From Aquiluna sp. (lineage in GTDB: Bacteria > Actinomycetota > Actinomycetes > Actinomycetales > Microbacteriaceae): a DNA stretch of 64,000 nt. The position numbers were made by a program, and so were the translations under genes. The DNA is taken from assembly GCA_021741585.1 (NCBI GenBank), contig JAIOXN010000002.1:1-64000 (forward strand), in the 5' to 3' direction. Below the pieces are notes generated by a model. That model was given only the letters and a program-made list of their open reading frames with translations, made no database searches and was not told the DNA's origin. Shown piece by piece: positions 1-64,000 of the stretch (its first letter is position 1; every line of letters begins with the position of its first letter).

Positions 1-552
<552 letters not shown>

Positions 553-560
553 AATCATTC

Positions 561-608
561 TGCCTACAAGTAGGCAAGCTTCTACGAACACCCCGGAAAA
601 TTGGGGTG
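561..608 (-). other. Two stem-loops just upstream of 16S (rRNA processing region)
   Basis: Two perfect inverted repeats lie immediately before the mature 16S end. TGCCTAC/GTAGGCA (561-567 with 570-576) is a 7-bp stem with a very small loop. CACCCC/GGGGTG (589-594 with 603-608) is a 6-bp stem with an 8-nt loop. Leaders of rRNA operons normally fold and pair around 16S for RNase III processing, so these are read as leader or processing structures. The 3' half of the processing stalk is outside the window, so pairing across 16S cannot be tested here. Confidence 0.5.
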
Positions 609-720
609 ATCAATTTGATTTGGCTTTCGAACTGTCAACTGACAATTCTGTGTTTTGTATCTTTATCCAAAAGGATCTCTACCAGAACAAGTTCTGGCCG
701 AGGTTTTTGGCATCGACATT

Positions 721-744
721 GTGCACGCTGTTGAGTTCTCAAAG
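721..744 (-). promoter_or_regulatory. rRNA leader antitermination-type (boxA-region) motif
   Basis: On the minus strand this reads CTTTGAGAACTCAACAG followed by CGTGCAC, the conserved element of actinobacterial rRNA leaders in the boxA/Nus antitermination region. It lies between promoter P1 (796-823) and 16S, as expected for a transcribed leader. The assignment is by resemblance to known actinobacterial leaders. Confidence 0.6.
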
Positions 745-795
745 ATCGGATGCATCTGACTTCATCTCTCGAATCAGCTTCAGAGCAACTTTTCT

Positions 796-823
796 AGTCT
801 ACCGATTTGACGCCTTCTGTCAA
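796..823 (-). promoter_or_regulatory. Main rRNA operon promoter (P1)
   Basis: The -35 is a perfect TTGACA (818-823), the spacer is 16 nt, and the -10 is TAGACT (796-801), all on the minus strand. Transcription should start near 788-790 and give a leader of about 235 nt carrying the boxA-like motif. It is the best sigma70-type promoter in the 500-nt gap between tyrS and 16S. Confidence 0.75.
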
Positions 824-871
824 CCTCTTGTTTCAAAGAAGTTTCCTTCAGTTCTCTTATCGGAGACCTAA

Positions 872-900
872 ATCCTAGACACTAAAAACTGAAGCCACAA
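872..900 (-). promoter_or_regulatory. Possible second rRNA promoter (P2, upstream)
   Basis: TTGTGG (895-900), a 17-nt spacer and TAGGAT (872-877) on the minus strand, about 75 nt upstream of P1. The hexamers are weaker than P1. Tandem promoters are common in rRNA operons. Confidence 0.35.
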
Positions 901-985
901 GGGCCAATTTTCGTATCCGGAAGTGTTGCACTTGAGCCGGCGATCTCAATCGGATCTTGCCAAGCTTTGGACAACTCGCATGAGC

Positions 986-1012
986 TTAGTAACGATTTGG
1001 TGTCGCTGTCAA
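986..1012 (-). promoter_or_regulatory. Weak promoter-like hexamers downstream of tyrS
   Basis: TTGACA (1007-1012) and TACTAA (986-991) on the minus strand are separated by only 15 nt, shorter than usual. No terminator hairpin is visible between the tyrS stop (1051) and this point, so tyrS transcripts could run into the rRNA leader. I see nothing else in 901-1050. Confidence 0.2.
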
Positions 1013-1050
1013 ATCAAACACGAGAAATCGTCAAATTATTTTTAATTCCC

Positions 1051-2352
1051 TTATTTGGCAAGGAAAAGTCCGGCCAAAGACTTCTTGCCTCGAGCCAAAA
1101 CAGCCATCTTTCCAAAAAGAAAATCAGAAACTTCGGCCTTGTCGGAATCAACCTTTACCTTGTTGATGCTGACGCCACCCTGCTCGATTGCGCGCCTTGC
1201 GCTGGAGTTGGATTCTTCAAGACCGGATTCGACTAGAGCCTGGATCACTGAAGTGCCAACCGGTATCTCGATATTTGGCAATTCCCTCAGGGCGCTTTCA
1301 AGAGTTTTCGGATCTAAGGATGCCAAATCTCCAGAGCCAAAAAGTGCCGCAGACGCATCGCGAGCTGCCTCAGCATCCGCTTTTGAATGAACCAGCTCTG
1401 TAACCTCTAGCGCCAATCGCTTTTGTGCCTCACGCTTGAATGGCTCTTCTGCCACCTTCAGTGCCAACTCTTCAATCTCTGCCTTGGTTAAGAAAGTGAA
1501 TACTTTAAGCCTGTCAATCACATCTGCATCATCGGTGTTTAGCCAGAACTGATACATCGCATAGGGCGAGGTCATCTCGGCATCGAGCCAAACTGCGTTG
1601 CCCTCACTCTTACCGAACTTTTTGCCGTCGGAATTTGTGATCAATGGGGTTGCAATCAGATGAACGCTTTGGCCCTCAACCTTGTGAATCAAATCTGAAC
1701 CCGAGGTTAGATTTCCCCATTGGTCGCTACCACCGGTTTCCATGGTGCAGCCGTAGCGCTGGTATAGCTCCAAGAAATCCAAGCCCTGCAGAATCTGGTA
1801 GCTGAACTCGGTGTAGCTGATGCCGTGTTCAGAATTCAAGCGAGCAGAGACCGCATCTTTGGCGAGCATCTTGCCCACACGATAGTGCTTACCGACATCC
1901 CTTAGGAAGTCGATAGCGCTGTATTGACTGGTCCAATCCAGGTTGTTGACCATGCGAGCAGCATATTCACCCTCGAAATCCAAAAACTTGGAGTTCTGGT
2001 CCGCTAGACGTGACACCCAATCCGCAACCAATTCCTTGGTGTTCAAGGTGCGCTCGCTAGAAGGCTTGGGGTCTCCAATCAGACCTGTCGCGCCACCAAC
2101 CAGTGCCAGCGGGAAATTGCCCGCCAATTGAATCCTGCGCATTGTGAGTAGCTGCACAAGGTTTCCCAGGTGCAAGGAGGGGGCAGTTGGGTCAAAGCCG
2201 CAATAGTAAGTGATTGGTCCATCCGAGAAAGCTTTTCTAAGCGCATCTTCGTCGGTTGAAAGCGCAATCAGTCCGCGCCATTTGAGCTCATCGACAATGT
2301 GCTCAAATGAGGCGTCATTTCTTTGAGCTTGAAGTGTTTCTTTGGTTGCCAC
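1051..2352 (-). CDS. tyrS: Tyrosyl-tRNA synthetase
   Basis: Class I aminoacyl-tRNA synthetase charging tRNA-Tyr in the cytoplasm, 433 aa, the usual length for the bacterial TyrRS-1 type. The HIGH-like motif is HLGN in PTAPSLHLGNLVQLL near residue 60, and the KMSKS-like loop is KFGKS near residue 245. A C-terminal S4-type RNA-binding domain begins around residue 365 (SSARRAIEQGGVSINKVKV). The start is GTG at 2352. The last base of the argH stop TAG is the first base of this GTG, a 1-nt overlap implying translational coupling. It is the last protein gene before the rRNA operon on this strand. Confidence 0.95.
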   Translation of the reverse strand: MATKETLQAQRNDASFEHIVDELKWRGLIALSTDEDALRKAFSDGPITYYCGFDPTAPSLHLGNLVQLLTMRRIQLAGNFPLALVGGATGLIGDPKPSSERTLNTKELVADWVSRLADQNSKFLDFEGEYAARMVNNLDWTSQYSAIDFLRDVGKHYRVGKMLAKDAVSARLNSEHGISYTEFSYQILQGLDFLELYQRYGCTMETGGSDQWGNLTSGSDLIHKVEGQSVHLIATPLITNSDGKKFGKSEGNAVWLDAEMTSPYAMYQFWLNTDDADVIDRLKVFTFLTKAEIEELALKVAEEPFKREAQKRLALEVTELVHSKADAEAARDASAALFGSGDLASLDPKTLESALRELPNIEIPVGTSVIQALVESGLEESNSSARRAIEQGGVSINKVKVDSDKAEVSDFLFGKMAVLARGKKSLAGLFLAK

Positions 2353-3752
2353 TAGTTTTCCCTGCTTGCCAAAAAGGCCTCTAATTTGCTCAATTGAATC
2401 TCTGCCTGACTCTTGGAAGTTCCTCCCGCCCCATTTCGCGAGGTAATGGCGCTCTCAACCGAAAGCACAGAACGCAGTTCCGGAAGTAGGTGCATGGAGA
2501 TGCTCAAGTACTGCTCATCGGTTGGCTCATGCAGCTCGAGCGAATGTTCCTCGCAGAACTTCACTAGTTCTCCAGTGATCTCATGTGCGTCGCGGAAAAC
2601 CACACCTTGTTTGACCAACCATTCGGCAACATCGGTTGCAAGAGCGAACCCAAGAGGTGCAAGGGAGGCCATTCTTTCAAGATCAAACTTGAGCGTCGCA
2701 ACCATCCCAGTGAATGCAGGCAGGGTAACCAACAAAGTGTCAACTGAATCAAACACTGGCTCTTTGTCCTCTTGCAGGTCACGGTTGTAACTAAGCGGCA
2801 GGCCCTTGAGGGTCGATAGCAATCCAGTTAGATTTCCAATCAACCGACCAGCTTTACCCCTAGCAAGTTCCGCGATATCAGGATTCTTTTTCTGCGGCAT
2901 GATCGAGGACCCGGTTGAGAAAGAGTCATGAAGTTTCACATAACCAAACTCATAGGTTGACCACGCGATGATCTCCTCGGCAAATCGCGACAGATCAATT
3001 CCGATCATCGAGGCGATGAATGCAAATTCGGCAACCACGTCCCTGCTGGATGTCGCATCCATGGAATTTTGTGTTGTGCCATCAAAACCAAGCTCCTTGG
3101 CAACCAGTTCTGGGTCTAGCCCAAGAGTGTTGCCAGCCAGGGCGCCAGCTCCATATGGGGAAAGCTTGGCTCGACGCCGCCAATCACTCAGGCGCTCTAG
3201 ATTTCTAACCTGCGGCCAAGCGTGCGCCAAAAGGTGGTGAGATAACAAAACCGGCTGAGCATGTTGAAAATGGGTTCTGCCCGGCATGACTGCATCGCCA
3301 TGCTCCTTGGCCCGCTCCATCAAAACTTCAATGAAGGAAACCAGCTCGGATTCGATCACATCTGATGCGTCCAATAGGAAGCTTCTAATTAGAGTCGCAA
3401 TTTGGTCATTCCTTGATCTGCCGGCCCGAACCTTGCCGGCAGTCTCAGCGCCTGCAATTTCAATAAGTCCGCGCTCTAGAGCGGCATGAACATCTTCCTC
3501 TTCAAACTTTGGTGCAAACTCCCCCGCCTTGATCTTGTCGTCAAGTTCTGAGATCGCTGCTTGCAGCTTCGAGACTTCATCTTGAGAGAGAAATCCTGCT
3601 GCTGCCAGTGCTTTGATATGCGCGTTCGTGCCCGCTAGGTCATAGCTTGCGAGCCTCCAGTCAAAATGAGTGGATTTACTCAATGCTGCTAGAGCGTGAG
3701 AGGGGCCGGATTCAAACCTGCCGCCCCACAGAGAGTCATTGCTTTGCGCCAT
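2352..3752 (-). CDS. argH: Argininosuccinate lyase
   Basis: Last step of arginine synthesis: splits argininosuccinate into arginine and fumarate. 466 aa, normal for the fumarase/aspartase superfamily. The family signature [12 protein letters not shown] is present near residue 285, and the ArgH motif RSRNDQ near residue 111. The N terminus [10 protein letters not shown] is typical. The gene lies 47 nt downstream of the GNAT gene and overlaps tyrS by one base. A small inverted repeat (TTGGG/CCCAA) sits in the gap before it, without a T-tract. argG, usually beside argH, is not in the window. Confidence 0.97.
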
Positions 3753-3799
3753 GAGACACCGATCTTTTGGGATTACCCCAAGAGTTTACTAATTGGCAG

Positions 3800-4345
3800 C
3801 TAATTGGCCTTTAGCCAATGGCGCTTTAGGGTCGCAAAGGTCAACATTGTGACCCACTCCCCCTTGAAAAACTCATTCTCAACAAAAGTTCCTTCGAGGC
3901 TAAAGTCAAGTTTTTCCAAGAGCTTGATCGAAGAGGCATTCCTTGAATCGACATAGGCAGAGATTCGGTGAACGGGGATGGAATCAAAGGCCCAATCCAC
4001 AAACCCAGCTACTGCCTCAGAGGCATATCCCTGACCCCAGTGATCACGGTTCAGAATGTAGCCAAACTCACCCTGCTGATTCGCCGTACTTTTGAGTGTG
4101 AGGTTCAACTGCCCAATAATTCCCGCCCCAGGCAGTTCGATGCCCAGGATCAGAGACTCGCCATCAGCTTGCGGGACTTTCACTGCCGCCCACTTATCCA
4201 AAAACTGATTCACTCCAGAGAGGTCTCTTGGTTCCCAAGGAATGTATTTGCAACACTCGGGATCACTGAAATAGGGCAGCATTTGTGGAGCATCGGCCGA
4301 TTCAAGTGGTCGAAGAATCAACCTTGAGGTTGCTATCGAAATCAC
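3800..4345 (-). CDS. GNAT-family N-acetyltransferase (RimJ/RimL-like)
   Basis: 181-aa acetyltransferase of the Acetyltransf_3 (RimJ/RimL) type. It opens with TSRLILRPLESADA, and the acetyl-CoA loop is visible in RDHWGQGYASEAVAGFVDWA. Such proteins acetylate protein N-termini or small molecules; the substrate cannot be read from sequence. The GTG start (4345) overlaps the argF TGA as GTGA (4 nt), so it is translationally coupled to the arginine genes. It occupies the slot between argF and argH where argR and argG often lie in actinobacteria. A role in arginine metabolism is only suggested by position. Confidence 0.85.
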   Translation of the reverse strand: MISIATSRLILRPLESADAPQMLPYFSDPECCKYIPWEPRDLSGVNQFLDKWAAVKVPQADGESLILGIELPGAGIIGQLNLTLKSTANQQGEFGYILNRDHWGQGYASEAVAGFVDWAFDSIPVHRISAYVDSRNASSIKLLEKLDFSLEGTFVENEFFKGEWVTMLTFATLKRHWLKAN

Positions 4346-5262
4346 TTATCTGAAAGCCAAAGCATTAGAGCCTTTTGGGCGTGCAACCTGTTCTCGGCTT
4401 CATCCCAAACCAAAGACCTAGGTCCATCAATCACTTCAGATGAAACCTCATAGCCACGGTAGGCAGGAAGACAGTGCAGGAAGACAGCACCTGGAGCAGC
4501 CTTTTCCATCAGCGCCTCGTCGACGGTGTAGCCGGAGAAAAGCTTGACGCGCGCTTCTTTCTCGCTCTCCATCCCCATTGAAACCCAGGTGTCAGTTGCC
4601 ACAACGTCAGCACCCTGGACGGCTTGGGCTGGATCTTCGAACAATTCAACTCTCTGGCCCATGCTCTCAGCAATCGCTCGAGCCTCGGCGATCACGGATT
4701 CCTTGGGCCAAAAGCCCTTTGGCGCGGCGATTGAAACACTCATACCGGCAGTCGCGCATGCCACCAAGTAGCTGTTGCCCATGTTGTTGTTCGCATCACC
4801 AATGTAGGCAAGTTTCAGACCTTGGGTCTTACCGAACTTCTCACGGATTGTCAGCAAGTCCGCGAGCAGCTGGCAGGGGTGCCAATCATCGCTCAAGGAA
4901 TTGATTACCGGCACACGAGAATTTGCAGCCATTTCCTCCAGGCCCGAGTGGGCATAGGTTCGCCAAACAATTTGCGCGACCTGGCGCTCAAAGACCTTTG
5001 CGGTGTCGGAAATGGATTCTTTGGCACCCATTTGGGAGACGCCGCTGTCGATGATTAGCGGAACTCCCCCGAGGTCGGCAATTCCAGTGGCAAAAGAAAC
5101 CCGAGTCCTTGTTGAAGTCTTATCAAAGATCACAGCCACGGTTTGAGGTCCCGCGAAAGGCTTTGCGCTAAAGCGATCCTTTTTCAGTTTTATTGCCAGA
5201 TCGAGCACCTCGGCCTGCTCTTTAGGAGAGAGGTCGCTGTCTTTTAGAAAATGCCTGGTCAT
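4342..5262 (-). CDS. argF: Ornithine carbamoyltransferase
   Basis: Makes citrulline from ornithine and carbamoyl phosphate. 306 aa. The carbamoyl-phosphate loop STRTR is at residues 50-54, and the ornithine-binding HCLPAYRG motif is near residue 264. The ATG at 5262 has a good AGGAG site. It lies 7 nt after argB and overlaps the GNAT gene by 4 nt. The first residues (MTRHFLKDSDLSPKEQ) match the anabolic actinobacterial type rather than the catabolic ArcB type. Confidence 0.96.
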   Translation of the reverse strand: MTRHFLKDSDLSPKEQAEVLDLAIKLKKDRFSAKPFAGPQTVAVIFDKTSTRTRVSFATGIADLGGVPLIIDSGVSQMGAKESISDTAKVFERQVAQIVWRTYAHSGLEEMAANSRVPVINSLSDDWHPCQLLADLLTIREKFGKTQGLKLAYIGDANNNMGNSYLVACATAGMSVSIAAPKGFWPKESVIAEARAIAESMGQRVELFEDPAQAVQGADVVATDTWVSMGMESEKEARVKLFSGYTVDEALMEKAAPGAVFLHCLPAYRGYEVSSEVIDGPRSLVWDEAENRLHAQKALMLWLSDK

Positions 5263-5269
5263 CGCTCTC

Positions 5270-6157
5270 CTATTTGATTACCTGAGTACCGACACCGGCC
5301 TCTGTGAAAATTTCAAGCAGGATGCTGTGGGGCTGGCGGCCATCGATAATGTGCGCCTTTGGAACACCACCGTCAATTGCGGCAAGGCATGCCTGCATTT
5401 TTGGAATCATGCCGGATTCCAGCTTTGGCAATAGTGCCCTGAGCTCCCCCACCTTGATTTCCGAAACCAGAGAATCCAAATTCGGCCAATCTGCGTAAAG
5501 ACCAGCCACGTCAGTTAGCACCATCAACTTCTCGGCACCTAGGGCAACCGCCAATGAGGATGCCGCCAAATCAGCGTTCACGTTTAGTAGCTCACCGTGA
5601 ATGGTTGGCGCGACCGTCGAAATAACCGGAATCTTGCCCTTGTCCAAAGCTTGCAGAACCGCCCTTGGATTCACGGTTCTTACCTCGCCCACAAGACCAA
5701 GATCCACGTCGCCATCAGGCGTCTTTGCTTTGACCTTTTCAGCTCTGAATAAATTGTCATCTTCGCCTGACAGCACGATTGTCTGAGCGCCAGACTCCTC
5801 GATCATCGCAGCAAGCGATGCGCTTACTAGATTGCGCAGGACATCTCGAACCACACCGATGGTTTGCTCATCGGTATAGCGAAGGCCGGCCCGGAACTCG
5901 CTTTGAATGCCAAGCTCTGCGAGCTTGGCGGTAATCTGTGGCCCACCGCCGTGAACCACCACCGGTCTGATTCCGACAAATCTTAGATAAGCCATGTCCT
6001 GGGCGAATGCCAGCTGCAATGCCTCATCAACCATGGCGTTGCCACCAAATTTCACAACTACGATTCGACCGTGAAACTCTCGCAACCAATCCAAAGACTC
6101 AATTAGAGTCTCCGCTTTGATGCGTGCCAGGGCTTGGTCAGGAGTTGCTGGAATCAT
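5270..6157 (-). CDS. argB: Acetylglutamate kinase
   Basis: Phosphorylates N-acetylglutamate, often the arginine-feedback step. 295 aa. Amino-acid-kinase fold signatures are VVKFGGNAM near residue 34 and VVHGGGPQI near residue 68. An N-terminal helix (ALARIKAETLIESLDWLREF) like that of arginine-sensitive hexameric enzymes is present, so feedback inhibition is plausible. The start codon overlaps the argJ stop as TAATG (1 nt). Confidence 0.96.
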   Translation of the reverse strand: MIPATPDQALARIKAETLIESLDWLREFHGRIVVVKFGGNAMVDEALQLAFAQDMAYLRFVGIRPVVVHGGGPQITAKLAELGIQSEFRAGLRYTDEQTIGVVRDVLRNLVSASLAAMIEESGAQTIVLSGEDDNLFRAEKVKAKTPDGDVDLGLVGEVRTVNPRAVLQALDKGKIPVISTVAPTIHGELLNVNADLAASSLAVALGAEKLMVLTDVAGLYADWPNLDSLVSEIKVGELRALLPKLESGMIPKMQACLAAIDGGVPKAHIIDGRQPHSILLEIFTEAGVGTQVIK

Positions 6158-7311
6158 TAGCTTGAGTATGCACTGTTCTCTTCGACGTATTCGTGAGTTA
6201 GATCATTAGTGACGATGCGAGCGTGGTGTCCACCTGAGTTCAGGTTGATATCGATGTCCACCTGCCTAGGGGTCAGATCCACCAAGGACCGATCCGCCGC
6301 AGGTTCACCCTTGGCGGATATCAGAACTCCGTTGATGGAAACATCGATGTTGTATGGATCAAACTCGGCATTAGTTGTTCCAACCGCGGCCAGGATACGG
6401 CCCCAGTTGGGGTCATTTCCATAGATAGCGGCCTTGAAAAGGTTATTTCTTGCAACTGAACGACCGACCTCAACCGCATCAGCAAGGCTCGAGGCTCCCG
6501 CAACCCGAATGTGGATGTTGTGAGAGGCACCCTCTGCATCATCGAGCAATTTCAATGCCAGTTCGTCACACACCTCTTTGACAAGCTTTTTGAATTCGGA
6601 TTCGTCTGGCTCAACACCGGACGCTCCAGAGGTCATAAGTGTGACCTGATCATTGGTTGACATGCAGCCATCAGAATCAAGGCGATCAAAAGTCTCGGCG
6701 GTTGCTTCACGCAGAGCAGCATCCAAAAGCTCAGGACCAACGATTGCATCTGTTGTGATCACAACGAGCATTGTCGCAAGACCAGGCGCCAGCATTCCTG
6801 CACCCTTGGCCATACCGCCGACTCGCCATCCCGAGGATGCTTCGCGCTCTGAGCGTTTAGCCACCGAGTCGGTAGTCATGATTGCCTCAGATGCGGCGAT
6901 TCCGCCATCATTGCTTAGGCTCTGGATTGCAAGAGAAACTCCATTGGTTAGTTTTGCCAAATCAAGCTGCTCACCAATCAATCCGGTAGAGCACACCAAA
7001 ACGTCTCCTGCTGAAACCTCTAGGCCCTGACCCACCGCTTCCGCGGTGGCGTGAGTGGTCTGAAAACCCTGGGCACCGGTGTAGCAGTTGGCACCACCAG
7101 AGTTCAAAACAATTGCGGCAACTTGGCGATCTCTGATCGCCTCTTTAGACCAAATAATCGGGTTAGCCTGGCAGCGATTGGTCGTGAAAACAGCAGCAGC
7201 CAACTGCACTGGCCCCAAGTTCTGAACCAAGGCCAGGTCCTTATTTCCGGATGCCTTCAACCCACATGCCACACCTGATGCCAAAAAACCCTTTGCAAAC
7301 GTCACGCTCAT
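6157..7311 (-). CDS. argJ: Bifunctional ornithine acetyltransferase / N-acetylglutamate synthase
   Basis: Recycles the acetyl group from N-acetylornithine to glutamate, closing the cyclic arginine pathway. 384 aa. The autocleavage site is visible as [14 protein letters not shown]: Thr180 would become the nucleophile of the beta chain after cleavage at Ala179-Thr180. A gene with this motif and full length is expected to give the two-chain enzyme. It overlaps argC by 4 nt (ATGA) and argB by 1 nt. Whether it also uses acetyl-CoA cannot be told from sequence. Confidence 0.96.
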
Positions 7312-8357
7312 GGGGCCACTCCAATTGCGCTCAGGCCCGATTGCTCAGCTAGGCCAAGCGCCAAGTTCATGGACTGAATCGCAGCACCTGCGGTTCCCTT
7401 GACCAGATTGTCGATCGCACAAATCACAACAACCCTGCCGGCAGCCTCATCTATAGCTAGGGAAATTTGAACGTTATTCGAGCCCAGTACCGAAGCGGTA
7501 GCGGGAAGTTGCCCGTCTTCGAGCACCTGAATAAACCGCTCTTCACCGTATGTATCAGAATATGCAGCCTGAAGGGCTTCCAATTTCAAGCCGGGTTTTG
7601 CAATTGCCGTGCTGACGGCAAGTATTCCACGAGACATTGGGACCAGCACCGGAGTAAACGATGCCTGGACCGAAGTGCCGACACTCTTTGCAAGATTTTG
7701 CTCAACTTCTGGTGTGTGACGATGAACACCACCCACACCGTAGGCGCGAGCCGAACCCAAAAGTTCACTTGCCAACAAATCTGATTTCGCCGATTTTCCG
7801 GCTCCGGAAGTACCAACTGAAAGCACCGAGACAATATCTGTCGGCTCGACCAATCCAGCTTTGAGGGCTGGAGCAAGCGCAAGGGTTATTGCGGTCACGT
7901 TGCAGCCTGGGACCGCTATCTGCTTGGCTCCGACAATTTTTTCGCGCTGCTTGGAACCTGACTTATAAACCAACTCCGGCATCCCATAAACCCATGAACC
8001 GGCATGTTCAGTGCCATAGAACTTCTCCCAAGCAGAAGCATCTTCAAGGCGGAAATCTGCACCGCAATCAATAACCAAAACCGAAGCATCAAGTTCTTTG
8101 GCGATTGCCGCACTGGTTGCGTGTGGAAGTGCCAGAAAAACAACATCGTGTCCAGCAAGATTCTTTGCCGTGGTGTCAACAAGCACTCGGTCCGCGAATA
8201 CTGGCAGATGTGGCTGGTGGGCACCTAGCTTCTGCCCAGCGTTTGAATGCGCCGTTACAGCACCAAGCTCAAGTTCTGGGTGTGATGCAATCAGGCGCAG
8301 CAACTCTCCGCCAACATAACCACTGGCGCCTGCTACTGCGACTTTATAAACCATCAC
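7308..8357 (-). CDS. argC: N-acetyl-gamma-glutamyl-phosphate reductase
   Basis: NADPH-dependent reduction of acetylglutamyl phosphate, third step of arginine synthesis. 349 aa. The dinucleotide-binding loop [13 protein letters not shown] is at residues 10-22, and the active-site Cys152 lies in PGCNVTA. Two starts are possible: GTG at 8357, overlapping the pheT stop as TAGTG, or ATG at 8354; the overlap favours the first or a re-initiating ribosome. It is the first arginine gene after pheT, with no promoter space between them. Confidence 0.95.
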
Positions 8358-10837
8358 TAAACCCTTTGCGTTGCGCCAAATCTTTGATTTGCTAACGCTA
8401 CCGCCCCGTCCCTCGCAGTTGTTGCTTCTGCCTGGGTGAGTGTGCGATCGGCGGCCCTGAACTTGAGTGCAAAAGTCAACGACTTTTGACCCTCTGGAAG
8501 ATTCCCGCCCCGATAGTCATCGACCAGCGAAACCTGCTCAAGCAAATCGCCGGCACCTTCAGCAATCACCTTCGCCAAATCAGCCGCAGATACCGAAACT
8601 TCAACTAGCAGTGAAAGGTCCTGGGTGGCCGCCGGCATGATTCGAAGTTCTTTTGCAGAGAGCACTTCTGGGGCCTGCGCAAAAATACTTTCGAGGTTTA
8701 GCTCGAACGCACCGACTCGTCTGGGCAAATGATTTGCTGACGCCAGCGCTGGGTCCAGCTCTCCAACAAACCCAACAACCACGGAATTAATCAGAACCTC
8801 GGCCGAGCGACCCGGGTGGAAACCTTCTGGGCTTGCCTGTCTGATTTCACAAGTCAGGCCAGCTGCCATAGCAATTGACTCTGCGGCCTGAACCATTTGT
8901 GGGTAACCGGCCTCAATTGACTTTTGACCAGGTGCCTGCGAAATCCAATCGCCCAAAACCAAGCCAGCGATGTGTCTAGGTTGCTCCGGGATAGAAGCAT
9001 TTAGCGAATCAAGCATCTCTTTGGTTGGTCTTTGGTTGCCAACTGGCAGTTCTTTGACAGCTTCAGCTGAACTACCCAAGAAAACTGAACCCTCTTCAAT
9101 AATTGCTAGGTCAGAAGTTCCCCTAGACAAGTTTCTCGCGGCTGCCAAAACCAAGCCGGGAAGCAGCGAGGTTCTTAGTTCAGAGAACTCGGACTGCATG
9201 GCATTCTCAAGGGTCACAACTTTGCCTTTTCCAAACCAGCTGTTCTGCTCAGAAGACAAGAACGGGTAATTCAAAACCTCGACAAAACCGGAACCGGTAA
9301 GAGAAGACAGAGTCCGGCGGCGGAATTGCTGTCTAGGTGTTAGCCCAGTTCCAGGAGGAGCAACCGGAATTCTCACCGGAATCTGGTCGTAACCGATCAG
9401 CCTTGCAACTTCTTCAACCAAATCGGTCTTGTGGGTCAAATCCGGTCTCCAGGATGGCACCTGAACCTTTGCAACTGAGCCAGAAACTTCGACAACCGCG
9501 CCGATTTGGGTCAAGGTGTTTACAACCTGATCCTTGGAATACTCGACTCCAACCAATTGCGTTGGGTAGTCCAGAGGAAGTTCAATGACTCTTGGAGAAG
9601 ATTCGGCCTTGAACTCAGCGCCAACTCCATTCAGCTTGCCGCGGGCAAGCTCCACGAGCAATTGGGCGGCTCTAGCCGCAGCGAACTTGCCAATCTCCGA
9701 ATCAACACCACGCTCAAAGCGCTTAGAAGCTTCAGATGGCAGCTTGTGCCTTCTTGCAGAGCGGGCGATCGAAATCGGATCAAAAGCTGCTGCTTCCAAA
9801 AGCACCGAGGTTGTGGTGTCAGAAACTTCAGTTCTTGCCCCACCCATAACTCCAGCTAGACCTATTGGCCCGGATTCGTCGCAGATGAGCAGGTCTTCTG
9901 AATGTAGGTCACGAACCTTCTCATCAAGAGTCTGTAATTTCTCACCAGAAGTTGCCCTGCGGACCGAAATGCCACCATCAAGCTTTGCCGCGTCATAGGC
10001 GTGCAAAGGCTGCCCGAGCTCCAACATCACATAGTTCGTGATGTCTACCGCAATAGATATTGAGCGCATTCCAGCAAGCTTCAGACGATTTACCATCCAG
10101 CCTGGAACGGGAGCCTTAGCGTCAATCCCATCGACTCCAAGAACAAAGAACCCTTGGCAACCCTGCACTCCATGAATCGGTGCGGAATCAGAAATCTCGA
10201 GCTTGAAGCCGGTGCCAGCTTGTAATGCAACGAGATCTTTTGGATCTGTGAACTTTGAGCCGGTGGCGTGAGAGTACTCTCTGGCGATACCTCGGATTGA
10301 AAGACAATATCCGCGATCTGGGGTTACGTTTACCTCGGCAGCAGATTCGGCCAAACCCAATAATTCGATGGCATCGGTACCGACTATAGGGTCCAAACCA
10401 ATTGTGGAAAGCCTGAGGATTCCCTCGTGCTCATCGCTTAGTCCAAGTTCGCGGCTCGAAGCGATCATTCCATCGGAAACATGGCCATAGGTTTTTCTGG
10501 CTGCAATCTGGAAACCTCCCGGCAGCGTTGCCCCGGGAAGAGTGACAACAACCTTGTCGCCAACGAAGAAGTTTCTGGCGCCACAAACTATGCCCCTAAC
10601 TGCTTCATCGCCTGATTCGGCAACTCTGACCTGGCACCAGCGGATGGTCTTGCCGTTGGACTGCTCTTCTTCAACAAACTCAAGGACTTCACCAACCACG
10701 ATTGGTCCAGAAAGATCGCCACCGTGGGCGCCTTCCTCTTCAAGCCCTACCTTTACAAGCTCTGCCATCACATCGTGTGGGGTTGCATTGTCAGGAAGTT
10801 CAACAAATTCGCCTAGCCATGAAAGTGGAATGCGCAT
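8357..10837 (-). CDS. pheT: Phenylalanyl-tRNA synthetase beta subunit
   Basis: Large subunit of the heterotetrameric PheRS. 826 aa, full length for bacteria. In order: N-terminal domain with an EMAP-like tRNA-binding fold (residues about 40-150), the B3/B4 editing region (about 210-390), the B5 domain (about 400-480), the class II-like core, and a C-terminal ferredoxin-like anticodon-binding domain (about 735-826, [14 protein letters not shown] onward). It overlaps pheS (TGATG junction) and argC by 1 nt each. Confidence 0.96.
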
Positions 10838-11871
10838 CAGATCACCGAACCAAACTGCTCAGAGAAACGAACATCAGCCTCAACCATGTCGTGCATGTCG
10901 CTCACACCATTTCTAAACATCAAAGTTCTTTCAATACCCATGCCAAATGCGAAACCTGAGTAAACCTCTGGGTCGATTCCAGCCGCCAAAAGCACATTTG
11001 GATTCACCATGCCGCAGCCGCCCCACTCGACCCAGCGAGCACCGCCTTTGGCACCAGGGTGCCAAACATCAAGCTCAGCCGACGGCTCGGTAAACGGGAA
11101 AAAGCTAGGGCGAAGTCTGATCTTGGCCTCTGGTCCAAACATGACTCTGGCAAAGTGCTCCAAAGTACCACGCAAATCAGCCATGGTCAGGCCCTTGTCG
11201 ATAGCAAGCCCTTCAACCTGGTGGAATACAGGGGTGTGAGTGGCGTCAAGTTCGTCAGTTCTGAAAACCCGTCCAGGGCACAAAACATAGACCGGCAATT
11301 TGCGCTCTAAAAGCGAGCGGACTTGAACCGGAGAAGTGTGGGTGCGAAGCAAAAGATGATTCTCGACCGGAGAAACAAAAAATGTGTCCTGCATCGCTCT
11401 TGCCGGGTGATCCGGGTGGAAATTCAACGCATCAAAGTTGAACCACTCGTTTTCAAGCTCTGGACCATCGGCAATTTCCCAGCCCATACCGACAAAAACG
11501 TCACCAATTTGATCCATCAAAAGTGAAAGTGGGTGCCTGGCACCGCTTCTGAGGTACTTTGGCGCAGCTGTAATGTCGACACGCTCTGCCTCTAGTGCCA
11601 GAGCCGCTGCAACCTTCTCTAGTTCAGCTTCCTTTTCTGCGAAGGCTGAATTAAGTTGCGCTCTTGCTCCCCCAACCAGCTTTCCCGCTTCGGCCTTTTG
11701 ATCGCCCGGGAGATTCTTGATTAGTGCGTTCAGCTGCGACAGCGCGGAACTCTCGCCGACAATCAGGCCTTTATTGGCCTTTAGGGTCGCGAAGTCATGA
11801 GAGTTTTGAACAAGAGAGACTGCCTCTTGAAGGGCTGCCGAAACGGCTTCTGGGGTAAGTTCTACTGACAC
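10837..11871 (-). CDS. pheS: Phenylalanyl-tRNA synthetase alpha subunit
   Basis: Catalytic subunit of PheRS, class II synthetase. Motif 2 and motif 3 regions are visible (RTHTSPVQVRSL; GFAFGMGIERTLM). The frame is open up to 11916, but the GTG at 11871 (MSVELTPEAVSAALQ) gives 344 aa, the usual length, and avoids a long overlap with the upstream methyltransferase gene, whose stop is at 11882. The 10-nt gap has no clear ribosome site, so coupling to the upstream gene is likely. Confidence 0.93.
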   Translation of the reverse strand: MSVELTPEAVSAALQEAVSLVQNSHDFATLKANKGLIVGESSALSQLNALIKNLPGDQKAEAGKLVGGARAQLNSAFAEKEAELEKVAAALALEAERVDITAAPKYLRSGARHPLSLLMDQIGDVFVGMGWEIADGPELENEWFNFDALNFHPDHPARAMQDTFFVSPVENHLLLRTHTSPVQVRSLLERKLPVYVLCPGRVFRTDELDATHTPVFHQVEGLAIDKGLTMADLRGTLEHFARVMFGPEAKIRLRPSFFPFTEPSAELDVWHPGAKGGARWVEWGGCGMVNPNVLLAAGIDPEVYSGFAFGMGIERTLMFRNGVSDMHDMVEADVRFSEQFGSVI

Positions 11872-11881
11872 TTGAGCAAGT

Positions 11882-12682
11882 TTAGTGATTAGCCTGCATT
11901 GCAAAGGCTGAGGCATACAGACAAACCGAAGCTGCGGTTGCCAAATTTAAGGACTCAGCCTCGCCATAAATCGGCAGAGCCACGATTTTGTCAGCCAAAT
12001 CAAGCACTTCTTGCGAGACACCATGGGCCTCATTGCCGAATACCCATGCGGTGGGCTGCGCCAAGACTTCTTGCGAAATATCGGTAATTGGGACGCCGCC
12101 TGCGTCTGCAGCAAATACCTGGATGCCCGCAGCTTTCAAGGCAGAAATGGCAGTCACGGAATCTTGGTTTATGACAGTTGCCAAGTGGAATATTGAGCCA
12201 GCAGTTGAGCGCACTACCTTCGGGTTATAAACATCCACCGAATCTTTTGAAAGCAGTACTGCGTCGGCCCCTGCCGCGTCGGCTGCGCGGATAACTGTTC
12301 CAGCATTACCCGGATCCCGAGCCTGGTCCAAAAACGCAATCAACTTGGGCTTATTGGCGATTACCGCCGCCAGGTTGACATCGAGCTGTTCAACCACGGC
12401 AATGACCCCTTGTGGAGTCTTGGTATCAGAAAGAGCCGCCATGACTCGCTCGGACACTTCAATTACCGAAACACCAGCGGCATCAAGGTCTTCAAACTCA
12501 AACGGGTAGCGATCGAGAGCTTCAGCAGTTGCAAAAACCTCTTGCACAATCTCGGGCGTCTTGATCAATTCTTTGAGACCTTGAGGTCCCTCAAGCAAAA
12601 AGAGCCCGGTTTCTAACCGGGCGTCTTTTTGTTGAAGTATTGAGACACCCTTTACCCTTGCGGATTTGGGGTCTTCTAGCAT
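11882..12682 (-). CDS. TrmH/SpoU-family RNA 2'-O-methyltransferase
   Basis: SPOUT-class methyltransferase acting on ribose in rRNA or tRNA. 266 aa: an N-terminal substrate-binding part (to about 100), then the SpoU domain. Its motifs are FLDQARDPGNAGTVIRAADA (motif 1), AWVFGNEAHGVS (motif 2) and LPIYGEAESLNLATAASVC (motif 3), including the cofactor knot. Genes of this family commonly sit between rplT and pheS in actinobacteria. Start ATG overlaps the rplT stop (TAATG). The exact RNA target is unknown. Confidence 0.9.
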   Translation of the reverse strand: MLEDPKSARVKGVSILQQKDARLETGLFLLEGPQGLKELIKTPEIVQEVFATAEALDRYPFEFEDLDAAGVSVIEVSERVMAALSDTKTPQGVIAVVEQLDVNLAAVIANKPKLIAFLDQARDPGNAGTVIRAADAAGADAVLLSKDSVDVYNPKVVRSTAGSIFHLATVINQDSVTAISALKAAGIQVFAADAGGVPITDISQEVLAQPTAWVFGNEAHGVSQEVLDLADKIVALPIYGEAESLNLATAASVCLYASAFAMQANH

Positions 12683-13065
12683 TACTTGACCTTTGGAGCG
12701 TTTACATCCTTTGGAAGCGCTGCCTTAGCAGATGCAACCAAGCTGGTGAAAGTCTTTGGGTCGTGGATTGCAATGTCAGATAGCACGCGACGGTCAACCT
12801 CGATGCCAGCCAGGGCAAGGCCCTGGATGAAGCGGTTGTAGGTCATGCCATTTGCACGAGCCCCAGCGTTGATGCGCTGGATCCACAGACGACGGAAATT
12901 ACCCTTGCGGTCCTTGCGGTCGTTGTATGCGTAAACCAATGAGTGAAGCAACTGCTGCTTCGCCTGGCGGTATAGACGTGAGCGCTGTCCGCGGTAACCG
13001 TGTGCACGCTCAAGCGCTGTGCGGCGCTTCTTTAGCGAGTTGACAGCATTTTTTACTCTTGCCAT
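12682..13065 (-). CDS. rplT: 50S ribosomal protein L20
   Basis: Early-binding large-subunit protein, 127 aa. The conserved N terminus [19 protein letters not shown] and the motif [20 protein letters not shown] are clear. It lies 26 nt downstream of rpmI in the standard infC-rpmI-rplT order. In other bacteria L20 represses this operon by binding its leader; no such structure could be confirmed here by eye. Confidence 0.97.
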
Positions 13066-13091
13066 TTTCTACTCCTTCTATCCTCAGCCGC

Positions 13092-13286
13092 TTAGCGACC
13101 GAGCTGCCTTTTTAGCTTCTTGAAATCTGCAGGGGAAACTACCTGGTCCGCGTTCAAGCGACGCTTGCGCCTTGAGGACATGTGCTCCTGGTTGTGTCGC
13201 ATGTTGATCTGCTGCTTCATCAGCTTGCCGCTGCCTGTGAAGCGGAAACGCTTCTTGGCGCCCGAGTGGGTCTTCATTTTCGGCAT
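13092..13286 (-). CDS. rpmI: 50S ribosomal protein L35
   Basis: 64-aa basic ribosomal protein with the family start [20 protein letters not shown]. It lies 9 nt after infC with an AGGAGA ribosome site upstream of ATG at 13286. Full length, no oddities. Confidence 0.97.
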
Positions 13287-13295
13287 GATCTCTCC

Positions 13296-13877
13296 TTATA
13301 TCTCTTTAGTAGCATCGGCCACTGCGGCCTTTGACTGAGCCTTTTTAGCTTCGGCTCTAGCCTCTGCTTTGTTCTTCAACGGTCCAATCACCATGACCAT
13401 GTTGCGGCCATCGATTGAAGGATTCGACTCCACGGCTCCGAATTCGGTTACTTCTTCGGCCAATTTGCGAAGCAAGTCAACACCCATTTGTGGGCGGGAC
13501 TGCTCGCGACCGCGGAAGACAACCATAACCTTCACCTTGTCGCCGGCCTTCAGGAACTTGCGAACCTGACCAACCTTTGTGTTGTAGTCGTGATCGTCGA
13601 TCTTTAGACCGAAGCGCACTGTCTTCAACACGGTGTTGACCTGGTTTTTGCGAGCTTCGCGAACCTTTTGCGCCGCCTCGTATTTGAACTTGCCGTAGTC
13701 CATGATTTTGCAAACCGGAGGGTTTGAGCCTGGAGAAACCTCAACTAGGTCGAGGTCTGCCTCGCGGGCCAGGCGAATTGCCTGATCAATTGGAACTACG
13801 CCAACCTGCTCGCCAGATGGTCCAACTAGTCGAACCTCTGAAACGCGAATACGGTCGTTAATGCGCGGATCGCTAAT
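13296..13877 (-). CDS. infC: Translation initiation factor IF-3 (AUU start)
   Basis: Prevents premature 30S-50S joining and proofreads start-codon choice. N domain ([20 protein letters not shown]) and C domain ([15 protein letters not shown]) are complete. I place the start at ATT, 13877: an AAAGGAG site ends 6 nt upstream, and ISDPRIN is where IF-3 proteins of relatives begin. This gives 193 aa. The in-frame alternative, TTG at 13931, adds 18 residues not typical of the family and has no good ribosome site. A rare AUU start on infC is a known autoregulatory device, because IF-3 discriminates against its own start codon. Confidence 0.93.
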
Positions 13878-14021
13878 AACTTGCTCCTTTGGGTACCGTT
13901 TCAGCTCGCGCACAAAGCGCGCAGAAATCAATTACGCTCAACCCGGCAGCCTATTTAGAAGGCGGCTGATAGGTGGGATCGTTATCCACTTCTGACTGAG
14001 CTAATGCCCAGAGCCTGGGAT

Positions 14022-14030
14022 AGCCTAGCA
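14022..14030 (-). promoter_or_regulatory. Possible extended -10 of the infC operon
   Basis: TGCTAGGCT on the minus strand matches the extended -10 pattern TG-N-TANNNT, 145 nt before the AUU start of infC. If used, the leader would be about 140 nt, long enough for ribosomal-protein feedback folding. No matching -35 was found. A CCCAG/CTGGG inverted repeat lies beside it. Confidence 0.3.
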
Positions 14031-14058
14031 GAACAATGCTTTTTAGAGAAGAGAAATA

Positions 14059-14379
14059 ATGGACGAGAATCTAACCCGCGATATTGCCGAAGTTCCTGCT
14101 GTCGAGGTAATCAATGCCGCCGCCGTCCACCTCATGAGTGCCGCCGCCGTCCAGTGTGGCCTGGCGGAGGATCAACCGGCTGACCTGGACGAAGCCAGGA
14201 AACTAATCAACGCCTTGGCGGGTTTGGTAACAGCTTCAGCATCTGAGATTGGTGACCACCACGCTAGACCGCTACGAGATGGCCTTCGTTCCCTGCAGCT
14301 TGCCTTCCGCGAGGCTTCAGTGTTCCCAGATGCACCTGGGCAAGGGCCTGGAGAAAAGCTAACCGGACCGGTGAACTAA
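14059..14379 (+). CDS. DUF1844 family protein
   Basis: 106-aa actinobacterial protein of unknown function. The conserved block runs from AAAVHLMSAAAVQCGLAED through ARPLRDGLRSLQLAFREAS to the C-terminal PGQGPGEKLTGPV. It is predicted soluble and helical. A purine-rich ribosome site (AGAGAAGAG) precedes the ATG. It is divergent from infC, as in many actinobacteria, and its last 4 nt overlap the end of the convergent SseB-like gene. No function should be inferred from the neighbour alone. Confidence 0.85.
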   Translation: MDENLTRDIAEVPAVEVINAAAVHLMSAAAVQCGLAEDQPADLDEARKLINALAGLVTASASEIGDHHARPLRDGLRSLQLAFREASVFPDAPGQGPGEKLTGPVN

Positions 14380-15122
14380 GCAACAACCAATCTGATTGCA
14401 ATCGAATCAACCAACTGCAAAAACTCTTGAGATTGCAATTCCTGGTGAAAGCCTTCTAATAAAAGCTTCAAACCATCGGGCTTGATCCCGGACTGCAGTC
14501 CAAGCTGGATCAGCAGCTCAGTGTTGGCCAACTTTCCTGTTGGATCATTATCAAAAAAATCAACCGAACTGATCATTGGCTGGGTCAAGGCTGCCATCGA
14601 AACCAACTCTTTGACTCTTGGGTTTTTATGAGCAGGAAGCCAGGACAAGCCTTGAGCCAATGCGGCCAAAGCGGGGCGCCGAAGCGCCGCCGCAGCCGAA
14701 GCAGGATCAATCACTACTCGGTCATGTCCCTCGGATATAGCGGCCAGTGCAATTTTTTGAGCTGATACTGGCACCGGCCTTGCCTCTGGATTCCAAAGGG
14801 TCATTTGATCGACAGAGCTAAAGGCCGGAATCGCTGTTTTTCCGTCGGGGGTTGAAACGGCAACTATTGCCAAATCTGCACTCTTATCGACTTCCAGCCC
14901 ATGGGGACCAACCTCGGATTCCCCAATGGTTGCAATCAATGGAATCAGCAACCTGGAATCACCGAGGGCCTGAAAAAACTTCTCTTTGTCAATTGGGCTT
15001 TGATCAAGAACAGCAGCAAGGTGCGCTGGTGCGGAACCATCATCGCCCGCCCAATCGTTCACTGAGAACTCTCTGCCCTCCCAAGGAACACCGGCAGAAT
15101 CCTCAAATGGGTTTTGGTTCAT
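14376..15122 (-). CDS. SseB-family protein
   Basis: 248-aa protein with an SseB N-terminal-type domain (about residues 35-130: PAHLAAVLDQSPIDKEKFFQ, then SRLLIPLIAT, then KTAIPAFSSVDQM) and a less conserved C-terminal half. Despite the family name it is not evidence of a secretion effector: SseB-like proteins are widespread in actinobacteria next to hisA. The start ATG overlaps the hisA stop by 1 nt, so it is co-translated with the histidine genes. Function unknown. Confidence 0.8.
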   Translation of the reverse strand: MNQNPFEDSAGVPWEGREFSVNDWAGDDGSAPAHLAAVLDQSPIDKEKFFQALGDSRLLIPLIATIGESEVGPHGLEVDKSADLAIVAVSTPDGKTAIPAFSSVDQMTLWNPEARPVPVSAQKIALAAISEGHDRVVIDPASAAAALRRPALAALAQGLSWLPAHKNPRVKELVSMAALTQPMISSVDFFDNDPTGKLANTELLIQLGLQSGIKPDGLKLLLEGFHQELQSQEFLQLVDSIAIRLVVA

Positions 15123-15847
15123 TAGCGATTTGCTATTTCAAGTGCCTGCTCGAGCGTGAACCTGCCGGCGTAAAGAGATTTACCAAGAATTGCACCCTCA
15201 AGACCAAGTGGAACTAGCTCAACCAAATCTGAAATATCTTGGAGCGAAGAGATTCCGCCAGATGCGACAACCGGCTTATTGGTGTGTTTCATGACTTCCT
15301 TGAGTAACTCCAAGTTTGGACCGCGTAAGGTCCCATCTTTGGTTACATCGGTCACCACGTATCTTGCGCAACCCGCATCTTCAAGCCTTGCTAGCACCTC
15401 AAAGAGATCCCCGCCCTCTTGGGTCCAACCCCGAGCGGCAAGCGTGTTTCCCCTGACATCTAAACCAACCGCGATCTGGTCGCCGTATTTTGCAATTACC
15501 TTGGCGGTCCACTCCGGATCCTCAAGAGCGGCGGTGCCAAGGTTCACCCTTGTTGCGCCTAATTCAAGTGCTGCATCCAAAGATGCATCATCTCTGATGC
15601 CACCGGAGAGCTCAATCTTGGTGGAACCGGCTGCCGCCACAACCTCGGCGATAACGGCGCGATTCTCTCCTCGACCAAAAGCCGCATCTAGGTCTACTAG
15701 GTGAATCCACTCTGCCCCGGCACTAATCCAATCCTGTGCCGCGGCCAGTGGGTGTCCAAAGTCCTCTTCGCTGCCGGCTTCCCCCTGGGTCAGGCGAACA
15801 GCTTTGCCTGCGGCAACATCAACGGCTGGTAGTAATTCGAGCAACAT
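15122..15847 (-). CDS. hisA: Phosphoribosyl isomerase (HisA/PriA)
   Basis: TIM-barrel isomerase of histidine synthesis acting on ProFAR. 241 aa. Catalytic Asp residues are seen in [14 protein letters not shown] (N-terminal) and [11 protein letters not shown] (second half). Actinobacterial members are often PriA, which also does the TrpF step; trpF is not in the window, so bifunctionality is open. ATG at 15847 has a GGAG site. It follows hisH by 6 nt. Confidence 0.93.
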
Positions 15848-15853
15848 CTTCTC

Positions 15854-16483
15854 CTATAGCGTTTGAATCCAATTAGAAAGTAGCTTTAGCCCGGCAGGAC
15901 CTGACTTCTCCGGGTGAAACTGAGTGGCACTTAATGGACCGTTTTCAACAGCGGCCAAGAATTTTTCCCCGTGTTCACTCCAGGTCAAAGCAGCCGGGAT
16001 AAATGGTGGCTCGATCAAAAGATCCCAAGACTTTGCAGCATACGAGTGGACAAAGTAGAAACGCTCATCCTCAACACCTTGAAACAGTTTTGTAGCCGCG
16101 TCCGGCTGAACCTTGGACCAACCAATGTGCGGCAAAACTGGTGCATCCAGCATCTCTACGACGCCTGGCCACTGCCCCAGACCCTCTGAGTCAATGCCGT
16201 GCTCAACCCCATGAGAAAACATCACCTGCATACCCACGCAAATTCCAAGCACTGGCCTAGACGAAGAAAGTCTCTGATCGATTATTGATTCAGCACCCGA
16301 GAGATGCAGCTTTTCCATCACAGCCGCGAAAGCTCCAACACCCGGCAGAATCAGGCCGTCAGCTTCTAAAGACTTTTTGCGATCGGAGGTCAGCTCAACC
16401 TCAGCGCCCGCTTGCTCCAAAGCACGGCATGCCGAATGGACGTTACCGCTGCCGTAATCAAAAACTACGACCTTTTTGGTCAA
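15854..16483 (-). CDS. hisH: Imidazole glycerol phosphate synthase glutaminase subunit
   Basis: Class I glutamine amidotransferase supplying ammonia to HisF. 209 aa. The nucleophile Cys is in [11 protein letters not shown] near residue 82, and the His-Glu pair in QFHPEKSG near residue 191. TTG start at 16483 overlaps the hisB stop as TTGA (4 nt). The partner hisF is not in this window; it must be elsewhere. Confidence 0.95.
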
Positions 16484-17079
16484 AGTGAACCCTTGGTGGA
16501 TGGGATGCCAGAAACTCTCGAATCAGGCTCGATCGCTTTGCGCAATGCACGAGCAAAAGCCTTGAATTCCGCCTCCGCGATGTGGTGAGGGTCACGGCCA
16601 CCCAGAACGGTGATGTGCATCGTCAATCCGGCATTGAACGCAATCGCCTCAAAAACGTGGCGGACCAGAGAGCCTGTGAAGTGACCGCCGATTAGGTGAA
16701 ATTCGAATCCTGCGGGCTCTCCCGAGTGAACCAAGAAAGGTCTACCTGAGACGTCAACCACAGCACGAGCCAGAGCCTCATCCAGCGGAACTGTTGCGTC
16801 ACCATATCGACCAATACCAGCCTTGTCACCAAGGGCTTGCTTCAAAGCCTGACCGAACACAATGGCCACGTCTTCGACACTGTGGTGTGCATCAATCTCA
16901 ATGTCACCGGTTGCTTTTACCTTTAGGTCGATCAGAGAGTGCTTAGACAGCGCTGTAAGCATGTGGTCGTAGAAAGGAACCCCCGTCGAGATTTCGCTCT
17001 TACCGGTGCCGTCAAGATCGAGCTCTAGCTCGATTTGAGACTCACTGGTAGCCCTTTTGATTACCGCGCTGCGACCCAT
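16480..17079 (-). CDS. hisB: Imidazoleglycerol-phosphate dehydratase
   Basis: Manganese-dependent dehydratase, 199 aa, monofunctional. Metal-binding motifs [11 protein letters not shown] (about residue 63) and [17 protein letters not shown] (about residue 162) are intact. The ATG at 17079 has an AAAGGGA site. It lies 31 nt after hisC. Confidence 0.97.
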
Positions 17080-17110
17080 GATTTATCCCTTTGGTGTTGA
17101 AAGTCCAAGT

Positions 17111-18181
17111 TTAGTCAAGCACGAGGGCCAGCTCGGTCAATAATCTCGTGGTTTCCGACTCAGTGCCAGCCGTAATTCGAAGCGTATTCGGAATCCCAAC
17201 GTTTCGAATCAATACTCCTCGATCGAGGAGTTTCTCAAAAATGTCATTTGGATCCTCAAAGCCCTCAACCAAAACAAAGTTAGATTCGCTTGCGTATGGC
17301 TTAAGGCCAAGAAGTCTCACTCCGGCTGAAATTCTGTCTCGTTGCTGCTTAATAAGGTCGACGTTTGCCAGCATTTGATCACTGTGTCTAAGTGCAGCCT
17401 TTGCAGCAGCCTGGGTCAAAGCAGAGAGGTGATAGGGCAATCTCACGATTCGCAATGCATCAATCACAGCAGAGTCTGCAGCAAGGTAACCGACCCTCGC
17501 ACCAGCAAAAGCAAACGCCTTGCTCATGGTCCTAGAAATCAATAGCCTTGGGCGGCCCGCCAATAAACCAAGGGCTGACTCCAAAGAGGAGAATTCAGCG
17601 TAGGCCTCATCCACAATCAAGATCCCGTCGAATGCCTCGTAGGCAGCAATGATCACATCGTTTGTTATCGGTGTTCCGGTCGGGTTATTTGGCGAGCAGA
17701 GAATTGCTATCGACGGCTTGGTTCTAGCCAGCTCCCCAGCTACAAAATCGGCGCTAAGCGAGTATTCAGCTTCGCGATCCAGCTGACTGTATTCAGTGAG
17801 CGTGAGCCGCGCGATGTTTGGATACATCGAATAAGTTGGTCCGAAGCTCAATGAGGTCTTACCGGGCCCTCCGAAGGCCTGAAAAATTTGAGTGAGAATT
17901 TCGTTGGAACCGTTGGCCGCCCAAAGCTGCTCTGGAACTAAGTCGTAACCAAGGTAGTTCGCAAGCGATGACCGCAGTTCGAGAAATTCACGGTCAGGGT
18001 ATCTATTGAGAGTTAGAACTTCAGCGGCAAGGCTCTCCACTATGTCAAGCGCAACTGCCTCAGGAATCCCAAAGGAGTTCTCATTTACATTGAGTTGAAC
18101 CGGAACGTGAAGTTGAGGTGCGCCATACGGCTTTTCACCACGGAGATCGTCACGAATCGGTAAGTCATTGAGGTTGGTCAC
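17111..18181 (-). CDS. hisC: Histidinol-phosphate aminotransferase
   Basis: PLP enzyme of histidine synthesis, 356 aa. Fold type I signatures: PNNPTGTPI near residue 165, DEAYAEF near residue 190, and the PLP lysine in SRTMSKAFAFAGARVGYL near residue 220. The start is GTG at 18181, with a TATTCT hexamer exactly 6 nt upstream, so its mRNA is probably leaderless. It heads the local hisC-hisB-hisH-hisA-sseB unit. Many HisC enzymes also act on aromatic amino acids. Confidence 0.94.
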   Translation of the reverse strand: MTNLNDLPIRDDLRGEKPYGAPQLHVPVQLNVNENSFGIPEAVALDIVESLAAEVLTLNRYPDREFLELRSSLANYLGYDLVPEQLWAANGSNEILTQIFQAFGGPGKTSLSFGPTYSMYPNIARLTLTEYSQLDREAEYSLSADFVAGELARTKPSIAILCSPNNPTGTPITNDVIIAAYEAFDGILIVDEAYAEFSSLESALGLLAGRPRLLISRTMSKAFAFAGARVGYLAADSAVIDALRIVRLPYHLSALTQAAAKAALRHSDQMLANVDLIKQQRDRISAGVRLLGLKPYASESNFVLVEGFEDPNDIFEKLLDRGVLIRNVGIPNTLRITAGTESETTRLLTELALVLD

Positions 18182-18187
18182 CCCACA

Positions 18188-18193
18188 AGAATA
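18188..18193 (-). promoter_or_regulatory. hisC -10, leaderless geometry
   Basis: TATTCT ends 6 nt before the hisC GTG (18181). The predicted transcription start coincides with the start codon. It lies in the 19-nt gap after the LysM gene. Confidence 0.55.
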
Positions 18194-18200
18194 CCTTGGG

Positions 18201-18494
18201 CTATGGGAGTGCTATCTGCTGCCCAGGTGTTAGATCAACAGTCTCAAGAGCATTTAGCAGAACAACTTCTGCAATCCATTCACGAGGGTCTTGGCCAGCC
18301 GCGTGAACACTTGCCATCCCCCAGAGCGAATCCCCTGAAACAACGGTCACATATTCAAGTGCGGTCGGCTCAACGTTTCCAGCTTGAGAAACAGAAATGC
18401 CCGCAACGCTGAATGATGCTGCCAGTGCCAGGATCGCGACTGCGCGAAATAGGCGACGTGGGTTAGTAAGTCTGTAGTTTCCTAGAGCTGCCAT
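18201..18494 (-). CDS. Small secreted/anchored LysM protein, SOS-regulated (YneA-like position)
   Basis: 97-aa protein. An N-terminal hydrophobic segment (LFRAVAILALAASFSVAGISV, about 15-35) acts as a signal or membrane anchor. A single LysM-like domain follows (YVTVVSGDSLWGMASVHAAG ... LTPGQQIAL), which binds peptidoglycan. It is divergent from lexA and carries a near-consensus promoter with a GAAC-N4-GTTC LexA box just downstream of its -10. The layout matches Bacillus YneA and actinobacterial SOS-induced division inhibitors (LysM protein beside lexA). A role as a damage-induced division inhibitor is inference from domain and context. Confidence 0.8.
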   Translation of the reverse strand: MAALGNYRLTNPRRLFRAVAILALAASFSVAGISVSQAGNVEPTALEYVTVVSGDSLWGMASVHAAGQDPREWIAEVVLLNALETVDLTPGQQIALP

Positions 18495-18527
18495 GATGCC
18501 GACTGCCTTTCTGTTCGAATTTCTGTT

Positions 18528-18543
18528 TCGAACACTTGTTCTA
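18528..18543. promoter_or_regulatory. LexA (SOS) box controlling the LysM gene
   Basis: TCGAACACTTGTTCTA has perfect GAAC/GTTC arms with a 4-nt centre, matching the actinobacterial SOS consensus. It lies immediately downstream of the LysM promoter -10 (18544-18549), where bound LexA would block transcription. Confidence 0.85.
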
Positions 18544-18571
18544 ATTATAGAAATAGTTTTCGTATTTGCAA
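18544..18571 (-). promoter_or_regulatory. Promoter of the LysM gene
   Basis: TTGCAA (18566-18571), a 16-nt spacer and a perfect TATAAT (18544-18549) on the minus strand. The transcript would start inside the SOS box, about 45 nt before the ATG. Confidence 0.75.
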
Positions 18572-18600
18572 GAGAATTTGCAAGTTATTTACAAATCTTT

Positions 18601-18646
18601 CGAAAATGTGTTTGTTTTCACACTCAAATACGAATACAGTTTCGAT
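18601..18646 (+). promoter_or_regulatory. lexA promoter with two degenerate LexA boxes
   Basis: -35 TTGTTT (18612-18617), a 17-nt spacer and -10 TACAGT (18635-18640). A degenerate box CGAAAATGTGTTTG (18601-18614) overlaps the -35, and CGAATACAGTTTCG (18631-18644) overlaps the -10. This is consistent with LexA autorepression, by weaker boxes than the one on the LysM side. Confidence 0.65.
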
Positions 18647-18690
18647 ATAGGTAGCTAACAGGTAGCCTCCGACATTTTTGAAAGAGAGCC

Positions 18691-19311
18691 ATGGACGAGA
18701 CAATTCTTACCTCGGTTCAGAAGCAGATTCTTGGTGTTATTCGAGAGTCAATGGTGAATCGCAACTATGCCCCTTCGATGCGTGAGATCGGTGAGTCGGT
18801 TGGCCTAAGTTCCACGGCCAGCGTTTCTCACCAACTAAATAAACTCGAACTCCTTGGTTTCATTAGTCGTGACCCAAGACGTCCAAGAACAATTGACATC
18901 TTGGGCGAGGACAACGATGGCGAACTGCTAAAGGCTGATGCTGCGATGGTTCCGCTGGTTGGGCGCATTGCGGCCGGTGGCCCAATTACCGCAGAACAGA
19001 ATGTTGAAGACGTGTTCGCCCTTCCGCGCCAGTTGGTTGGTCAGGGAGATCTGTTTTTGTTGAGAGTCGTTGGTGAATCCATGATCGACGCCGCAATTTG
19101 CGATGGCGACTGGGTCGTTGTCAGGCAGCAGCAGAATGCAGAGAATGGCGATATTGTCGCCGCAATGCTCGAGGACGAGGCGACAGTCAAGACTTTCAAA
19201 CAGCGAGATGGCCACACATGGTTGCTACCAAGAAACTCTGCGTTCGAGCCAATTCTGGGCGATCACGCCGTGATTCTCGGAAAAGTAGTGGCGGTTCTCA
19301 GAGCGGTTTAG
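18691..19311 (+). CDS. lexA: SOS repressor LexA
   Basis: Repressor of the DNA-damage regulon, cleaved with RecA help. 206 aa. The N-terminal winged helix (about 1-70) includes [20 protein letters not shown]. The cleavage site is Ala95-Gly96 in GRIAAGGPI, and the peptidase S24 dyad is Ser130 (VVGESMIDA) and Lys167 (ATVKTF). The start ATG has a GAGAG site. The last 14 nt overlap the end of convergent hflX. Confidence 0.97.
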
Positions 19312-20731
19312 CGTATTGGGCAAGTTCGGCTGCCAGGTCTCCCCGAACTAGCGCTCTGAGCTTTGTGCCATCTTCCACGTACTCCAGTGCCATTACCTTG
19401 CCCGAAAGGTGCACTCTAGAAACCAAGTCTCCTCGGTCATAAGGAATTACTCCAAAGAATTCAACATCAGGCCTCGGCAGCCTTGATGCAATCGTGTTCT
19501 CTAAATCCTCAAAGCCTGCGCCGGTGCGAGCCGAAACCAGAAGGCATCCTGGAACTAAACCTCTGAGTCGGACGATGTCTTCATCCGAACACAAATCAAC
19601 TTTGTTGAAAACAATCAACTCTTCAATGGCTGATCCATCGACCTCGGCTATGACCTCGTGCACAGTTCGAATCTGACCCATTGGGTCCGGATCAGTTGCA
19701 TCAACGATGTGCACGATTAGATCTGCGTGAGAGATCTCCTCAAGGGTCGATCGGAACGCCTCAACCAACTGGTGCGGAAGCGACCGGACAAAGCCGACTG
19801 TGTCGGCGATGGTGTAATCACGACCATCGGGAGTGTGGTGCCCCCTTACGGTCGGGTCCAGGGTTGCGAACAAAGCGTTTTCAACAAGGACTCCGGCCTT
19901 GGTTAGCCGGTTTAGAACTGAAGACTTCCCGGCATTCGTATAGCCAGCGATTGCAACCTGCGGAATAAGGGATTTGCTTCGTGCTGACCGCTTAGTGTCT
20001 CTGGCCATTTTCATGGCGGCGATCTCCTTGCGAAGCTTTGCCATTCTTGTATTGATTCGGCGGCGATCTAGTTCAATCTTAGTTTCACCAGGACCCCTGG
20101 AACCAATACCCACACCTCCGGCAGCCTGGCCACCAGCCTGGCGGGACATGGAGTCACCCCAACCGCGGAGGCGAGGTAGTAGGTATTCCATTTGGGCAAG
20201 CTCAACTTGAGCCTTACCCTCACGACTCTTGGCGTGCTGAGCAAAGATGTCAAGGATGATGGCTGTCCGATCAACAACCTTCACCTTCACAAGGTCTTCT
20301 AGGTTTCTACGTTGCGAAGGCGCGAGCTCGGCATTAGCAATTACGGTGTCAGCACCCAGCTCGGCAACTCGAAGCCTTAGCTCCTCTGCTTTGCCCTTGC
20401 CGAAATAACTAGCTGGATCTGGCATTGCCCTGCGCTGCAAGAGGCCATCCAAGACTTCCGCACCAGCGGTTTCTGCGAGCGCCGCAAGCTCACGAAGCGA
20501 GTTCTCTGCATCGGTGAGGGTGCCATTGCCCCAAACCCCAATTAGGACAACCTTTTCAAGTCGCAACTGCCGGTATTCAACATCCGAGATATCTTGTAAT
20601 TCTGTGGAAAGGCCGGCAACACGCCTCAGGGACTCACGCTCTTTTAGGTCGAGCTGATCCCCATCGTATTCATTTCTTGGGGCAGCATTACCCCTGCGTA
20701 AGATTCGCTCTAGCGTGGATTCTGGTTCCAT
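19298..20731 (-). CDS. hflX: GTPase HflX
   Basis: Ribosome-associated GTPase implicated in splitting stalled ribosomes. 477 aa. HflX N-terminal domain (about 60-255), then the G domain: P-loop GYTNAGKS at 263-270, DTVGF at 310-314, and NKVD near residue 380. Glycine-rich linker [21 protein letters not shown] near 200-220 is typical. ATG at 20731; a TAGGCT -10 (20741-20746) lies 9 nt upstream, so the 5' leader is almost absent. It is divergent from the methyltransferase with only 36 nt between the starts. Confidence 0.95.
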
Positions 20732-20740
20732 TGTGACTAA

Positions 20741-20761
20741 AGCCTATGCCTGTATTAGGTT
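20741..20761. promoter_or_regulatory. Back-to-back -10 elements of hflX and the methyltransferase gene
   Basis: Minus strand TAGGCT (20741-20746) serves hflX (9 nt before its ATG). Plus strand TAGGTT (20756-20761) lies exactly 6 nt before the ATG at 20768. The -35 region of each promoter would lie around or inside the opposite gene start, so the two cannot easily be occupied at once. Confidence 0.5.
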
Positions 20762-20767
20762 TACACC

Positions 20768-21391
20768 ATGTCCCAAGAGCACTATTTCAGCGCGGATCCT
20801 TCCGCCCCTAGCAAAACCTCAGAAGTGTTCTTCAAAGTTGGCGACAAGGAATTCAACCTTCAAGCCGCAAGCGGCACCTTTAGCGCAACAAAACTAGATC
20901 CTGGGACCAGAGTTCTACTGCAGCATTATGAACTATTTCCAGAATCGGGTGACGTGCTCGATCTTGGTTGTGGCTGGGGGGCAATTTCAATTTCGATTGC
21001 CGCCTTCTCCCCTGCAACTTTGGTCTGGGGCTTAGATGTAAATCAACGAAGTTTAAATCTGACTCAGGCAAACGCCAAGCGCCTGCAACTTGACAACGTG
21101 AAAGCAGTTCTGGCTAACGAAATTCCAGGTGACCAAAAGTTCGATGCCATCTGGTCTAACCCACCTATCCGGGTTGGCAAGGCAGTGCTACATGACTTGC
21201 TTTTGACATGGATCCCCAGATTGAATCGAGGTGGTGTCGGGATGTTTGTAGTGGCTAAGCAACTGGGCGCTGATTCACTACAGGCTTGGATGCAAGAACA
21301 GTTCCCCGAATTTGAAATTTCTCGGCTCTCAACCGACAAGGGATTCAGGGTGATTAGGGTAGTTAGCCCTGCCACACTCCCGAGTAAGTAA
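20768..21391 (+). CDS. RsmC-like class I methyltransferase
   Basis: 207-aa SAM-dependent methyltransferase of the MTS (small domain) type. SAM motif I DVLDLGCGWGA at 63-72; catalytic motif SNPPIRVG at 130-137, an NPP(Y/F)-type motif of N-methyltransferases acting on nucleic acid bases, as in RsmC/RlmG (guanine N2 in rRNA). It has a single domain, unlike E. coli RsmC, and this short type is common in actinobacteria. It probably has a leaderless mRNA. Its last 29 nt overlap the end of dapF. Exact target unknown. Confidence 0.85.
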   Translation: MSQEHYFSADPSAPSKTSEVFFKVGDKEFNLQAASGTFSATKLDPGTRVLLQHYELFPESGDVLDLGCGWGAISISIAAFSPATLVWGLDVNQRSLNLTQANAKRLQLDNVKAVLANEIPGDQKFDAIWSNPPIRVGKAVLHDLLLTWIPRLNRGGVGMFVVAKQLGADSLQAWMQEQFPEFEISRLSTDKGFRVIRVVSPATLPSK

Positions 21392-22232
21392 GTTCCGCCG
21401 GACCACTGATAGCAACATGCTCGCCATCCTCGGTGGGATACATCCGGACCCCGACTTCTCCGCCCGGAACCTTCACCTTCCAGAAGTTCTGGCCATTTCC
21501 GGCATAGTGCCGAATTGCAAGTGCAGCAGCAGCTACGCCTGTGCCACAGCTGAGAGTTTCACCCACTCCTCGCTCGTGCACGCGCATGCTCAAACCGGCA
21601 ACGCCCTGCTTGATAAGCGGTTCGTCAAGAACAACAAATTCAACGTTGGCTCCGTCCTTGGCAATTGGATCAAGCTCTGGGATCCTGGATAGCTCCAAAG
21701 AATCAAGCTCTTCCAGATTCGCTAGTGCCACAACAACATGTGGGTTTCCAAGGTTCAGGGATAATCCAGGACGGGCAACTCTGAGCCCGCCGGCATTTAC
21801 GAGAATCTCGCTCTCGCCAATCTTCCAACGACCCAAATCCACTGCAAAACCATTTACCGTTGCTGTTACGTCTTTGATTCCAGCCCTGGTTGCAATCGGC
21901 AGCGTGCTGCCATCGGTCAGATTCGCTAACCCTGTGTCCAATAGGTACTTGGCAAAGACCCGAATCCCGTTTCCACACATCTCAGCCTTCGAGCCATCCT
22001 GGTTGCGGTAATCCATGAACCACTCAGCAGCTGGCTCTTCTTCTAGAAGATGAGAGACTTCTTGGCTTTTTGCGGTTTTTGTCACAATCAGCATTCCATC
22101 AGCACCAATGCCGAAATGACGATCACACATTTTTGAAATCTCAGCATCACTAAGGTTTAGCTGGCCGATGTGGTCCTCGATGATCACAAAGTCATTGCCA
22201 GTGCCATTACCCTTGGTGAAATTTAAATTCAT
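21363..22232 (-). CDS. dapF: Diaminopimelate epimerase
   Basis: Converts LL- to meso-diaminopimelate for lysine and peptidoglycan. 289 aa. First catalytic Cys region AEMCGNGIRVFAKYL near residue 86, second GVGETLSCGTGVAAAAL near residue 230; both cysteines are present. The ATG overlaps the miaA stop as ATGA (4 nt). With dapA and dapB elsewhere in the window it supplies the DAP branch. Confidence 0.96.
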   Translation of the reverse strand: MNLNFTKGNGTGNDFVIIEDHIGQLNLSDAEISKMCDRHFGIGADGMLIVTKTAKSQEVSHLLEEEPAAEWFMDYRNQDGSKAEMCGNGIRVFAKYLLDTGLANLTDGSTLPIATRAGIKDVTATVNGFAVDLGRWKIGESEILVNAGGLRVARPGLSLNLGNPHVVVALANLEELDSLELSRIPELDPIAKDGANVEFVVLDEPLIKQGVAGLSMRVHERGVGETLSCGTGVAAAALAIRHYAGNGQNFWKVKVPGGEVGVRMYPTEDGEHVAISGPAELTYSGVWQG

Positions 22233-23146
22233 GAAGCAAGCCTAATTTGATTCAGTGCCTGCGGTAGCAACTCTTGACTACCGTCGAGCCACTTGATTCG
22301 CTTATCTCGGTTGAACCAGGACATTTGCCTTCTTGCGTAACGTTGGGTGAGAGAAATGGTCTCTGCCTTGGCCTCAGAGTCACTCAGAGTGCCATCTAGC
22401 TGCGCAAAAGCTTGGGAGTATCCGATTGCTCGAAATGCGGTTCTCGAGAGCTTGTGGGAGCCCTTGAGGCCCTCTGCTTCCTCAAGGAGTCCGGATTGCC
22501 ACATCAGTTCCACCCTGCTAGCAATTCGCTCTTTGAGAATCTGGCGATCGACCGAGATGCCAAGCGTTAGAGTCGGCCTCCAGTAGACCGGCTCTGGCAA
22601 TACCGAAGGATAGGACTCCCCCGTAATCTCAATGACTTCGAGAGCTCGTACAACCCGCCTTCTGTTTTCAGCCGGAATGATCTCAGCAGATTTCTCATCA
22701 AGGCTTCTAAGTAGCTCATGCATCGCAAGGTTTCCCTTGATTTGGGCCATTTCTTCATATTTTGCGCGCACAATCGCATCGGTTGGCGAGAAATCAAGAT
22801 TGTCTAACGCCGCAGAAATGTAAAACATGCTGCCGCCAACAAAAATTGGTGTGATGCCTTGTTCCAAAAGGCCTTGCGCCTTGGATCGCGCAAGAAATTG
22901 ATACTCAAGAGCAGTCATCTCCTGGTCAGGCCCAATAGCATCCAGCAAGTGGTGAACCACGCCTTCTCTTTCAGAAGTTGTTAGCTTCGCCGTCCCAATA
23001 TCCATGCCTCGATAAAGCTGCATTGCGTCGGCGTTTATTATCTCTGCGGGCTGTCCCTGGCTAAGGATTGCTTTCGCGATTTGAATGCCGAGACCCGATT
23101 TCCCAGATGCTGTTGGTCCGACAACTGCAAGGACGCTAAATGTCAC
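22229..23146 (-). CDS. miaA: tRNA dimethylallyltransferase
   Basis: Adds the isopentenyl group to A37 of UNN-reading tRNAs, the substrate later modified by MiaB. P-loop [13 protein letters not shown] at the N terminus; conserved [19 protein letters not shown] prefer GTG at 23146 ([11 protein letters not shown]..., 305 aa), which has an AGGG site and overlaps miaB by 11 nt. The frame is open to a TTG at 23170 that would add 8 residues and overlap more. Confidence 0.94.
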
Positions 23147-24605
23147 GCTTGGCCCTGATGGGGATGCCAAGTGTCACCTTGCCACTGCCTGGAATATCAA
23201 CGCCACAGCTCTCGGCCATGCGACGGTCATGAGCGTCCCCGCCAGGTGTCCTTCGAACTTTGTATAGCGAACCCTCACTTGCTTCAGCCAGAAGGTGGTA
23301 CGGGGCTGCCTGAGTAACGACAACCTCTACGACATCTCCAGGCCTTGGGATTTCGCCACCTTCTGGGATGTCAAAGTGAACCAGGCGGTTGTCTCTAGCT
23401 CGACCTGAAAGTCGATGAGTTGCGGCATCCTTGCGACCTTCGCCATTTGCCACCAAGACCTCGACCTGACGGCCAATTTGGGTTTGATTTTGTTCCCAGG
23501 CAACTTGATTCACGAGCGCGAGCAAGCGCTCATAACGCTCTTGAACTACTTCTTTCGGTAACTGATCAGGCAACTCAGCTGCAGGAGTCCCGGGCCTCTT
23601 GGAGTACTGGAAGGTGTAACAAATAGCGAACTTTGCTTTACGAACCATATCCATGGTCGCCTGGAAGTCTTCTTCGGTTTCTCCTGGGAATCCAACAATG
23701 ATGTCGGTCGAAATCGCCGCATCCGGCATTGCAGCGCGAACCCGATCGATGATTCCTAGGTATTTCTCGGATCGATAGCTGCGGCGCATTTCTTTGAGAA
23801 TTCGATCGGAACCAGATTGCAATGGCATATGCAATTGCGGCATGACGTTGTGAGTCAGGGCCATTGCCTCAATAACGTCATCAGTGAAGGCCGCAGGGTG
23901 AGGAGACGTGAAGCGTACGCGCTCTAGTCCTTCAATTTCACCGCAGGCTCGCAAGAGCTTGGCGAATGCGCCCTTATCCCCAAACTCAACCCCGTAAGTG
24001 TTGACGTTTTGACCGAGCAAGGTAACTTCGAGCGCGCCGTCCTGAACCAAAGCCTGAACCTCAGACAGAACATCGCCCGGGCGACGATCTTTTTCCTTAC
24101 CACGCAAAGACGGGACGATACAGAAAGTGCAAGTGTTGTTGCAACCTACAGAAATCGATACCCAACCTGCGTATGCAGAATCCCTCTTTGTTGGCAAAGT
24201 CGAAGGAAAAACTTCTAGCGATTCAAGAATTTCAACTTGAGCTTCGGCATTGTGCCTTGCTCGCTCCAAGAGGGTTGGTAGTGAACCCATGTTGTGAGTT
24301 CCGAACACTACGTCCACCCAGGGTGCTTTTTTGATGATGACGTCTTGGTCTTTTTGCGCCAGGCAACCGCCTACGGCAATCTGAAGATTTGGATTGGCTT
24401 CCTTTTTTGGCAGCATTGTGCCGAGGTTGCCATAAAGCTTGTTGTCTGCGTTTTCGCGGACTGCACAAGTGTTGAAGACGATTAGATCCGGTTCAGATTC
24501 CTCAGCTTTTAGATACCCTGCACTTTCAAGCAAGCCAGAAATGCGCTCACTATCGTGAACGTTCATTTGGCAGCCGTATGTGCGGACTTCGTATGTAAGG
24601 GACAT
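23136..24605 (-). CDS. miaB: tRNA-2-methylthio-N6-dimethylallyladenosine synthase
   Basis: Radical-SAM methylthiotransferase acting after MiaA on tRNA A37. 489 aa. MTTase domain with Cys12, Cys47 and Cys81 for one 4Fe-4S cluster; radical [11 protein letters not shown] with Cys155/159/162; a TRAM domain near 375-440. An actinobacteria-type C-terminal tail follows the TRAM domain. ATG at 24605 lies 10 nt after recX; TAAAAT (24613-24618) 7 nt upstream and AAGGGA both could drive expression. Confidence 0.96.
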
Positions 24606-24615
24606 TCCCTTGATT

Positions 24616-25104
24616 TTACCCCGCGGCTTGAGCTTTGCGAATCGCCTGGGAAATCACGGCAGAAGAAAAACCCCTACGCGCAAGGAATCCCGAGAGCCTG
24701 CGATAGCGAACATCGCTTTCAAGCTTGGCTAACTGCCCGTATCTCTTTAGGGCAAGGGCGTCGGCAAGGGACTGCTCTTTTTCAGAATCTAATTGCTCTA
24801 GAGCCATTGCCGCATGTTGCTCGCTAACTCCTTTGGTTCGAAGTTCCCTTGCAATAGCGGCCCGGGACTTTCCACCCGCGGCAATTCTCGAATTCACAAA
24901 GGCCCTTGCAAAGACAAGGTCATCTATGAGCTGCACCTCCACAAACCGCGCCAAAATGGGCTCAGCGATTTCAGGTGGAATCTCTCGTTTGATAAGAATC
25001 TGACGCAGTTGCTCTTCGGTCTTCATACTGCGGGCCAGTTGGTGCAAAAGCACGTTTCTGGCCCGCTTCTCAAGCCTTTCTGGGGAAAGCTCTTTAGCTT
25101 CCAT
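24616..25104 (-). CDS. recX: RecX family regulatory protein
   Basis: Modulator of RecA filaments. 162 aa, three-helix repeats throughout: [19 protein letters not shown], then [20 protein letters not shown], then [18 protein letters not shown]. It overlaps the recA 3' end by 11 nt, the standard recA-recX coupling. Confidence 0.93.
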
Positions 25105-26158
25105 TCGCAGCCTTGGCGACCGGTGCGGCCTCCTCGGCTGGCAAGTCTGCTACTGCGCGTGGCACGCCAATTCCGAGCTTGACCTTGATGCGGGACTCGA
25201 TGGTGTTGGCAACTTCTGGGTTGGTTTTTAGATACTGCCTAGAGTTTTCCTTACCCTGACCCAGCTGCTCGCCCTCGAAGGTGTACCAAGCGCCGGATTT
25301 CTTTACAACTTCCTGTTCAACACCGAAGTCGATCAAGCCACCTTCGCGGGAGATTCCCTCACCGAACATGATGTCGAATTCAGCCTGACGGAAAGGTGCG
25401 GCCACTTTGTTCTTTACTACCTTGACGCGGACTCGGTTTCCGACTGAGTCGGTTCCGTCCTTCAGCGTTTCAATGCGACGAATATCTAGTCGAACCGAAG
25501 CGTAGAACTTCAGTGCTTTTCCACCAGAGGTGGTCTCAGGTGAACCAAAGAACACACCGATCTTTTCACGAAGCTGGTTGATGAAAATTGCTGTGGTTCC
25601 GGTGTTGCTGATTGCCCCAGTTAGCTTTCTTAGCGCCTGTGACATCAGGCGAGCTTGGAGACCGACGTGTGAGTCGCCCATTTCACCTTCGATTTCCGCA
25701 CGCGGTACTAGTGCTGCAACGGAGTCGATGACAACGATGTCTACCGAGCCAGAACGAATCAACATGTCTGTAATTTCGAGCGCCTGCTCACCAGTATCTG
25801 GCTGAGAAACTAGAAGTGCATCGACGTCGACGCCTAGCTTTCTGGCATATTCAGGGTCAAGTGCGTGCTCGGCGTCGATGAAGGCGGCAATTCCGCCGGC
25901 AGCCTGAGCATTCGCAATAGCGTGCAGAGCGATGGTGGTCTTACCTGAGGACTCTGGACCGTAAACCTCAACGATTCGACCCTTTGGTAGCCCACCAATT
26001 CCTAGCGCAACATCCAACGCGATTGAACCGGTTGGAATAGCTTCGATTGGTGCGCGTTCTTCCGAGCCTAGGCGCATAACTGAGCCCTTGCCGAACTGAC
26101 GATCAATCTGGGCTAGAGCGGTCTCTAGGGCTTTTTCTCTATCTGCTGCACTTGGCAT
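25094..26158 (-). CDS. recA: Recombinase RecA
   Basis: DNA-strand exchange protein and LexA co-protease. The frame is open from 26347, but the genuine start is ATG at 26158 ([15 protein letters not shown]), giving 354 aa; the region before it holds the promoter and SOS box, and a GGAAGAGG site precedes this ATG. Walker [10 protein letters not shown], Walker B-type VIDSVAAL, and the conserved SMGK-like GKGSVMRLG are intact. No intein. Confidence 0.96.
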
Positions 26159-26275
26159 TACTACCTCTTCCCGGGCTCTTGCCCTAACTGCCTTGAAGCT
26201 ACGCTCTCGGTCTGACATTTTCGACTTCAGAATCAAATCTGTGGAAAACTCGAAAACTCTTTGACTTGTTAGAAC

Positions 26276-26300
26276 ATTAGATGTTCGAACAAAGTTTCGA
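26276..26300 (-). promoter_or_regulatory. recA promoter region with LexA box
   Basis: TCGAACAAAGTTTCGA (26285-26300) is a 16-nt SOS box with one mismatch from TCGAAC-N4-GTTCGA. A TCTAAT -10 (minus strand, 26276-26281) lies directly after it, so LexA would sit between -35 and -10. The region 26159-26307 holds no gene. Confidence 0.75.
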
Positions 26301-26307
26301 ATGAAGT

Positions 26308-26535
26308 CTAGTCGGCGTGTCTTATTGTCTTGGGCAGTCCGTGCCAACGTTCCTTTGGAACGCCCTGGCTTGAGCAGATGGCTAGCCAGATGTCTTTAGG
26401 GTCTTCGCCTTGAGCAATCAGCTCTTTTGGGGTTTTATCAAACAGTTCCGTCAGCCGGGTATCGCTAATTAGAACCTGGGCGAATTCTTTACCAAACTCG
26501 TCTCTCACGAGTTCTTGAAATTGACTGAGCTTCAC
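26308..26535 (-). CDS. DUF3046 family protein
   Basis: 75-aa actinobacterial protein of unknown function, typically located just upstream of recA, as here. Conserved blocks are [20 protein letters not shown] and [19 protein letters not shown]. The GTG start (26535) overlaps the clgR stop TAG by one base. Predicted small soluble helical protein. Confidence 0.88.
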
Positions 26536-26855
26536 TAGCGTGAAGGCGAATAAATCGCTGCCTCTGTCACAAAAGCGTCTGGAACAGTGTCCGGGATGTA
26601 GGTGTCGTCGACGTAAATACCTTCGATGAGAGCAACGCGATCACTTACCTCACGCATCACAACGCTAAGTGGAACCTCTAGAGCCTCGGCTACAGAAGCA
26701 AGAATCTCTGAAGAGACTTCCTTTTGACCGCGCTCAACCTCAGACAGGTAACCCAAAGCTACCGATGCCCTAGCTGCAACCTGACGCAAAGTCTGGCCAC
26801 GGTTTAGTCGGTGAGTGCGAAGCACATCACCAATCTCTTGTCTCAGAATTACCAA
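26535..26855 (-). CDS. clgR: ClgR-like XRE-family transcriptional regulator
   Basis: 106-aa protein with a Cro/CI helix-turn-helix (about 8-65: LRQVAARASVALGYLSEVERGQ) and a short acidic C-terminal tail. The position after cinA and before recA is that of ClgR, activator of clp protease genes in actinobacteria. The start is TTG at 26855, set by a perfect AGGAGG 5 nt upstream. A TAGGTT -10-like hexamer lies just upstream of the ribosome site. Confidence 0.85.
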   Translation of the reverse strand: MVILRQEIGDVLRTHRLNRGQTLRQVAARASVALGYLSEVERGQKEVSSEILASVAEALEVPLSVVMREVSDRVALIEGIYVDDTYIPDTVPDAFVTEAAIYSPSR

Positions 26856-26935
26856 TCGATCCTCCTGGCCAATAACCTATCGGTTTTGGCCGACATTTTC
26901 CTTTTTCATTGCTGAAAGTTTCCTGACTCTAAACC

Positions 26936-27421
26936 CTAGAGTGAGTGAATTTGTTCCCGCAGAGCGAGAATCGCAGCTTCTGCTGCGAGATTCCTGATGG
27001 CACTGCGATCACCCTGAAATTCACGTTCAAAAACCACGGTTCCAGCCCGGGACGAAATTGCTAAATAAACCAGCCCTGGTTGTTTCTCGCCCACTGAATC
27101 AGGGCCTGCAACACCTGTGGTAGATAACCCAATTACAGAATCCTCTGGTTTTCCATTTGCATTGGCTAGCTTGGTTCTCACGCCAGCAGCCATTTGTGCG
27201 GCCACCTCGGGGTCAACCGCGCCTTGTGACTCTAGAAGGTTTGGCGAAACACCCAGCAGTCGAGATTTAGTCGCATCCTGATAGGACACCACTCCCCCTA
27301 AGAACACTTCAGATGCTCCAGCTTCGGAAACAATCATCGATGAGAGCAATCCCCCGGTGAGCGATTCTGCCGTGGCCAAAAAGAGGCCTTTTGCAGACAA
27401 TAACTCAACCAGTGAGGTCAT
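26936..27421 (-). CDS. CinA-family nicotinamide-nucleotide amidohydrolase
   Basis: 161 aa, only the CinA C-terminal (PncC) domain: LSAKGLFLATAESLTGGLLSS with the catalytic-type AESLTGG, and GVAGPDSVGEKQPGLVY. PncC deamidates NMN in pyridine-nucleotide salvage. The N-terminal ADP-ribose pyrophosphatase-like domain of long CinA is absent, as is usual here. ATG overlaps the pgsA stop by 4 nt. Confidence 0.9.
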   Translation of the reverse strand: MTSLVELLSAKGLFLATAESLTGGLLSSMIVSEAGASEVFLGGVVSYQDATKSRLLGVSPNLLESQGAVDPEVAAQMAAGVRTKLANANGKPEDSVIGLSTTGVAGPDSVGEKQPGLVYLAISSRAGTVVFEREFQGDRSAIRNLAAEAAILALREQIHSL

Positions 27422-27966
27422 TTAGCCGGCCTCAGATAAGCCAGTCCAGTCCACCAGGTAAGACCAACCGTGAAAACGATCAGCGCCTGAGTCAAAATGC
27501 CCCAAAATGGCTGGAACCAGTCAAATGGGGCAAGCGCCATCGACACCGCGATAATTTGCATCACTGTCTTGAATTTGCCGCCGCCAGAAGCTGCAATTAC
27601 TCGCTTTTTGGCTACAACCAAACGGTAAACAGTGATGCCAAATTCACGCACCAAAATTGCAATTGTTGCCCACCATGGAACTGCGTCCTGAATGGACAGA
27701 ACAACCAAAGCGCCACTCAGAAGTGCTTTGTCTGCAATTGGGTCAAGGATCTTGCCCAGGTTGGTTATTAGGTTTCTGCGCCTCGCAATTGCACCGTCGA
27801 TGCCATCGGTGGAAGCGGCTAACACCAACAGAACCAGGGCGCTGAAGCGACCCCAAAAACTATCCCACTGATCCAAAATCAAGAACAGCACCAACGGCAC
27901 CATCAAAATACGCAACCCAGTTATTAGGTTCGGTGTCTGGCGATAGAAAAAGCCTCTAGTAGCCAT
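27418..27966 (-). CDS. pgsA: CDP-alcohol phosphatidyltransferase (PgsA-type)
   Basis: Membrane enzyme making phosphatidylglycerol phosphate from CDP-diacylglycerol. About 182 aa with four to six hydrophobic helices and the family motif [20 protein letters not shown] followed by LDPIADK (DG-x2-AR-x8-G-x3-D-x3-D). ATG at 27966 is chosen; two GTG codons directly upstream (27972, 27969) are alternatives. It overlaps the end of ftsK by about 11 nt. Confidence 0.92.
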
Positions 27967-30466
27967 CACCACGACCAGTCAGCCCCCAGGCATCCTCATC
28001 CGGTTCGTCATCCTGAATGCCGGTATCGCCCTCAAAAATGGCCGTTGTTTGGCCAGAGATTTTTGCAATAAATGCCGGCAAATCCTCCGGTTTCATCAGA
28101 ACATCTCTAGCCTTGGAGCCTTCGGATGGTCCAACTACTCCCCTGGATTCCAATAAATCCATAAGGCGCCCAGCCTTTGCAAATCCGACTCGCAGCTTTC
28201 GCTGCAACATCGAGGTTGAACCAAACTGTGAGTTCACAATCAGATCGGCCGCGGAAATCAGCAACTCTAGATCGTCACCAATCTCAGAATCAACTACCTT
28301 GCTTGAAACCACGGCACTTACGTCACTTCTGTACTCAGGCTCCATTTGAGCCTTAACGTGGGCCACGACTCGATGCAGCTCATCCTCTGAGACCCAGGCG
28401 CCTTGAACGCGGACTGGCTTATTTGAGCCCATGGGCGAGAACAATGCGTCACCTTGACCAACCAGCTTTTCCGCCCCAGGTTGATCCAAGATAACCCTGG
28501 AATCTGTAACAGACGAAACGGAGAATGCCAATCTGGAGGGGACGTTCGCCTTGATCAATCCGGTGACAACATCCACCGACGGACGCTGAGTGGCAAGCAC
28601 TAAGTGAATACCCGAGGCTCTTGCCAACTGGGTGATGCGGACGATTGAATCCTCAACATCTCGCGGCGCAACAATCATCAAGTCCGCCAACTCATCCACC
28701 ACAACTAATAGGTATGGATACGGCTGCAAATCTCGCTTGGATTCTTCCGGAAGTTTTACCTCACCTGCAACGATTGCACGGTTGAAGTCATCGATGTGCT
28801 TGAAGCCAAATGAAGCCAAGTCGTCGTAACGAGAATCCATCTCCTTCACGACCCACTGCAAAGCCTCTGCAGCCTTCTTAGGGTTGGTAATGATTGGGGT
28901 GACCAGATGGGGAACACCTTGGTATGCCGCAAGCTCTACTCGCTTAGGATCGATCAATACCATTCGCACTTCAGCAGGTTTTGAACGCATCAAAATCGAC
29001 GTGATCATGGAATTTACAAAGCTAGATTTTCCGGCACCGGTCGCACCAGCAACTAAGAGGTGAGGCATCTTGGCAAGGTTGGCAACTAGATATCCGCCCT
29101 CAACGTCTTTACCAACACCAATAGTTAACGGATGAGTGGAGGTGGCAGCGTTTTTAGATCGCAGTACGTCTCCTAAAGAGACGGTTTCACGATCTGTGTT
29201 TGGGATTTCAATGCCGATTGCTGACTTACCAGGAATCGGAGCCAAAATGCGAACCTCATTTGAGGCAACCGCATAAGAAATGTTGTTGGTTAGCCTAGTA
29301 ACGGCCTCAACCTTCACACCGGGGGCAAGCTCCACCTCATATCTTGAAACTGTGGGCCCTCTCAGGAATCCTGAAACCTTGGCATCAACATCAAATTCCC
29401 GGAACACATCGTTGATTGCAATCACAATCTGATCGTTCACGGCACTTCTAGCCTTCGGCGGCGTTCCTGGTGCAAGAAGTCCTAGACCAGGCAATGCATA
29501 TGGCTTGAGACTCTTAGCCTTTGGCTTTGGAGCCACGCTCTCTGCGACAACATCAATTGGTTCCGTGAGGCCCTCTTCTTCGCTCAGGAAGCCGAGCGTC
29601 TCGACCTCAGTCTCAACGGTTACCTCAGGATATGGATCCGCAAGTTCCTGCTCTACAAATTCATCGATATCTAAAACAACCGGGGAGTCAAACGCAGGCT
29701 CTGAATCTTTGTCTTTTTTCCACCAACTAGATTTCTTGCCATCAAATGCATCGGAGATCGCCTCTTGAGAATCCTTGATGCCAAATAGGAATCGATAGAA
29801 CTCTTTGAGCCTAGGCAGAATCTTGTTTGGGGCCGTCCCGGTCATTATCAAGACCGAAACTCCCGCCAAAACCAAGAGCATTGGGGCGGCACCCCAGACA
29901 GTCAAGATACTGAACAGCGGTCCACCGACTAACCAGCCGAACAAACCTCCAGCAGCCGCAATTCCTTCAGCACCGTCCGTGCTTGGAGATGGGTGACCTG
30001 TGAAGATGTGGAAGAAACCAGAAACCACACTCAAGAACAACCAAAAACCAACAGCGAACCTCGAAGAATCGCTTACTGAAGCCGGGTGACGAAACAGGTA
30101 GAACGAGTAAATAAAGAAAATAGCTGGCAACGCGAAAGACACCTGCCCAAAAAGCAGACCAAAAGTGTAGGTGTTTAGAAATGCTGCCCAGGGCTCATTG
30201 ATTAGGAACCACGCAAATAATGCACCCAACACCGATAACAAAAAGACAAAAAATGGCGCGCCGTCGCGCCGATCGGAGTCGGCTAATTTCTCCGTGCTAA
30301 ACGCGCGCACAAACTTACCCATGAGGTGCGCAGCGCCTAGGTACCCTTTACCAACAACACTCCAAAAACCCGGACCACTTCTGGTTTTTGCCGGGGTCGA
30401 AGAAGTTCTTGGACGCACGGGTTTTGAGCCACCAGGGCGTCTAGGTGGCGGAGTCTTTGAAGCCAT
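27956..30466 (-). CDS. ftsK: DNA translocase FtsK
   Basis: Septum-located motor that clears chromosome ends. 836 aa. A basic N-tail, four membrane helices (about 73-90, 101-120, 138-156, 176-209), an acidic linker (about 230-340), then the motor: Walker A GATGAGKS (474-481) and Walker [14 protein letters not shown] near 585. A C-terminal gamma winged-helix (about 760-825, [20 protein letters not shown]) reads KOPS. ATG at 30466 has TAGCTT 6 nt upstream, a leaderless signature. Confidence 0.96.
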
Positions 30467-30472
30467 GCGACA

Positions 30473-30478
30473 AAGCTA
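30473..30478 (-). promoter_or_regulatory. ftsK -10, leaderless geometry
   Basis: TAGCTT, then six bases, then the ftsK ATG. It lies in the 34-nt gap after rnj. Confidence 0.5.
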
Positions 30479-30500
30479 GCAAGGGAAAGGGATTTTCCCG

Positions 30501-32183
30501 CTAAGACTTTCCCTCTGATGCAACAACGATTGGGATAATCATTGGCTTGCGGCGATGGGCTTTTGCAACCCAGCCGCCGATAGTTCTCCTGATTACCTGC
30601 TGGAAAGCATAGGTATCGCGGATTCCCTCTGCGGCAGCCAAAGCCATCGCCTTTTCAATAGCCGGCAGAATGTCATCAAACACGTGATCATCCTCGGCAT
30701 ATGCCCTCGCGCGAATTTCCGGTCCTTCGAGGACCTTTCCGGTGTTCTTATCGATCACCGCAAAGATTGAAATAAACCCTTCGGCTGCCAAGATCATGCG
30801 GTCTTTCAGGTCCTCCTCGGTGATCTTGCCCACGGTTTTTCCGTCGACATACAGCATTCCGCACTGGACCTTACCGACAATTTGAGCAACGCCATCGCGC
30901 AAGTCAACCACTGCACCATCCTCGGCAATCAGCGTGCGTTCAGCCGGAACTCCGGTCTTGATTGCTAGTTTCGCGTTGGCATCCAAGTGACGATATTCAC
31001 CGTGAATCGGCATCGCGTTCTTAGGTTTCAGAATGTTGTAGCAATACAGCAATTCACCGGCAGCTGCGTGACCTGAAACGTGAACCTTGGCATTGCCTTT
31101 GTGGACCACGTTGGCACCGATTCGGACAAGGCCATCGATCACTCGGTAAACCGCGTTCTCATTGCCGGGAATCAATGAGCTAGCGAGCAAAACAGTGTCG
31201 CCCTCGCCGATCGAGATTTGGTGGTCACGGTTGGCAAGCCTTGCCAACACCGCCATCGGCTCGCCCTGGCTTCCGGTGGACATCAAAACAATCTTGTGAT
31301 CCGGAAGATCAGAAACCTTCTTCAGATCGACAATTACATTGTCAGGGACCTTCAAGAACCCAAGCTCTTGCGCAATGGCCATATTGCGCACCATGCTGCG
31401 ACCAACAAAGGCAACATTTCGACGGTTTGCAACCGCTGCATCAATAACCTGCTGGACTCGATGGACATGGGAGGAAAATGATGCAACGACTACTTTTCCT
31501 GGAGTCTTTGCGATAACCGATTCAATCACCGGGCCGATGTCACGCTCAAGCGGAGTGAAACCAGGAACATCTGCGTTGGTGCTGTCTGCCATGAACAGAT
31601 CAAGACCCTCTTCACCAAGCCGAGCAAAAGCTCTAAGGTCCGTGAGCCTGCCATCAAGTGGCAACTGATCCATCTTGAAATCACCCGTTGCAAGCACAAC
31701 ACCAGCCCGTGAGCGAATAACTACCGCAAGCGCGTCTGGAATAGAGTGGTTGACCGCAATAAATTCAAGAGCGAACGGACCAACCTGCTCTTTTTGACCC
31801 TCTTTGACCAAGAGAGTAAAAGGAGTGATTCGATGTTCTTTTAGCTTTGCTTCGACCAGCGCCAAGGTCAAAGTCGAACCAAGCAGTGGCAAATCCTTTT
31901 TCATGCCCAATAGATATGGCACGCCACCAATGTGATCTTCGTGACCGTGAGTTAGAACCACTCCCACAATGCGGTCCAGCTTGTCCTCAAGATAAGAAAG
32001 ATCCGGCAAAATCAAATCCACACCAGGCTGGGTTTCCTCTGGGAACAGAACCCCGCAGTCCACGATGAGGATCTGATTATCAATTTCGAAAACGGTCATG
32101 TTGCGACCGATCTCGCCGAGCCCGCCAAGCGGAATGATTCTTAGAGTTCCAGGCTCGAGCGCTGGCGGCGTCTGCAGCTCCAC
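30501..32183 (-). CDS. rnj: Ribonuclease J
   Basis: Metallo-beta-lactamase/beta-CASP exo- and endoribonuclease for mRNA decay and rRNA maturation. 560 aa. Zinc motif HGHEDH at 79-84, RNA-binding beta-CASP region with VVVASFSSHVHRVQQVIDA and STGSQGEP, and a C-terminal dimerisation domain. GTG start at 32183 overlaps the dapA stop by one base. The dapA-rnj-ftsK order is conserved in actinobacteria. Confidence 0.96.
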   Translation of the reverse strand: MELQTPPALEPGTLRIIPLGGLGEIGRNMTVFEIDNQILIVDCGVLFPEETQPGVDLILPDLSYLEDKLDRIVGVVLTHGHEDHIGGVPYLLGMKKDLPLLGSTLTLALVEAKLKEHRITPFTLLVKEGQKEQVGPFALEFIAVNHSIPDALAVVIRSRAGVVLATGDFKMDQLPLDGRLTDLRAFARLGEEGLDLFMADSTNADVPGFTPLERDIGPVIESVIAKTPGKVVVASFSSHVHRVQQVIDAAVANRRNVAFVGRSMVRNMAIAQELGFLKVPDNVIVDLKKVSDLPDHKIVLMSTGSQGEPMAVLARLANRDHQISIGEGDTVLLASSLIPGNENAVYRVIDGLVRIGANVVHKGNAKVHVSGHAAAGELLYCYNILKPKNAMPIHGEYRHLDANAKLAIKTGVPAERTLIAEDGAVVDLRDGVAQIVGKVQCGMLYVDGKTVGKITEEDLKDRMILAAEGFISIFAVIDKNTGKVLEGPEIRARAYAEDDHVFDDILPAIEKAMALAAAEGIRDTYAFQQVIRRTIGGWVAKAHRRKPMIIPIVVASEGKS

Positions 32184-33163
32184 TATCTGGTGGTTCCGGC
32201 TACTTTAGGTAGCGCACCACCGGCAGCGGCATTTCTATTTGGCCTGAAGTTTGAGAAGTTCAATCCAGGCACCGAAACCACCTGATCGATTCCAGCTTCA
32301 ATGGCCGCAGCCTCGTGATCTTCAGGCCCAACAAGCGGCAAACGAACTCTAGGTGATCCGATTTGGCCAAGTCCGTGAAGCACATACTTCGCGGCAACCG
32401 TGCCCGGAACATGGGTCATAATTGCCCGCTGCAACGGCTCAAGTGCGTTGTGCACCTGGAGGGCTGCATGGAAATCATTCGCATTAGCCGCATCGACCAT
32501 TGCTCTGTAGGCATGCGGGGCAATGTTTGCGGTTACGCCAATTAGTCCAGTTGCGCCAATTGATAGGTGCGGTAACGCATATGAGTCATCGCCCGAAAAA
32601 TATAAAAGTCCAGTCTCAAGCATCAGTCTTGATGCTTGGGCCAAATCACCCTTGGCATCCTTGACCGCAACAATGTTTGGGTGCTTGCCAGCTCGGTGGA
32701 AGGTGTCATAAGAAATAGCGACACCGGTGCGACCGGGAATGTCATACAAAATCACGGGCAAATCCGTTGCATCTGCAATCATCCTGAAGTGAGTGAGGAT
32801 TCCGGCCTGAGTCGGCTTGTTGTAATAAGGGGTGACAATCATCACACCGTCAGCCCCAGCTTTTTCGCTTGCCTTATAAAGCTGAATTGCGTGGGCGGTC
32901 TCGTTTGACCCACCGCCGGTAATGATCTTGGCGCGGCCAGCTGCCACCGACTTGCCAACTTCAACCAACTTGATCTTCTCGGCATCGGTAAGCGTTGAGG
33001 TTTCTCCGGTGGTTCCGGTGACGACAACTCCATCAGCTCCATTGGAAATCACATAATCAATGTGCTTTTCAGTTGCCGGCCAGTCCACCTCGCCATCTTC
33101 GGTCATTGGTGTGACAAGTGCTACCAGCACCTGCCCAAATAAATCTTTTTGTCTCGCAAACAT
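32183..33163 (-). CDS. dapA: 4-hydroxy-tetrahydrodipicolinate synthase
   Basis: First committed step of lysine/DAP synthesis. 326 aa. Schiff-base Lys168 in NIVAVKDAKGDL, Tyr140 in LPVILYDIPGRTG, TTGETSTL pocket at 51-58. The C-terminal extension (about 300-326) is a little longer than in E. coli, as in other actinobacteria. ATG at 33163 has TAGGCT exactly 6 nt upstream. Confidence 0.96.
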   Translation of the reverse strand: MFARQKDLFGQVLVALVTPMTEDGEVDWPATEKHIDYVISNGADGVVVTGTTGETSTLTDAEKIKLVEVGKSVAAGRAKIITGGGSNETAHAIQLYKASEKAGADGVMIVTPYYNKPTQAGILTHFRMIADATDLPVILYDIPGRTGVAISYDTFHRAGKHPNIVAVKDAKGDLAQASRLMLETGLLYFSGDDSYALPHLSIGATGLIGVTANIAPHAYRAMVDAANANDFHAALQVHNALEPLQRAIMTHVPGTVAAKYVLHGLGQIGSPRVRLPLVGPEDHEAAAIEAGIDQVVSVPGLNFSNFRPNRNAAAGGALPKVAGTTR

Positions 33164-33169
33164 CTCTCT

Positions 33170-33175
33170 AGCCTA
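33170..33175 (-). promoter_or_regulatory. dapA -10, leaderless geometry
   Basis: TAGGCT six bases before the dapA ATG. The six bases (GAGAGA on the minus strand side) could also act as a weak ribosome site, so this case is less clean than others. Confidence 0.5.
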
Positions 33176-33209
33176 CTGAGCAATGCGAAAACTCAGAAAA
33201 ATAAAGGAG

Positions 33210-33215
33210 TATTGT
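33210..33215 (+). promoter_or_regulatory. SulP-type gene -10, leaderless geometry
   Basis: TATTGT, six bases, then GTG at 33222. It supports the GTG rather than the upstream ATG (33183) as the start. Confidence 0.5.
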
Positions 33216-33221
33216 TCGACT

Positions 33222-34481
33222 GTGGCTCAAAAAGACAGCACCGGTCATTTGCCGACCAGCAAGTTAGTTTTCAAAAATCTCACATCCGGACTCACGGTTG
33301 CATTCATCGCACTCCCTCTGGCTCTAGCATTTGGGATCGGTTCCGGTCTGGGTGCTCAAGCAGGACTTGTGACCGCAATTATCGCTGGAATTATTGCAGC
33401 AATCTTTGGCGGCAGCCGGTATCAAGTCTCAGGACCAACAGGGGCAATGACGGTGATTCTGATTCCGATTGTGGCGGTGTATGGGCCGGCAGCAATCCTG
33501 CAAGTCGGACTCATGTCGAGCGCTTTTTTGATTGCTGCTGGGCTGCTAAAACTTGGCCGCCACATCCACAAACTTCCAACCGCGCTAATTGAAGGCTTCA
33601 CAGCAGGAATCGCGATAGTGATCGCAATGCAGCAAATTGCCTTCATTCTTGGCGTGAAACTTGAGGCGAGCGACCACATTTGGCACAGCGTTTTTGTTGA
33701 AGTTCAGGTCTGGTTCCAGGCACCGAACCTACTCCCACTTGTTTTTGGCCTGATTGCGATTCTGGTCAACATCTTTGGCGTCAAGAAGCTACCTAATTTT
33801 CCACTTCCCCTTGCAACCGTTGTTGGTCTGACGTTGCTGGCAAATATTCTTGATTTGGACCTAGTGAGGATCGGAAGCTTGCCTAACCAATTTGATCCTC
33901 CGACCCTTGATTTTCTGAATGGCGGAAATTGGCTTGCGCTCGTCCCGCCGGCACTTGCCGTGGCGTTTTTGGCTGGCCTTGAAAGCTTGCTGTCAGCAAA
34001 AATTGCGGACAAGATGGCCGGGTCAGGGCACCATAATCCAGACAAAGAACTAATCGGTCAGGGGCTAGCTAATCTTGCGGTTCCATTCTTTGGTGGAGTG
34101 CCGGCCACCGCAGCCCTTGCCCGCACCGCGGTCAACATTCGCGCAGGTGCAACCTCCAGACTATCCGCGGTTAGCCACGGAGTGTTCCTGTTCCTCTTCG
34201 TGATTTTCTTGGGGCCTGTTATCGGCCAAATCCCATTGGCAGCACTAGGCGGAGTGCTGGTTGCAACCGCGTATCACATGGTTCGACCAAGCGAACTAAT
34301 CGCAACTGGCAAGACTTCCAAACTAGATGGAATGGTTTTGGTGCTGACGCTAATCGCAACAGTAGTTTTGGATTTGATTAGCGCACTAGCACTTGGGCTC
34401 GTGCTTTACCTTGCACTCAGAAAAACCAGAGCCTCCAGAAGAGCGCCTGTTATTGACGAACTCGAAACCTTTGGGGACTAA
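33222..34481 (+). CDS. SulP-family anion transporter without STAS domain
   Basis: Inner-membrane transporter of the SLC26/SulP family, with about ten or more hydrophobic helices. Family sequence is seen at LTSGLTVAFIALPLALAFGIG, GSRYQVSGPTGAMTVIL and GLANLAVPFFGGVPATAALARTAVN. The protein ends right after the membrane part, so the cytoplasmic STAS domain is missing. Start GTG 33222 (419 aa) is preferred; an ATG at 33183 would add 13 residues that include KLRKIKEY. Substrate (sulfate, bicarbonate or a dicarboxylate) cannot be told. It ends next to the thyX stop without spacer. Confidence 0.82.
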   Translation: MAQKDSTGHLPTSKLVFKNLTSGLTVAFIALPLALAFGIGSGLGAQAGLVTAIIAGIIAAIFGGSRYQVSGPTGAMTVILIPIVAVYGPAAILQVGLMSSAFLIAAGLLKLGRHIHKLPTALIEGFTAGIAIVIAMQQIAFILGVKLEASDHIWHSVFVEVQVWFQAPNLLPLVFGLIAILVNIFGVKKLPNFPLPLATVVGLTLLANILDLDLVRIGSLPNQFDPPTLDFLNGGNWLALVPPALAVAFLAGLESLLSAKIADKMAGSGHHNPDKELIGQGLANLAVPFFGGVPATAALARTAVNIRAGATSRLSAVSHGVFLFLFVIFLGPVIGQIPLAALGGVLVATAYHMVRPSELIATGKTSKLDGMVLVLTLIATVVLDLISALALGLVLYLALRKTRASRRAPVIDELETFGD

Positions 34482-35210
34482 CTAAGGTGCTACTCGACCG
34501 TTCTCGTTGAATGCCGAATAGCTAAGTGGCATCAGCTCTGCCCAGAAATCTTCCATCTTCTCGGCAACCATTTCGATCTCGCGCTGCGGGAAAGAAGGGA
34601 AGTGAGTACCTTCGCGCTTGGTGCGAAGAGAGAGGAAATTCATCAGCGAGCGAGAGTTCATCGTGACATACATGCTCGAATAGATGTTTAGCGGAAGAAC
34701 AATTCTTGCCACCTCACGAGCAACGCCAGCCTCCAGCATGCGCTGGTAAGCCTCATAGGCAGCTCTTGTTACTGCCATGGTTTCCTGGGTAACAAGTGCG
34801 GTTTGCTCTGCAGTGCCATCTTCAAACTCGTAGTGACCAGGCTTGCCGGTTTGGATCAGCTTGCGGTCTGCCCCTGGGACATAAAAAACTGGGCGTAGCT
34901 CACGGTAACGACCAGATTCCTCGTTGTAGCTAGCGATGCGGTGACGCATAAATTCACGGAATACGAAAATCGGTGCCTGCACATAAAAAGTCATTGAGTT
35001 GTGCTCAAATGGGGAACCGTGGCGATCGCGCATCAAATAGTTGATTAGACCTTTATCGCGCTTTTCGGTCTGCTCCTGAGTTGCCTGAGCACTCTCAAGT
35101 GTCTGCTCTCCCTGAGTTGAGACTCGAGCGGCAAAAAGCACGTCGGCATCAGCAGCGCTTGATCTCACAAGCTCAACGGTTACATCGGATCTAAATTCAA
35201 TATCGCTCAC
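34482..35210 (-). CDS. thyX: FAD-dependent thymidylate synthase
   Basis: Makes dTMP from dUMP using FAD and methylene-THF. 242 aa. ThyX motif RHRIASYNEESGRY at 89-102. GTG start at 35210 with TAGGCT 6 nt upstream. In actinobacteria thyX normally adjoins dapA; here a divergent transporter gene separates them. Presence of ThyX suggests, but does not prove, that thyA is absent. Confidence 0.96.
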   Translation of the reverse strand: MSDIEFRSDVTVELVRSSAADADVLFAARVSTQGEQTLESAQATQEQTEKRDKGLINYLMRDRHGSPFEHNSMTFYVQAPIFVFREFMRHRIASYNEESGRYRELRPVFYVPGADRKLIQTGKPGHYEFEDGTAEQTALVTQETMAVTRAAYEAYQRMLEAGVAREVARIVLPLNIYSSMYVTMNSRSLMNFLSLRTKREGTHFPSFPQREIEMVAEKMEDFWAELMPLSYSAFNENGRVAP

Positions 35211-35216
35211 GCAGCA

Positions 35217-35222
35217 AGCCTA
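35217..35222 (-). promoter_or_regulatory. thyX -10, leaderless geometry
   Basis: TAGGCT, six bases (TGCTGC), then the GTG of thyX. No Shine-Dalgarno sequence is present. Confidence 0.6.
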
Positions 35223-35252
35223 GACGAACCTAAATGTAAATAAACGCAACAT

Positions 35253-35273
35253 AGAGCTGTTGCAGCTCTTTTT
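35253..35273 (+). terminator. Terminator-like hairpin upstream of the thioredoxin gene
   Basis: AGAGCTG/CAGCTCT (7 bp, 3-nt loop) followed by TTTT on the plus strand, in the 79-nt gap between divergent thyX and the thioredoxin gene. It ends 5 nt before the predicted -10 (35278-35283), so it may stop transcripts arriving from upstream (including antisense to thyX). Alternatively it is a palindromic operator. Confidence 0.4.
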
Positions 35274-35277
35274 CTCC

Positions 35278-35283
35278 TACCCT
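35278..35283 (+). promoter_or_regulatory. Thioredoxin gene -10, leaderless geometry
   Basis: TACCCT, six bases (TATACG), then GTG at 35290. Decides the start in favour of 35290 over the TTG at 35260, which lies within the hairpin loop. Confidence 0.45.
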
Positions 35284-35289
35284 TATACG

Positions 35290-35733
35290 GTGCCTGAATT
35301 CTCCTTCACCCTGATTGCGATTATCCTCATCGCCGCCACGTCTTTGCTGGGGCTTGGGATAAAGATTCTTGGCGGTCGCGGGAGAAGTGTTTCAAGATCA
35401 GAAATTATTTCCCTGGAGAAATTGAAAGCCGAGAAAAACGGCTTTCCAATTCGAGAGTTTGGTAAAAAGGCCACGCTCTTGATGTTCTCAACCGAGTATT
35501 GCGGCCAGTGCCCTGGGGTCAGAAGAAACCTCGCTCAAATTGAATATCGCAAGGGCGGGGTGAGCTTCATAGAAGCCGATCTAACTGAGCGCTTGGATTT
35601 GGCAGCCCACTTCTCGATTTCACAAACCCCAACGATTTTTATCTTGAATCCAAAAGGTGAAATCACCTATCGAATTTCCGGAGTTCCAAAACCAAACATC
35701 ATCCAGCAAGAGCTAGAAAAACTAGGAGCCTAA
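35290..35733 (+). CDS. Membrane-anchored thioredoxin-like protein
   Basis: 147 aa from the GTG start. One N-terminal membrane helix (FTLIAIILIAATSLLGLGI, about 5-23), then a thioredoxin fold. Redox motif CGQC at Cys71/Cys74 in FSTEYCGQCPGVRR and the cis-proline region SQTPTIFILNP. The orientation of the redox domain is not certain; positive residues after the helix suggest a cytoplasmic face. The stop is directly followed by the DUF4395 gene (no gap), so the two are co-expressed. Thioredoxin/DUF4395 pairs are seen in other actinobacteria. Confidence 0.8.
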   Translation: MPEFSFTLIAIILIAATSLLGLGIKILGGRGRSVSRSEIISLEKLKAEKNGFPIREFGKKATLLMFSTEYCGQCPGVRRNLAQIEYRKGGVSFIEADLTERLDLAAHFSISQTPTIFILNPKGEITYRISGVPKPNIIQQELEKLGA

Positions 35734-36177
35734 ATGTCTGAAATCAAGAGAATCGACCCTCGCGGTCCAAGATTTGGCGCAGCCATTACCTCAGTGTTTG
35801 CGATCATTGCAATCCTGGTTTACGAAAGCGGTTGGATTTACTCCTGGGGAATCCTTTGGATCCTCTTTGGCCTATTCGCCTGGAGCGTTTTTCTCAAGAA
35901 AGTCACCCACCCATACGCATTCTTGTTCCAGAAGCTAGTCCGCCCAAGACTTTCGGCTCCAACGGAATTAGAAGACCCGAGGCCGCCTCACTTTGCCCAG
36001 CAGGTTGGCTTTTCATTTGCGTTTATTGGTGTTGTTAGCGGCTTTGTGTTTCCAGTTGGCGTTCTGATTGCTGCGGGGTTTATTTTTGTGGCAGCGTTCT
36101 TGAACGCATTTTTCAACTTCTGCCTTGGTTGCCAGATGTATCTAGGGCTTAGAAGGCTTGGCGTTATTCGAAAGTGA
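35734..36177 (+). CDS. DUF4395 membrane protein
   Basis: 147 aa with about four membrane helices: AAITSVFAIIAILVY, WIYSWGILWILFGLFAWSVF, VGFSFAFIGVVSGFVF and VLIAAGFIFVAAFLNAFF. The DUF4395 signature FNFCLGCQMYLGLRRLG, with a Cys-x2-Cys in the last helix, is present. The CLGC pair beside a thioredoxin suggests a membrane thiol-redox partner; this is inference. The ATG follows the thioredoxin stop directly; the 3' end overlaps the convergent TPR-like gene by 36 nt. Confidence 0.85.
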   Translation: MSEIKRIDPRGPRFGAAITSVFAIIAILVYESGWIYSWGILWILFGLFAWSVFLKKVTHPYAFLFQKLVRPRLSAPTELEDPRPPHFAQQVGFSFAFIGVVSGFVFPVGVLIAAGFIFVAAFLNAFFNFCLGCQMYLGLRRLGVIRK

Positions 36178-36594
36178 AATAGCCTTGCGAATGGCAGCTC
36201 TGCCAAGTTTCCGCTCGCCATTAGCGTCATAAGCCTGACCAAGTCGCAACCAGTGACTCCAAGAATCCTGGTTCACTTCGTGTTGATCGATCAACTTCGC
36301 CAAAGCCTCTGCAGCGCTTGCGGGCGATGGTCGCCCGGAAGGGCGAAGATCGAGGTCTAGCTCCTCAACACCAAGCTCATGAGCCCTATTGACTAGTTTT
36401 TCTGCAGCGAAACCAAATCTAACTTCGGCATAAATGCTCCAGAGGGCAAACAGTGGCAAAACCAAAATGGCCAGACCCATGAGAATGGGCACAAGTTCAC
36501 CGGTGGTCAAGAGAACGATTCCCTTTTGCGCGAGCAAGAGCACGTAGATCAAGGCCAAAATGGCCATTACTCCGGCCCAGATTTTGCTTGCCAT
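36142..36594 (-). CDS. Membrane protein with TPR-like C-terminus
   Basis: 150 aa. Two N-terminal membrane helices (WAGVMAILALIYVLLLA and ELVPILMGLAILVLPLFALWSI), then a soluble helical part. The end (DSWSHWLRLGQAYDANGERKLGRAAIRKAISL) looks like one TPR-like helical hairpin. A protein of this architecture commonly follows dapB in this family. It overlaps the dapB stop by one base. Function unknown. Confidence 0.7.
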   Translation of the reverse strand: MASKIWAGVMAILALIYVLLLAQKGIVLLTTGELVPILMGLAILVLPLFALWSIYAEVRFGFAAEKLVNRAHELGVEELDLDLRPSGRPSPASAAEALAKLIDQHEVNQDSWSHWLRLGQAYDANGERKLGRAAIRKAISLSNNAKPSKP

Positions 36595-37319
36595 TAGGCC
36601 AAAACGACCTTATCCAGACCAATCGTGAGCCCAGTCGCGCTCACCGCAAATTCGATTGAGCGCAAAATGCCATGGCTATAAGCCTGGTTTGAAGAAACCT
36701 CGTGTGAAATCTTCAGCACCTCAGAATTACCGGCGAGATGCACCTCTTGCTTAGCGCCAATCCCCTCAAGCCGAAGTGAGTGAACTGGAACCCCAGAAAC
36801 AACCTCTCCCCTGGCTTCCTGCTCTACCCCTGGAATAAGTGGTTGCGGCATGCCGCTTCTTGATTCGGAAATCAGCTCAGCGGTTCGAATCGCGGTTCCA
36901 GATGGGGAATCCGCTTTGGCAGCATGGTGGGCCTCGATGATCTCGATTGAAGAGAAGAACTTGGCTGCTTGGGCTGCAAACAACTGGCCAAGCATTGAGC
37001 CAATTGAAAAATTAGGGATCAGAACAACGGCGGCGTTTGGGTGCTCCAATAGCAGCCTCTCCAACCCGGCGAGCTTATTCTCAGACCATCCCGATGTTCC
37101 GATGACGACTTTGAGGTCGTTTTCGATTGCATAGCGAACCAACGACTCGCTGACCGATGGAAGGGTGAAATCCAGAATCACATCAGCGCCAATCATTTCC
37201 TCCGGACTTGAGGAAGACCGAAGAGCGGCATGAAGCTTTAGATTGGCATCGTCATTTACCAACTGGGTAGCCAGGGTTCCCATGCGCCCACTGGCACCTA
37301 AAATCGCAACTCGAATCAT
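36594..37319 (-). CDS. dapB: 4-hydroxy-tetrahydrodipicolinate reductase
   Basis: Second enzyme of the DAP pathway after DapA. 241 aa. NAD(P)-binding GASGRMGTLATQLV at 9-22; catalytic EAHHAAKADSPSGTA near residue 130. The motif has Ser where most have Ala (DSPSGTA for DAPSGTA), a mild variation. The ATG has TAGGGT (37327-37332) 7 nt upstream, close to the leaderless geometry, in the short gap after the M16 gene. Confidence 0.95.
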   Translation of the reverse strand: MIRVAILGASGRMGTLATQLVNDDANLKLHAALRSSSSPEEMIGADVILDFTLPSVSESLVRYAIENDLKVVIGTSGWSENKLAGLERLLLEHPNAAVVLIPNFSIGSMLGQLFAAQAAKFFSSIEIIEAHHAAKADSPSGTAIRTAELISESRSGMPQPLIPGVEQEARGEVVSGVPVHSLRLEGIGAKQEVHLAGNSEVLKISHEVSSNQAYSHGILRSIEFAVSATGLTIGLDKVVLA

Positions 37320-37332
37320 GTTCGAAACCCTA

Positions 37333-38646
37333 TCAACTCAAACCCGAAAGCGAACGAAGGTCTTTGCCAACCACAACCAAAGAAGTTGGTTTGGCAATGA
37401 TTTCCTGAGCAATTTGCTGGACTTGATCCAGAGTCACAGCTTGGAAACGCTGCATGATTTCTGACACACTCAGATACTCCCCGGTGCCAATCTCGGCGGA
37501 TAGCAATCGGTTCATGCGTGCCATCGAGCTCTCATAGCGAAGCGCTAGGCCGCCAGTGATATTTCCGATTGCCAGGTCAAATTCCTCTTGGGTCACACCA
37601 TCTCTGGCGAGCTTGAGGAATTCTTTGCGCATCAAATCAAGCGCTTCTGGAGCGTGCTCGGGGTTTGTGCCAGCATAGAGGCCGTAGTAGCCAGCATCCG
37701 CATAACCCTGCTGATATGAATAGGTTGAATAGGCAAGACCGCGCTCTTCGCGAATCTCTTGGTAGAGCCTCGAGCTCATACCACCACCCAAAATCGTGTT
37801 CATGATCCCAAGCGCGTAGCGCTCGGCTGCTGCACCCCTAATGCTTTGGTAACCAAGCAAGATATTTGCCTGCGCAACATCCTTCTCAATAAGCGCAAGT
37901 GGCAATGAGAACTCAAGGGTTGCGTCAAACTGTGCTCTTCTTAGATTTGGAGTACCGAGATGGTTTCCCCAGCCTGCCGAATCCAGCGCCTTCACAACTA
38001 GTTCGACAACGCTTTCGTGCGAGACGCCTCCAGCTACCGTAATAACCAAGTTTTCAGGTGTGTAGTGAGTCTTGTAGTGCTCAAAAACCGCGTCTCTTGA
38101 GACATCGGTGATTGTTTGCGCAGTGCCGCCAATCGGGCGACCAAGTTCATGGGTTGGCAATAGGTGAGCTGCCAGTGCCTCGTGAGCGACATCCTCAGGA
38201 TCGTCCTCGTTCATGGCCAGCTCTTCGAGAATGACGGTGCGCTCAATCTCAAAATCGCTTGGGTCGATCTTGGCCGATGTGAACATATCGATGATGACAT
38301 CGATCGCTAGCGGTAGCGCTGAATTCTGCACCCTTGCGTAGTAGCTGGTGTATTCCTTGGCGGTTGCCGCATTGGCTGAGCCACCGACCGAATCAAAGGC
38401 AATAGAGATATCTTTTTGGCCACGTTTTGGCGTGCCCTTGAACAATAAATGTTCTAGAAAATGAGTGGAGCCAAAGTGAACACCGCTCTCGTCCCTTGAA
38501 CCCACTGCAACCGATGCCGCAATGGAGACAGAGGGAGCTCCAAGAACTTCTTCCGTGAGAATGCGAACACCGCTGGGCAGCACCGTGCGAGAAACACGGG
38601 CTGCCTCAGCGGTGAAGGCGATTGAATCGTTTAGTTGAAAGAGCAA
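37333..38646 (-). CDS. M16-family zinc peptidase (insulinase-like)
   Basis: 437 aa, two M16 halves. Active-site HxxEH at 62-66 (HFLEHLLFKGT) and the downstream Glu in VILEELAMNEDDPED. The second half holds the conserved R/Y region (SSRLYQEIREERGLAYS). It directly follows pnp (3-nt gap), as in most actinobacteria and firmicutes. The start appears to be TTG at 38646, with no ATG near; coupling to pnp probably supplies ribosomes. Substrate unknown. Confidence 0.9.
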   Translation of the reverse strand: MLFQLNDSIAFTAEAARVSRTVLPSGVRILTEEVLGAPSVSIAASVAVGSRDESGVHFGSTHFLEHLLFKGTPKRGQKDISIAFDSVGGSANAATAKEYTSYYARVQNSALPLAIDVIIDMFTSAKIDPSDFEIERTVILEELAMNEDDPEDVAHEALAAHLLPTHELGRPIGGTAQTITDVSRDAVFEHYKTHYTPENLVITVAGGVSHESVVELVVKALDSAGWGNHLGTPNLRRAQFDATLEFSLPLALIEKDVAQANILLGYQSIRGAAAERYALGIMNTILGGGMSSRLYQEIREERGLAYSTYSYQQGYADAGYYGLYAGTNPEHAPEALDLMRKEFLKLARDGVTQEEFDLAIGNITGGLALRYESSMARMNRLLSAEIGTGEYLSVSEIMQRFQAVTLDQVQQIAQEIIAKPTSLVVVGKDLRSLSGLS

Positions 38647-38649
38647 GAG

Positions 38650-40863
38650 TTACTCAGAAGCCTCTTCGCCGCCCTCAACAACTGGAGAAAGCGAAAGCTT
38701 GCCACGGTCATCAACCTTGGTGATTTCAACCTGGATCTTCTGGCCGACAGAAAGAATGTCTTCGACATTCTCAACGCGCTTGCCACCGGAGATCTTCTTT
38801 AGCTCAGAGACGTGCAATAGCCCGTCTTTACCTGGCATCAAGGAGATGAATGCTCCGAAGGTTGCTAGCTTCACAACGGTTCCTAGGAAACGCTCACCGA
38901 TCTCTGGAACGTGAGGGTTAGCAATCGCGTTGATTGCTGCCTTCGCGGCATCAGCAGACTCACCATTGGTTGCACCAATGTAGACGGTTCCGTCATCTTC
39001 GATTGAGATGTCGGCGCCGGTGTCTTCCTGAATCTGGTTGATCATCTTGCCCTTTGGACCAATAACCTCACCGATCTTGTCGATTGGGATCTTCACTGCA
39101 ATCACGCGAGGTGCGAACTTCGAAAGCTCGTCTGGCTCGTCGATCGCCTCGTTCATGATCTCAAGGATGTAGGTTCTGGCTTCCTTGGCCTGAGTTAGCG
39201 CACCAGCTAGAACCGAAGCAGGAATTCCATCCAACTTGGTGTCCAACTGAATGGCGGTAACAAAGTTTGAGGTTCCAGCAACCTTGAAGTCCATGTCGCC
39301 AAGAGCATCCTCGGCACCCAAGATGTCGGTTAGGGCTGCGTACTGCACCTTGCCGTCAACAGTGTCGGAGATTAGACCCATTGCGATACCAGCAACTGGT
39401 GCGCGAAGTGGCACACCTGCGTTTAGTAGTGACAGGGTCGATGCACAAACAGAACCCATTGAGGTTGAACCGTTTGATGAAAGCGCCTCTGAAACCTGGC
39501 GGATTGCGTATGGGAAGTCCTCGCGGGATGGCAGAACTGGAACCAAAGCGCGCTCTGCAAGAGCACCGTGACCAATTTCACGACGCTTTGGTGAACCAAC
39601 ACGACCGGTCTCTCCAGTTGAATAAGGAGGGAAGTTGTAGTGGTGCATGTAGCGCTTTGAAGTCTCTGGAGTCAGAGCGTCAAGCTGCTGCTCCATCTTT
39701 AGCATGTTCAAAGTGGTGACACCAAGGATCTGAGTCTCGCCTCTCTGGAAGATTGCCGAACCGTGGGTGCGAGGAATAACTGCAACCTCTGCATCCAAAG
39801 CACGAATGTCGCGAAGGCCGCGGCCATCGATACGGATGCCTTCTTTTAGAACGCGAGTACGCATTACCTTCTTGGTTACAGACTTATAAGCCGCAGAGAA
39901 CTGAAGCATCTGCTCTTCAGACAAAGTCGCAGCAAGCTGCTCCCTTACCTTTGCCTTGAGTGCATCGTCGGCTTCCTGGCGAGCCTGCTTGTCAGCGATC
40001 TGGTAAACACCAGAAAGCTCAGCACCAGCTGCAGCCTCAACCGCTGAGAAAACTTCATCGGTGTAAGGCAAGAACACTGGATACTCTGCGGTTGGCTTTG
40101 CAGCAACCTTGGCTAGCTCGCTCTGAGCGCGGACCAATTCCTTGATGAATGGCTTTGAAGCCTCGAGGCCCTGGGCAACGATCTCCTCGGTAGGTGCAAT
40201 TGCGCCACCGGCGATTAGGTCCCAGCTAACTTCAGTAGCCTCGGCCTCAACCATCATGATTGCGACATCTTCTTTGCCATCTTCGATGACAACGCGACCT
40301 GCAACAACCATGTCAAACACAGCGTTTGCAAGCTGTGAGTGCTTAGGGAATGCAACCCACTGGCCATCGATTAGTGCAACGCGGACACCGGCAACTGGGC
40401 CAGAGAATGGCAAGCCAGCAAGCTGAGTTGACATTGAAGCTGCGTTGATTGCAACCACGTCGTAAAGCTCATCAGGCTCGATTGACATTACTGTCACAAC
40501 TACCTGGATCTCGTTGCGCAAGCCATCAACGAATGATGGACGCAATGGGCGGTCAATCAAACGAGCAGCAAGGATTGCTGCGGTTGATGGGCGACCCTCG
40601 CGACGGAAGAATGAACCTGGAATCTTTCCAGCTGCATACATGCGCTCTTCAACGTCGATGGTTAGTGGGAAGAAGTCGAACTGGTCTTTTGGCTGCTTCG
40701 ATGCCGAAGTTGCCGAGAAGAGCATTGTCTCTTCGTCGATATAGACGGCAGCTGCACCAGCAGCCTGCTGAGCTAGTCGCCCAGTTTCAAAGCGAATAAC
40801 GCGCTTGCCGTGTTTTCCATTGTCAATAATTGCTTCTGCGAATTTAATTTCTGGGCCTTCCAT
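38650..40863 (-). CDS. pnp: Polyribonucleotide nucleotidyltransferase (PNPase)
   Basis: Phosphorolytic 3'-5' exoribonuclease. 737 aa: two RNase PH domains (about 10-150 and 330-545), a helical linker, a KH domain (about 598-655, [20 protein letters not shown]) and an S1 domain (about 665-730). Start ATG at 40863 has a GAGGAGGGG site. The leader upstream carries several hairpins (see 40892-40995). An actinobacteria-type enzyme may also make ppGpp (GPSI), not testable here. Confidence 0.96.
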
Positions 40864-40891
40864 GGCCCCTCCTCTTTATTTCTGCGCACGC

Positions 40892-40918
40892 AAAAAACCC
40901 ACTTTGCAACTGCAAAGT
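40892..40918 (-). terminator. Terminator-like hairpin in the pnp leader (proximal)
   Basis: On the minus strand ACTTTGCA/TGCAAAGT (8 bp, 2-nt loop; or 7 bp with 4-nt loop) followed by GGG and six T. It lies 28 nt before the pnp ATG. It may be an attenuator or an RNase cleavage hairpin for PNPase autoregulation. Confidence 0.5.
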
Positions 40919-40971
40919 TTTGTCGCATGCTGGAGCCAGGCCTAACCTGGATTGAAGTGCCGATCGTCAGT

Positions 40972-40995
40972 AAAAAAACCTGGGAGAGGTCCCAG
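40972..40995 (-). terminator. Intrinsic terminator-like hairpin between rpsO and pnp (distal)
   Basis: On the minus strand CTGGGA/TCCCAG (6 bp, CCTC loop) then G and seven T. It is a good intrinsic terminator by shape, about 80 nt downstream of the rpsO terminator and 109 nt before pnp. Confidence 0.6.
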
Positions 40996-41073
40996 AATCT
41001 TCCACCGAGGATCCGCCTTGCAATACTCCTATTCATAGCCTAACAACTGATAGGCAAAATACCTAGAAACAAG

Positions 41074-41095
41074 AAAACCCCCGGCATGCCGGGGG
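41074..41095 (-). terminator. rpsO intrinsic terminator
   Basis: Minus strand CCCCCGG/CCGGGGG with a CATG loop, followed by TTTT. It starts 17 nt after the rpsO stop. The stem is self-complementary. Confidence 0.75.
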
Positions 41096-41111
41096 TAATC
41101 AAGAAAGTCCG

Positions 41112-41381
41112 TTATCGACGAAGACCTAGGCGCTCAATGAGCTTGCGGTAGCGATCAATGTCAACCTGCTGTAGGTATCCAAGAAGGCGACGACGCTGAC
41201 CAACCATAAGCAACAGTCCACGACGTGAGTGGTGGTCGTGCTTGTGGTCTTTTAGGTGCTCGGTTAGGTCCAAGATGCGGCGGCTCAGCACTGCAATCTG
41301 TACCTCAGGAGAACCGGTGTCACCCTTTGAGGTGGCATATTCTTCGATGATTTGGGTCTTTACCTTTGGGTCTAGAGCCAT
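41112..41381 (-). CDS. rpsO: 30S ribosomal protein S15
   Basis: 89 aa, binds 16S central domain. Conserved [38 protein letters not shown] and [18 protein letters not shown] site precedes the ATG. Possible S15 leader hairpin upstream. Standard ribF..rpsO-pnp order, with a DUF805 gene inserted. Confidence 0.97.
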
Positions 41382-41409
41382 TTGCTGATCCTTTCATCCG
41401 CTGCGCGGC

Positions 41410-41432
41410 GCCAAAAACACTGTGCTTTTGGC
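41410..41432 (-). promoter_or_regulatory. Stem-loop in the rpsO leader
   Basis: GCCAAAA/TTTTGGC (7 bp; a short CAC/GTG pairing can extend it) about 30-50 nt before rpsO. S15 often represses its own mRNA through leader structures; this is a candidate for that, but S15 leader classes share no simple sequence I can match. Confidence 0.35.
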
Positions 41433-41494
41433 TCTCTTTATCCGCGGCCGTTACACGGCAACCTGAGAAGTCTAGTGAAAAAACTAGATTCTGG

Positions 41495-42061
41495 CTAGGC
41501 GGTGGTGCCTTCTTCTAGTGGAGAAAGCGGTTCTGGCTCAACATATTTATTGCCGTCATAGAAACTCTTTGACTGACGAAGTGCGAAAACCAAAAACACA
41601 ACAAATACCAAGGCAAATAGGGCGAAGATTGGAATTCCAAGGAAAACGATCGTCATCAGCTGCTGCGAGGTGAGCTCGTTGCCGGTTGAAGTTGCCAAAA
41701 TCGCGATGATTCCGAAGCCGGCAAAAATTGCATACAAAAACGGAACGATCTGCATCAAAAGCCACTTTGCACTGAAGCCGGCATCGTGGAAACGTCTAGC
41801 TGACATCGAAAGATTTGGAATGAAGAGCAGAAGCGAAACCAAATTCGAAATTGGGGTCTGGACAGAAAGCATTCCGTCGAGATTCTGCATCCAGTCACCG
41901 GTCATTGGCTGGGCGCGCCAAATCGAACTTTCAATTGTGCTAACCACCAACGAAAGCAAGATGTTGAATAGCACCCAATACCAAAACTCGGAACGGGAAG
42001 CCTTGCCCTTGAAGTTGAAATAGTTCTTAAAACCGCTCTTTACTGCATCTACAAAAGTCAT
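41495..42061 (-). CDS. DUF805 membrane protein
   Basis: 188 aa. Family start FKNYFNFKGKASRSEFWYWVLFN, then membrane helices around 25-45, 75-90, 105-125 and 140-160, and RRFHDAGFSAKWLLM, a DUF805 hallmark. Function unknown. ATG has TAGGCT 6 nt upstream, overlapping the ribF stop codon. No strong terminator is visible after the stop, only a weak TCTAGT/ACTAGA repeat at about 41472-41489. Confidence 0.85.
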   Translation of the reverse strand: MTFVDAVKSGFKNYFNFKGKASRSEFWYWVLFNILLSLVVSTIESSIWRAQPMTGDWMQNLDGMLSVQTPISNLVSLLLFIPNLSMSARRFHDAGFSAKWLLMQIVPFLYAIFAGFGIIAILATSTGNELTSQQLMTIVFLGIPIFALFALVFVVFLVFALRQSKSFYDGNKYVEPEPLSPLEEGTTA

Positions 42062-42067
42062 GATTTG

Positions 42068-42073
42068 AGCCTA
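42068..42073 (-). promoter_or_regulatory. DUF805 gene -10, leaderless geometry
   Basis: TAGGCT, whose first three bases are the ribF stop TAG, then CAAATC and the ATG. Confidence 0.5.
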
Positions 42074-42997
42074 CTCCCCCAAAATCTTGGATGCTTGGGC
42101 AACATCTTTGCCGATTTGCTCAACCAAAGCTTCAAGCGAATCGAATTTTTGCCAACCACGCACCTGGTCGACAAATTCACACTCCACAATTTGCCCATAG
42201 AGATCAAGGTCATCCCGGCCGATGACGTGAGATTCGAGCAATCTAGGCACCTCGCCAACGCTGTCATTGGTGCCAACGGAGTGAGCCGCTGGGTAGCGCA
42301 CGCCCTCTGCTGTCAGATAGCCAGCATAAATTCCGTCTGCCGGAAGCAGCCCCTCACTATCTCGAGAAAGGTTCGCGGTTGGAAACCCAAGCGTGCGACC
42401 AAGCTTGCGACCGTGTTCAACCTCACCTCTGACGACATGATTTCTCCCCAAAAGCAATGCGGCAGCCGAAACATTTCCTGATTCCAGGAGCTTGCGAATC
42501 TGCGTGCTTGAAATCCGAGAATCTCCAACCAAAACATTTGCGATCTCTCTGGCGCGAAAGCCAAACTCTGGGCCAAAGTTTCTTAGGTCATCAATAGTGC
42601 CAAGACCTTTGGCACCAAAGGTGAAATCCTCACCAACAAAAACCATTTGGGCGCCAAGGGTTGCGATGTAGCGCTCTATGAATTCCTTGGGGCTGAGGCT
42701 TGCCAGGGCTTGATTGAACTCAAGCGTCATCAAAACATCTACGCCTACTGATTCCACCAGCTCTGATTTTTGCTTTGGTCCCACAATCTCCGCAGGGCAA
42801 TTCTGGGGATCAAACAGCGCTTTCGGGTTCTTATCGAAGGTGATTGCAATCGAACCAAGTGCAGACTCTTCGCAGTATTCCACCAGCTCATGGAGTAATT
42901 GCCTGTGACCCAGGTGCAGACCATCAAACTTTCCAATGGCAACGGCAGAACCAGGAAAACCCTCGGGAAGCCCAGTTGGGTCAGTTATTTCGTGCAT
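42071..42997 (-). CDS. ribF: Bifunctional riboflavin kinase / FAD synthetase
   Basis: Makes FMN and FAD. 308 aa. N-terminal adenylyltransferase domain with GKFDGLHLGHRQLL at 23-36 and SSTQIRKLLESG near 160; C-terminal riboflavin kinase domain with GRTLGFPTANL near 200. ATG at 42997 overlaps the upstream membrane-protein gene by 17 nt. Confidence 0.96.
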   Translation of the reverse strand: MHEITDPTGLPEGFPGSAVAIGKFDGLHLGHRQLLHELVEYCEESALGSIAITFDKNPKALFDPQNCPAEIVGPKQKSELVESVGVDVLMTLEFNQALASLSPKEFIERYIATLGAQMVFVGEDFTFGAKGLGTIDDLRNFGPEFGFRAREIANVLVGDSRISSTQIRKLLESGNVSAAALLLGRNHVVRGEVEHGRKLGRTLGFPTANLSRDSEGLLPADGIYAGYLTAEGVRYPAAHSVGTNDSVGEVPRLLESHVIGRDDLDLYGQIVECEFVDQVRGWQKFDSLEALVEQIGKDVAQASKILGE

Positions 42998-43376
42998 TAG
43001 TCCGTCGCATCCAAATCAATCCCAAAATCGGGAGCGCTAAAGGTATGAAGCCATATCCAATTCCGAACTGAGACCACACCGAAGGATGGGCGAATAAATC
43101 CGGGGCAACAAGGCTCAAAAAGCCGACCAGCAAGACGCCGGATAGTTCAAATAATAAAGTTCCGAAGGCAATTTTCTGCCAGCGAACTCCGCTTCTTGAA
43201 AGGGCCACTGCCGCAAGAATGTAGACAAGAGCAGAGATCGCAGAGAGTGAGTAGGCCAAAGGTGCTTCGTCAAAACGCCTGAGCAGTTGGTAAATCGCTC
43301 TTGCGCTAGCTGAGAGCGCAAAGACACCGTATACGGCAATAAGCAGCCTGCCGACGCCCAGATTGGATTTACTCAC
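42981..43376 (-). CDS. Small membrane protein, unknown (between truB and ribF)
   Basis: 131 aa with four predicted membrane helices: LLIAVYGVFALSASARAIY, SLSAISALVYILAAVALS, LLFELSGVLLVGFLSLVAP and YGFIPLALPILGLIWM. Ends with a basic tail RRTNARNN. I recognise no family. GTG start at 43376 has TAACCT 6 nt upstream. It overlaps ribF by 17 nt. Neighbour on the other side is a second small membrane protein. Confidence 0.7.
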   Translation of the reverse strand: MSKSNLGVGRLLIAVYGVFALSASARAIYQLLRRFDEAPLAYSLSAISALVYILAAVALSRSGVRWQKIAFGTLLFELSGVLLVGFLSLVAPDLFAHPSVWSQFGIGYGFIPLALPILGLIWMRRTNARNN

Positions 43377-43382
43377 CGCAAT

Positions 43383-43388
43383 AGGTTA
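43383..43388 (-). promoter_or_regulatory. -10 of the 131-aa membrane protein gene, leaderless geometry
   Basis: TAACCT, six bases (ATTGCG), then GTG at 43376. Confidence 0.5.
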
Positions 43389-43402
43389 CAACCACCCGAG
43401 TA

Positions 43403-43777
43403 TCAGAATTCCAGGACCTCACCGGTCCAAATTTGTCGCATTCGAACCAGCATCACCACAACAGTGAGTATCGCCGCACCCATCACAACCGTTGACCATT
43501 TGGATTTTTCAACCAGGGCCCAGAATGCACCACCAATTGGCACGACCAAAGCCACTAACAGATATCCAAAGAATTCCCAGGTGTCACCCACTGACGATTC
43601 GCCAAGAAGAAGAACTGTGATTGTTGCAACCAATTGCATCAACAGACCAAACTCTGAACCAATCACCAAAGCCAGCGAGAAGCCAGAGGGTTTTCTTCCG
43701 ATAAGACCCATTAGGACAAGCAGCAATCCAGCAAAAAGCCCATACCAAACCTGGGCCAAATACCACCACTCAAGCAT
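43403..43777 (-). CDS. Small membrane protein, unknown (after truB)
   Basis: 124 aa, four predicted membrane helices: VWYGLFAGLLLVLMGLIG, SLALVIGSEFGLLMQLVAT, FFGYLLVALVVPIGGAFWAL and WSTVVMGAAILTVVVMLV. Trp-rich N terminus MLEWWYLAQVWYG; short acidic end TGEVLEF. No family recognised. ATG overlaps the end of truB by 8 nt, so translation is coupled to it. Confidence 0.68.
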   Translation of the reverse strand: MLEWWYLAQVWYGLFAGLLLVLMGLIGRKPSGFSLALVIGSEFGLLMQLVATITVLLLGESSVGDTWEFFGYLLVALVVPIGGAFWALVEKSKWSTVVMGAAILTVVVMLVRMRQIWTGEVLEF

Positions 43778-44639
43778 TGGAGACCTCAGGAAAAACGCTC
43801 ACGGATTTGTAATCCCGGCCAGACTTTTCCAAAACCGCAACCAGGTTGCCAGCCGGATTTATCGCCACAACCATTTCCGGATCGCCGCTAGGAATTCTCT
43901 TTCCATGCCGCAAATCAATTTCATCTTGTTCAGATAGTCGGTGCTCAGGGTATAGAAGTTGCGCAGCCTGGGTTAGGTCTAAAACAGAAATCTCACCAGA
44001 AATCTTTGATGCCTGGTCGACGCTGTAGTTTCCAACCTTTGTTCTTTTCAGGGCAGTCAAGTGACCACCGACTCCAAGGTCTCCACCCAGGTCTCTAGCC
44101 AATGCTCGAATGTATGTTCCAGATGAACAATCAACAAGCACATCTAGGTCTAGAAATTCATCTACGGCGCGAGGTTCGGCAACTAATTCAAAACGTGAGA
44201 CTTTCACCGCTCTAGATTTGAGCTCTACGTCTTTGCCTTCTCGAACCAGGTCATATGCTCTTTTGCCGTCGACCTTGATTGCGCTAACACTGGATGGGGT
44301 TTGAAGAATGTCTCCGGTGAGTTTTTGAATTCCGGCCAAAACCTGATCGGCAGTTATTGCCGAGGCATCAATCACCTCAAGAGTCTCGCCATCGGCATCG
44401 TCTGTGACAGTAGTCATGCCAAGTCGGATAGTCGCAATATATTGCTTTGGCGCGCCAACTAGGAACTGCAGCAACTTGGTACCTGCATTCACGCCAAGCA
44501 CCAAAAGCCCGGTCGCCATTGGATCCAAAGTTCCAGCATGGCCAATTTTTCTTGTCCCCAAAATGCCTCGAAGTTTTGCAACGGCATCGTGGCTGGTCCA
44601 GCCCTGTTCTTTATCAATCAGAACTAGCCCTTGGGGCAT
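43770..44639 (-). CDS. truB: tRNA pseudouridine(55) synthase
   Basis: Makes pseudouridine 55 in the T-loop of tRNAs. 289 aa. Catalytic Asp in GHAGTLDPMATGLL near residue 40; SSVSAIKVDGKRAYDLVREG near 120; a C-terminal PUA-like part with LRHGKRI near 245. Start overlaps the rbfA stop by one base. Confidence 0.95.
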   Translation of the reverse strand: MPQGLVLIDKEQGWTSHDAVAKLRGILGTRKIGHAGTLDPMATGLLVLGVNAGTKLLQFLVGAPKQYIATIRLGMTTVTDDADGETLEVIDASAITADQVLAGIQKLTGDILQTPSSVSAIKVDGKRAYDLVREGKDVELKSRAVKVSRFELVAEPRAVDEFLDLDVLVDCSSGTYIRALARDLGGDLGVGGHLTALKRTKVGNYSVDQASKISGEISVLDLTQAAQLLYPEHRLSEQDEIDLRHGKRIPSGDPEMVVAINPAGNLVAVLEKSGRDYKSVSVFPEVSNA

Positions 44640-45070
44640 TAGTCTTCCTGAACCTTTGGCTTGATGTATGGATCTGCATCACCGGCAGGCTTTGCTTTTT
44701 TGGCAAGCTTTTCGGTTTCGGCATCACGGCGTTTTGCCTCTGCTAGCAAATCAGCCAAGTTACCGGCAACCTCTGGCACCTCATCGAGAATTAGCTCGAT
44801 TGTCGGAGTGAGTCGAACGGTGAGATTGTGACCAATCTCACCTCGGATTCGACCTCGGTATTCCTCGAGAATTTCCTTGGTGCGCTCAAGTTCCTCTTCG
44901 CTACCAAAAACCGTGTAATACAGCTTTGCGTGAGCAAGATCAGGAGTGACGCGAACGTCGGTAATGGTCACAAACCCCAAGTCCGGGTCTTTTACAACCT
45001 TTTCCAGGGCTTGTGCAGCCAATACCTTGATTCGCTCACCTAGCTTGCGAGCTCTTGCGTGATCTACCAC
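44639..45070 (-). CDS. rbfA: Ribosome-binding factor A
   Basis: 30S maturation factor, 143 aa. KH-like fold with ARARKLGERIKVLAAQALEK and TITDVRVTPDLAHAKLYYTV. The C-terminal Lys/Pro-rich tail (about 112-143) is longer than in E. coli RbfA. Overlaps infB by one base. Confidence 0.94.
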   Translation of the reverse strand: MVDHARARKLGERIKVLAAQALEKVVKDPDLGFVTITDVRVTPDLAHAKLYYTVFGSEEELERTKEILEEYRGRIRGEIGHNLTVRLTPTIELILDEVPEVAGNLADLLAEAKRRDAETEKLAKKAKPAGDADPYIKPKVQED

Positions 45071-47700
45071 TAGGCCCTCGGCTTCTCGACCATCTCATAG
45101 GTCTCAATAACGTCATCAACGATTAGGTCGTTGAAATCGCTTAGGCCAATACCACACTCGTAGTCGGTCTTGACCTCGGTGGCGTCGTCCTTGAAGCGCT
45201 TTAGCGACTCAATCTTGAGGCCTTCCTTGATCATGACGCCATCGCGAAGCACTCTTGCAAGAGCGTTTCTGCGGATGAGTCCGGAGCGAACATAAGAACC
45301 TGCAATGGTGCCGAACTTGGAGGACTTGTAGATCTCGCGAACTTCCGCGGTACCCATTTGTTGCTCTTCGTACTCTGGCTTAAGCATTCCCTTAAGGGCG
45401 TTCTCGATGTCCTCAAGAGCGTTGTAGATGACGCTGTAGTGGCGAATGTCGACACCTTCGCGATCTGCGCGTTCCTTGGCCTTCTTGTCCGGACGGACGT
45501 TGAATCCAATGATGACCGCGGAGTCCACGGTTGCTAGGTTCACGTCAGACTCGGTAATCGCACCAACACCGCGGTGGATGATTCGAAGCTGAACTGAATC
45601 GTCAACTTCAATCTTGAGAAGCGAGTCCTCAAGTGCTTCAACAGCACCAGAAACGTCACCCTTGATAATCAAGTTGAGAGACTCAACCTTGCCGTCTTCA
45701 AGCGCCTTAGTGAAGTCCTCAAGCGATAGCTTCTTGCGAGTCTTTGCCAGTAGAGCGTTACGGTCAGCAGCCTCTCGCTTTTCAGCGATCTGGCGAGCCT
45801 GGCGCTCGTCTTCTGCCACCACGAAGGTGTCACCAGCACGAGGAACAGACTGCAGACCTAGAACCTGAACTGGTCTTGAAGGACCAGCCTCTGGAACCGC
45901 ATCGCCGTTCTCATCGAACATCGCACGAACTCGTCCGTGAGAAGAACCTGCGACAATCGCATCTCCAACGCGAAGGGTTCCCGACTGAATCAGAACGGTC
46001 GCAACTGAACCGCGACCCTTGTCCAGGTTCGCCTCAATTGCAACACCACGAGCGTCACGATCTGGGTTGGCACGCATATCCAATGCAGCATCTGCGGTTA
46101 GAAGAACAGCATCCAACAATTTGTCAATGCCCTGGTTCTTTAGAGCCGAGACGTTCACGAACATCACATCGCCACCGTATTCTTCGGCCACTAGGCCGAA
46201 TTCGGTGAGCTGCTGGCGGATCTTGTCTGGGTTAGCACCCTCTTTATCAACCTTGTTCACAGCAACCACGATTGGAACCTTGGCGGCCTGGGCGTGGTTC
46301 AGAGCCTCAACTGTCTGAGGCATCACACCATCGTCCGCGGCAACCACAAGTATTGCCAAGTCTGTTACCTGAGTACCACGGGCACGCATTGCGGTAAACG
46401 CTTCGTGACCTGGGGTGTCAATAAAGGTGATTGCGCGATCGATGCCTTCGTGCATGGTGTGCACCTGGTAAGCACCAATGTGCTGGGTGATTCCACCGGC
46501 TTCGCCGGCAACCACGTTTGCACTTCGGATCGAGTCCAAGAGCTTGGTCTTACCGTGGTCAACGTGACCCATAACGGTGACAACTGGAGGCCTTGCCTGC
46601 AGCAGTTCGTCGTCTTCGTCTTCGATACCGGTTGAGATATCCAAACCAAAGCCTTCAAACAGCTCGCGCTCTTCGTCCTCTGGCGAAACAACCTCGATCT
46701 TGTAACCAAGCTCCTCACCAAGAATCTGGAAGGTGTCCTCATCCAAGGATGCGGTTGCTGTAGCCATCTGGCCAAGGTGGAACAGAACGGTGATCAACTG
46801 ACCGGCATTTGCGCCAATCTTGTCGGCAAAGTCCTGAATCGATGCACCACGGCGCAAGCGAAGCACTGTCGTGCCATCGCCGTGTGGCACCATTGCGCCA
46901 CCTAGGCTCGGTGCTTCTCTTTGTTCGAATTCTTCTCTCTTGGTGCGCTTGGACTTGCGGGACTTGCCACGCGATCCACCCTTACCAAAAGCACCTGCTG
47001 TGCCGGCTCCACGGCCACCGCGACCAGCTGGTCCCGGACGTCCTGGAGCGCCACCTGCTGGCGGGCCAAAGCCACCACCGGCAGGTCTAGGTGCTCCAAA
47101 ACCAGTGCCACCAGGTCTTGGTGCTCCACCGGGACGTGGTGCGCCACCTGGTCTTGGTGCGCCAGTTTGTCCTGGACGACCAGGTGCTCCACCTGGTCTT
47201 GGTGCGCCACCGGGCCTTGGGCCACGGCCCATGCCCTGGTTGGATGCAAAAGGATTATTGCCAGGTCTTGCCATTGGGCGTGGGATGCCCATGCCCTGGT
47301 TTGATGAGAATGGGTTGTTTCCTGGTCTTGGAGTGCCCAGCATTGACGCTGCAGAAGCCGCGGCAGAGGCCGCTGGCGATGCAGGGACAGCAGGGGTTTC
47401 GGCAACTGGCGCAGCAGGTGCCGCTGGGGCAGGTGCCGCAGGCGCTTCGGCTACTGGAGTCGGTGCTGTTGGGTCGGCAGGCTTTGGGCTCGGTGCCGCA
47501 GGCTTTTCGGCCTTTGGTTCAGCCTTTTTAGCCGGCTTCTCAACCTTTGGAAAGGCGCCGCGAAGTTTTGCCGCTACCGGCGGCGTGATGGTTGATGAAC
47601 CACCCTTGACATACTCCCCAAGCTCTTCGAGCTTGGACAATGCCACTTTGGTGTCGATGCCAAGTTCTTTGGCTATGTCGTATACGCGTGGAAGCGCCAC
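45070..47700 (-). CDS. infB: Translation initiation factor IF-2
   Basis: GTPase delivering initiator tRNA. 876 aa. IF2-N subdomain (1-50, [20 protein letters not shown]), a Lys/Pro/Ala-rich linker (55-120), a Gly/Pro/Arg-rich repeat (about 121-235), a basic patch, a second IF2-N (about 275-345), then the G domain: GHVDHGKT 378-385, DTPGHEAF and NKVDKEG. Domains II-IV and the C terminus are intact. GTG at 47700 with AGGAG 6 nt upstream. A GC hairpin (47715-47728) sits just before the ribosome site. Confidence 0.97.
46996..47322 (-). repeat. Coding repeat: Pro-Arg-Pro-Gly-Gly-Ala-rich segment of IF-2
   Basis: Residues about 127-235 of IF-2. Two copies of NNPF(S/A)SNQGMG come first, then about five APRPGG units, then RGG-type glycine/arginine residues. 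The DNA shows it as repeated CACCAGGTCTTGGTGC-like blocks. This low-complexity linker is typical of actinobacterial IF-2 and explains a long spurious open frame on the opposite strand. Confidence 0.8.
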
Positions 47701-47714
47701 TTATTTCTCCTGTC

Positions 47715-47728
47715 CGGGGCCAACCCCG
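47715..47728 (-). promoter_or_regulatory. GC stem-loop before the infB ribosome site
   Basis: CGGGG/CCCCG, 4-nt loop, ending 3 nt before AGGAG (47707-47711). It could tune infB translation or be an RNase site. No T-tract, so not a terminator. Confidence 0.3.
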
Positions 47729-47799
47729 ATCAGGGTAGGCCTTACTGCTGAGCGAATCTCATTTCGAGGAACTCATATTGTTGCCAGCATGTTTTCTGC

Positions 47800-48030
47800 C
47801 TATTTCTCTAACCATTGCTCGAAGGCGACCAAATCGGTTGCTCCCAAGGCTCTTTGAAAACCTTTTCTCTCCAAAACTAATTTGGCGCATCCTTCGTGAA
47901 ACCAGGCCCCTCGGCCAGGATTCCGACCAGACTCATCAATCAAGATGGAGCCGGATTGGAGGGTTGCTCTAATCAGATTCTGTTGAGAATCGCACTGGCG
48001 ACAGCCGATGCAGGTTCGTTGTGGTTCCAT
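47800..48030 (-). CDS. YlxR family RNA-binding protein
   Basis: About 76 aa of the YlxR (DUF448) family, found between nusA and infB in most bacteria. RTCIGCRQCDSQQNLIRATL and RNPGRGAWFHEGCAKLVL are family blocks. I choose ATG at 48030 (MEPQRTCIGC), where relatives begin; a GTG at 48045 would add five residues. About 100 nt separate it from infB. Confidence 0.85.
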   Translation of the reverse strand: MEPQRTCIGCRQCDSQQNLIRATLQSGSILIDESGRNPGRGAWFHEGCAKLVLERKGFQRALGATDLVAFEQWLEK

Positions 48031-48056
48031 TCTAAGCCCAACCACCTAATTTGTAA

Positions 48057-49031
48057 CTAGTCCTTGAGAATGCTGTCGGGCTGGATGTCGATTTTGGCAC
48101 CGGTTAGCTTGGCGGCAAGGCGGGCATTTTGACCCTCTTTTCCGATTGCCAAAGAAAGCTGAAAGTCAGGAACTAAAACGCGAACAGCCTTGGTGGCCGC
48201 ATCCAAGATAAAGGAATCAGAGACGCGAGCAGGCGACAAAGCGTGAGCCACAAAATCAGCTAGGTTTTCCGAGAAATCAACCACGTCGATCTTCTCTTCA
48301 TTCAGTTCAGCGCTAACCGCACGAACTCTCTGACCTAGTTCTCCGATGCAAGCACCCTTGGCATTAATGCCTGGCTCCTTTGCGAAAACGGCAATCTTGG
48401 TGCGGTGACCAGCTTCCCTGGCAACAGATGCAATCTCAACTTGGCCAGATGCAATCTCTGGCACCTCAAGAGCGAACAACTTGCGGATTAGGTTTGGGTG
48501 AGTTCTAGAAACTGTGATCTGCGGACCGCGCGGTCCCTTCTGAACACTTGTCACATAAACCCTAATTCGAGATCCGTGGAAGTAATCCTCCGATGGAACC
48601 TGCTCCTCAGGAGGCATCATGGCCTCAATCGAACCTAGGTTCACATAAACCATGTTTGAGCGGGTTCCCTGCTGGATCACTCCTGCAACAATGTCACCCT
48701 CTTTGCCCTTGAATTCTCCGAGCAATCCCTCGTCTGAGATTTCGCGCATTCTTTGAGCAATTACTTGTTTTGCAGCATAGGCAGCAACTCTGCCAAAGCC
48801 GTCAGGAGTGACATCTGTCTCGCCTTCGCGCTCACCCTCTTCATTCAGAATTGGGGCGTGGATGGCAACGTGACCGGTTTTGCGATCTAAAGATGCGCGT
48901 GCTGCCTTGTCGGCATCTGCGTTTTTTAGATAGGCAGCCAAGATGGCTGCCTCAATGATCTGAACGAGATCCTCGAAAGGAATCTCTTTTTCGCGCTCCA
49001 GAAGACGTAGTACCGAGAGATCGATATCCAT
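48057..49031 (-). CDS. nusA: Transcription termination/antitermination protein NusA
   Basis: RNA polymerase pausing and antitermination factor. Start ATG at 49031 (MDIDLSVLRLLEREKEIPF), with an AGAGGA site; the frame is open to 49079 but that would overlap proS. 324 aa: N-terminal domain (1-125), S1 (about 130-195), KH1 and KH2 (about 200-324, ending with LAIGKEGQNARLAAKLTG). No C-terminal acidic repeats, as in other actinobacteria. rimP, normally directly upstream, is missing here. Confidence 0.95.
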   Translation of the reverse strand: MDIDLSVLRLLEREKEIPFEDLVQIIEAAILAAYLKNADADKAARASLDRKTGHVAIHAPILNEEGEREGETDVTPDGFGRVAAYAAKQVIAQRMREISDEGLLGEFKGKEGDIVAGVIQQGTRSNMVYVNLGSIEAMMPPEEQVPSEDYFHGSRIRVYVTSVQKGPRGPQITVSRTHPNLIRKLFALEVPEIASGQVEIASVAREAGHRTKIAVFAKEPGINAKGACIGELGQRVRAVSAELNEEKIDVVDFSENLADFVAHALSPARVSDSFILDAATKAVRVLVPDFQLSLAIGKEGQNARLAAKLTGAKIDIQPDSILKD

Positions 49032-49050
49032 TTTGCGGTCCTCTTTTCTT

Positions 49051-50823
49051 TTATTTTCGAGCTGCGACAAGCGAAGCAAGTGCTGAGTCTATCGCCACCT
49101 GCACTCTTTCGCCGCTTCTTCTATTCCACAGCTCAACCTCACCATCTGCAACCCCACGGCCACAAATGATGATCCAAGGAATTCCAATCAACTCAGCATC
49201 AGCAAATTTCACACCAGGAGACAACTTGGCGCGGTCATCCAGCAAGACACTCAAGCCGAGTTCCTCGGCCTGCGTGGTTAGAGCCTCAGCGGCCTCAAAA
49301 GCGGCTTCATCTTTGCCGGTGGCAATGATGTGAAGATCCATCGGGCTGACAGCCTCTGGCCAGATAATGCCCTTCTCATCGTGATATGCCTCGGCCAAAA
49401 CTGCAACTAGGCGAGTGACGCCAATTCCATAAGAGCCCATGGTTACGGTGACAAGCTTGCCGTTTTCATCAAGAACCTTGAGGTCCAAAGCGTCGGCATA
49501 CTTGCGACCGAGCTGGAAGACGTGACCAATCTCGATTCCGCGAGCAAGCTCGAGATCTCCAGAGCCATCCGGAGCCGGGTCGCCGGCGCGAATCTCTGCA
49601 ATATCTGCAATTCCGTCAGATTGGAAATCACGACCATGAACCAAGTTCCAGATGTGCATCTGGTCCTTGTTTGCACCGGTAATCCAAGAACTTCCAACTG
49701 CAACTCTTGGATCAAGTAGGTAACGAATTCCTGCGGTGGCTTTCTCCCCCAAGAATTGTTCGCCATCAAGAGTCGGTCCGATGTAGCCCTTCACAAGCCC
49801 TGGGTGCTTGGCAAAATCTGCTTCGGTGGCTGGTTCAACCTCGTTTGGACCAAAGAATGCCTCGGCGCGCTTCTGATCTACTTCCCTGTCTCCGGGAAGT
49901 CCAACGATCACCAACTCACGCTTGCCATCTGGGGCAGTCAGTGCCAAAACCACGTTCTTGAGCGTGTCAGCGGCGCTCCATTCACCTTGATCTTTGGGGT
50001 GGTTGGAATTTGAGTAGTCCACCAAGGATGCAATGGTTGGAGTGTTAGGCGATGGGTGGGTCTGAGACGCGGGGGTATTTGATGCGTCTTGCTCTGGAAG
50101 CTGTGCGAACTTGACCGCTTCCACATTCGCCGCAAAGCCGCCCTTGGAGCGCACAAATGTGTCTTCGCCGATTGCCGATGGGTTTAGGAATTCTTCAGAC
50201 TTGGAACCACCCATTGCTCCAGCATCCGCCTTCACAATCACGTATTCCACGCCTAGGCGCTGGAAGATGCGCTCATAGGCATCACGCTGAGCTTGATAGC
50301 TCTTTGCCAAACCTTCGTCGTTGATATCAAAGGAATAAGCATCCTTCATCACAAATTCGCGTCCGCGCAGAAGCCCTGCGCGAGGTCTTGCCTCATCGCG
50401 GTATTTGTTTTGGATTTGATAAATCTGCAGCGGCAAATCTTTATAGGAGTTGTAGAGATCCTTCACCAAGAGAGTGAAGACCTCTTCGTGGGTTGGAGCC
50501 AGCAAGTAATCGCCATCTTTGCGGTCCTTAAGGCGGAAAAGGTTATCGCCGTATTCGTCCCAGCGACCGGTTTGATCAAATGCTTCCCTTGGCAACAGTG
50601 CTGGGAAAAATACCTCTTGCGCTCCGGCGCGGTCCATCTCTTCGCGAACGATCTGCTCGATCTTGGCTTTTACCTTTAGTCCAAGCGGCAACCAACTGAA
50701 TAGACCGGAACCTGCGCGACGTATATAACCTGCGCGAACCAGGAGTTTGTGGCTATCTACTTCAGCTTCTGCTGGATCCTCACGAAGCGTGCGCAGGAAA
50801 AGGGAACTCATTCGAATTGGCAT
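49051..50823 (-). CDS. proS: Prolyl-tRNA synthetase
   Basis: Class II synthetase, bacterial (ProS type 1), 590 aa. Motif 1 around [15 protein letters not shown], motif 2 around [24 protein letters not shown], an INS/YbaK-type editing insert (about 225-390) between motifs 2 and 3, and motif 3 in [18 protein letters not shown]-terminal anticodon domain (about 480-590). ATG at 50823 has TAACAT 6 nt upstream. 13 nt after ispG. Confidence 0.95.
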
Positions 50824-50829
50824 GCACCA

Positions 50830-50835
50830 ATGTTA
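50830..50835 (-). promoter_or_regulatory. proS -10, leaderless geometry
   Basis: TAACAT, six bases (TGGTGC), then the proS ATG. It lies in the 13-nt gap after ispG. Confidence 0.5.
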
Positions 50836-50836
50836 G

Positions 50837-51994
50837 CTACTTGTCGGCCACCATAATCTGAGCACTGCCAATCAAAGCAGGATCCATGTCTTTTGCAATT
50901 CGGTTCGCTTCCTCAATCAAGGTTGCAACAATGTCAGCCTCAGGAACGGTCTTTACGACCTCACCCTTCACGAAAATCTGACCCTTGCCGTTTCCGGATG
51001 CCACTCCAAGATCGGCTTCGCGAGCCTCTCCTGGACCGTTTACAACACAGCCCATCACAGCAACGCGGATTGGAACGGTTAGGTGCTGAAGCCCCTCGGT
51101 AACCTGATTGGCCAGGGTGTAAACATCAACCTGAGCTCTTCCGCAACTTGGGCAGCTAACAATCTCGAGCTTTCTTGGCCTTAGGTTTAGCGATTCAAGA
51201 ATCTGAGAGCCAACCTTGATCTCTTCAACCGGTGGCGCAGAAAGTGAAACTCGGATTGTGTCTCCAATACCCTGGGCCAAGAGTGCGCCAAAGGCCACAG
51301 ATGACTTTATGGTTCCCTGGAAGGCAGGACCAGCCTCTGTCACACCAAGGTGTAGTGGCCAATCTCCACGTTCGGAGAGCAATTGATATGCCTTAACCAT
51401 GACAACTGGGTCGTTGTGTTTCACTGAAATCTTGAAATCGTGGAAATCGTGTTCTTCAAAAAGGCTGGCCTCCCAAACCGCTGACTCAACAAGAGCCTCC
51501 GGGGTGGCTTTTCCATATTTCTCCATTAGGCGCGGATCTAGCGAACCGGCGTTGACACCAATGCGGATTGATACACCTGCGTCCTTGGCCGCCTTTGCAA
51601 TTGCGCCAACCTGGTCATCAAATTTCCTGATATTGCCAGGGTTCACACGAACAGCGCCGCAACCGGCATCAATTGCCTGGAAAACATATTTTGGCTGGAA
51701 GTGAATGTCCGCAATCACCGGAATCTGAGAGCGCTTGGCGATAATTCGAAGCACATCTGCATCATCTTGAGATGGCACTGCAACTCGCACGATATCGCAA
51801 CCAGATGCCGTCAACTCTGCAATCTGCTGCAGGGTTGCATTGATGTCTGTGGTCGGGGTTGTGGTCATTGACTGAACAGCAATTGGGGCATCTCCACCAA
51901 CTGGAACCTTCCCGACCATGATCTGGCGGGTCTTTTTACGGGGTGCAATGGTTGGTGGCGGGGATTTAGGAAGTCCCAGATTGATCGCAGGCAA
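50837..51994 (-). CDS. ispG: (E)-4-hydroxy-3-methylbut-2-enyl-diphosphate synthase
   Basis: Iron-sulfur enzyme of the MEP isoprenoid pathway, making HMBPP. 385 aa. Three cluster cysteines: [10 protein letters not shown] near 280 and [10 protein letters not shown] near 315. TIM-barrel part with [16 protein letters not shown]. The start is TTG at 51994, with an AAAGAGG site 5 nt upstream. Together with dxr it gives two MEP steps in this cluster. Confidence 0.95.
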
Positions 51995-52048
51995 GTAAAC
52001 CTCTTTCGTCTCAAGAAAGCATAAACAGTGAAATGCGCAACTTCGTTC

Positions 52049-53353
52049 CTAACTAAGTGCAATTGGATTAATTGCATCAGCAAAAATCAAAATCAAACCA
52101 ACTGCAATCAGCACCAGCCACATCGCATAGGCAAAAGGTAATGACTTTGCGGTGTCAACTGGACCAGGGTCTGCCTTACCCAAGAGCCTTGCGCCGCGGC
52201 GCTTTGCACCTTCGTAGAGAGCGCCAACCACGTGACCACCATCAAGTGGCAAGAGCGGCAAGAGGTTGAATGCAAAGAGGGCAATATTTAGTGAACCCAA
52301 CAACATCAGAAGCGATGCGGCCTTTGCCGAAACCGGGATATTGTCGGTGGCAGTAAGCTCTCCAGCAAGTTGACCAACACCCAAGATTGAGATCGCACCA
52401 TTTGGGTCTCGCTCCTGGAGTCCGAAAATTGATGCGCCTACTCCCCAGACCTGTTGGGGCAGGGTAAATATGAAACCAAAGGTTGATCCGGTTGCTTGGG
52501 CAGCAACCTCAAAAGATTCATTTATTGGCAGCGGGACGCTCTCGAGTCCAAGTTGAATCCCGATTACTGGCCGTAGCTCTGTGACGGGAACTCCCTTTTC
52601 GTCTCGCACCGCTTGACCGCTCGAATCAAAAACTGCTCGTTCGTGGAAAACCGGGGTGAGCTGGAGTGCGACTTGCTCGCTATCGCGCTGAACCAGAATT
52701 GAAGCTGAGCTTCCACGATTCTTATCCAACTCGGCAACAACTTCGGTCCAAGACACAATGGGGTTTCCGTTGACTTCAAGGACCACATCGCCCGGCATCA
52801 TTCCAGCTGCAAGCGCCGGAGATTCTGGCGCTCCGGCTGGGCAGCTGCCGTCCACATTTGAATCAACGCAGTCAAAGACTTTGCCCACAGAAGCAGAGTT
52901 TTGCGTGACCCCAATTCCGGAAAGTGCCGTGAGAATCAATACAAACCCAAGCAATAAGTTCATGGTTGGCCCACCAAGCATGATGACCAACTTTTTTGGC
53001 ACGCTCAGTTTGTGAAACTGCCGATTTTCATCGCTTTCCAGAACATCGCTGCGTTCAGCAGTTCTTGCCTCTTTGATCCAGCTGGAAAACGGGCCGTTAT
53101 ATGGCCTTTTCTCAGGTGGGTACATGCCCGTCATCAGTATGTATCCACCCAGTGGAATGGCCTTCAGGCCAAATTCCGTATCTCCCTTGCGCCAGGATTT
53201 GACTGTCGGCCCAAAACCAATCATGAATTGTTTGACTCTTACTCCGAAGGCCCTTGCAGGCAAGAAATGCCCGACCTCGTGCAGTCCAATGGAAAGTGCA
53301 ATTCCAACTAGAACGGCAAGAATGCCAAGGATGTATAGGAGGGTTTCAGTCAC
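52049..53353 (-). CDS. rseP: M50 site-2 protease (RseP-like)
   Basis: Intramembrane zinc protease that releases anti-sigma factors or clears signal peptides. 434 aa. HEVGH at 25-29 in the first helix, a PDZ domain (about 170-265, AGMMPGDVVLEVNGNPIVSW), second zinc site LPLDGGH near 370, and a C-terminal helix pair. GTG at 53353 with TAACCT 6 nt upstream. Lies between dxr and ispG, as usual in actinobacteria. Confidence 0.93.
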   Translation of the reverse strand: MTETLLYILGILAVLVGIALSIGLHEVGHFLPARAFGVRVKQFMIGFGPTVKSWRKGDTEFGLKAIPLGGYILMTGMYPPEKRPYNGPFSSWIKEARTAERSDVLESDENRQFHKLSVPKKLVIMLGGPTMNLLLGFVLILTALSGIGVTQNSASVGKVFDCVDSNVDGSCPAGAPESPALAAGMMPGDVVLEVNGNPIVSWTEVVAELDKNRGSSASILVQRDSEQVALQLTPVFHERAVFDSSGQAVRDEKGVPVTELRPVIGIQLGLESVPLPINESFEVAAQATGSTFGFIFTLPQQVWGVGASIFGLQERDPNGAISILGVGQLAGELTATDNIPVSAKAASLLMLLGSLNIALFAFNLLPLLPLDGGHVVGALYEGAKRRGARLLGKADPGPVDTAKSLPFAYAMWLVLIAVGLILIFADAINPIALS

Positions 53354-53359
53354 CCAATA

Positions 53360-53365
53360 AGGTTA
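53360..53365 (-). promoter_or_regulatory. rseP -10, leaderless geometry
   Basis: TAACCT, six bases (TATTGG), then GTG at 53353, in the 28-nt gap after dxr. Confidence 0.5.
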
Positions 53366-53381
53366 CTGCGGTGACAGACAT

Positions 53382-54470
53382 CTATCGCTTTGCTATCAGC
53401 GAATCGGCAGTCCGTCTGGCCCAACTCTCTGCCTCTAGGACGCTCTCAAGACTCAACTTTGCTGATGCTTCATGCATGGAAAGAGTTTCAGAAATCACCG
53501 AAATGATTTCGAGGAAGCCGATTTTTTGATCGTGAAAAGCGTCTACGGCCTGCTCGTTTGCAGCATTGAACACTGCAGGGTAGGTCAAACCAAGAGAGCC
53601 GACTTGTCTTGCTAGCGCCACCGACTCAAATACGTCCTCATCCAGCGGCTCAAATGTCCAGTTGTGGCTGAGGGTCCAGTCCAATGGGGTTGAGATATTT
53701 GGAAGTCGATCTGGCCAGCTCATACCAAGGGCAATTGGAAGCTTCATATCTGGCGGTGAACATTGTGCAATGACGGAGCCGTCAATGAACTCAACCATTG
53801 AATGAACGATCGATTGCGGGTGAACGGTGACTGCAATCTGCTCAAAAGGCAAATCAAAAAGCAAGTGCGCCTCGATTACCTCTAGACCTTTGTTCACCAA
53901 TGTTGCGGAATTCGTGGTGACCACGCGGCCCATTTTCCAGGTCGGGTGGTTAAGTGCTTGTGCTGGGGTAACTTCCATCAGTTGGGTCTTTGAAAAACCC
54001 CTGAAAGGGCCGCCGGAAGCCGTCAAAATCAATCTGCTGACTTCCGAGAAAGCTCCAGACCGAAGCGCTTGCGCAATAGCCGAGTGCTCGGAGTCGACAG
54101 GAACAATTTGACCAGGCTTGGAAATCCTTTTTACAAGCTCTCCCCCAACAATCAAGGACTCTTTGTTTGCAAGAGCGAGGACTTTTCCGGTCTCAAGCGC
54201 TGCCAAGGTTGAGGCAAGTCCGGCGGATCCGGTGATTCCATTGACCACAACATCTGCACCCAAAGAGCGAACGAGTTGACTCGCGGCTTCTGGACCAATC
54301 GCAACTTGGCCATCACTCAAACCAAATGCCTTCGCCTGAGAGCGCAGAAGCTCCAGGTTTGAGTTTCCAGAAACCCCCACCAGCTCGAAGGATTCCGATT
54401 GCGCAGCTATAACTTCAAGCGCCTGGGTGCCAATAGACCCGGTTGAACCCAGGACGATAACTTTGCGCAT
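53382..54470 (-). CDS. dxr: 1-deoxy-D-xylulose-5-phosphate reductoisomerase
   Basis: First committed MEP-pathway enzyme, NADPH-dependent. 362 aa. N-terminal GSTGSIGTQALEVI at 8-21; substrate/metal region PVDSEHSAIAQ near 123 and TASGGPFRG near 150; NPQ-type HPTWKMG. ATG at 54470 has TAAGCT 6 nt upstream. It heads the dxr-rseP-ispG-proS unit and is divergent from gabT. Confidence 0.95.
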   Translation of the reverse strand: MRKVIVLGSTGSIGTQALEVIAAQSESFELVGVSGNSNLELLRSQAKAFGLSDGQVAIGPEAASQLVRSLGADVVVNGITGSAGLASTLAALETGKVLALANKESLIVGGELVKRISKPGQIVPVDSEHSAIAQALRSGAFSEVSRLILTASGGPFRGFSKTQLMEVTPAQALNHPTWKMGRVVTTNSATLVNKGLEVIEAHLLFDLPFEQIAVTVHPQSIVHSMVEFIDGSVIAQCSPPDMKLPIALGMSWPDRLPNISTPLDWTLSHNWTFEPLDEDVFESVALARQVGSLGLTYPAVFNAANEQAVDAFHDQKIGFLEIISVISETLSMHEASAKLSLESVLEAESWARRTADSLIAKR

Positions 54471-54476
54471 CCCTAA

Positions 54477-54482
54477 AGCTTA
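54477..54482 (-). promoter_or_regulatory. dxr -10, leaderless geometry
   Basis: TAAGCT, six bases (TTAGGG), then the dxr ATG. Confidence 0.5.
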
Positions 54483-54534
54483 GAACTTGATGCTGAAACG
54501 ATGAAACAAGGTCCAAAAATGGGCACATGGAACC

Positions 54535-54540
54535 TAGACT
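54535..54540 (+). promoter_or_regulatory. gabT -10, leaderless geometry
   Basis: TAGACT, six bases (TATCCC), then the gabT ATG at 54547. No convincing -35 hexamer. The dxr -10 on the other strand is 52 nt away. Confidence 0.55.
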
Positions 54541-54546
54541 TATCCC

Positions 54547-55872
54547 ATGACTGTTGAGCAAAAAAGAATCCTTGCCACTTCCATTCCTGGACCTATTTCG
54601 ATCCAGATGCAGGAGCGTCGCACCAAAGTTATTTCCGCAGGTGTTGGAACATTGCTGCCGGTATTCATCGACACCGCACACGGAGCAATCCTGCGAGATG
54701 TTGATGGCAATCAGTTCATCGACCTCGGCACCGGTATTGGTGTTGTGACGATTGGGCACACCAACCAAAGAGTTGTTGAAGCAGTTCAAAACCAGGTTGC
54801 AAAACTTACCCACACCCTTTTCACCGTTGCCCCATACGAGCCTTATGTCCGAGTCGCAGAGCTAATCACAGCTCACACTCCAGGATCCTTTGCCAAGAAG
54901 GCAGCGTTCTTCAACTCTGGCGCCGAGGCAGTGGAAAACGCGGTAAAGATTGCTCGCAAGGCAACCGGTCGCACCGAAATTGCAGTCTTTGACCACGCAT
55001 ATCACGGCCGCACCAACTTGACCATGTCAATGAACTTCAAGATGCACCCATATGGCACCGGCTTTGGACCCCTGGCCGGATCTGTGCACCACGCTCCGAT
55101 GAGCTACCCATACCGCGATGAGCCAGGAATGACCGGCGAAGAGGCTGCTGCAAGGGCAATTACCTATCTTGAAAAAAGAGTCGGAGCTACACAGCTTGCA
55201 GCAGTATTTATCGAGCCAATCCAGGGCGAGGGTGGCTTCATTGTCCCGGCCCCAGGCTTCCTAAAGACACTTGACTCATGGTGCAAAGCAAACGGAATTG
55301 TGATGGTTGCCGATGAAGTGCAGTCCGGTATCGCAAGAACCGGAAAGTGGTTTGCCAGCGACTGGGAAGAGGGCTTCGAGCCAGATCTAGTTACCGTTGC
55401 CAAGGGAATTGCCGGCGGATTGCCACTGAGCGGTGTTGTCGGTCGCGCCGAAATTATGGATGCAGCTCACGCCGGTGGACTAGGTGGAACCTTCGGTGGA
55501 TCTCCAACAGCCGTTGCAGCTGGTGTCGCGGTCCTTGAGCAGCTCGAAGAGGGCGGCTGGATGGAGCGCTCGCAAGAGATTGGTGAGCTGCTGACCACTC
55601 GCCTGAGTGCAATGCAAGCCAACAACCCAATCATCGGTGATGTTCGCGGACGCGGTGCCATGATCGCAATCGAATTGGTTGAAGCAGGCACAAAGAAGCC
55701 AAACTCACAAGCTGTAGATGCTCTGGTTCGCCACTGCCACCAAAATGGCGTGCTGATTCTGAATGCAGGAACTTATAACAACGTGATTCGCTTCTTGCCA
55801 CCGCTAGCAATCAGCGATGAGTTGTTGAACGAGGCACTTGACGTTCTCGAAGAAGGGCTAGCAAAGCTCTAA
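54547..55872 (+). CDS. gabT: 4-aminobutyrate aminotransferase (class III, GabT-like)
   Basis: PLP aminotransferase converting GABA to succinate semialdehyde. 441 aa. Class III signature LVTVAKGIAGGLPLSGV with PLP Lys286, and Asp256 in VADEVQSG. Upstream GTGIGVVTIGHTN and FFNSGAEAVENAVKIAR (cofactor phosphate) are present. GabT is favoured by length, by the N-terminal pattern (ISIQMQERRTKVISAGVG) and by its place beside a polyamine importer and an aldehyde dehydrogenase. ArgD-like activity on acetylornithine cannot be excluded, and argD is missing from the arg cluster. Convergent with potC, 22 nt apart. Confidence 0.82.
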   Translation: MTVEQKRILATSIPGPISIQMQERRTKVISAGVGTLLPVFIDTAHGAILRDVDGNQFIDLGTGIGVVTIGHTNQRVVEAVQNQVAKLTHTLFTVAPYEPYVRVAELITAHTPGSFAKKAAFFNSGAEAVENAVKIARKATGRTEIAVFDHAYHGRTNLTMSMNFKMHPYGTGFGPLAGSVHHAPMSYPYRDEPGMTGEEAAARAITYLEKRVGATQLAAVFIEPIQGEGGFIVPAPGFLKTLDSWCKANGIVMVADEVQSGIARTGKWFASDWEEGFEPDLVTVAKGIAGGLPLSGVVGRAEIMDAAHAGGLGGTFGGSPTAVAAGVAVLEQLEEGGWMERSQEIGELLTTRLSAMQANNPIIGDVRGRGAMIAIELVEAGTKKPNSQAVDALVRHCHQNGVLILNAGTYNNVIRFLPPLAISDELLNEALDVLEEGLAKL

Positions 55873-55894
55873 AAAGAGTTTTTATTTAGCGGTT

Positions 55895-56689
55895 TTACTT
55901 AGCCAGTCTCTTGGCTTTGCGAGATGCCCTTACCTGCACGATCATCACGATTGCAATGGCGACAATAAACACACCCGAACCAACTACGTTAGCCTCTGGT
56001 GGGATACCCCTAACCGCTGCGGTATAGACAAACTTGGGGAAAGTAGTTTCCGGTCCAGAGTTGAACTGCGTGATGATGAAGTCATCAAAACTCAATGCAA
56101 AAGACAACATTGCTGCAGCCGCGATACCCGGAAGCAATAGCGGGAAGGTGATCTTCCAGAACACCTGGCTCGCATTTCCGTAAAGGTCCCGTCCGGCTTC
56201 CTCAAGCTTTGGATCAAGCGTCGCAACACGTGCCTTGACGGTCACAACCACAAAGCTCAAGGTGAACATGACGTGTGCCACCACAATGGTCCAGAAGCCC
56301 TTTGCAACCCCTACGTTCAAGAATTGAGCGGCAAGACCAGCACCCATAACGACCTCAGGGGTTGCCATAGGCAAAAACAGCAGCAGGTTTGTGACCGAAC
56401 GTCCTTTGAAGCGATAGCGGCCAAGGGCAATAGCGATTGCTGTTCCAAGAGCGGTCGAGATCGCGGTTGCAATAACCGCAATCGCGATTGAGTTACCGAA
56501 GGCTTCACAGACCTCTTGCTTATTGCAAACATAAAGCCAGTTATCGAAGGTAAAACGCTTCCAAGCGATGTTGGACTTGTTGACCTCGTTGAACGAGAAA
56601 ACGAATGTGTAGACAATCGGAATCATGGTGAAGACAAATGCCAACGCAACATAGGTTGGAAGAAGGAACTTGCCGAGTGAGAATTTCAC
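55895..56689 (-). CDS. potC: Polyamine ABC transporter permease (PotC-like)
   Basis: Inner-membrane permease of a spermidine/putrescine-type importer. 264 aa with six helices. The EAA loop, which contacts the ATPase, is EEAGRDLYGNASQVFWKITFP near 165. Start ATG overlaps the potB stop by 4 nt. The last gene of the potD-potA-potB-potC unit. Substrate is inferred from the family and neighbours. Confidence 0.85.
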   Translation of the reverse strand: MKFSLGKFLLPTYVALAFVFTMIPIVYTFVFSFNEVNKSNIAWKRFTFDNWLYVCNKQEVCEAFGNSIAIAVIATAISTALGTAIAIALGRYRFKGRSVTNLLLFLPMATPEVVMGAGLAAQFLNVGVAKGFWTIVVAHVMFTLSFVVVTVKARVATLDPKLEEAGRDLYGNASQVFWKITFPLLLPGIAAAAMLSFALSFDDFIITQFNSGPETTFPKFVYTAAVRGIPPEANVVGSGVFIVAIAIVMIVQVRASRKAKRLAK

Positions 56690-57597
56690 AGTAGGTCCTC
56701 CGTTCCGCTCTTGCGGACATACATCGAGACCAAGACCACAATCGCAGCCATCAGCATCACAGACAGCGCTGATGCGGTTGGGTAATCCTGAATCCTGAAG
56801 AAGTTGGCCTCCACGACGTTACCAATCATGGCGGTGTCAGAGCCACCCAAGAAGTCTCTCGAGGCATTCACATAGTCGCCTGAAATCGGAATGAACGTCA
56901 ACAAAGTTCCAGAAATTACACCTGGCAAAGACAGCGGGAAGGTAACCTTCCAAAAAGTCTTGGCTGGCGTTGCATAGAGGTCAGAACCTGCCTCTAAAAG
57001 ACGGATATCTAGACGCTCCAGCGAGGTGTAGATCGGCAATGTCATGAAAGGTATGAAATTATAGGTCAACCCGAATACCACGGCAAATGGTGTTCCAATC
57101 ACATACTGATCGGGAGCCAGAAGGCCGATGGTGTGAAGGAAATTTGTGACCGGAGAATCATTAGAGAAGATCTGCTTCCAAGCAAAAGTTCTCAGCAAGA
57201 AGCTAATGAAGAATGGTGCGATAACCAAGGTCAGTAGCATCGCCTGCAACAGCGGCTTATTGCGCGCCTTTACCCCGATGAAATAGGCGATTGGATAGCT
57301 AATCATCAGAGCCATAACGGTTGCAATAATCGCATAGGTAAAGCTGCGCAAGATTTGCGGCAGATATTGGCCAATGGCGTAGGCGTAATTACCTAGCTCG
57401 AAGCCAAAGTCATACATTCCGATTTCGCCGGTAGGGCTGGATACCTTGAGCGAGGTGATGATCAAAGAAACAAGCGGCGTTAGGAAAAACAGCCCTAAGT
57501 AAATAAGACCTGGAGCCAGCAGAATGAATGCGACTCTTGAGGTTTTGGTTGGAGTTGCGCTACCAGCGCTTCCCTGACCGAGTGCTACGAATGCCAC
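56686..57597 (-). CDS. potB: Polyamine ABC transporter permease (PotB-like)
   Basis: 303 aa with six helices after a short cytoplasmic lead. EAA loop EAGSDLYATPAKTFWKVTFP near 200. ATG start 2 nt after the potA stop. PotB/PotC pairs form the channel heterodimer. Confidence 0.85.
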   Translation of the reverse strand: MAFVALGQGSAGSATPTKTSRVAFILLAPGLIYLGLFFLTPLVSLIITSLKVSSPTGEIGMYDFGFELGNYAYAIGQYLPQILRSFTYAIIATVMALMISYPIAYFIGVKARNKPLLQAMLLTLVIAPFFISFLLRTFAWKQIFSNDSPVTNFLHTIGLLAPDQYVIGTPFAVVFGLTYNFIPFMTLPIYTSLERLDIRLLEAGSDLYATPAKTFWKVTFPLSLPGVISGTLLTFIPISGDYVNASRDFLGGSDTAMIGNVVEANFFRIQDYPTASALSVMLMAAIVVLVSMYVRKSGTEDLL

Positions 57598-57599
57598 GA

Positions 57600-58730
57600 C
57601 TACTCGCCGTCGTTATCTGCCTTGGGAGGCAGATCAGAAAGACCGAATGCGTGCTCAACCTTCCAGGAAACCCAAACCTGAGCACCCAATTCGACCACAG
57701 GTGATTTTCCAACGTTCTGGGCAAATACTGTGATGTCACCAAAACCAGGAATATCAATCAAGTACTGGTTAGAAACTCCGGTGAAGCGAATATCAATGAT
57801 CTCGCCTGGGCCAACCAAGTTGTGGTTGCTGTCAAGAACTGGCTTATCTTCGTGGAAGGTTGCCTTCTCTGGACGAACACCAATTGCAACTTTGCCTGAA
57901 TGCTTCTCGCTGCGCGATTTTGGAGCAGAGACCTTTTGACCGTTGCAGTCAATAGAAATCGTGTTGGCATTCTCCTCGACAACTTCGCCGACAAAAATGT
58001 TGGACTGGCCTAGGAATCTAGCAACGAATGCGGTCTTTGGGCGGTCATAGAGAGCCTCTGGAGCACCCATCTGCTCAATTTGACCGTGGTTCATAACCGC
58101 AACAGTGTCAGCCATGTCCATGGCCTCTTCTTGGTCGTGGGTTACGTGCAAGAAGGTAAGACCGACCTCCATTTGAATGGCCTTGAGCTCAACCTGCATT
58201 TGCCTGCGCAACTTTAGGTCCAAGGCGCCCAAAGGCTCATCTAGCAATAGCAATGCTGGTCGGTTCACCAATGCACGAGCCAGCGCTACGCGCTGTTGCT
58301 GGCCACCAGATAGCTGCTGGGGCTTACGGTTACCAAGATGCTCAAGTTCAACCATTTGAAGAGCTTCGGTTGCCTTGGCAAGTGGCTCCTTGATTTTGCG
58401 CTGGCGCAAACCAAATGCGACGTTCTCAAGAACGGACATGTGCGGAAAGAGTGCATAGTTTTGGAAAACGGTGTTTACCGGACGCTCATGAGGCTTGGTG
58501 CCCGAAACATCCTTACCGCCAATTAGAACCTTGCCGTGAGTGGCTTCTTCAAGCCCGGCGACAATTCGCAACGTAGTGGTTTTACCGCAACCCGAAGGCC
58601 CCAGCAAGGCGAAAAATTCGCCCGCTGGAATCTTCAGATCTAGGTTTTCAATGGCCGTGAAGCCGGGGAACTCTTTGCGAATCCCTACCAGCTCAAGGTC
58701 TTGACCTCTGGCTACGAAGTCGGTTGCCAA
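57600..58730 (-). CDS. potA: Polyamine ABC transporter ATP-binding protein (PotA-like)
   Basis: 376 aa. Walker A LLGPSGCGKTT near 45, Q-loop region, signature LSGGQQQRVALARAL near 140, Walker B LLLLDEPLGALD near 165, and a C-terminal TOBE-type domain (about 285-365, SEKHSGKVAIGVRPEKATF). The start is directly at the potD stop. Confidence 0.9.
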   Translation of the reverse strand: MATDFVARGQDLELVGIRKEFPGFTAIENLDLKIPAGEFFALLGPSGCGKTTTLRIVAGLEEATHGKVLIGGKDVSGTKPHERPVNTVFQNYALFPHMSVLENVAFGLRQRKIKEPLAKATEALQMVELEHLGNRKPQQLSGGQQQRVALARALVNRPALLLLDEPLGALDLKLRRQMQVELKAIQMEVGLTFLHVTHDQEEAMDMADTVAVMNHGQIEQMGAPEALYDRPKTAFVARFLGQSNIFVGEVVEENANTISIDCNGQKVSAPKSRSEKHSGKVAIGVRPEKATFHEDKPVLDSNHNLVGPGEIIDIRFTGVSNQYLIDIPGFGDITVFAQNVGKSPVVELGAQVWVSWKVEHAFGLSDLPPKADNDGE

Positions 58731-59963
58731 TTATGCGCCCAGTAGAACGTTTTGCCATGCAGTTGCGAAGCGCTGCTCTTCCTGGCCGGTTAGGGCACGG
58801 AAAGAGTGAGTCTTCGACAATAGTTCTGCATCAGGGAAGATCAATGGGTTGTTTGCCAAATCTGGGTCGGTCTCCATTAGAACTTCCTTTGCACCAACCA
58901 CTGGGGTTACGTAGTTCACCCAAGCAGCAAGCTCTGCAGCGTTTACTGGGTCGTAGTAGTAGTTGATTAGCGCTTCAGCGTTCTTCTTGTGCTGAGCACC
59001 CATTGGAATCACAAAAGCGTCGGCGGAAATGGTTGCACCCTCTTCAGGAATAACGAAACCAAAGTCTTCAGACTCGGTCTCGAAGTTGATGATGGTGATA
59101 TCTCCAGACCATGCGGTTGCGGCAATGATGTTGCCGTTCTTTAGGTCTTCTGCGTATGAGTTGCCCTTGATGTTGAATACCTGTCCAGATGAAACCTGAG
59201 CAGCAATGAACTCAACGGCGGCGTTGAAGGCGTCTTCAGTCAATGAGTCTGCGCTTGCAATGTCGATTCCCTGAGCCATCAAAACTAGGCCAACGGTGTC
59301 GCGCATCTCAGACAAAAGTCCGACGCGACCCTTGAGCTCTGGCAACCAAAGGTCGTTCACAGAGGTTGGGGCGTCCTTGCCGGTTGCTTCCTTGAAAGCA
59401 GCCTTGTGGTAGGCAATACCGCCCAAGATGCCCTGGTAAGGAACAGAGAGGGTGCGGTCTGGGTCATTGGCGTTGCCAAGGTAAGCAGGAGCAAGGTTTG
59501 CAACCTTGTTTGGCATGTTGGCGTCATCCATCTTCTGGAGGTAGCCAAGACCAATCATGCGGTCTACAAGCCATGAGGTTGGAGATGCGACATCGGCACC
59601 GATGTCCTGTCCAAGAGCTAGCTGGTCCTTGACCTTTGCGTACCAGGTGTCGTTGTCGTCGATCTCCAATAGGTAGTCAACGGCGATTCCGGTTTCTGCC
59701 TGGAAGCGGTCCAAAGTTGGGTAGTTGCCGTTGTCATCTTCGTCCATGTACAGCGGCCAGTTGTGCCAGGTCAGCACCTTTTCACTGTCGGATAGGTCGG
59801 CAGCCGGGGTCAATGCAGACTCTCCGGCCGGTGCACAGGAAGCAAGGGATAGGGCGGCTGCGGTGCCACCTAGTCCTGCAAGAGCTGCGCGACGGGTCAT
59901 GTTGTGGCGGGCCATTAGCACCAATTGGCGCATCATTGGGTCCTGAGGAAGTCCTTGCTTCAT
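58731..59963 (-). CDS. potD: Polyamine-binding lipoprotein (PotD-like)
   Basis: Extracellular solute-binding protein of the spermidine/putrescine family. ATG at 59963 (MKQGLPQDPMMRQL) with AGGAG 7 nt upstream; 410 aa. A twin-arginine TRRAAL (residues 23-28) precedes a hydrophobic stretch and a lipobox LASC with Cys43, so a Tat-exported lipoprotein is likely. LTWHNWPLYMDED and DVASPTSWLVDRMIGLGYL are PotD/PotF-type. First gene of the pot unit. Confidence 0.88.
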   Translation of the reverse strand: MKQGLPQDPMMRQLVLMARHNMTRRAALAGLGGTAAALSLASCAPAGESALTPAADLSDSEKVLTWHNWPLYMDEDDNGNYPTLDRFQAETGIAVDYLLEIDDNDTWYAKVKDQLALGQDIGADVASPTSWLVDRMIGLGYLQKMDDANMPNKVANLAPAYLGNANDPDRTLSVPYQGILGGIAYHKAAFKEATGKDAPTSVNDLWLPELKGRVGLLSEMRDTVGLVLMAQGIDIASADSLTEDAFNAAVEFIAAQVSSGQVFNIKGNSYAEDLKNGNIIAATAWSGDITIINFETESEDFGFVIPEEGATISADAFVIPMGAQHKKNAEALINYYYDPVNAAELAAWVNYVTPVVGAKEVLMETDPDLANNPLIFPDAELLSKTHSFRALTGQEEQRFATAWQNVLLGA

Positions 59964-60041
59964 AACTGTTCTCCTAATTTCCACCGAATCTAATCAGTGG
60001 TCTCCATCAATCACGGACTTGCTGCGGCGGACCGAAGCAAA

Positions 60042-60062
60042 GGCAAGTTTTGCACACTTGCC
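60042..60062. promoter_or_regulatory. Inverted repeat between the dehydrogenase gene and potD (candidate operator)
   Basis: GGCAAGT and ACTTGCC, 7-nt arms with a 7-nt centre, 79 nt before the potD start. There is no T-tract, so a terminator is unlikely. A self-complementary CCCCTAGGGG lies beside it at 60066-60075. It may be a binding site for the Lrp/AsnC regulator or another repressor of the pot genes. The rest of 59964-60097 shows no gene. Confidence 0.4.
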
Positions 60063-60097
60063 ACCCCCTAGGGGACCATGAAACCTAATTTTTACTT

Positions 60098-61534
60098 TTA
60101 GTCTCCGATGTAACTCATTACGTGCTTGACCCTGGTGTAATCCTCGAACCCGTAGTGCGATAGGTCCTTGCCATATCCAGAGTGCTTGAAACCACCGTGC
60201 GGCATCTCTGCAACAAGTGGAATATGGGTGTTGATCCAGACCGCCCCAAAGTCTAGATACTTCGCAAATCGCATCGCCCTGGTGTGGTTTGAAGTCCAGA
60301 CCGAGGCCGCTAGGCCATAGCGAACATCGTTAGCCCACTTGAGAGCCTGCTCGTCTCCCGAGAACTTTTGGACAGTGATAACCGGTCCAAAGATTTCCTC
60401 TTGGATGTGCTCATCGGTTTGCTTGAAACCAGAAATTACCGTTGGCTCTAGGAAGTAGCCCTGTGAGCCAATCCGGCCACCACCAACTTCGATTTGTGCG
60501 TGAGATGGAACTCTTTCGATGAAGCCCTGCACACGAGCAAGCTGGTTCGCGTTGTTGACCGGTCCAAACAAGATGTCATCCTGATCAGGGGAACCAACTT
60601 TGGCATTCGCCTTCACCTCGGCGATTAGCGCAGCCATGAATCCGTCATAAGCCTTGTCTTCAACCAAAAGCCTGGTGGCCGCGGTGCAGTCTTGACCTGC
60701 ATTGAAGAATCCAGCTGCCACGATGCCAGCAGCGGTCTTCTCAAAGTCGGCATCAGCAAACACAATTACCGGTGCCTTGCCGCCAAGTTCTAGGTGAACG
60801 CGCTTTAGGTCATCCGCTGCACTCTTGGCAACTTCCATACCCGCCCGAACCGAACCGGTGATGGAAACCATCTGCGGAATCTTGTTTTCAATCATCGCCC
60901 GACCAGAATCTCTGTTTCCGGTAACCACGTTGAATACACCGGCAGGTAAGAATTCGCTTGCGATTTCGGCCAGCAATAATGTGGATGCGGGAGTTGTGTC
61001 AGATGGCTTTAGGACGATGGTGTTTCCAGCTGCAATCGCAGGGGCGAACTTCCAAACCGCCATGTTCAGCGGGTAGTTCCATGGAGTTACCTGACCAATA
61101 ACACCGATTGGTTCACGGCGGATAGAGGAGGTGTGATCCTTCAGATATTCTGCAGTTGCACGACCCTCGAGGTTTCTAGCAGCACCTGCAAAGAACCTAA
61201 TCTGATCAACCGAGGGCATGATCTCATAGTCAACCAAGGTGCCTCTTGGCTTACCGGTGTTCTCGGATTCAACATCGGCGGCCTCTTGGGCTCTTGCCTC
61301 TAATGCATCGGCAATTCTGAATAGAGCAAGCTGTCTTTCGCTAGGTGTGGTTTGACCCCACTCCTCGAATGCACTCGCTGCTGCCTCATAGGCGCTTTGA
61401 ACATCTTCATGGTTTGAAACCGCGGCATCGGCATATCCCACGCCAGTTGAAGGGTTGATGATCTCAGATGTTTCACCTGAGACTGCGGCTACATGCTTAC
61501 CGCCAATAAAGTTATGCAATTGCTTCTTTGACAC
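60098..61534 (-). CDS. Aldehyde dehydrogenase, aminobutyraldehyde type (PatD/YdcW-like)
   Basis: NAD(P)-dependent dehydrogenase, 478 aa. Catalytic Cys283 in NAGQDCTAATRLL, general base Glu249 in HLELGGKAPVIVF, and cofactor region VTPWNYPLNMAVWKF. The QDCTA sequence and the neighbours (polyamine importer, aminotransferases) support gamma-aminobutyraldehyde oxidation to GABA. A betaine-aldehyde-type enzyme is the main alternative. GTG at 61534 is chosen: GAGGAG sits 5 nt upstream, while a TTG at 61537 is too close to it. Confidence 0.8.
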   Translation of the reverse strand: MSKKQLHNFIGGKHVAAVSGETSEIINPSTGVGYADAAVSNHEDVQSAYEAAASAFEEWGQTTPSERQLALFRIADALEARAQEAADVESENTGKPRGTLVDYEIMPSVDQIRFFAGAARNLEGRATAEYLKDHTSSIRREPIGVIGQVTPWNYPLNMAVWKFAPAIAAGNTIVLKPSDTTPASTLLLAEIASEFLPAGVFNVVTGNRDSGRAMIENKIPQMVSITGSVRAGMEVAKSAADDLKRVHLELGGKAPVIVFADADFEKTAAGIVAAGFFNAGQDCTAATRLLVEDKAYDGFMAALIAEVKANAKVGSPDQDDILFGPVNNANQLARVQGFIERVPSHAQIEVGGGRIGSQGYFLEPTVISGFKQTDEHIQEEIFGPVITVQKFSGDEQALKWANDVRYGLAASVWTSNHTRAMRFAKYLDFGAVWINTHIPLVAEMPHGGFKHSGYGKDLSHYGFEDYTRVKHVMSYIGD

Positions 61535-61649
61535 CAAAGCTCCTCGTTGAGTCGATTTACTTCGACTCTAAACCCGAATCACCTTATTCGACCCAAAAAC
61601 CCAAAAAGTGTGCGGAATTAGTAGTCAATTTGGCAAAATACTGCGAATT

Positions 61650-61681
61650 GATTTGTCAAATCAAAAATCCACTGCAATACT
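61650..61681 (+). promoter_or_regulatory. lrp-type gene promoter with palindrome over the -35
   Basis: -35 TTGTCA (61653-61658), a 17-nt spacer, -10 AATACT (61676-61681), then six bases and ATG: a leaderless promoter. The perfect palindrome GATTTG-T-CAAATC (61650-61662) covers the -35, and read on the other strand contains TTGACA facing the dehydrogenase gene. A likely autoregulatory operator. Confidence 0.6.
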
Positions 61682-61687
61682 CGGTGA

Positions 61688-62161
61688 ATGTCCCGCATGC
61701 AGCGAACTAGAGCCTCTCAACTTGATGAAGTATCAAAGCAGATCATCGAGCAGCTTCAGCATGACGGCCGCAAATCCTATTCAGAAATCGGCAAAGTAGT
61801 CGGCTTATCCGAAGCCGCCGTTCGCCAGCGCGTGCAGAAGCTCACCGAATCTGGAGTTATGCAGGTTGTGGCAGTAACCGACCCAATGCGACTTGGCTTC
61901 AAAAGACAAGCAATGGTTGGCGTCAAATGCACCGGCGACGTCTCAGAAGTCGCCGAATTACTCTCGGAGATCCCAGCGGTTGACTATGTAGTCATGACAG
62001 CGGGAAGTTTTGACATTTTGGTTGAAGTGGTTTGTGAGGACGATGATGACCTCATAAACCTGCTCAATACAAAAATCCGGATTCTGCCCGGAGTTGTTTC
62101 AGCTGAGACGTTCGTCTACCTGAAGCTACACAAGCAGTTCTACAACTGGGGCACTCGATGA
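61688..62161 (+). CDS. Lrp/AsnC-family transcriptional regulator
   Basis: 157 aa. N-terminal winged HTH (about 12-62, SEIGKVVGLSEAAVRQRVQKL) and a C-terminal RAM ligand-binding domain (about 75-150). These regulators act as octamers responding to amino acids or related amines. Divergent from the aldehyde dehydrogenase and directly before the diamine-type aminotransferase, it is the natural local regulator of polyamine use; ligand unknown. ATG at 61688. Confidence 0.85.
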   Translation: MSRMQRTRASQLDEVSKQIIEQLQHDGRKSYSEIGKVVGLSEAAVRQRVQKLTESGVMQVVAVTDPMRLGFKRQAMVGVKCTGDVSEVAELLSEIPAVDYVVMTAGSFDILVEVVCEDDDDLINLLNTKIRILPGVVSAETFVYLKLHKQFYNWGTR

Positions 62162-62205
62162 CGAGTGCAACAAAACCAAACACACAAGTTAGAAGATGAT
62201 AGATC

Positions 62206-63708
62206 ATGGCAATCCAGGACAGCAGAAAGGTAAAAGGCTTGCGTTCCATCTTTGGTAAACGCAAGAAGGTAGTTGACACAACCACCACCTACGCGGACCG
62301 AGATGACCTGCCGCTAAACGATGCAATTCTTTCCGGAGAGGAAATTGGCGACAAAGAGCTTCAGCGCTCCGCCAAAGATCACCTCTGGCTCCACTTCACT
62401 CGCCACGCCCCTTATCAGTCGATGGACATGACCATCATTGAGCGTGCCGAAGGAAACTACCTCTATGACACCAAGGGCCGCAAGGTCTTTGATGGCCTAT
62501 CTGGGCTGTTTGCGGTAAATGCTGGGCACGCCCGCCAAGAACTAGCCGACGCTGCTGCAAAGCAGATCATGCAGTTGGACTACATGCCACTTTGGTCCTA
62601 TGCCCACCCAAAGGCAATTGAGCTTGCAGAGCGCTTGCTTTCATATGCTCCTGCCCACTTGAACCGAATCTTTTTCACCACCGGTGGTGGCGAAGCGGTT
62701 GAAACTGCTTGGAAGATTGCCAAGCAGTACTTCAAGCTCACCGGCAAGCCAACAAAGACCAAGGTCATTTCCAGAATGACTGCCTACCACGGCACAAGTC
62801 ACGGCGCGCTATCGATTACCGGTATCGCGGCTATGAAGTCAATGTTCGAACCTCTAGTGCCATCAACATTCCGAGTTCCAAACACCAACTGGTACAGAGC
62901 GCCTGGAAACTTCGCAAGCGAAGAAGAATTCGGCATTTGGGCTGCGAACCGTGTTGAGGAAGCAATCCTTTTCGAAGGACCAGACACCGTTGCAGCGTTC
63001 TTTGTTGAGCCAATCCAAAACTCTGGTGGTTGCTTCACTGCACACCCCACCTACTTCAAACGAGTCCGTGAGATTTGCGATAAGTACGATGTGATTTTGG
63101 TTGCCGACGAGACCATCACTGGTTATGGCCGCACCGGAGAGATGTTTGCATCGATCCGCTACGGTTTTGAGCCAGACATGATGGTCACCGCAAAGGGCAT
63201 CACATCTGCGGCGCAGCCACTTGGTGCTTTGTTCTTGAGGGAAAAATACTTCGAGCCTTTCAAGAAGGACCAGGTCATCTTCCCTCATGGCTACACCTTC
63301 GCCGCTCACCCGGTTGCTTGTGCGGTTGCGTTAGCCAACTTGGATATCTTCGACGAAGAGCGCCTAGTTGAGAATGTCCGAGTGAACTCCCCTATCTTCC
63401 GCCAGACCCTTGAGAAGTTGAAGGATCTGCCGATTGTCGGAGACGTCCGTGGAGATGGTTACTTCTTTGCGATTGAGCTAGTTCAAGACAAGGCGACAAA
63501 ACTAACTCTCACCAAGGAGCAATCCGAAAAGATCCTCCGTGGCTTTTTGAATAACGCTCTTTACGATGCTGGACTGTATTGCCGCGCCGATGACCGCGGA
63601 GACCCTGTGATTCAGTTGGCTCCTCCGCTAACCATTGGGCCAAAGGAGTTCAACGAGCTTGAGCAAATCCTTCGTAAGGTACTAATCGAAGCTTGGGATC
63701 GACTCTAG
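62206..63708 (+). CDS. Class III aminotransferase, diamine type (SpuC/YgjG-like)
   Basis: PLP aminotransferase, 500 aa, probably putrescine or another omega-amine with pyruvate. PLP Lys330 in MMVTAKGITSAAQPLGALF, Asp301 in LVADETITGYGRTGEM, and FFTTGGGEAVETAWKIAK (phosphate site). The first 45 residues (basic RKVKGLRSIFGKRKK and a hydrophilic stretch) are longer than in many relatives. Beta-alanine/omega-amino-acid transaminase is an alternative. It lies 44 nt after the Lrp gene with only a weak ribosome site. Confidence 0.8.
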   Translation: MAIQDSRKVKGLRSIFGKRKKVVDTTTTYADRDDLPLNDAILSGEEIGDKELQRSAKDHLWLHFTRHAPYQSMDMTIIERAEGNYLYDTKGRKVFDGLSGLFAVNAGHARQELADAAAKQIMQLDYMPLWSYAHPKAIELAERLLSYAPAHLNRIFFTTGGGEAVETAWKIAKQYFKLTGKPTKTKVISRMTAYHGTSHGALSITGIAAMKSMFEPLVPSTFRVPNTNWYRAPGNFASEEEFGIWAANRVEEAILFEGPDTVAAFFVEPIQNSGGCFTAHPTYFKRVREICDKYDVILVADETITGYGRTGEMFASIRYGFEPDMMVTAKGITSAAQPLGALFLREKYFEPFKKDQVIFPHGYTFAAHPVACAVALANLDIFDEERLVENVRVNSPIFRQTLEKLKDLPIVGDVRGDGYFFAIELVQDKATKLTLTKEQSEKILRGFLNNALYDAGLYCRADDRGDPVIQLAPPLTIGPKEFNELEQILRKVLIEAWDRL

Positions 63709-64000
63709 CTAGAAGTGGATTGACCGCCTCGGTGTGAACCGGGGCGGTTTTTTCATGCACAAATCCCAATGGGAACAGTAATTCGATTTCTGCAGAATCA
63801 CATCGCACAAGCGCCGATCCATACCCCTCAGCTGGAACAGATTCCGATCCACGCATGCCTAGCTGCGTCTTGTCCACCATGTCTGCCTTGAGGCTGTATC
63901 GATTTGCGCAATTGACCCAGATAGTTCTTGGAACCATGCTCAATGTCTGGTTTGCACAAACCAAATAGACACCGAGAGATCTTCCTTTAGCGGCAACGCT
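63650..64000 (-). CDS. FtsK/SpoIIIE-like ATPase, C-terminal part (partial)
   Basis: The frame is open from the right edge to a stop at 63650, about 116 residues; the 5' part lies outside. The first residues (VAAKGRSLGVYLVCANQTL) match the segment after Walker B in FtsK/SpoIIIE/EccC translocases (GRSLGIHLILA-Q). Further on, KTQLGMRGSESVPAEGYGSALV resembles the region around a second motor motif. The last about 20 codons overlap the 3' end of the convergent aminotransferase (59 nt). Whether it is a secretion, conjugation or DNA-transport ATPase cannot be told. Confidence 0.55.
   Translation of the reverse strand, partial: SVAAKGRSLGVYLVCANQTLSMVPRTIWVNCANRYSLKADMVDKTQLGMRGSESVPAEGYGSALVRCDSAEIELLFPLGFVHEKTAPVHTEAVNPLLARVDPKLRLVPYEGFAQAR
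63723..63753 (+). terminator. Strong intrinsic terminator after the aminotransferase
   Basis: ACCGCCTCGG pairs with CCGGGGCGGT (10 bp, one T-G pair, 6-nt loop) followed by TTTTTT. It begins 15 nt after the stop codon. It also lies inside the minus-strand reading frame at the right edge. Confidence 0.9.

Follow-up and report, generated by a model that had tools for sequence, protein, structure and literature searches.

A conserved divergent lexA–LysM gene pair in Aquiluna, with overlapping LexA-type boxes that recur in most Microbacteriaceae

The 64,000-nucleotide stretch of Aquiluna DNA analyzed here (hereafter the window) carries a conserved SOS gene pair, consisting of lexA and a divergently oriented gene for a small LysM protein, of an ordinary type and with details that hold up. 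A lexA-linked LysM division inhibitor lying beside lexA, such as YneA or ChiZ, is a kind of gene already known. The anatomy of the locus, its conservation, and the geometry of its operators and promoters are observed here, and we consider it quite likely that the pair works as a standard SOS switch, in which the LysM product most likely delays septum synthesis. The new points are the predicted operator of the LysM gene, which is double and overlapping in most of the Microbacteriaceae; the box arm at lexA that doubles as its predicted -35 element; and a covarying leader hairpin, present before the LysM gene in most family loci outside the clade of the window. The lexA–LysM division checkpoint is extended, at the level of its genes and sites, to small-genome aquatic actinobacteria, with four conserved box-like sites in 196 bp. 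The features of the region are as follows.

18201..18494, minus strand: gene for the LysM protein, 97 aa, with a basic N-terminus, a hydrophobic helix (12-32) and a C-terminal LysM domain (50-97)
18516..18529: box A' (CGAATTTCTGTTTC), a weak LexA-type box having one base in common with box A, at a 13-bp offset
18529..18542: box A (CGAACACTTGTTCT), spanning the putative start of LysM transcription; best-scoring position in the window (16.87)
18544..18549, minus strand: predicted LysM -10 element TATAAT; TANNNT in 19 of 21 genus loci
18566..18571, minus strand: predicted LysM -35 element TTGCAA; TTG in 21 of 21 genus loci
18601..18614: box B (CGAAAATGTGTTTG), right arm in common with the lexA -35 element; second-best position in the window (12.45)
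18612..18617, plus strand: predicted lexA -35 element TTGTTT, under the right arm of box B
18631..18644: box C (CGAATACAGTTTCG), containing the lexA -10 element; low motif score (2.50)
18635..18640, plus strand: predicted lexA -10 element TACAGT, inside box C and 17 nt from the -35 element
18691..19311, plus strand: lexA, 206 aa, with a LexA DNA-binding domain and an S24 peptidase domain
26286..26299: LexA box of recA (CGAACAAAGTTTCG), assigned to the same regulon as lexA and the LysM gene

The spacer that an earlier note on this DNA had placed between the two genes, 18495-18690, is the exact gap between the LysM open reading frame (18201-18494, minus strand) and lexA (18691-19311, plus strand). 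The genome to which the window belongs has a size of 1.39 Mb and is 99.76% complete. A homologue of the LysM protein was found in 21 of the 22 genus genomes searched, and in all 21 loci lexA is divergent from it, the extrapolated starts being 181-198 nt apart. Identity between the LysM proteins falls to 54% within the genus, and the boxes are nonetheless kept. Homologues of the same type are present in 146 of 150 genomes of the family (Microbacteriaceae) and in 106 of 246 genomes of the phylum; the absence of a LysM match from the other 140 phylum genomes, around half of the sample, is counted against the SOS-switch explanation. Of the loci read, 86 of the 87 from the family and 26 of the 28 from other families have the divergent arrangement; in the remaining three (one and two, respectively) lexA was not found. 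The 87 family loci comprise 27 of 30 loci from the family search, one locus from the phylum search, and 59 taken as about every second remaining row of the family search. One of them (L061) is a short locus from which lexA is absent; the promoter counts refer to 86 family loci. For Streptomyces, clear homologues of these division regulators are reported to be absent in the cited passages of one study (PMC9380542). A phage or mobile origin of the LysM gene was rejected, the phage evidence consisting of a single weak and partial match.

The GAAC-N4-GTTC LexA-type box claimed beside the LysM promoter is present as GAACACTTGTTC at 18530-18541. Such a match by itself proves nothing, because 1.11 exact GAAC-N4-GTTC sites are expected by chance per window and 30 exist in the genome; the pattern CGAACNNNNGTTYG with two mismatches was likewise rejected as standalone evidence (111 matches, with 107 expected). 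We judge the boxes to be real from their conservation across the genus, and this phylogenetic footprinting is decisive. Box A is unchanged in all 21 genus loci except at one Y position, and together with its flank it reads CGA-N7-TTTCGAACAYTTGTTCTA in every one of them. Box B is invariant (21 of 21), and box C has the form CGAATAC-NN-TTTCG throughout, with AG as the middle in 19 loci and an offset of 30 nt from box B in all 21. Furthermore, a fourth box (A', 18516-18529), overlooked by the earlier note, overlaps box A, and its arms CGA and TTTC are preserved in all genus loci; its motif score is 2.63. The motif matrix was trained on 73 sites from 26 lexA–LysM intergenic stretches of other families only, and since these sites were chosen to lie within one mismatch of CGAAC-N4-GTTCG, the matrix favors that form. 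In the window it ranks box A first, box B second and the recA box seventh (7.45).

The LysM promoter that had been proposed, TTGCAA-16-TATAAT, was located on the minus strand (18571-18566 and 18549-18544) and agrees with the consensus at 10 of 12 positions. The match alone is weak, because shuffles of the region contain a mean of 0.7 promoters of equal quality. The single LexA box claimed for this gene had to be replaced by a predicted double operator, composed of two boxes offset by 13 bp. With a threshold of at most three mismatches in both boxes and at most two in one of them, the A/A' pair with its one common base was found in 74 of 86 family loci, whereas 40 rounds of shuffling gave 0.1 on average and never more than 1. 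The same threshold is reached in eight of the 21 genus loci, though the arms are kept in all of them, and in none of 26 loci of other families. The 13-bp offset was found in none of 28 family recA promoters (400 nt read), and so does not mark the regulon of the family as a whole. Among the 74 double-box family loci, 63 have TTG 17 nt ahead of box A, 72 have a -10 element (TA, with T four bases on) inside box A, and 63 have both; the final T of this element lies in the box arm by which the loci were chosen. In the genus of the window, the LysM promoter is situated about 12 bp further upstream than in the family, and box A is canonical. A terminator-like match at 18512-18534 was rejected as merely the box A'/A repeat.

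The low motif scores of boxes A' (2.63) and C (2.50), the position of the lexA -10 element inside box C, and the failure of A' to reach the double-box threshold in more than eight of 21 genus loci would be accounted for if only boxes A and B were operators, A' and C being kept for promoter or leader reasons with LexA hardly touching them. We regard this as rather unlikely, because both arms of box C (CGAA and TTCG) are kept in 21 of 21 loci although the -10 element takes up only the middle, and because 74 of 86 family loci show the 13-bp pair as well, against 0.1 in shuffles. Four LexA-type boxes remain the preferred reading of the spacer.

The earlier note had also described two degenerate boxes over the -35 and -10 elements of lexA. 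Their positions were borne out, but box B is not simply degenerate: it appears so because its right arm is TTTG rather than TTCG, and this TTTG arm is part of the predicted lexA -35 element. A box ending in GTTTG was recognized in 108 of 133 lexA promoters (21 of 21 in the genus, 65 of 86 in the family, and 22 of 26 in other families) and is absent from the other 25. In 104 of these 108 promoters (21 genus, 64 family and 19 other), TANNNT follows 16-18 nt after TTGNNN, whereas control spacings gave 1 in 432. Half boxes are described as the more strongly conserved in actinobacterial lexA promoters in the cited passages of a 2008 study, which raised the question of monomer binding (PMC2248561). 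One arm doubling as a -35 element would be a simpler reading of the half boxes than monomer binding, and it offers a testable reason for the puzzle of that study. In the lexA leader, a further sequence, CGACATTTTT (18670-18679), lies directly before the ribosome site and is largely conserved in the genus alignment, with its GA-less core CATTT in every row; it is not a LexA box.

In most members of the family an inverted repeat with a CCGGCC loop follows directly after box A' (e.g. L066:1231-1270 and L070:1342-1381). Hairpin loci were chosen by the loop motif CCCGGCCG alone, which occurs in 53 of 86 family loci, in none of 21 genus loci, and in two of 26 from other families. Across the 55 rows with the motif, 801 of the 880 cells are paired when the arms are aligned in the correct register, compared with 29-45% at shifts of 1-3. 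The hairpin alignment was made from 52 of these rows; L096 and L106, which belong to other families, were left out, as was L195, whose motif lies outside the leader, 35 nt short of the distal end of the stretch. In the aligned rows 90.6% of cells pair (75.1% when shuffled), 14 of 16 pairs vary in both partners, and covariation scores 0.455 versus 0.177, with none of 500 shuffles attaining 0.455. In 43 of the 52 leaders a ribosome-site-like stretch followed by a start codon was recognized, and the median distance from the hairpin to the beginning of this site is 10 nt. The hairpin lies between the predicted LysM promoter and ribosome site, where the mRNA is predicted to begin.

A covariance model recovered the hairpin in 70 of 120 family genomes, of which 42 had supplied a training row and 28 had supplied none. 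All 85 reported hits are located 29-274 nt upstream of the LysM match, and 14 of them represent the same place on the other strand. The model scored the best 55 (family) or 33 (phylum) first-look candidates per genome, of up to thousands, so that weaker copies elsewhere could be missed. On this scale, the hairpin was found in none of 198 phylum genomes (best 33 candidates each, in a set containing no genome known to match), and nothing was found in the genome of the window (best 55 candidates). Rfam 15 gave no match to the hairpin at the gathering score in the 15 loci tested; the only match in the window and these loci was the 16S rRNA of the window, a piece of the gene lying at the window edge (1-552, minus strand). 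No report of the hairpin was found in a literature search of the best-ranked open-licence papers. The repeat would represent a structured mRNA leader, without an Rfam match in the loci tested, that is tied to one SOS-response gene. The overlapping operator adjoining it is of a type familiar from the colicins.

The exact loop motif is missing from 33 of 86 family loci, some of which keep a hairpin with a changed loop (e.g. L077, L085 and L148), and others of which have no hairpin. Because L065 and L069 are without the hairpin beside their close relatives L067 and L072, which carry it, the hairpin can be lost. A tree of LexA was built to place this loss. Because its bootstrap values had not stabilized and ungrouped rows do not enter its change count, we use only one clade, with support of 100/98, in which none of the 11 rows (eight of the genus plus L062, L063 and L064) has a labelled hairpin. 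A separate leader hairpin in the window itself was rejected, since its 8-bp stem has a z of -1.92, eight of 200 shuffles are equally good, and the model finds nothing there. The missing motifs and the close relatives without a hairpin would also suit an inverted repeat that is no regulator, kept by templated (quasipalindrome) repair or as a DNA cruciform without any role in RNA. Arms can also stay complementary through a mutational process. We nevertheless find this explanation doubtful, because all 85 model hits reported, from 70 genomes, fall at the same place, and because the loop is nearly fixed while the arms vary yet still pair.

The 97-aa LysM protein begins with basic residues, followed by one hydrophobic helix of 21 residues (12-32). 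Its LysM domain, a single one as claimed, reaches 18.6 bits in Pfam (cut-off 20.9) and is supported by matches to profiles of LysM structures and by a fold prediction with a mean pLDDT of 77.9, for which the best structural matches are LysM domains (Foldseek E 2.2e-3, probability 1.00). In the genus protein alignment (A1, 14 of 21 proteins) a GDSLW motif is nearly invariant. The protein also has a conserved DPRDWIA stretch, which the aligned LysM structures do not have. The likeness to Bacillus YneA that had been drawn holds in so far as the protein is small, has a LysM domain and is of the YneA/ChiZ type; as a member of the equivalog NF010723 it falls short, with 42.3 bits against a cut-off of 60. 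The LysM protein is probably a division brake, and its mode of action would be of the same kind as that of YneA, which is described as blocking septal wall synthesis by a membrane helix that binds FtsW and a LysM domain that binds peptidoglycan, with D46, T47 and I81 required for the division block (PMC13396833, cited passages). On our reading, D46 and T47 correspond to the DS of GDSLW.

Just past the hydrophobic stretch, S36-x-A38 is invariant in 14 of 14 aligned genus proteins, which would also be compatible with cleavage as a signal peptide, and the cited passages of one study describe ChiZ as a hydrolase of the cell wall (PMC3989709). The product might accordingly be imagined as an SOS-induced, secreted protein that binds or remodels the wall, without division as its target. 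We hold this to be improbable, because no catalytic domain was found in the 97 aa (Pfam and NCBIfam), the basic residues and the 21-residue helix fit an anchor, and adjacency to lexA is typical of division inhibitors. An anchored division brake is the interpretation that we prefer.

LexA itself was identified (TIGR00498, 233.7 bits with a cut-off of 110.95; PF01726 and PF00717 matched) and was aligned to LexA structures; the Ser and Lys that we take to form its dyad are conserved relative to structures 6a2q and 6a2r. Around 6 kbp beyond lexA the same window contains recX and recA (24616-26158 or 26218), and upstream of recA the sequence CGAAAYTTTGTTCG (read on the recA strand) is present in 18 of 18 genus recA loci read. 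Upstream of the recA box, at 26300-26330, ACACGCCGA (recA strand) is conserved in the genus alignment; perhaps the neighboring gene ends here, or a second regulator binds. Nearby, at 26535-26855, is a gene for a helix-turn-helix regulator, which we assume to be ClgR-like. In the family recA promoters (L203-L230), a box pair at a 12-bp offset, in contrast to the 13 bp of the LysM operator, occurs in seven of 28, several with a common TTCGAA. A genome-wide regulon defined by the pattern CGAAYAYNTGTTYG with up to two mismatches was rejected (84 and 88 matches versus 76 and 92 in controls), so that we followed only the exact match at C1:293978. This sole perfect match elsewhere in the genome, CGAACATTTGTTCG (G000:C1:293978-293991; L143:5979-5992), has palindromic arms and is situated between an SRAP gene and a DUF6504 gene, the latter being followed by a DnaE-type polymerase gene that we read as dnaE2. 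We read this as a probable SOS mutagenesis operon.

From this arrangement we infer LexA binding, induction, membrane topology and a division block. LexA on boxes B and C at the lexA promoter and on A'/A at the LysM start site would repress both genes; damage would activate RecA and lead to LexA self-cleavage, turning both genes on, and newly made LexA would bring repression back. The LysM protein would have one membrane helix and its peptidoglycan-binding domain outside, and it would delay septum synthesis during DNA repair, as YneA does through FtsW. The papers retrieved in the literature search gave no data on LexA binding, induction or division in this family.

More tentatively, and at somewhat less than even odds in our estimation, the division brake of the Microbacteriaceae may be under a double lock, consisting of an overlapping LexA operator across the -10 element and start site and of a hairpin that governs how long the transcript lasts or how it is translated; in the small-genome Aquiluna lineage the hairpin would have disappeared and the promoter shifted upstream of box A, which is now canonical. 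If true, the brake would be on only under real damage and would go off quickly. The motif scores match the direction suggested by the earlier note, with tight repression of the LysM gene and looser repression of lexA; timing deduced from box sequence stands on weak ground. Three reports call for this caution: LexA of Mycobacterium tuberculosis has comparable affinity for different boxes (PMC8607333), falling and vanishing peaks in Streptomyces venezuelae showed no motif difference, although affinities differed (PMC9380542), and in Caulobacter the order is reportedly set by promoter strength (PMC12700426).

The predicted double operator resembles that of the Escherichia coli colicin operons, in which two overlapping LexA boxes likewise stand ahead of a gene dangerous to its own cell (PMC2994835 and PMC4482635); these boxes are described as binding two LexA dimers and as guarding against untimely production (PMC2994835). 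In contrast, the gene considered here is a chromosomal, putative division gene, with a predicted pair of boxes of the Gram-positive type at a 13-bp offset. The known lexA-linked inhibitors are described as having the same layout as the present locus (PMC6851548 and PMC3989709), and we place the LysM gene in the group of YneA, ChiZ, SosA and DivS on the basis of its adjacency to lexA, its LysM domain, and the conserved LexA box in its promoter. SosA of Staphylococcus and DivS of Corynebacterium are described as occupying the same place beside lexA and having a single membrane segment, but as being without a LysM domain, unlike the protein of the window. ChiZ (Rv2719c) of M. tuberculosis is similarly described as actinobacterial and lexA-linked with a single membrane segment (predicted here), and its extracellular LysM domain and induction by damage would have counterparts in Aquiluna. 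It differs as a reported hydrolase for which LysM is apparently not necessary, and it is likened here by description rather than by sequence. The closest likeness by NCBIfam match is to YneA of Bacillus subtilis, also described as a small single-helix LysM protein beside lexA; both have the GDxLW motif, and NF010723 is the best NCBIfam match. The Aquiluna protein is set apart from YneA by a score of 42.3 bits versus the 60-bit cut-off and by its DPRDWIA stretch, and the gene by its double overlapping operator.
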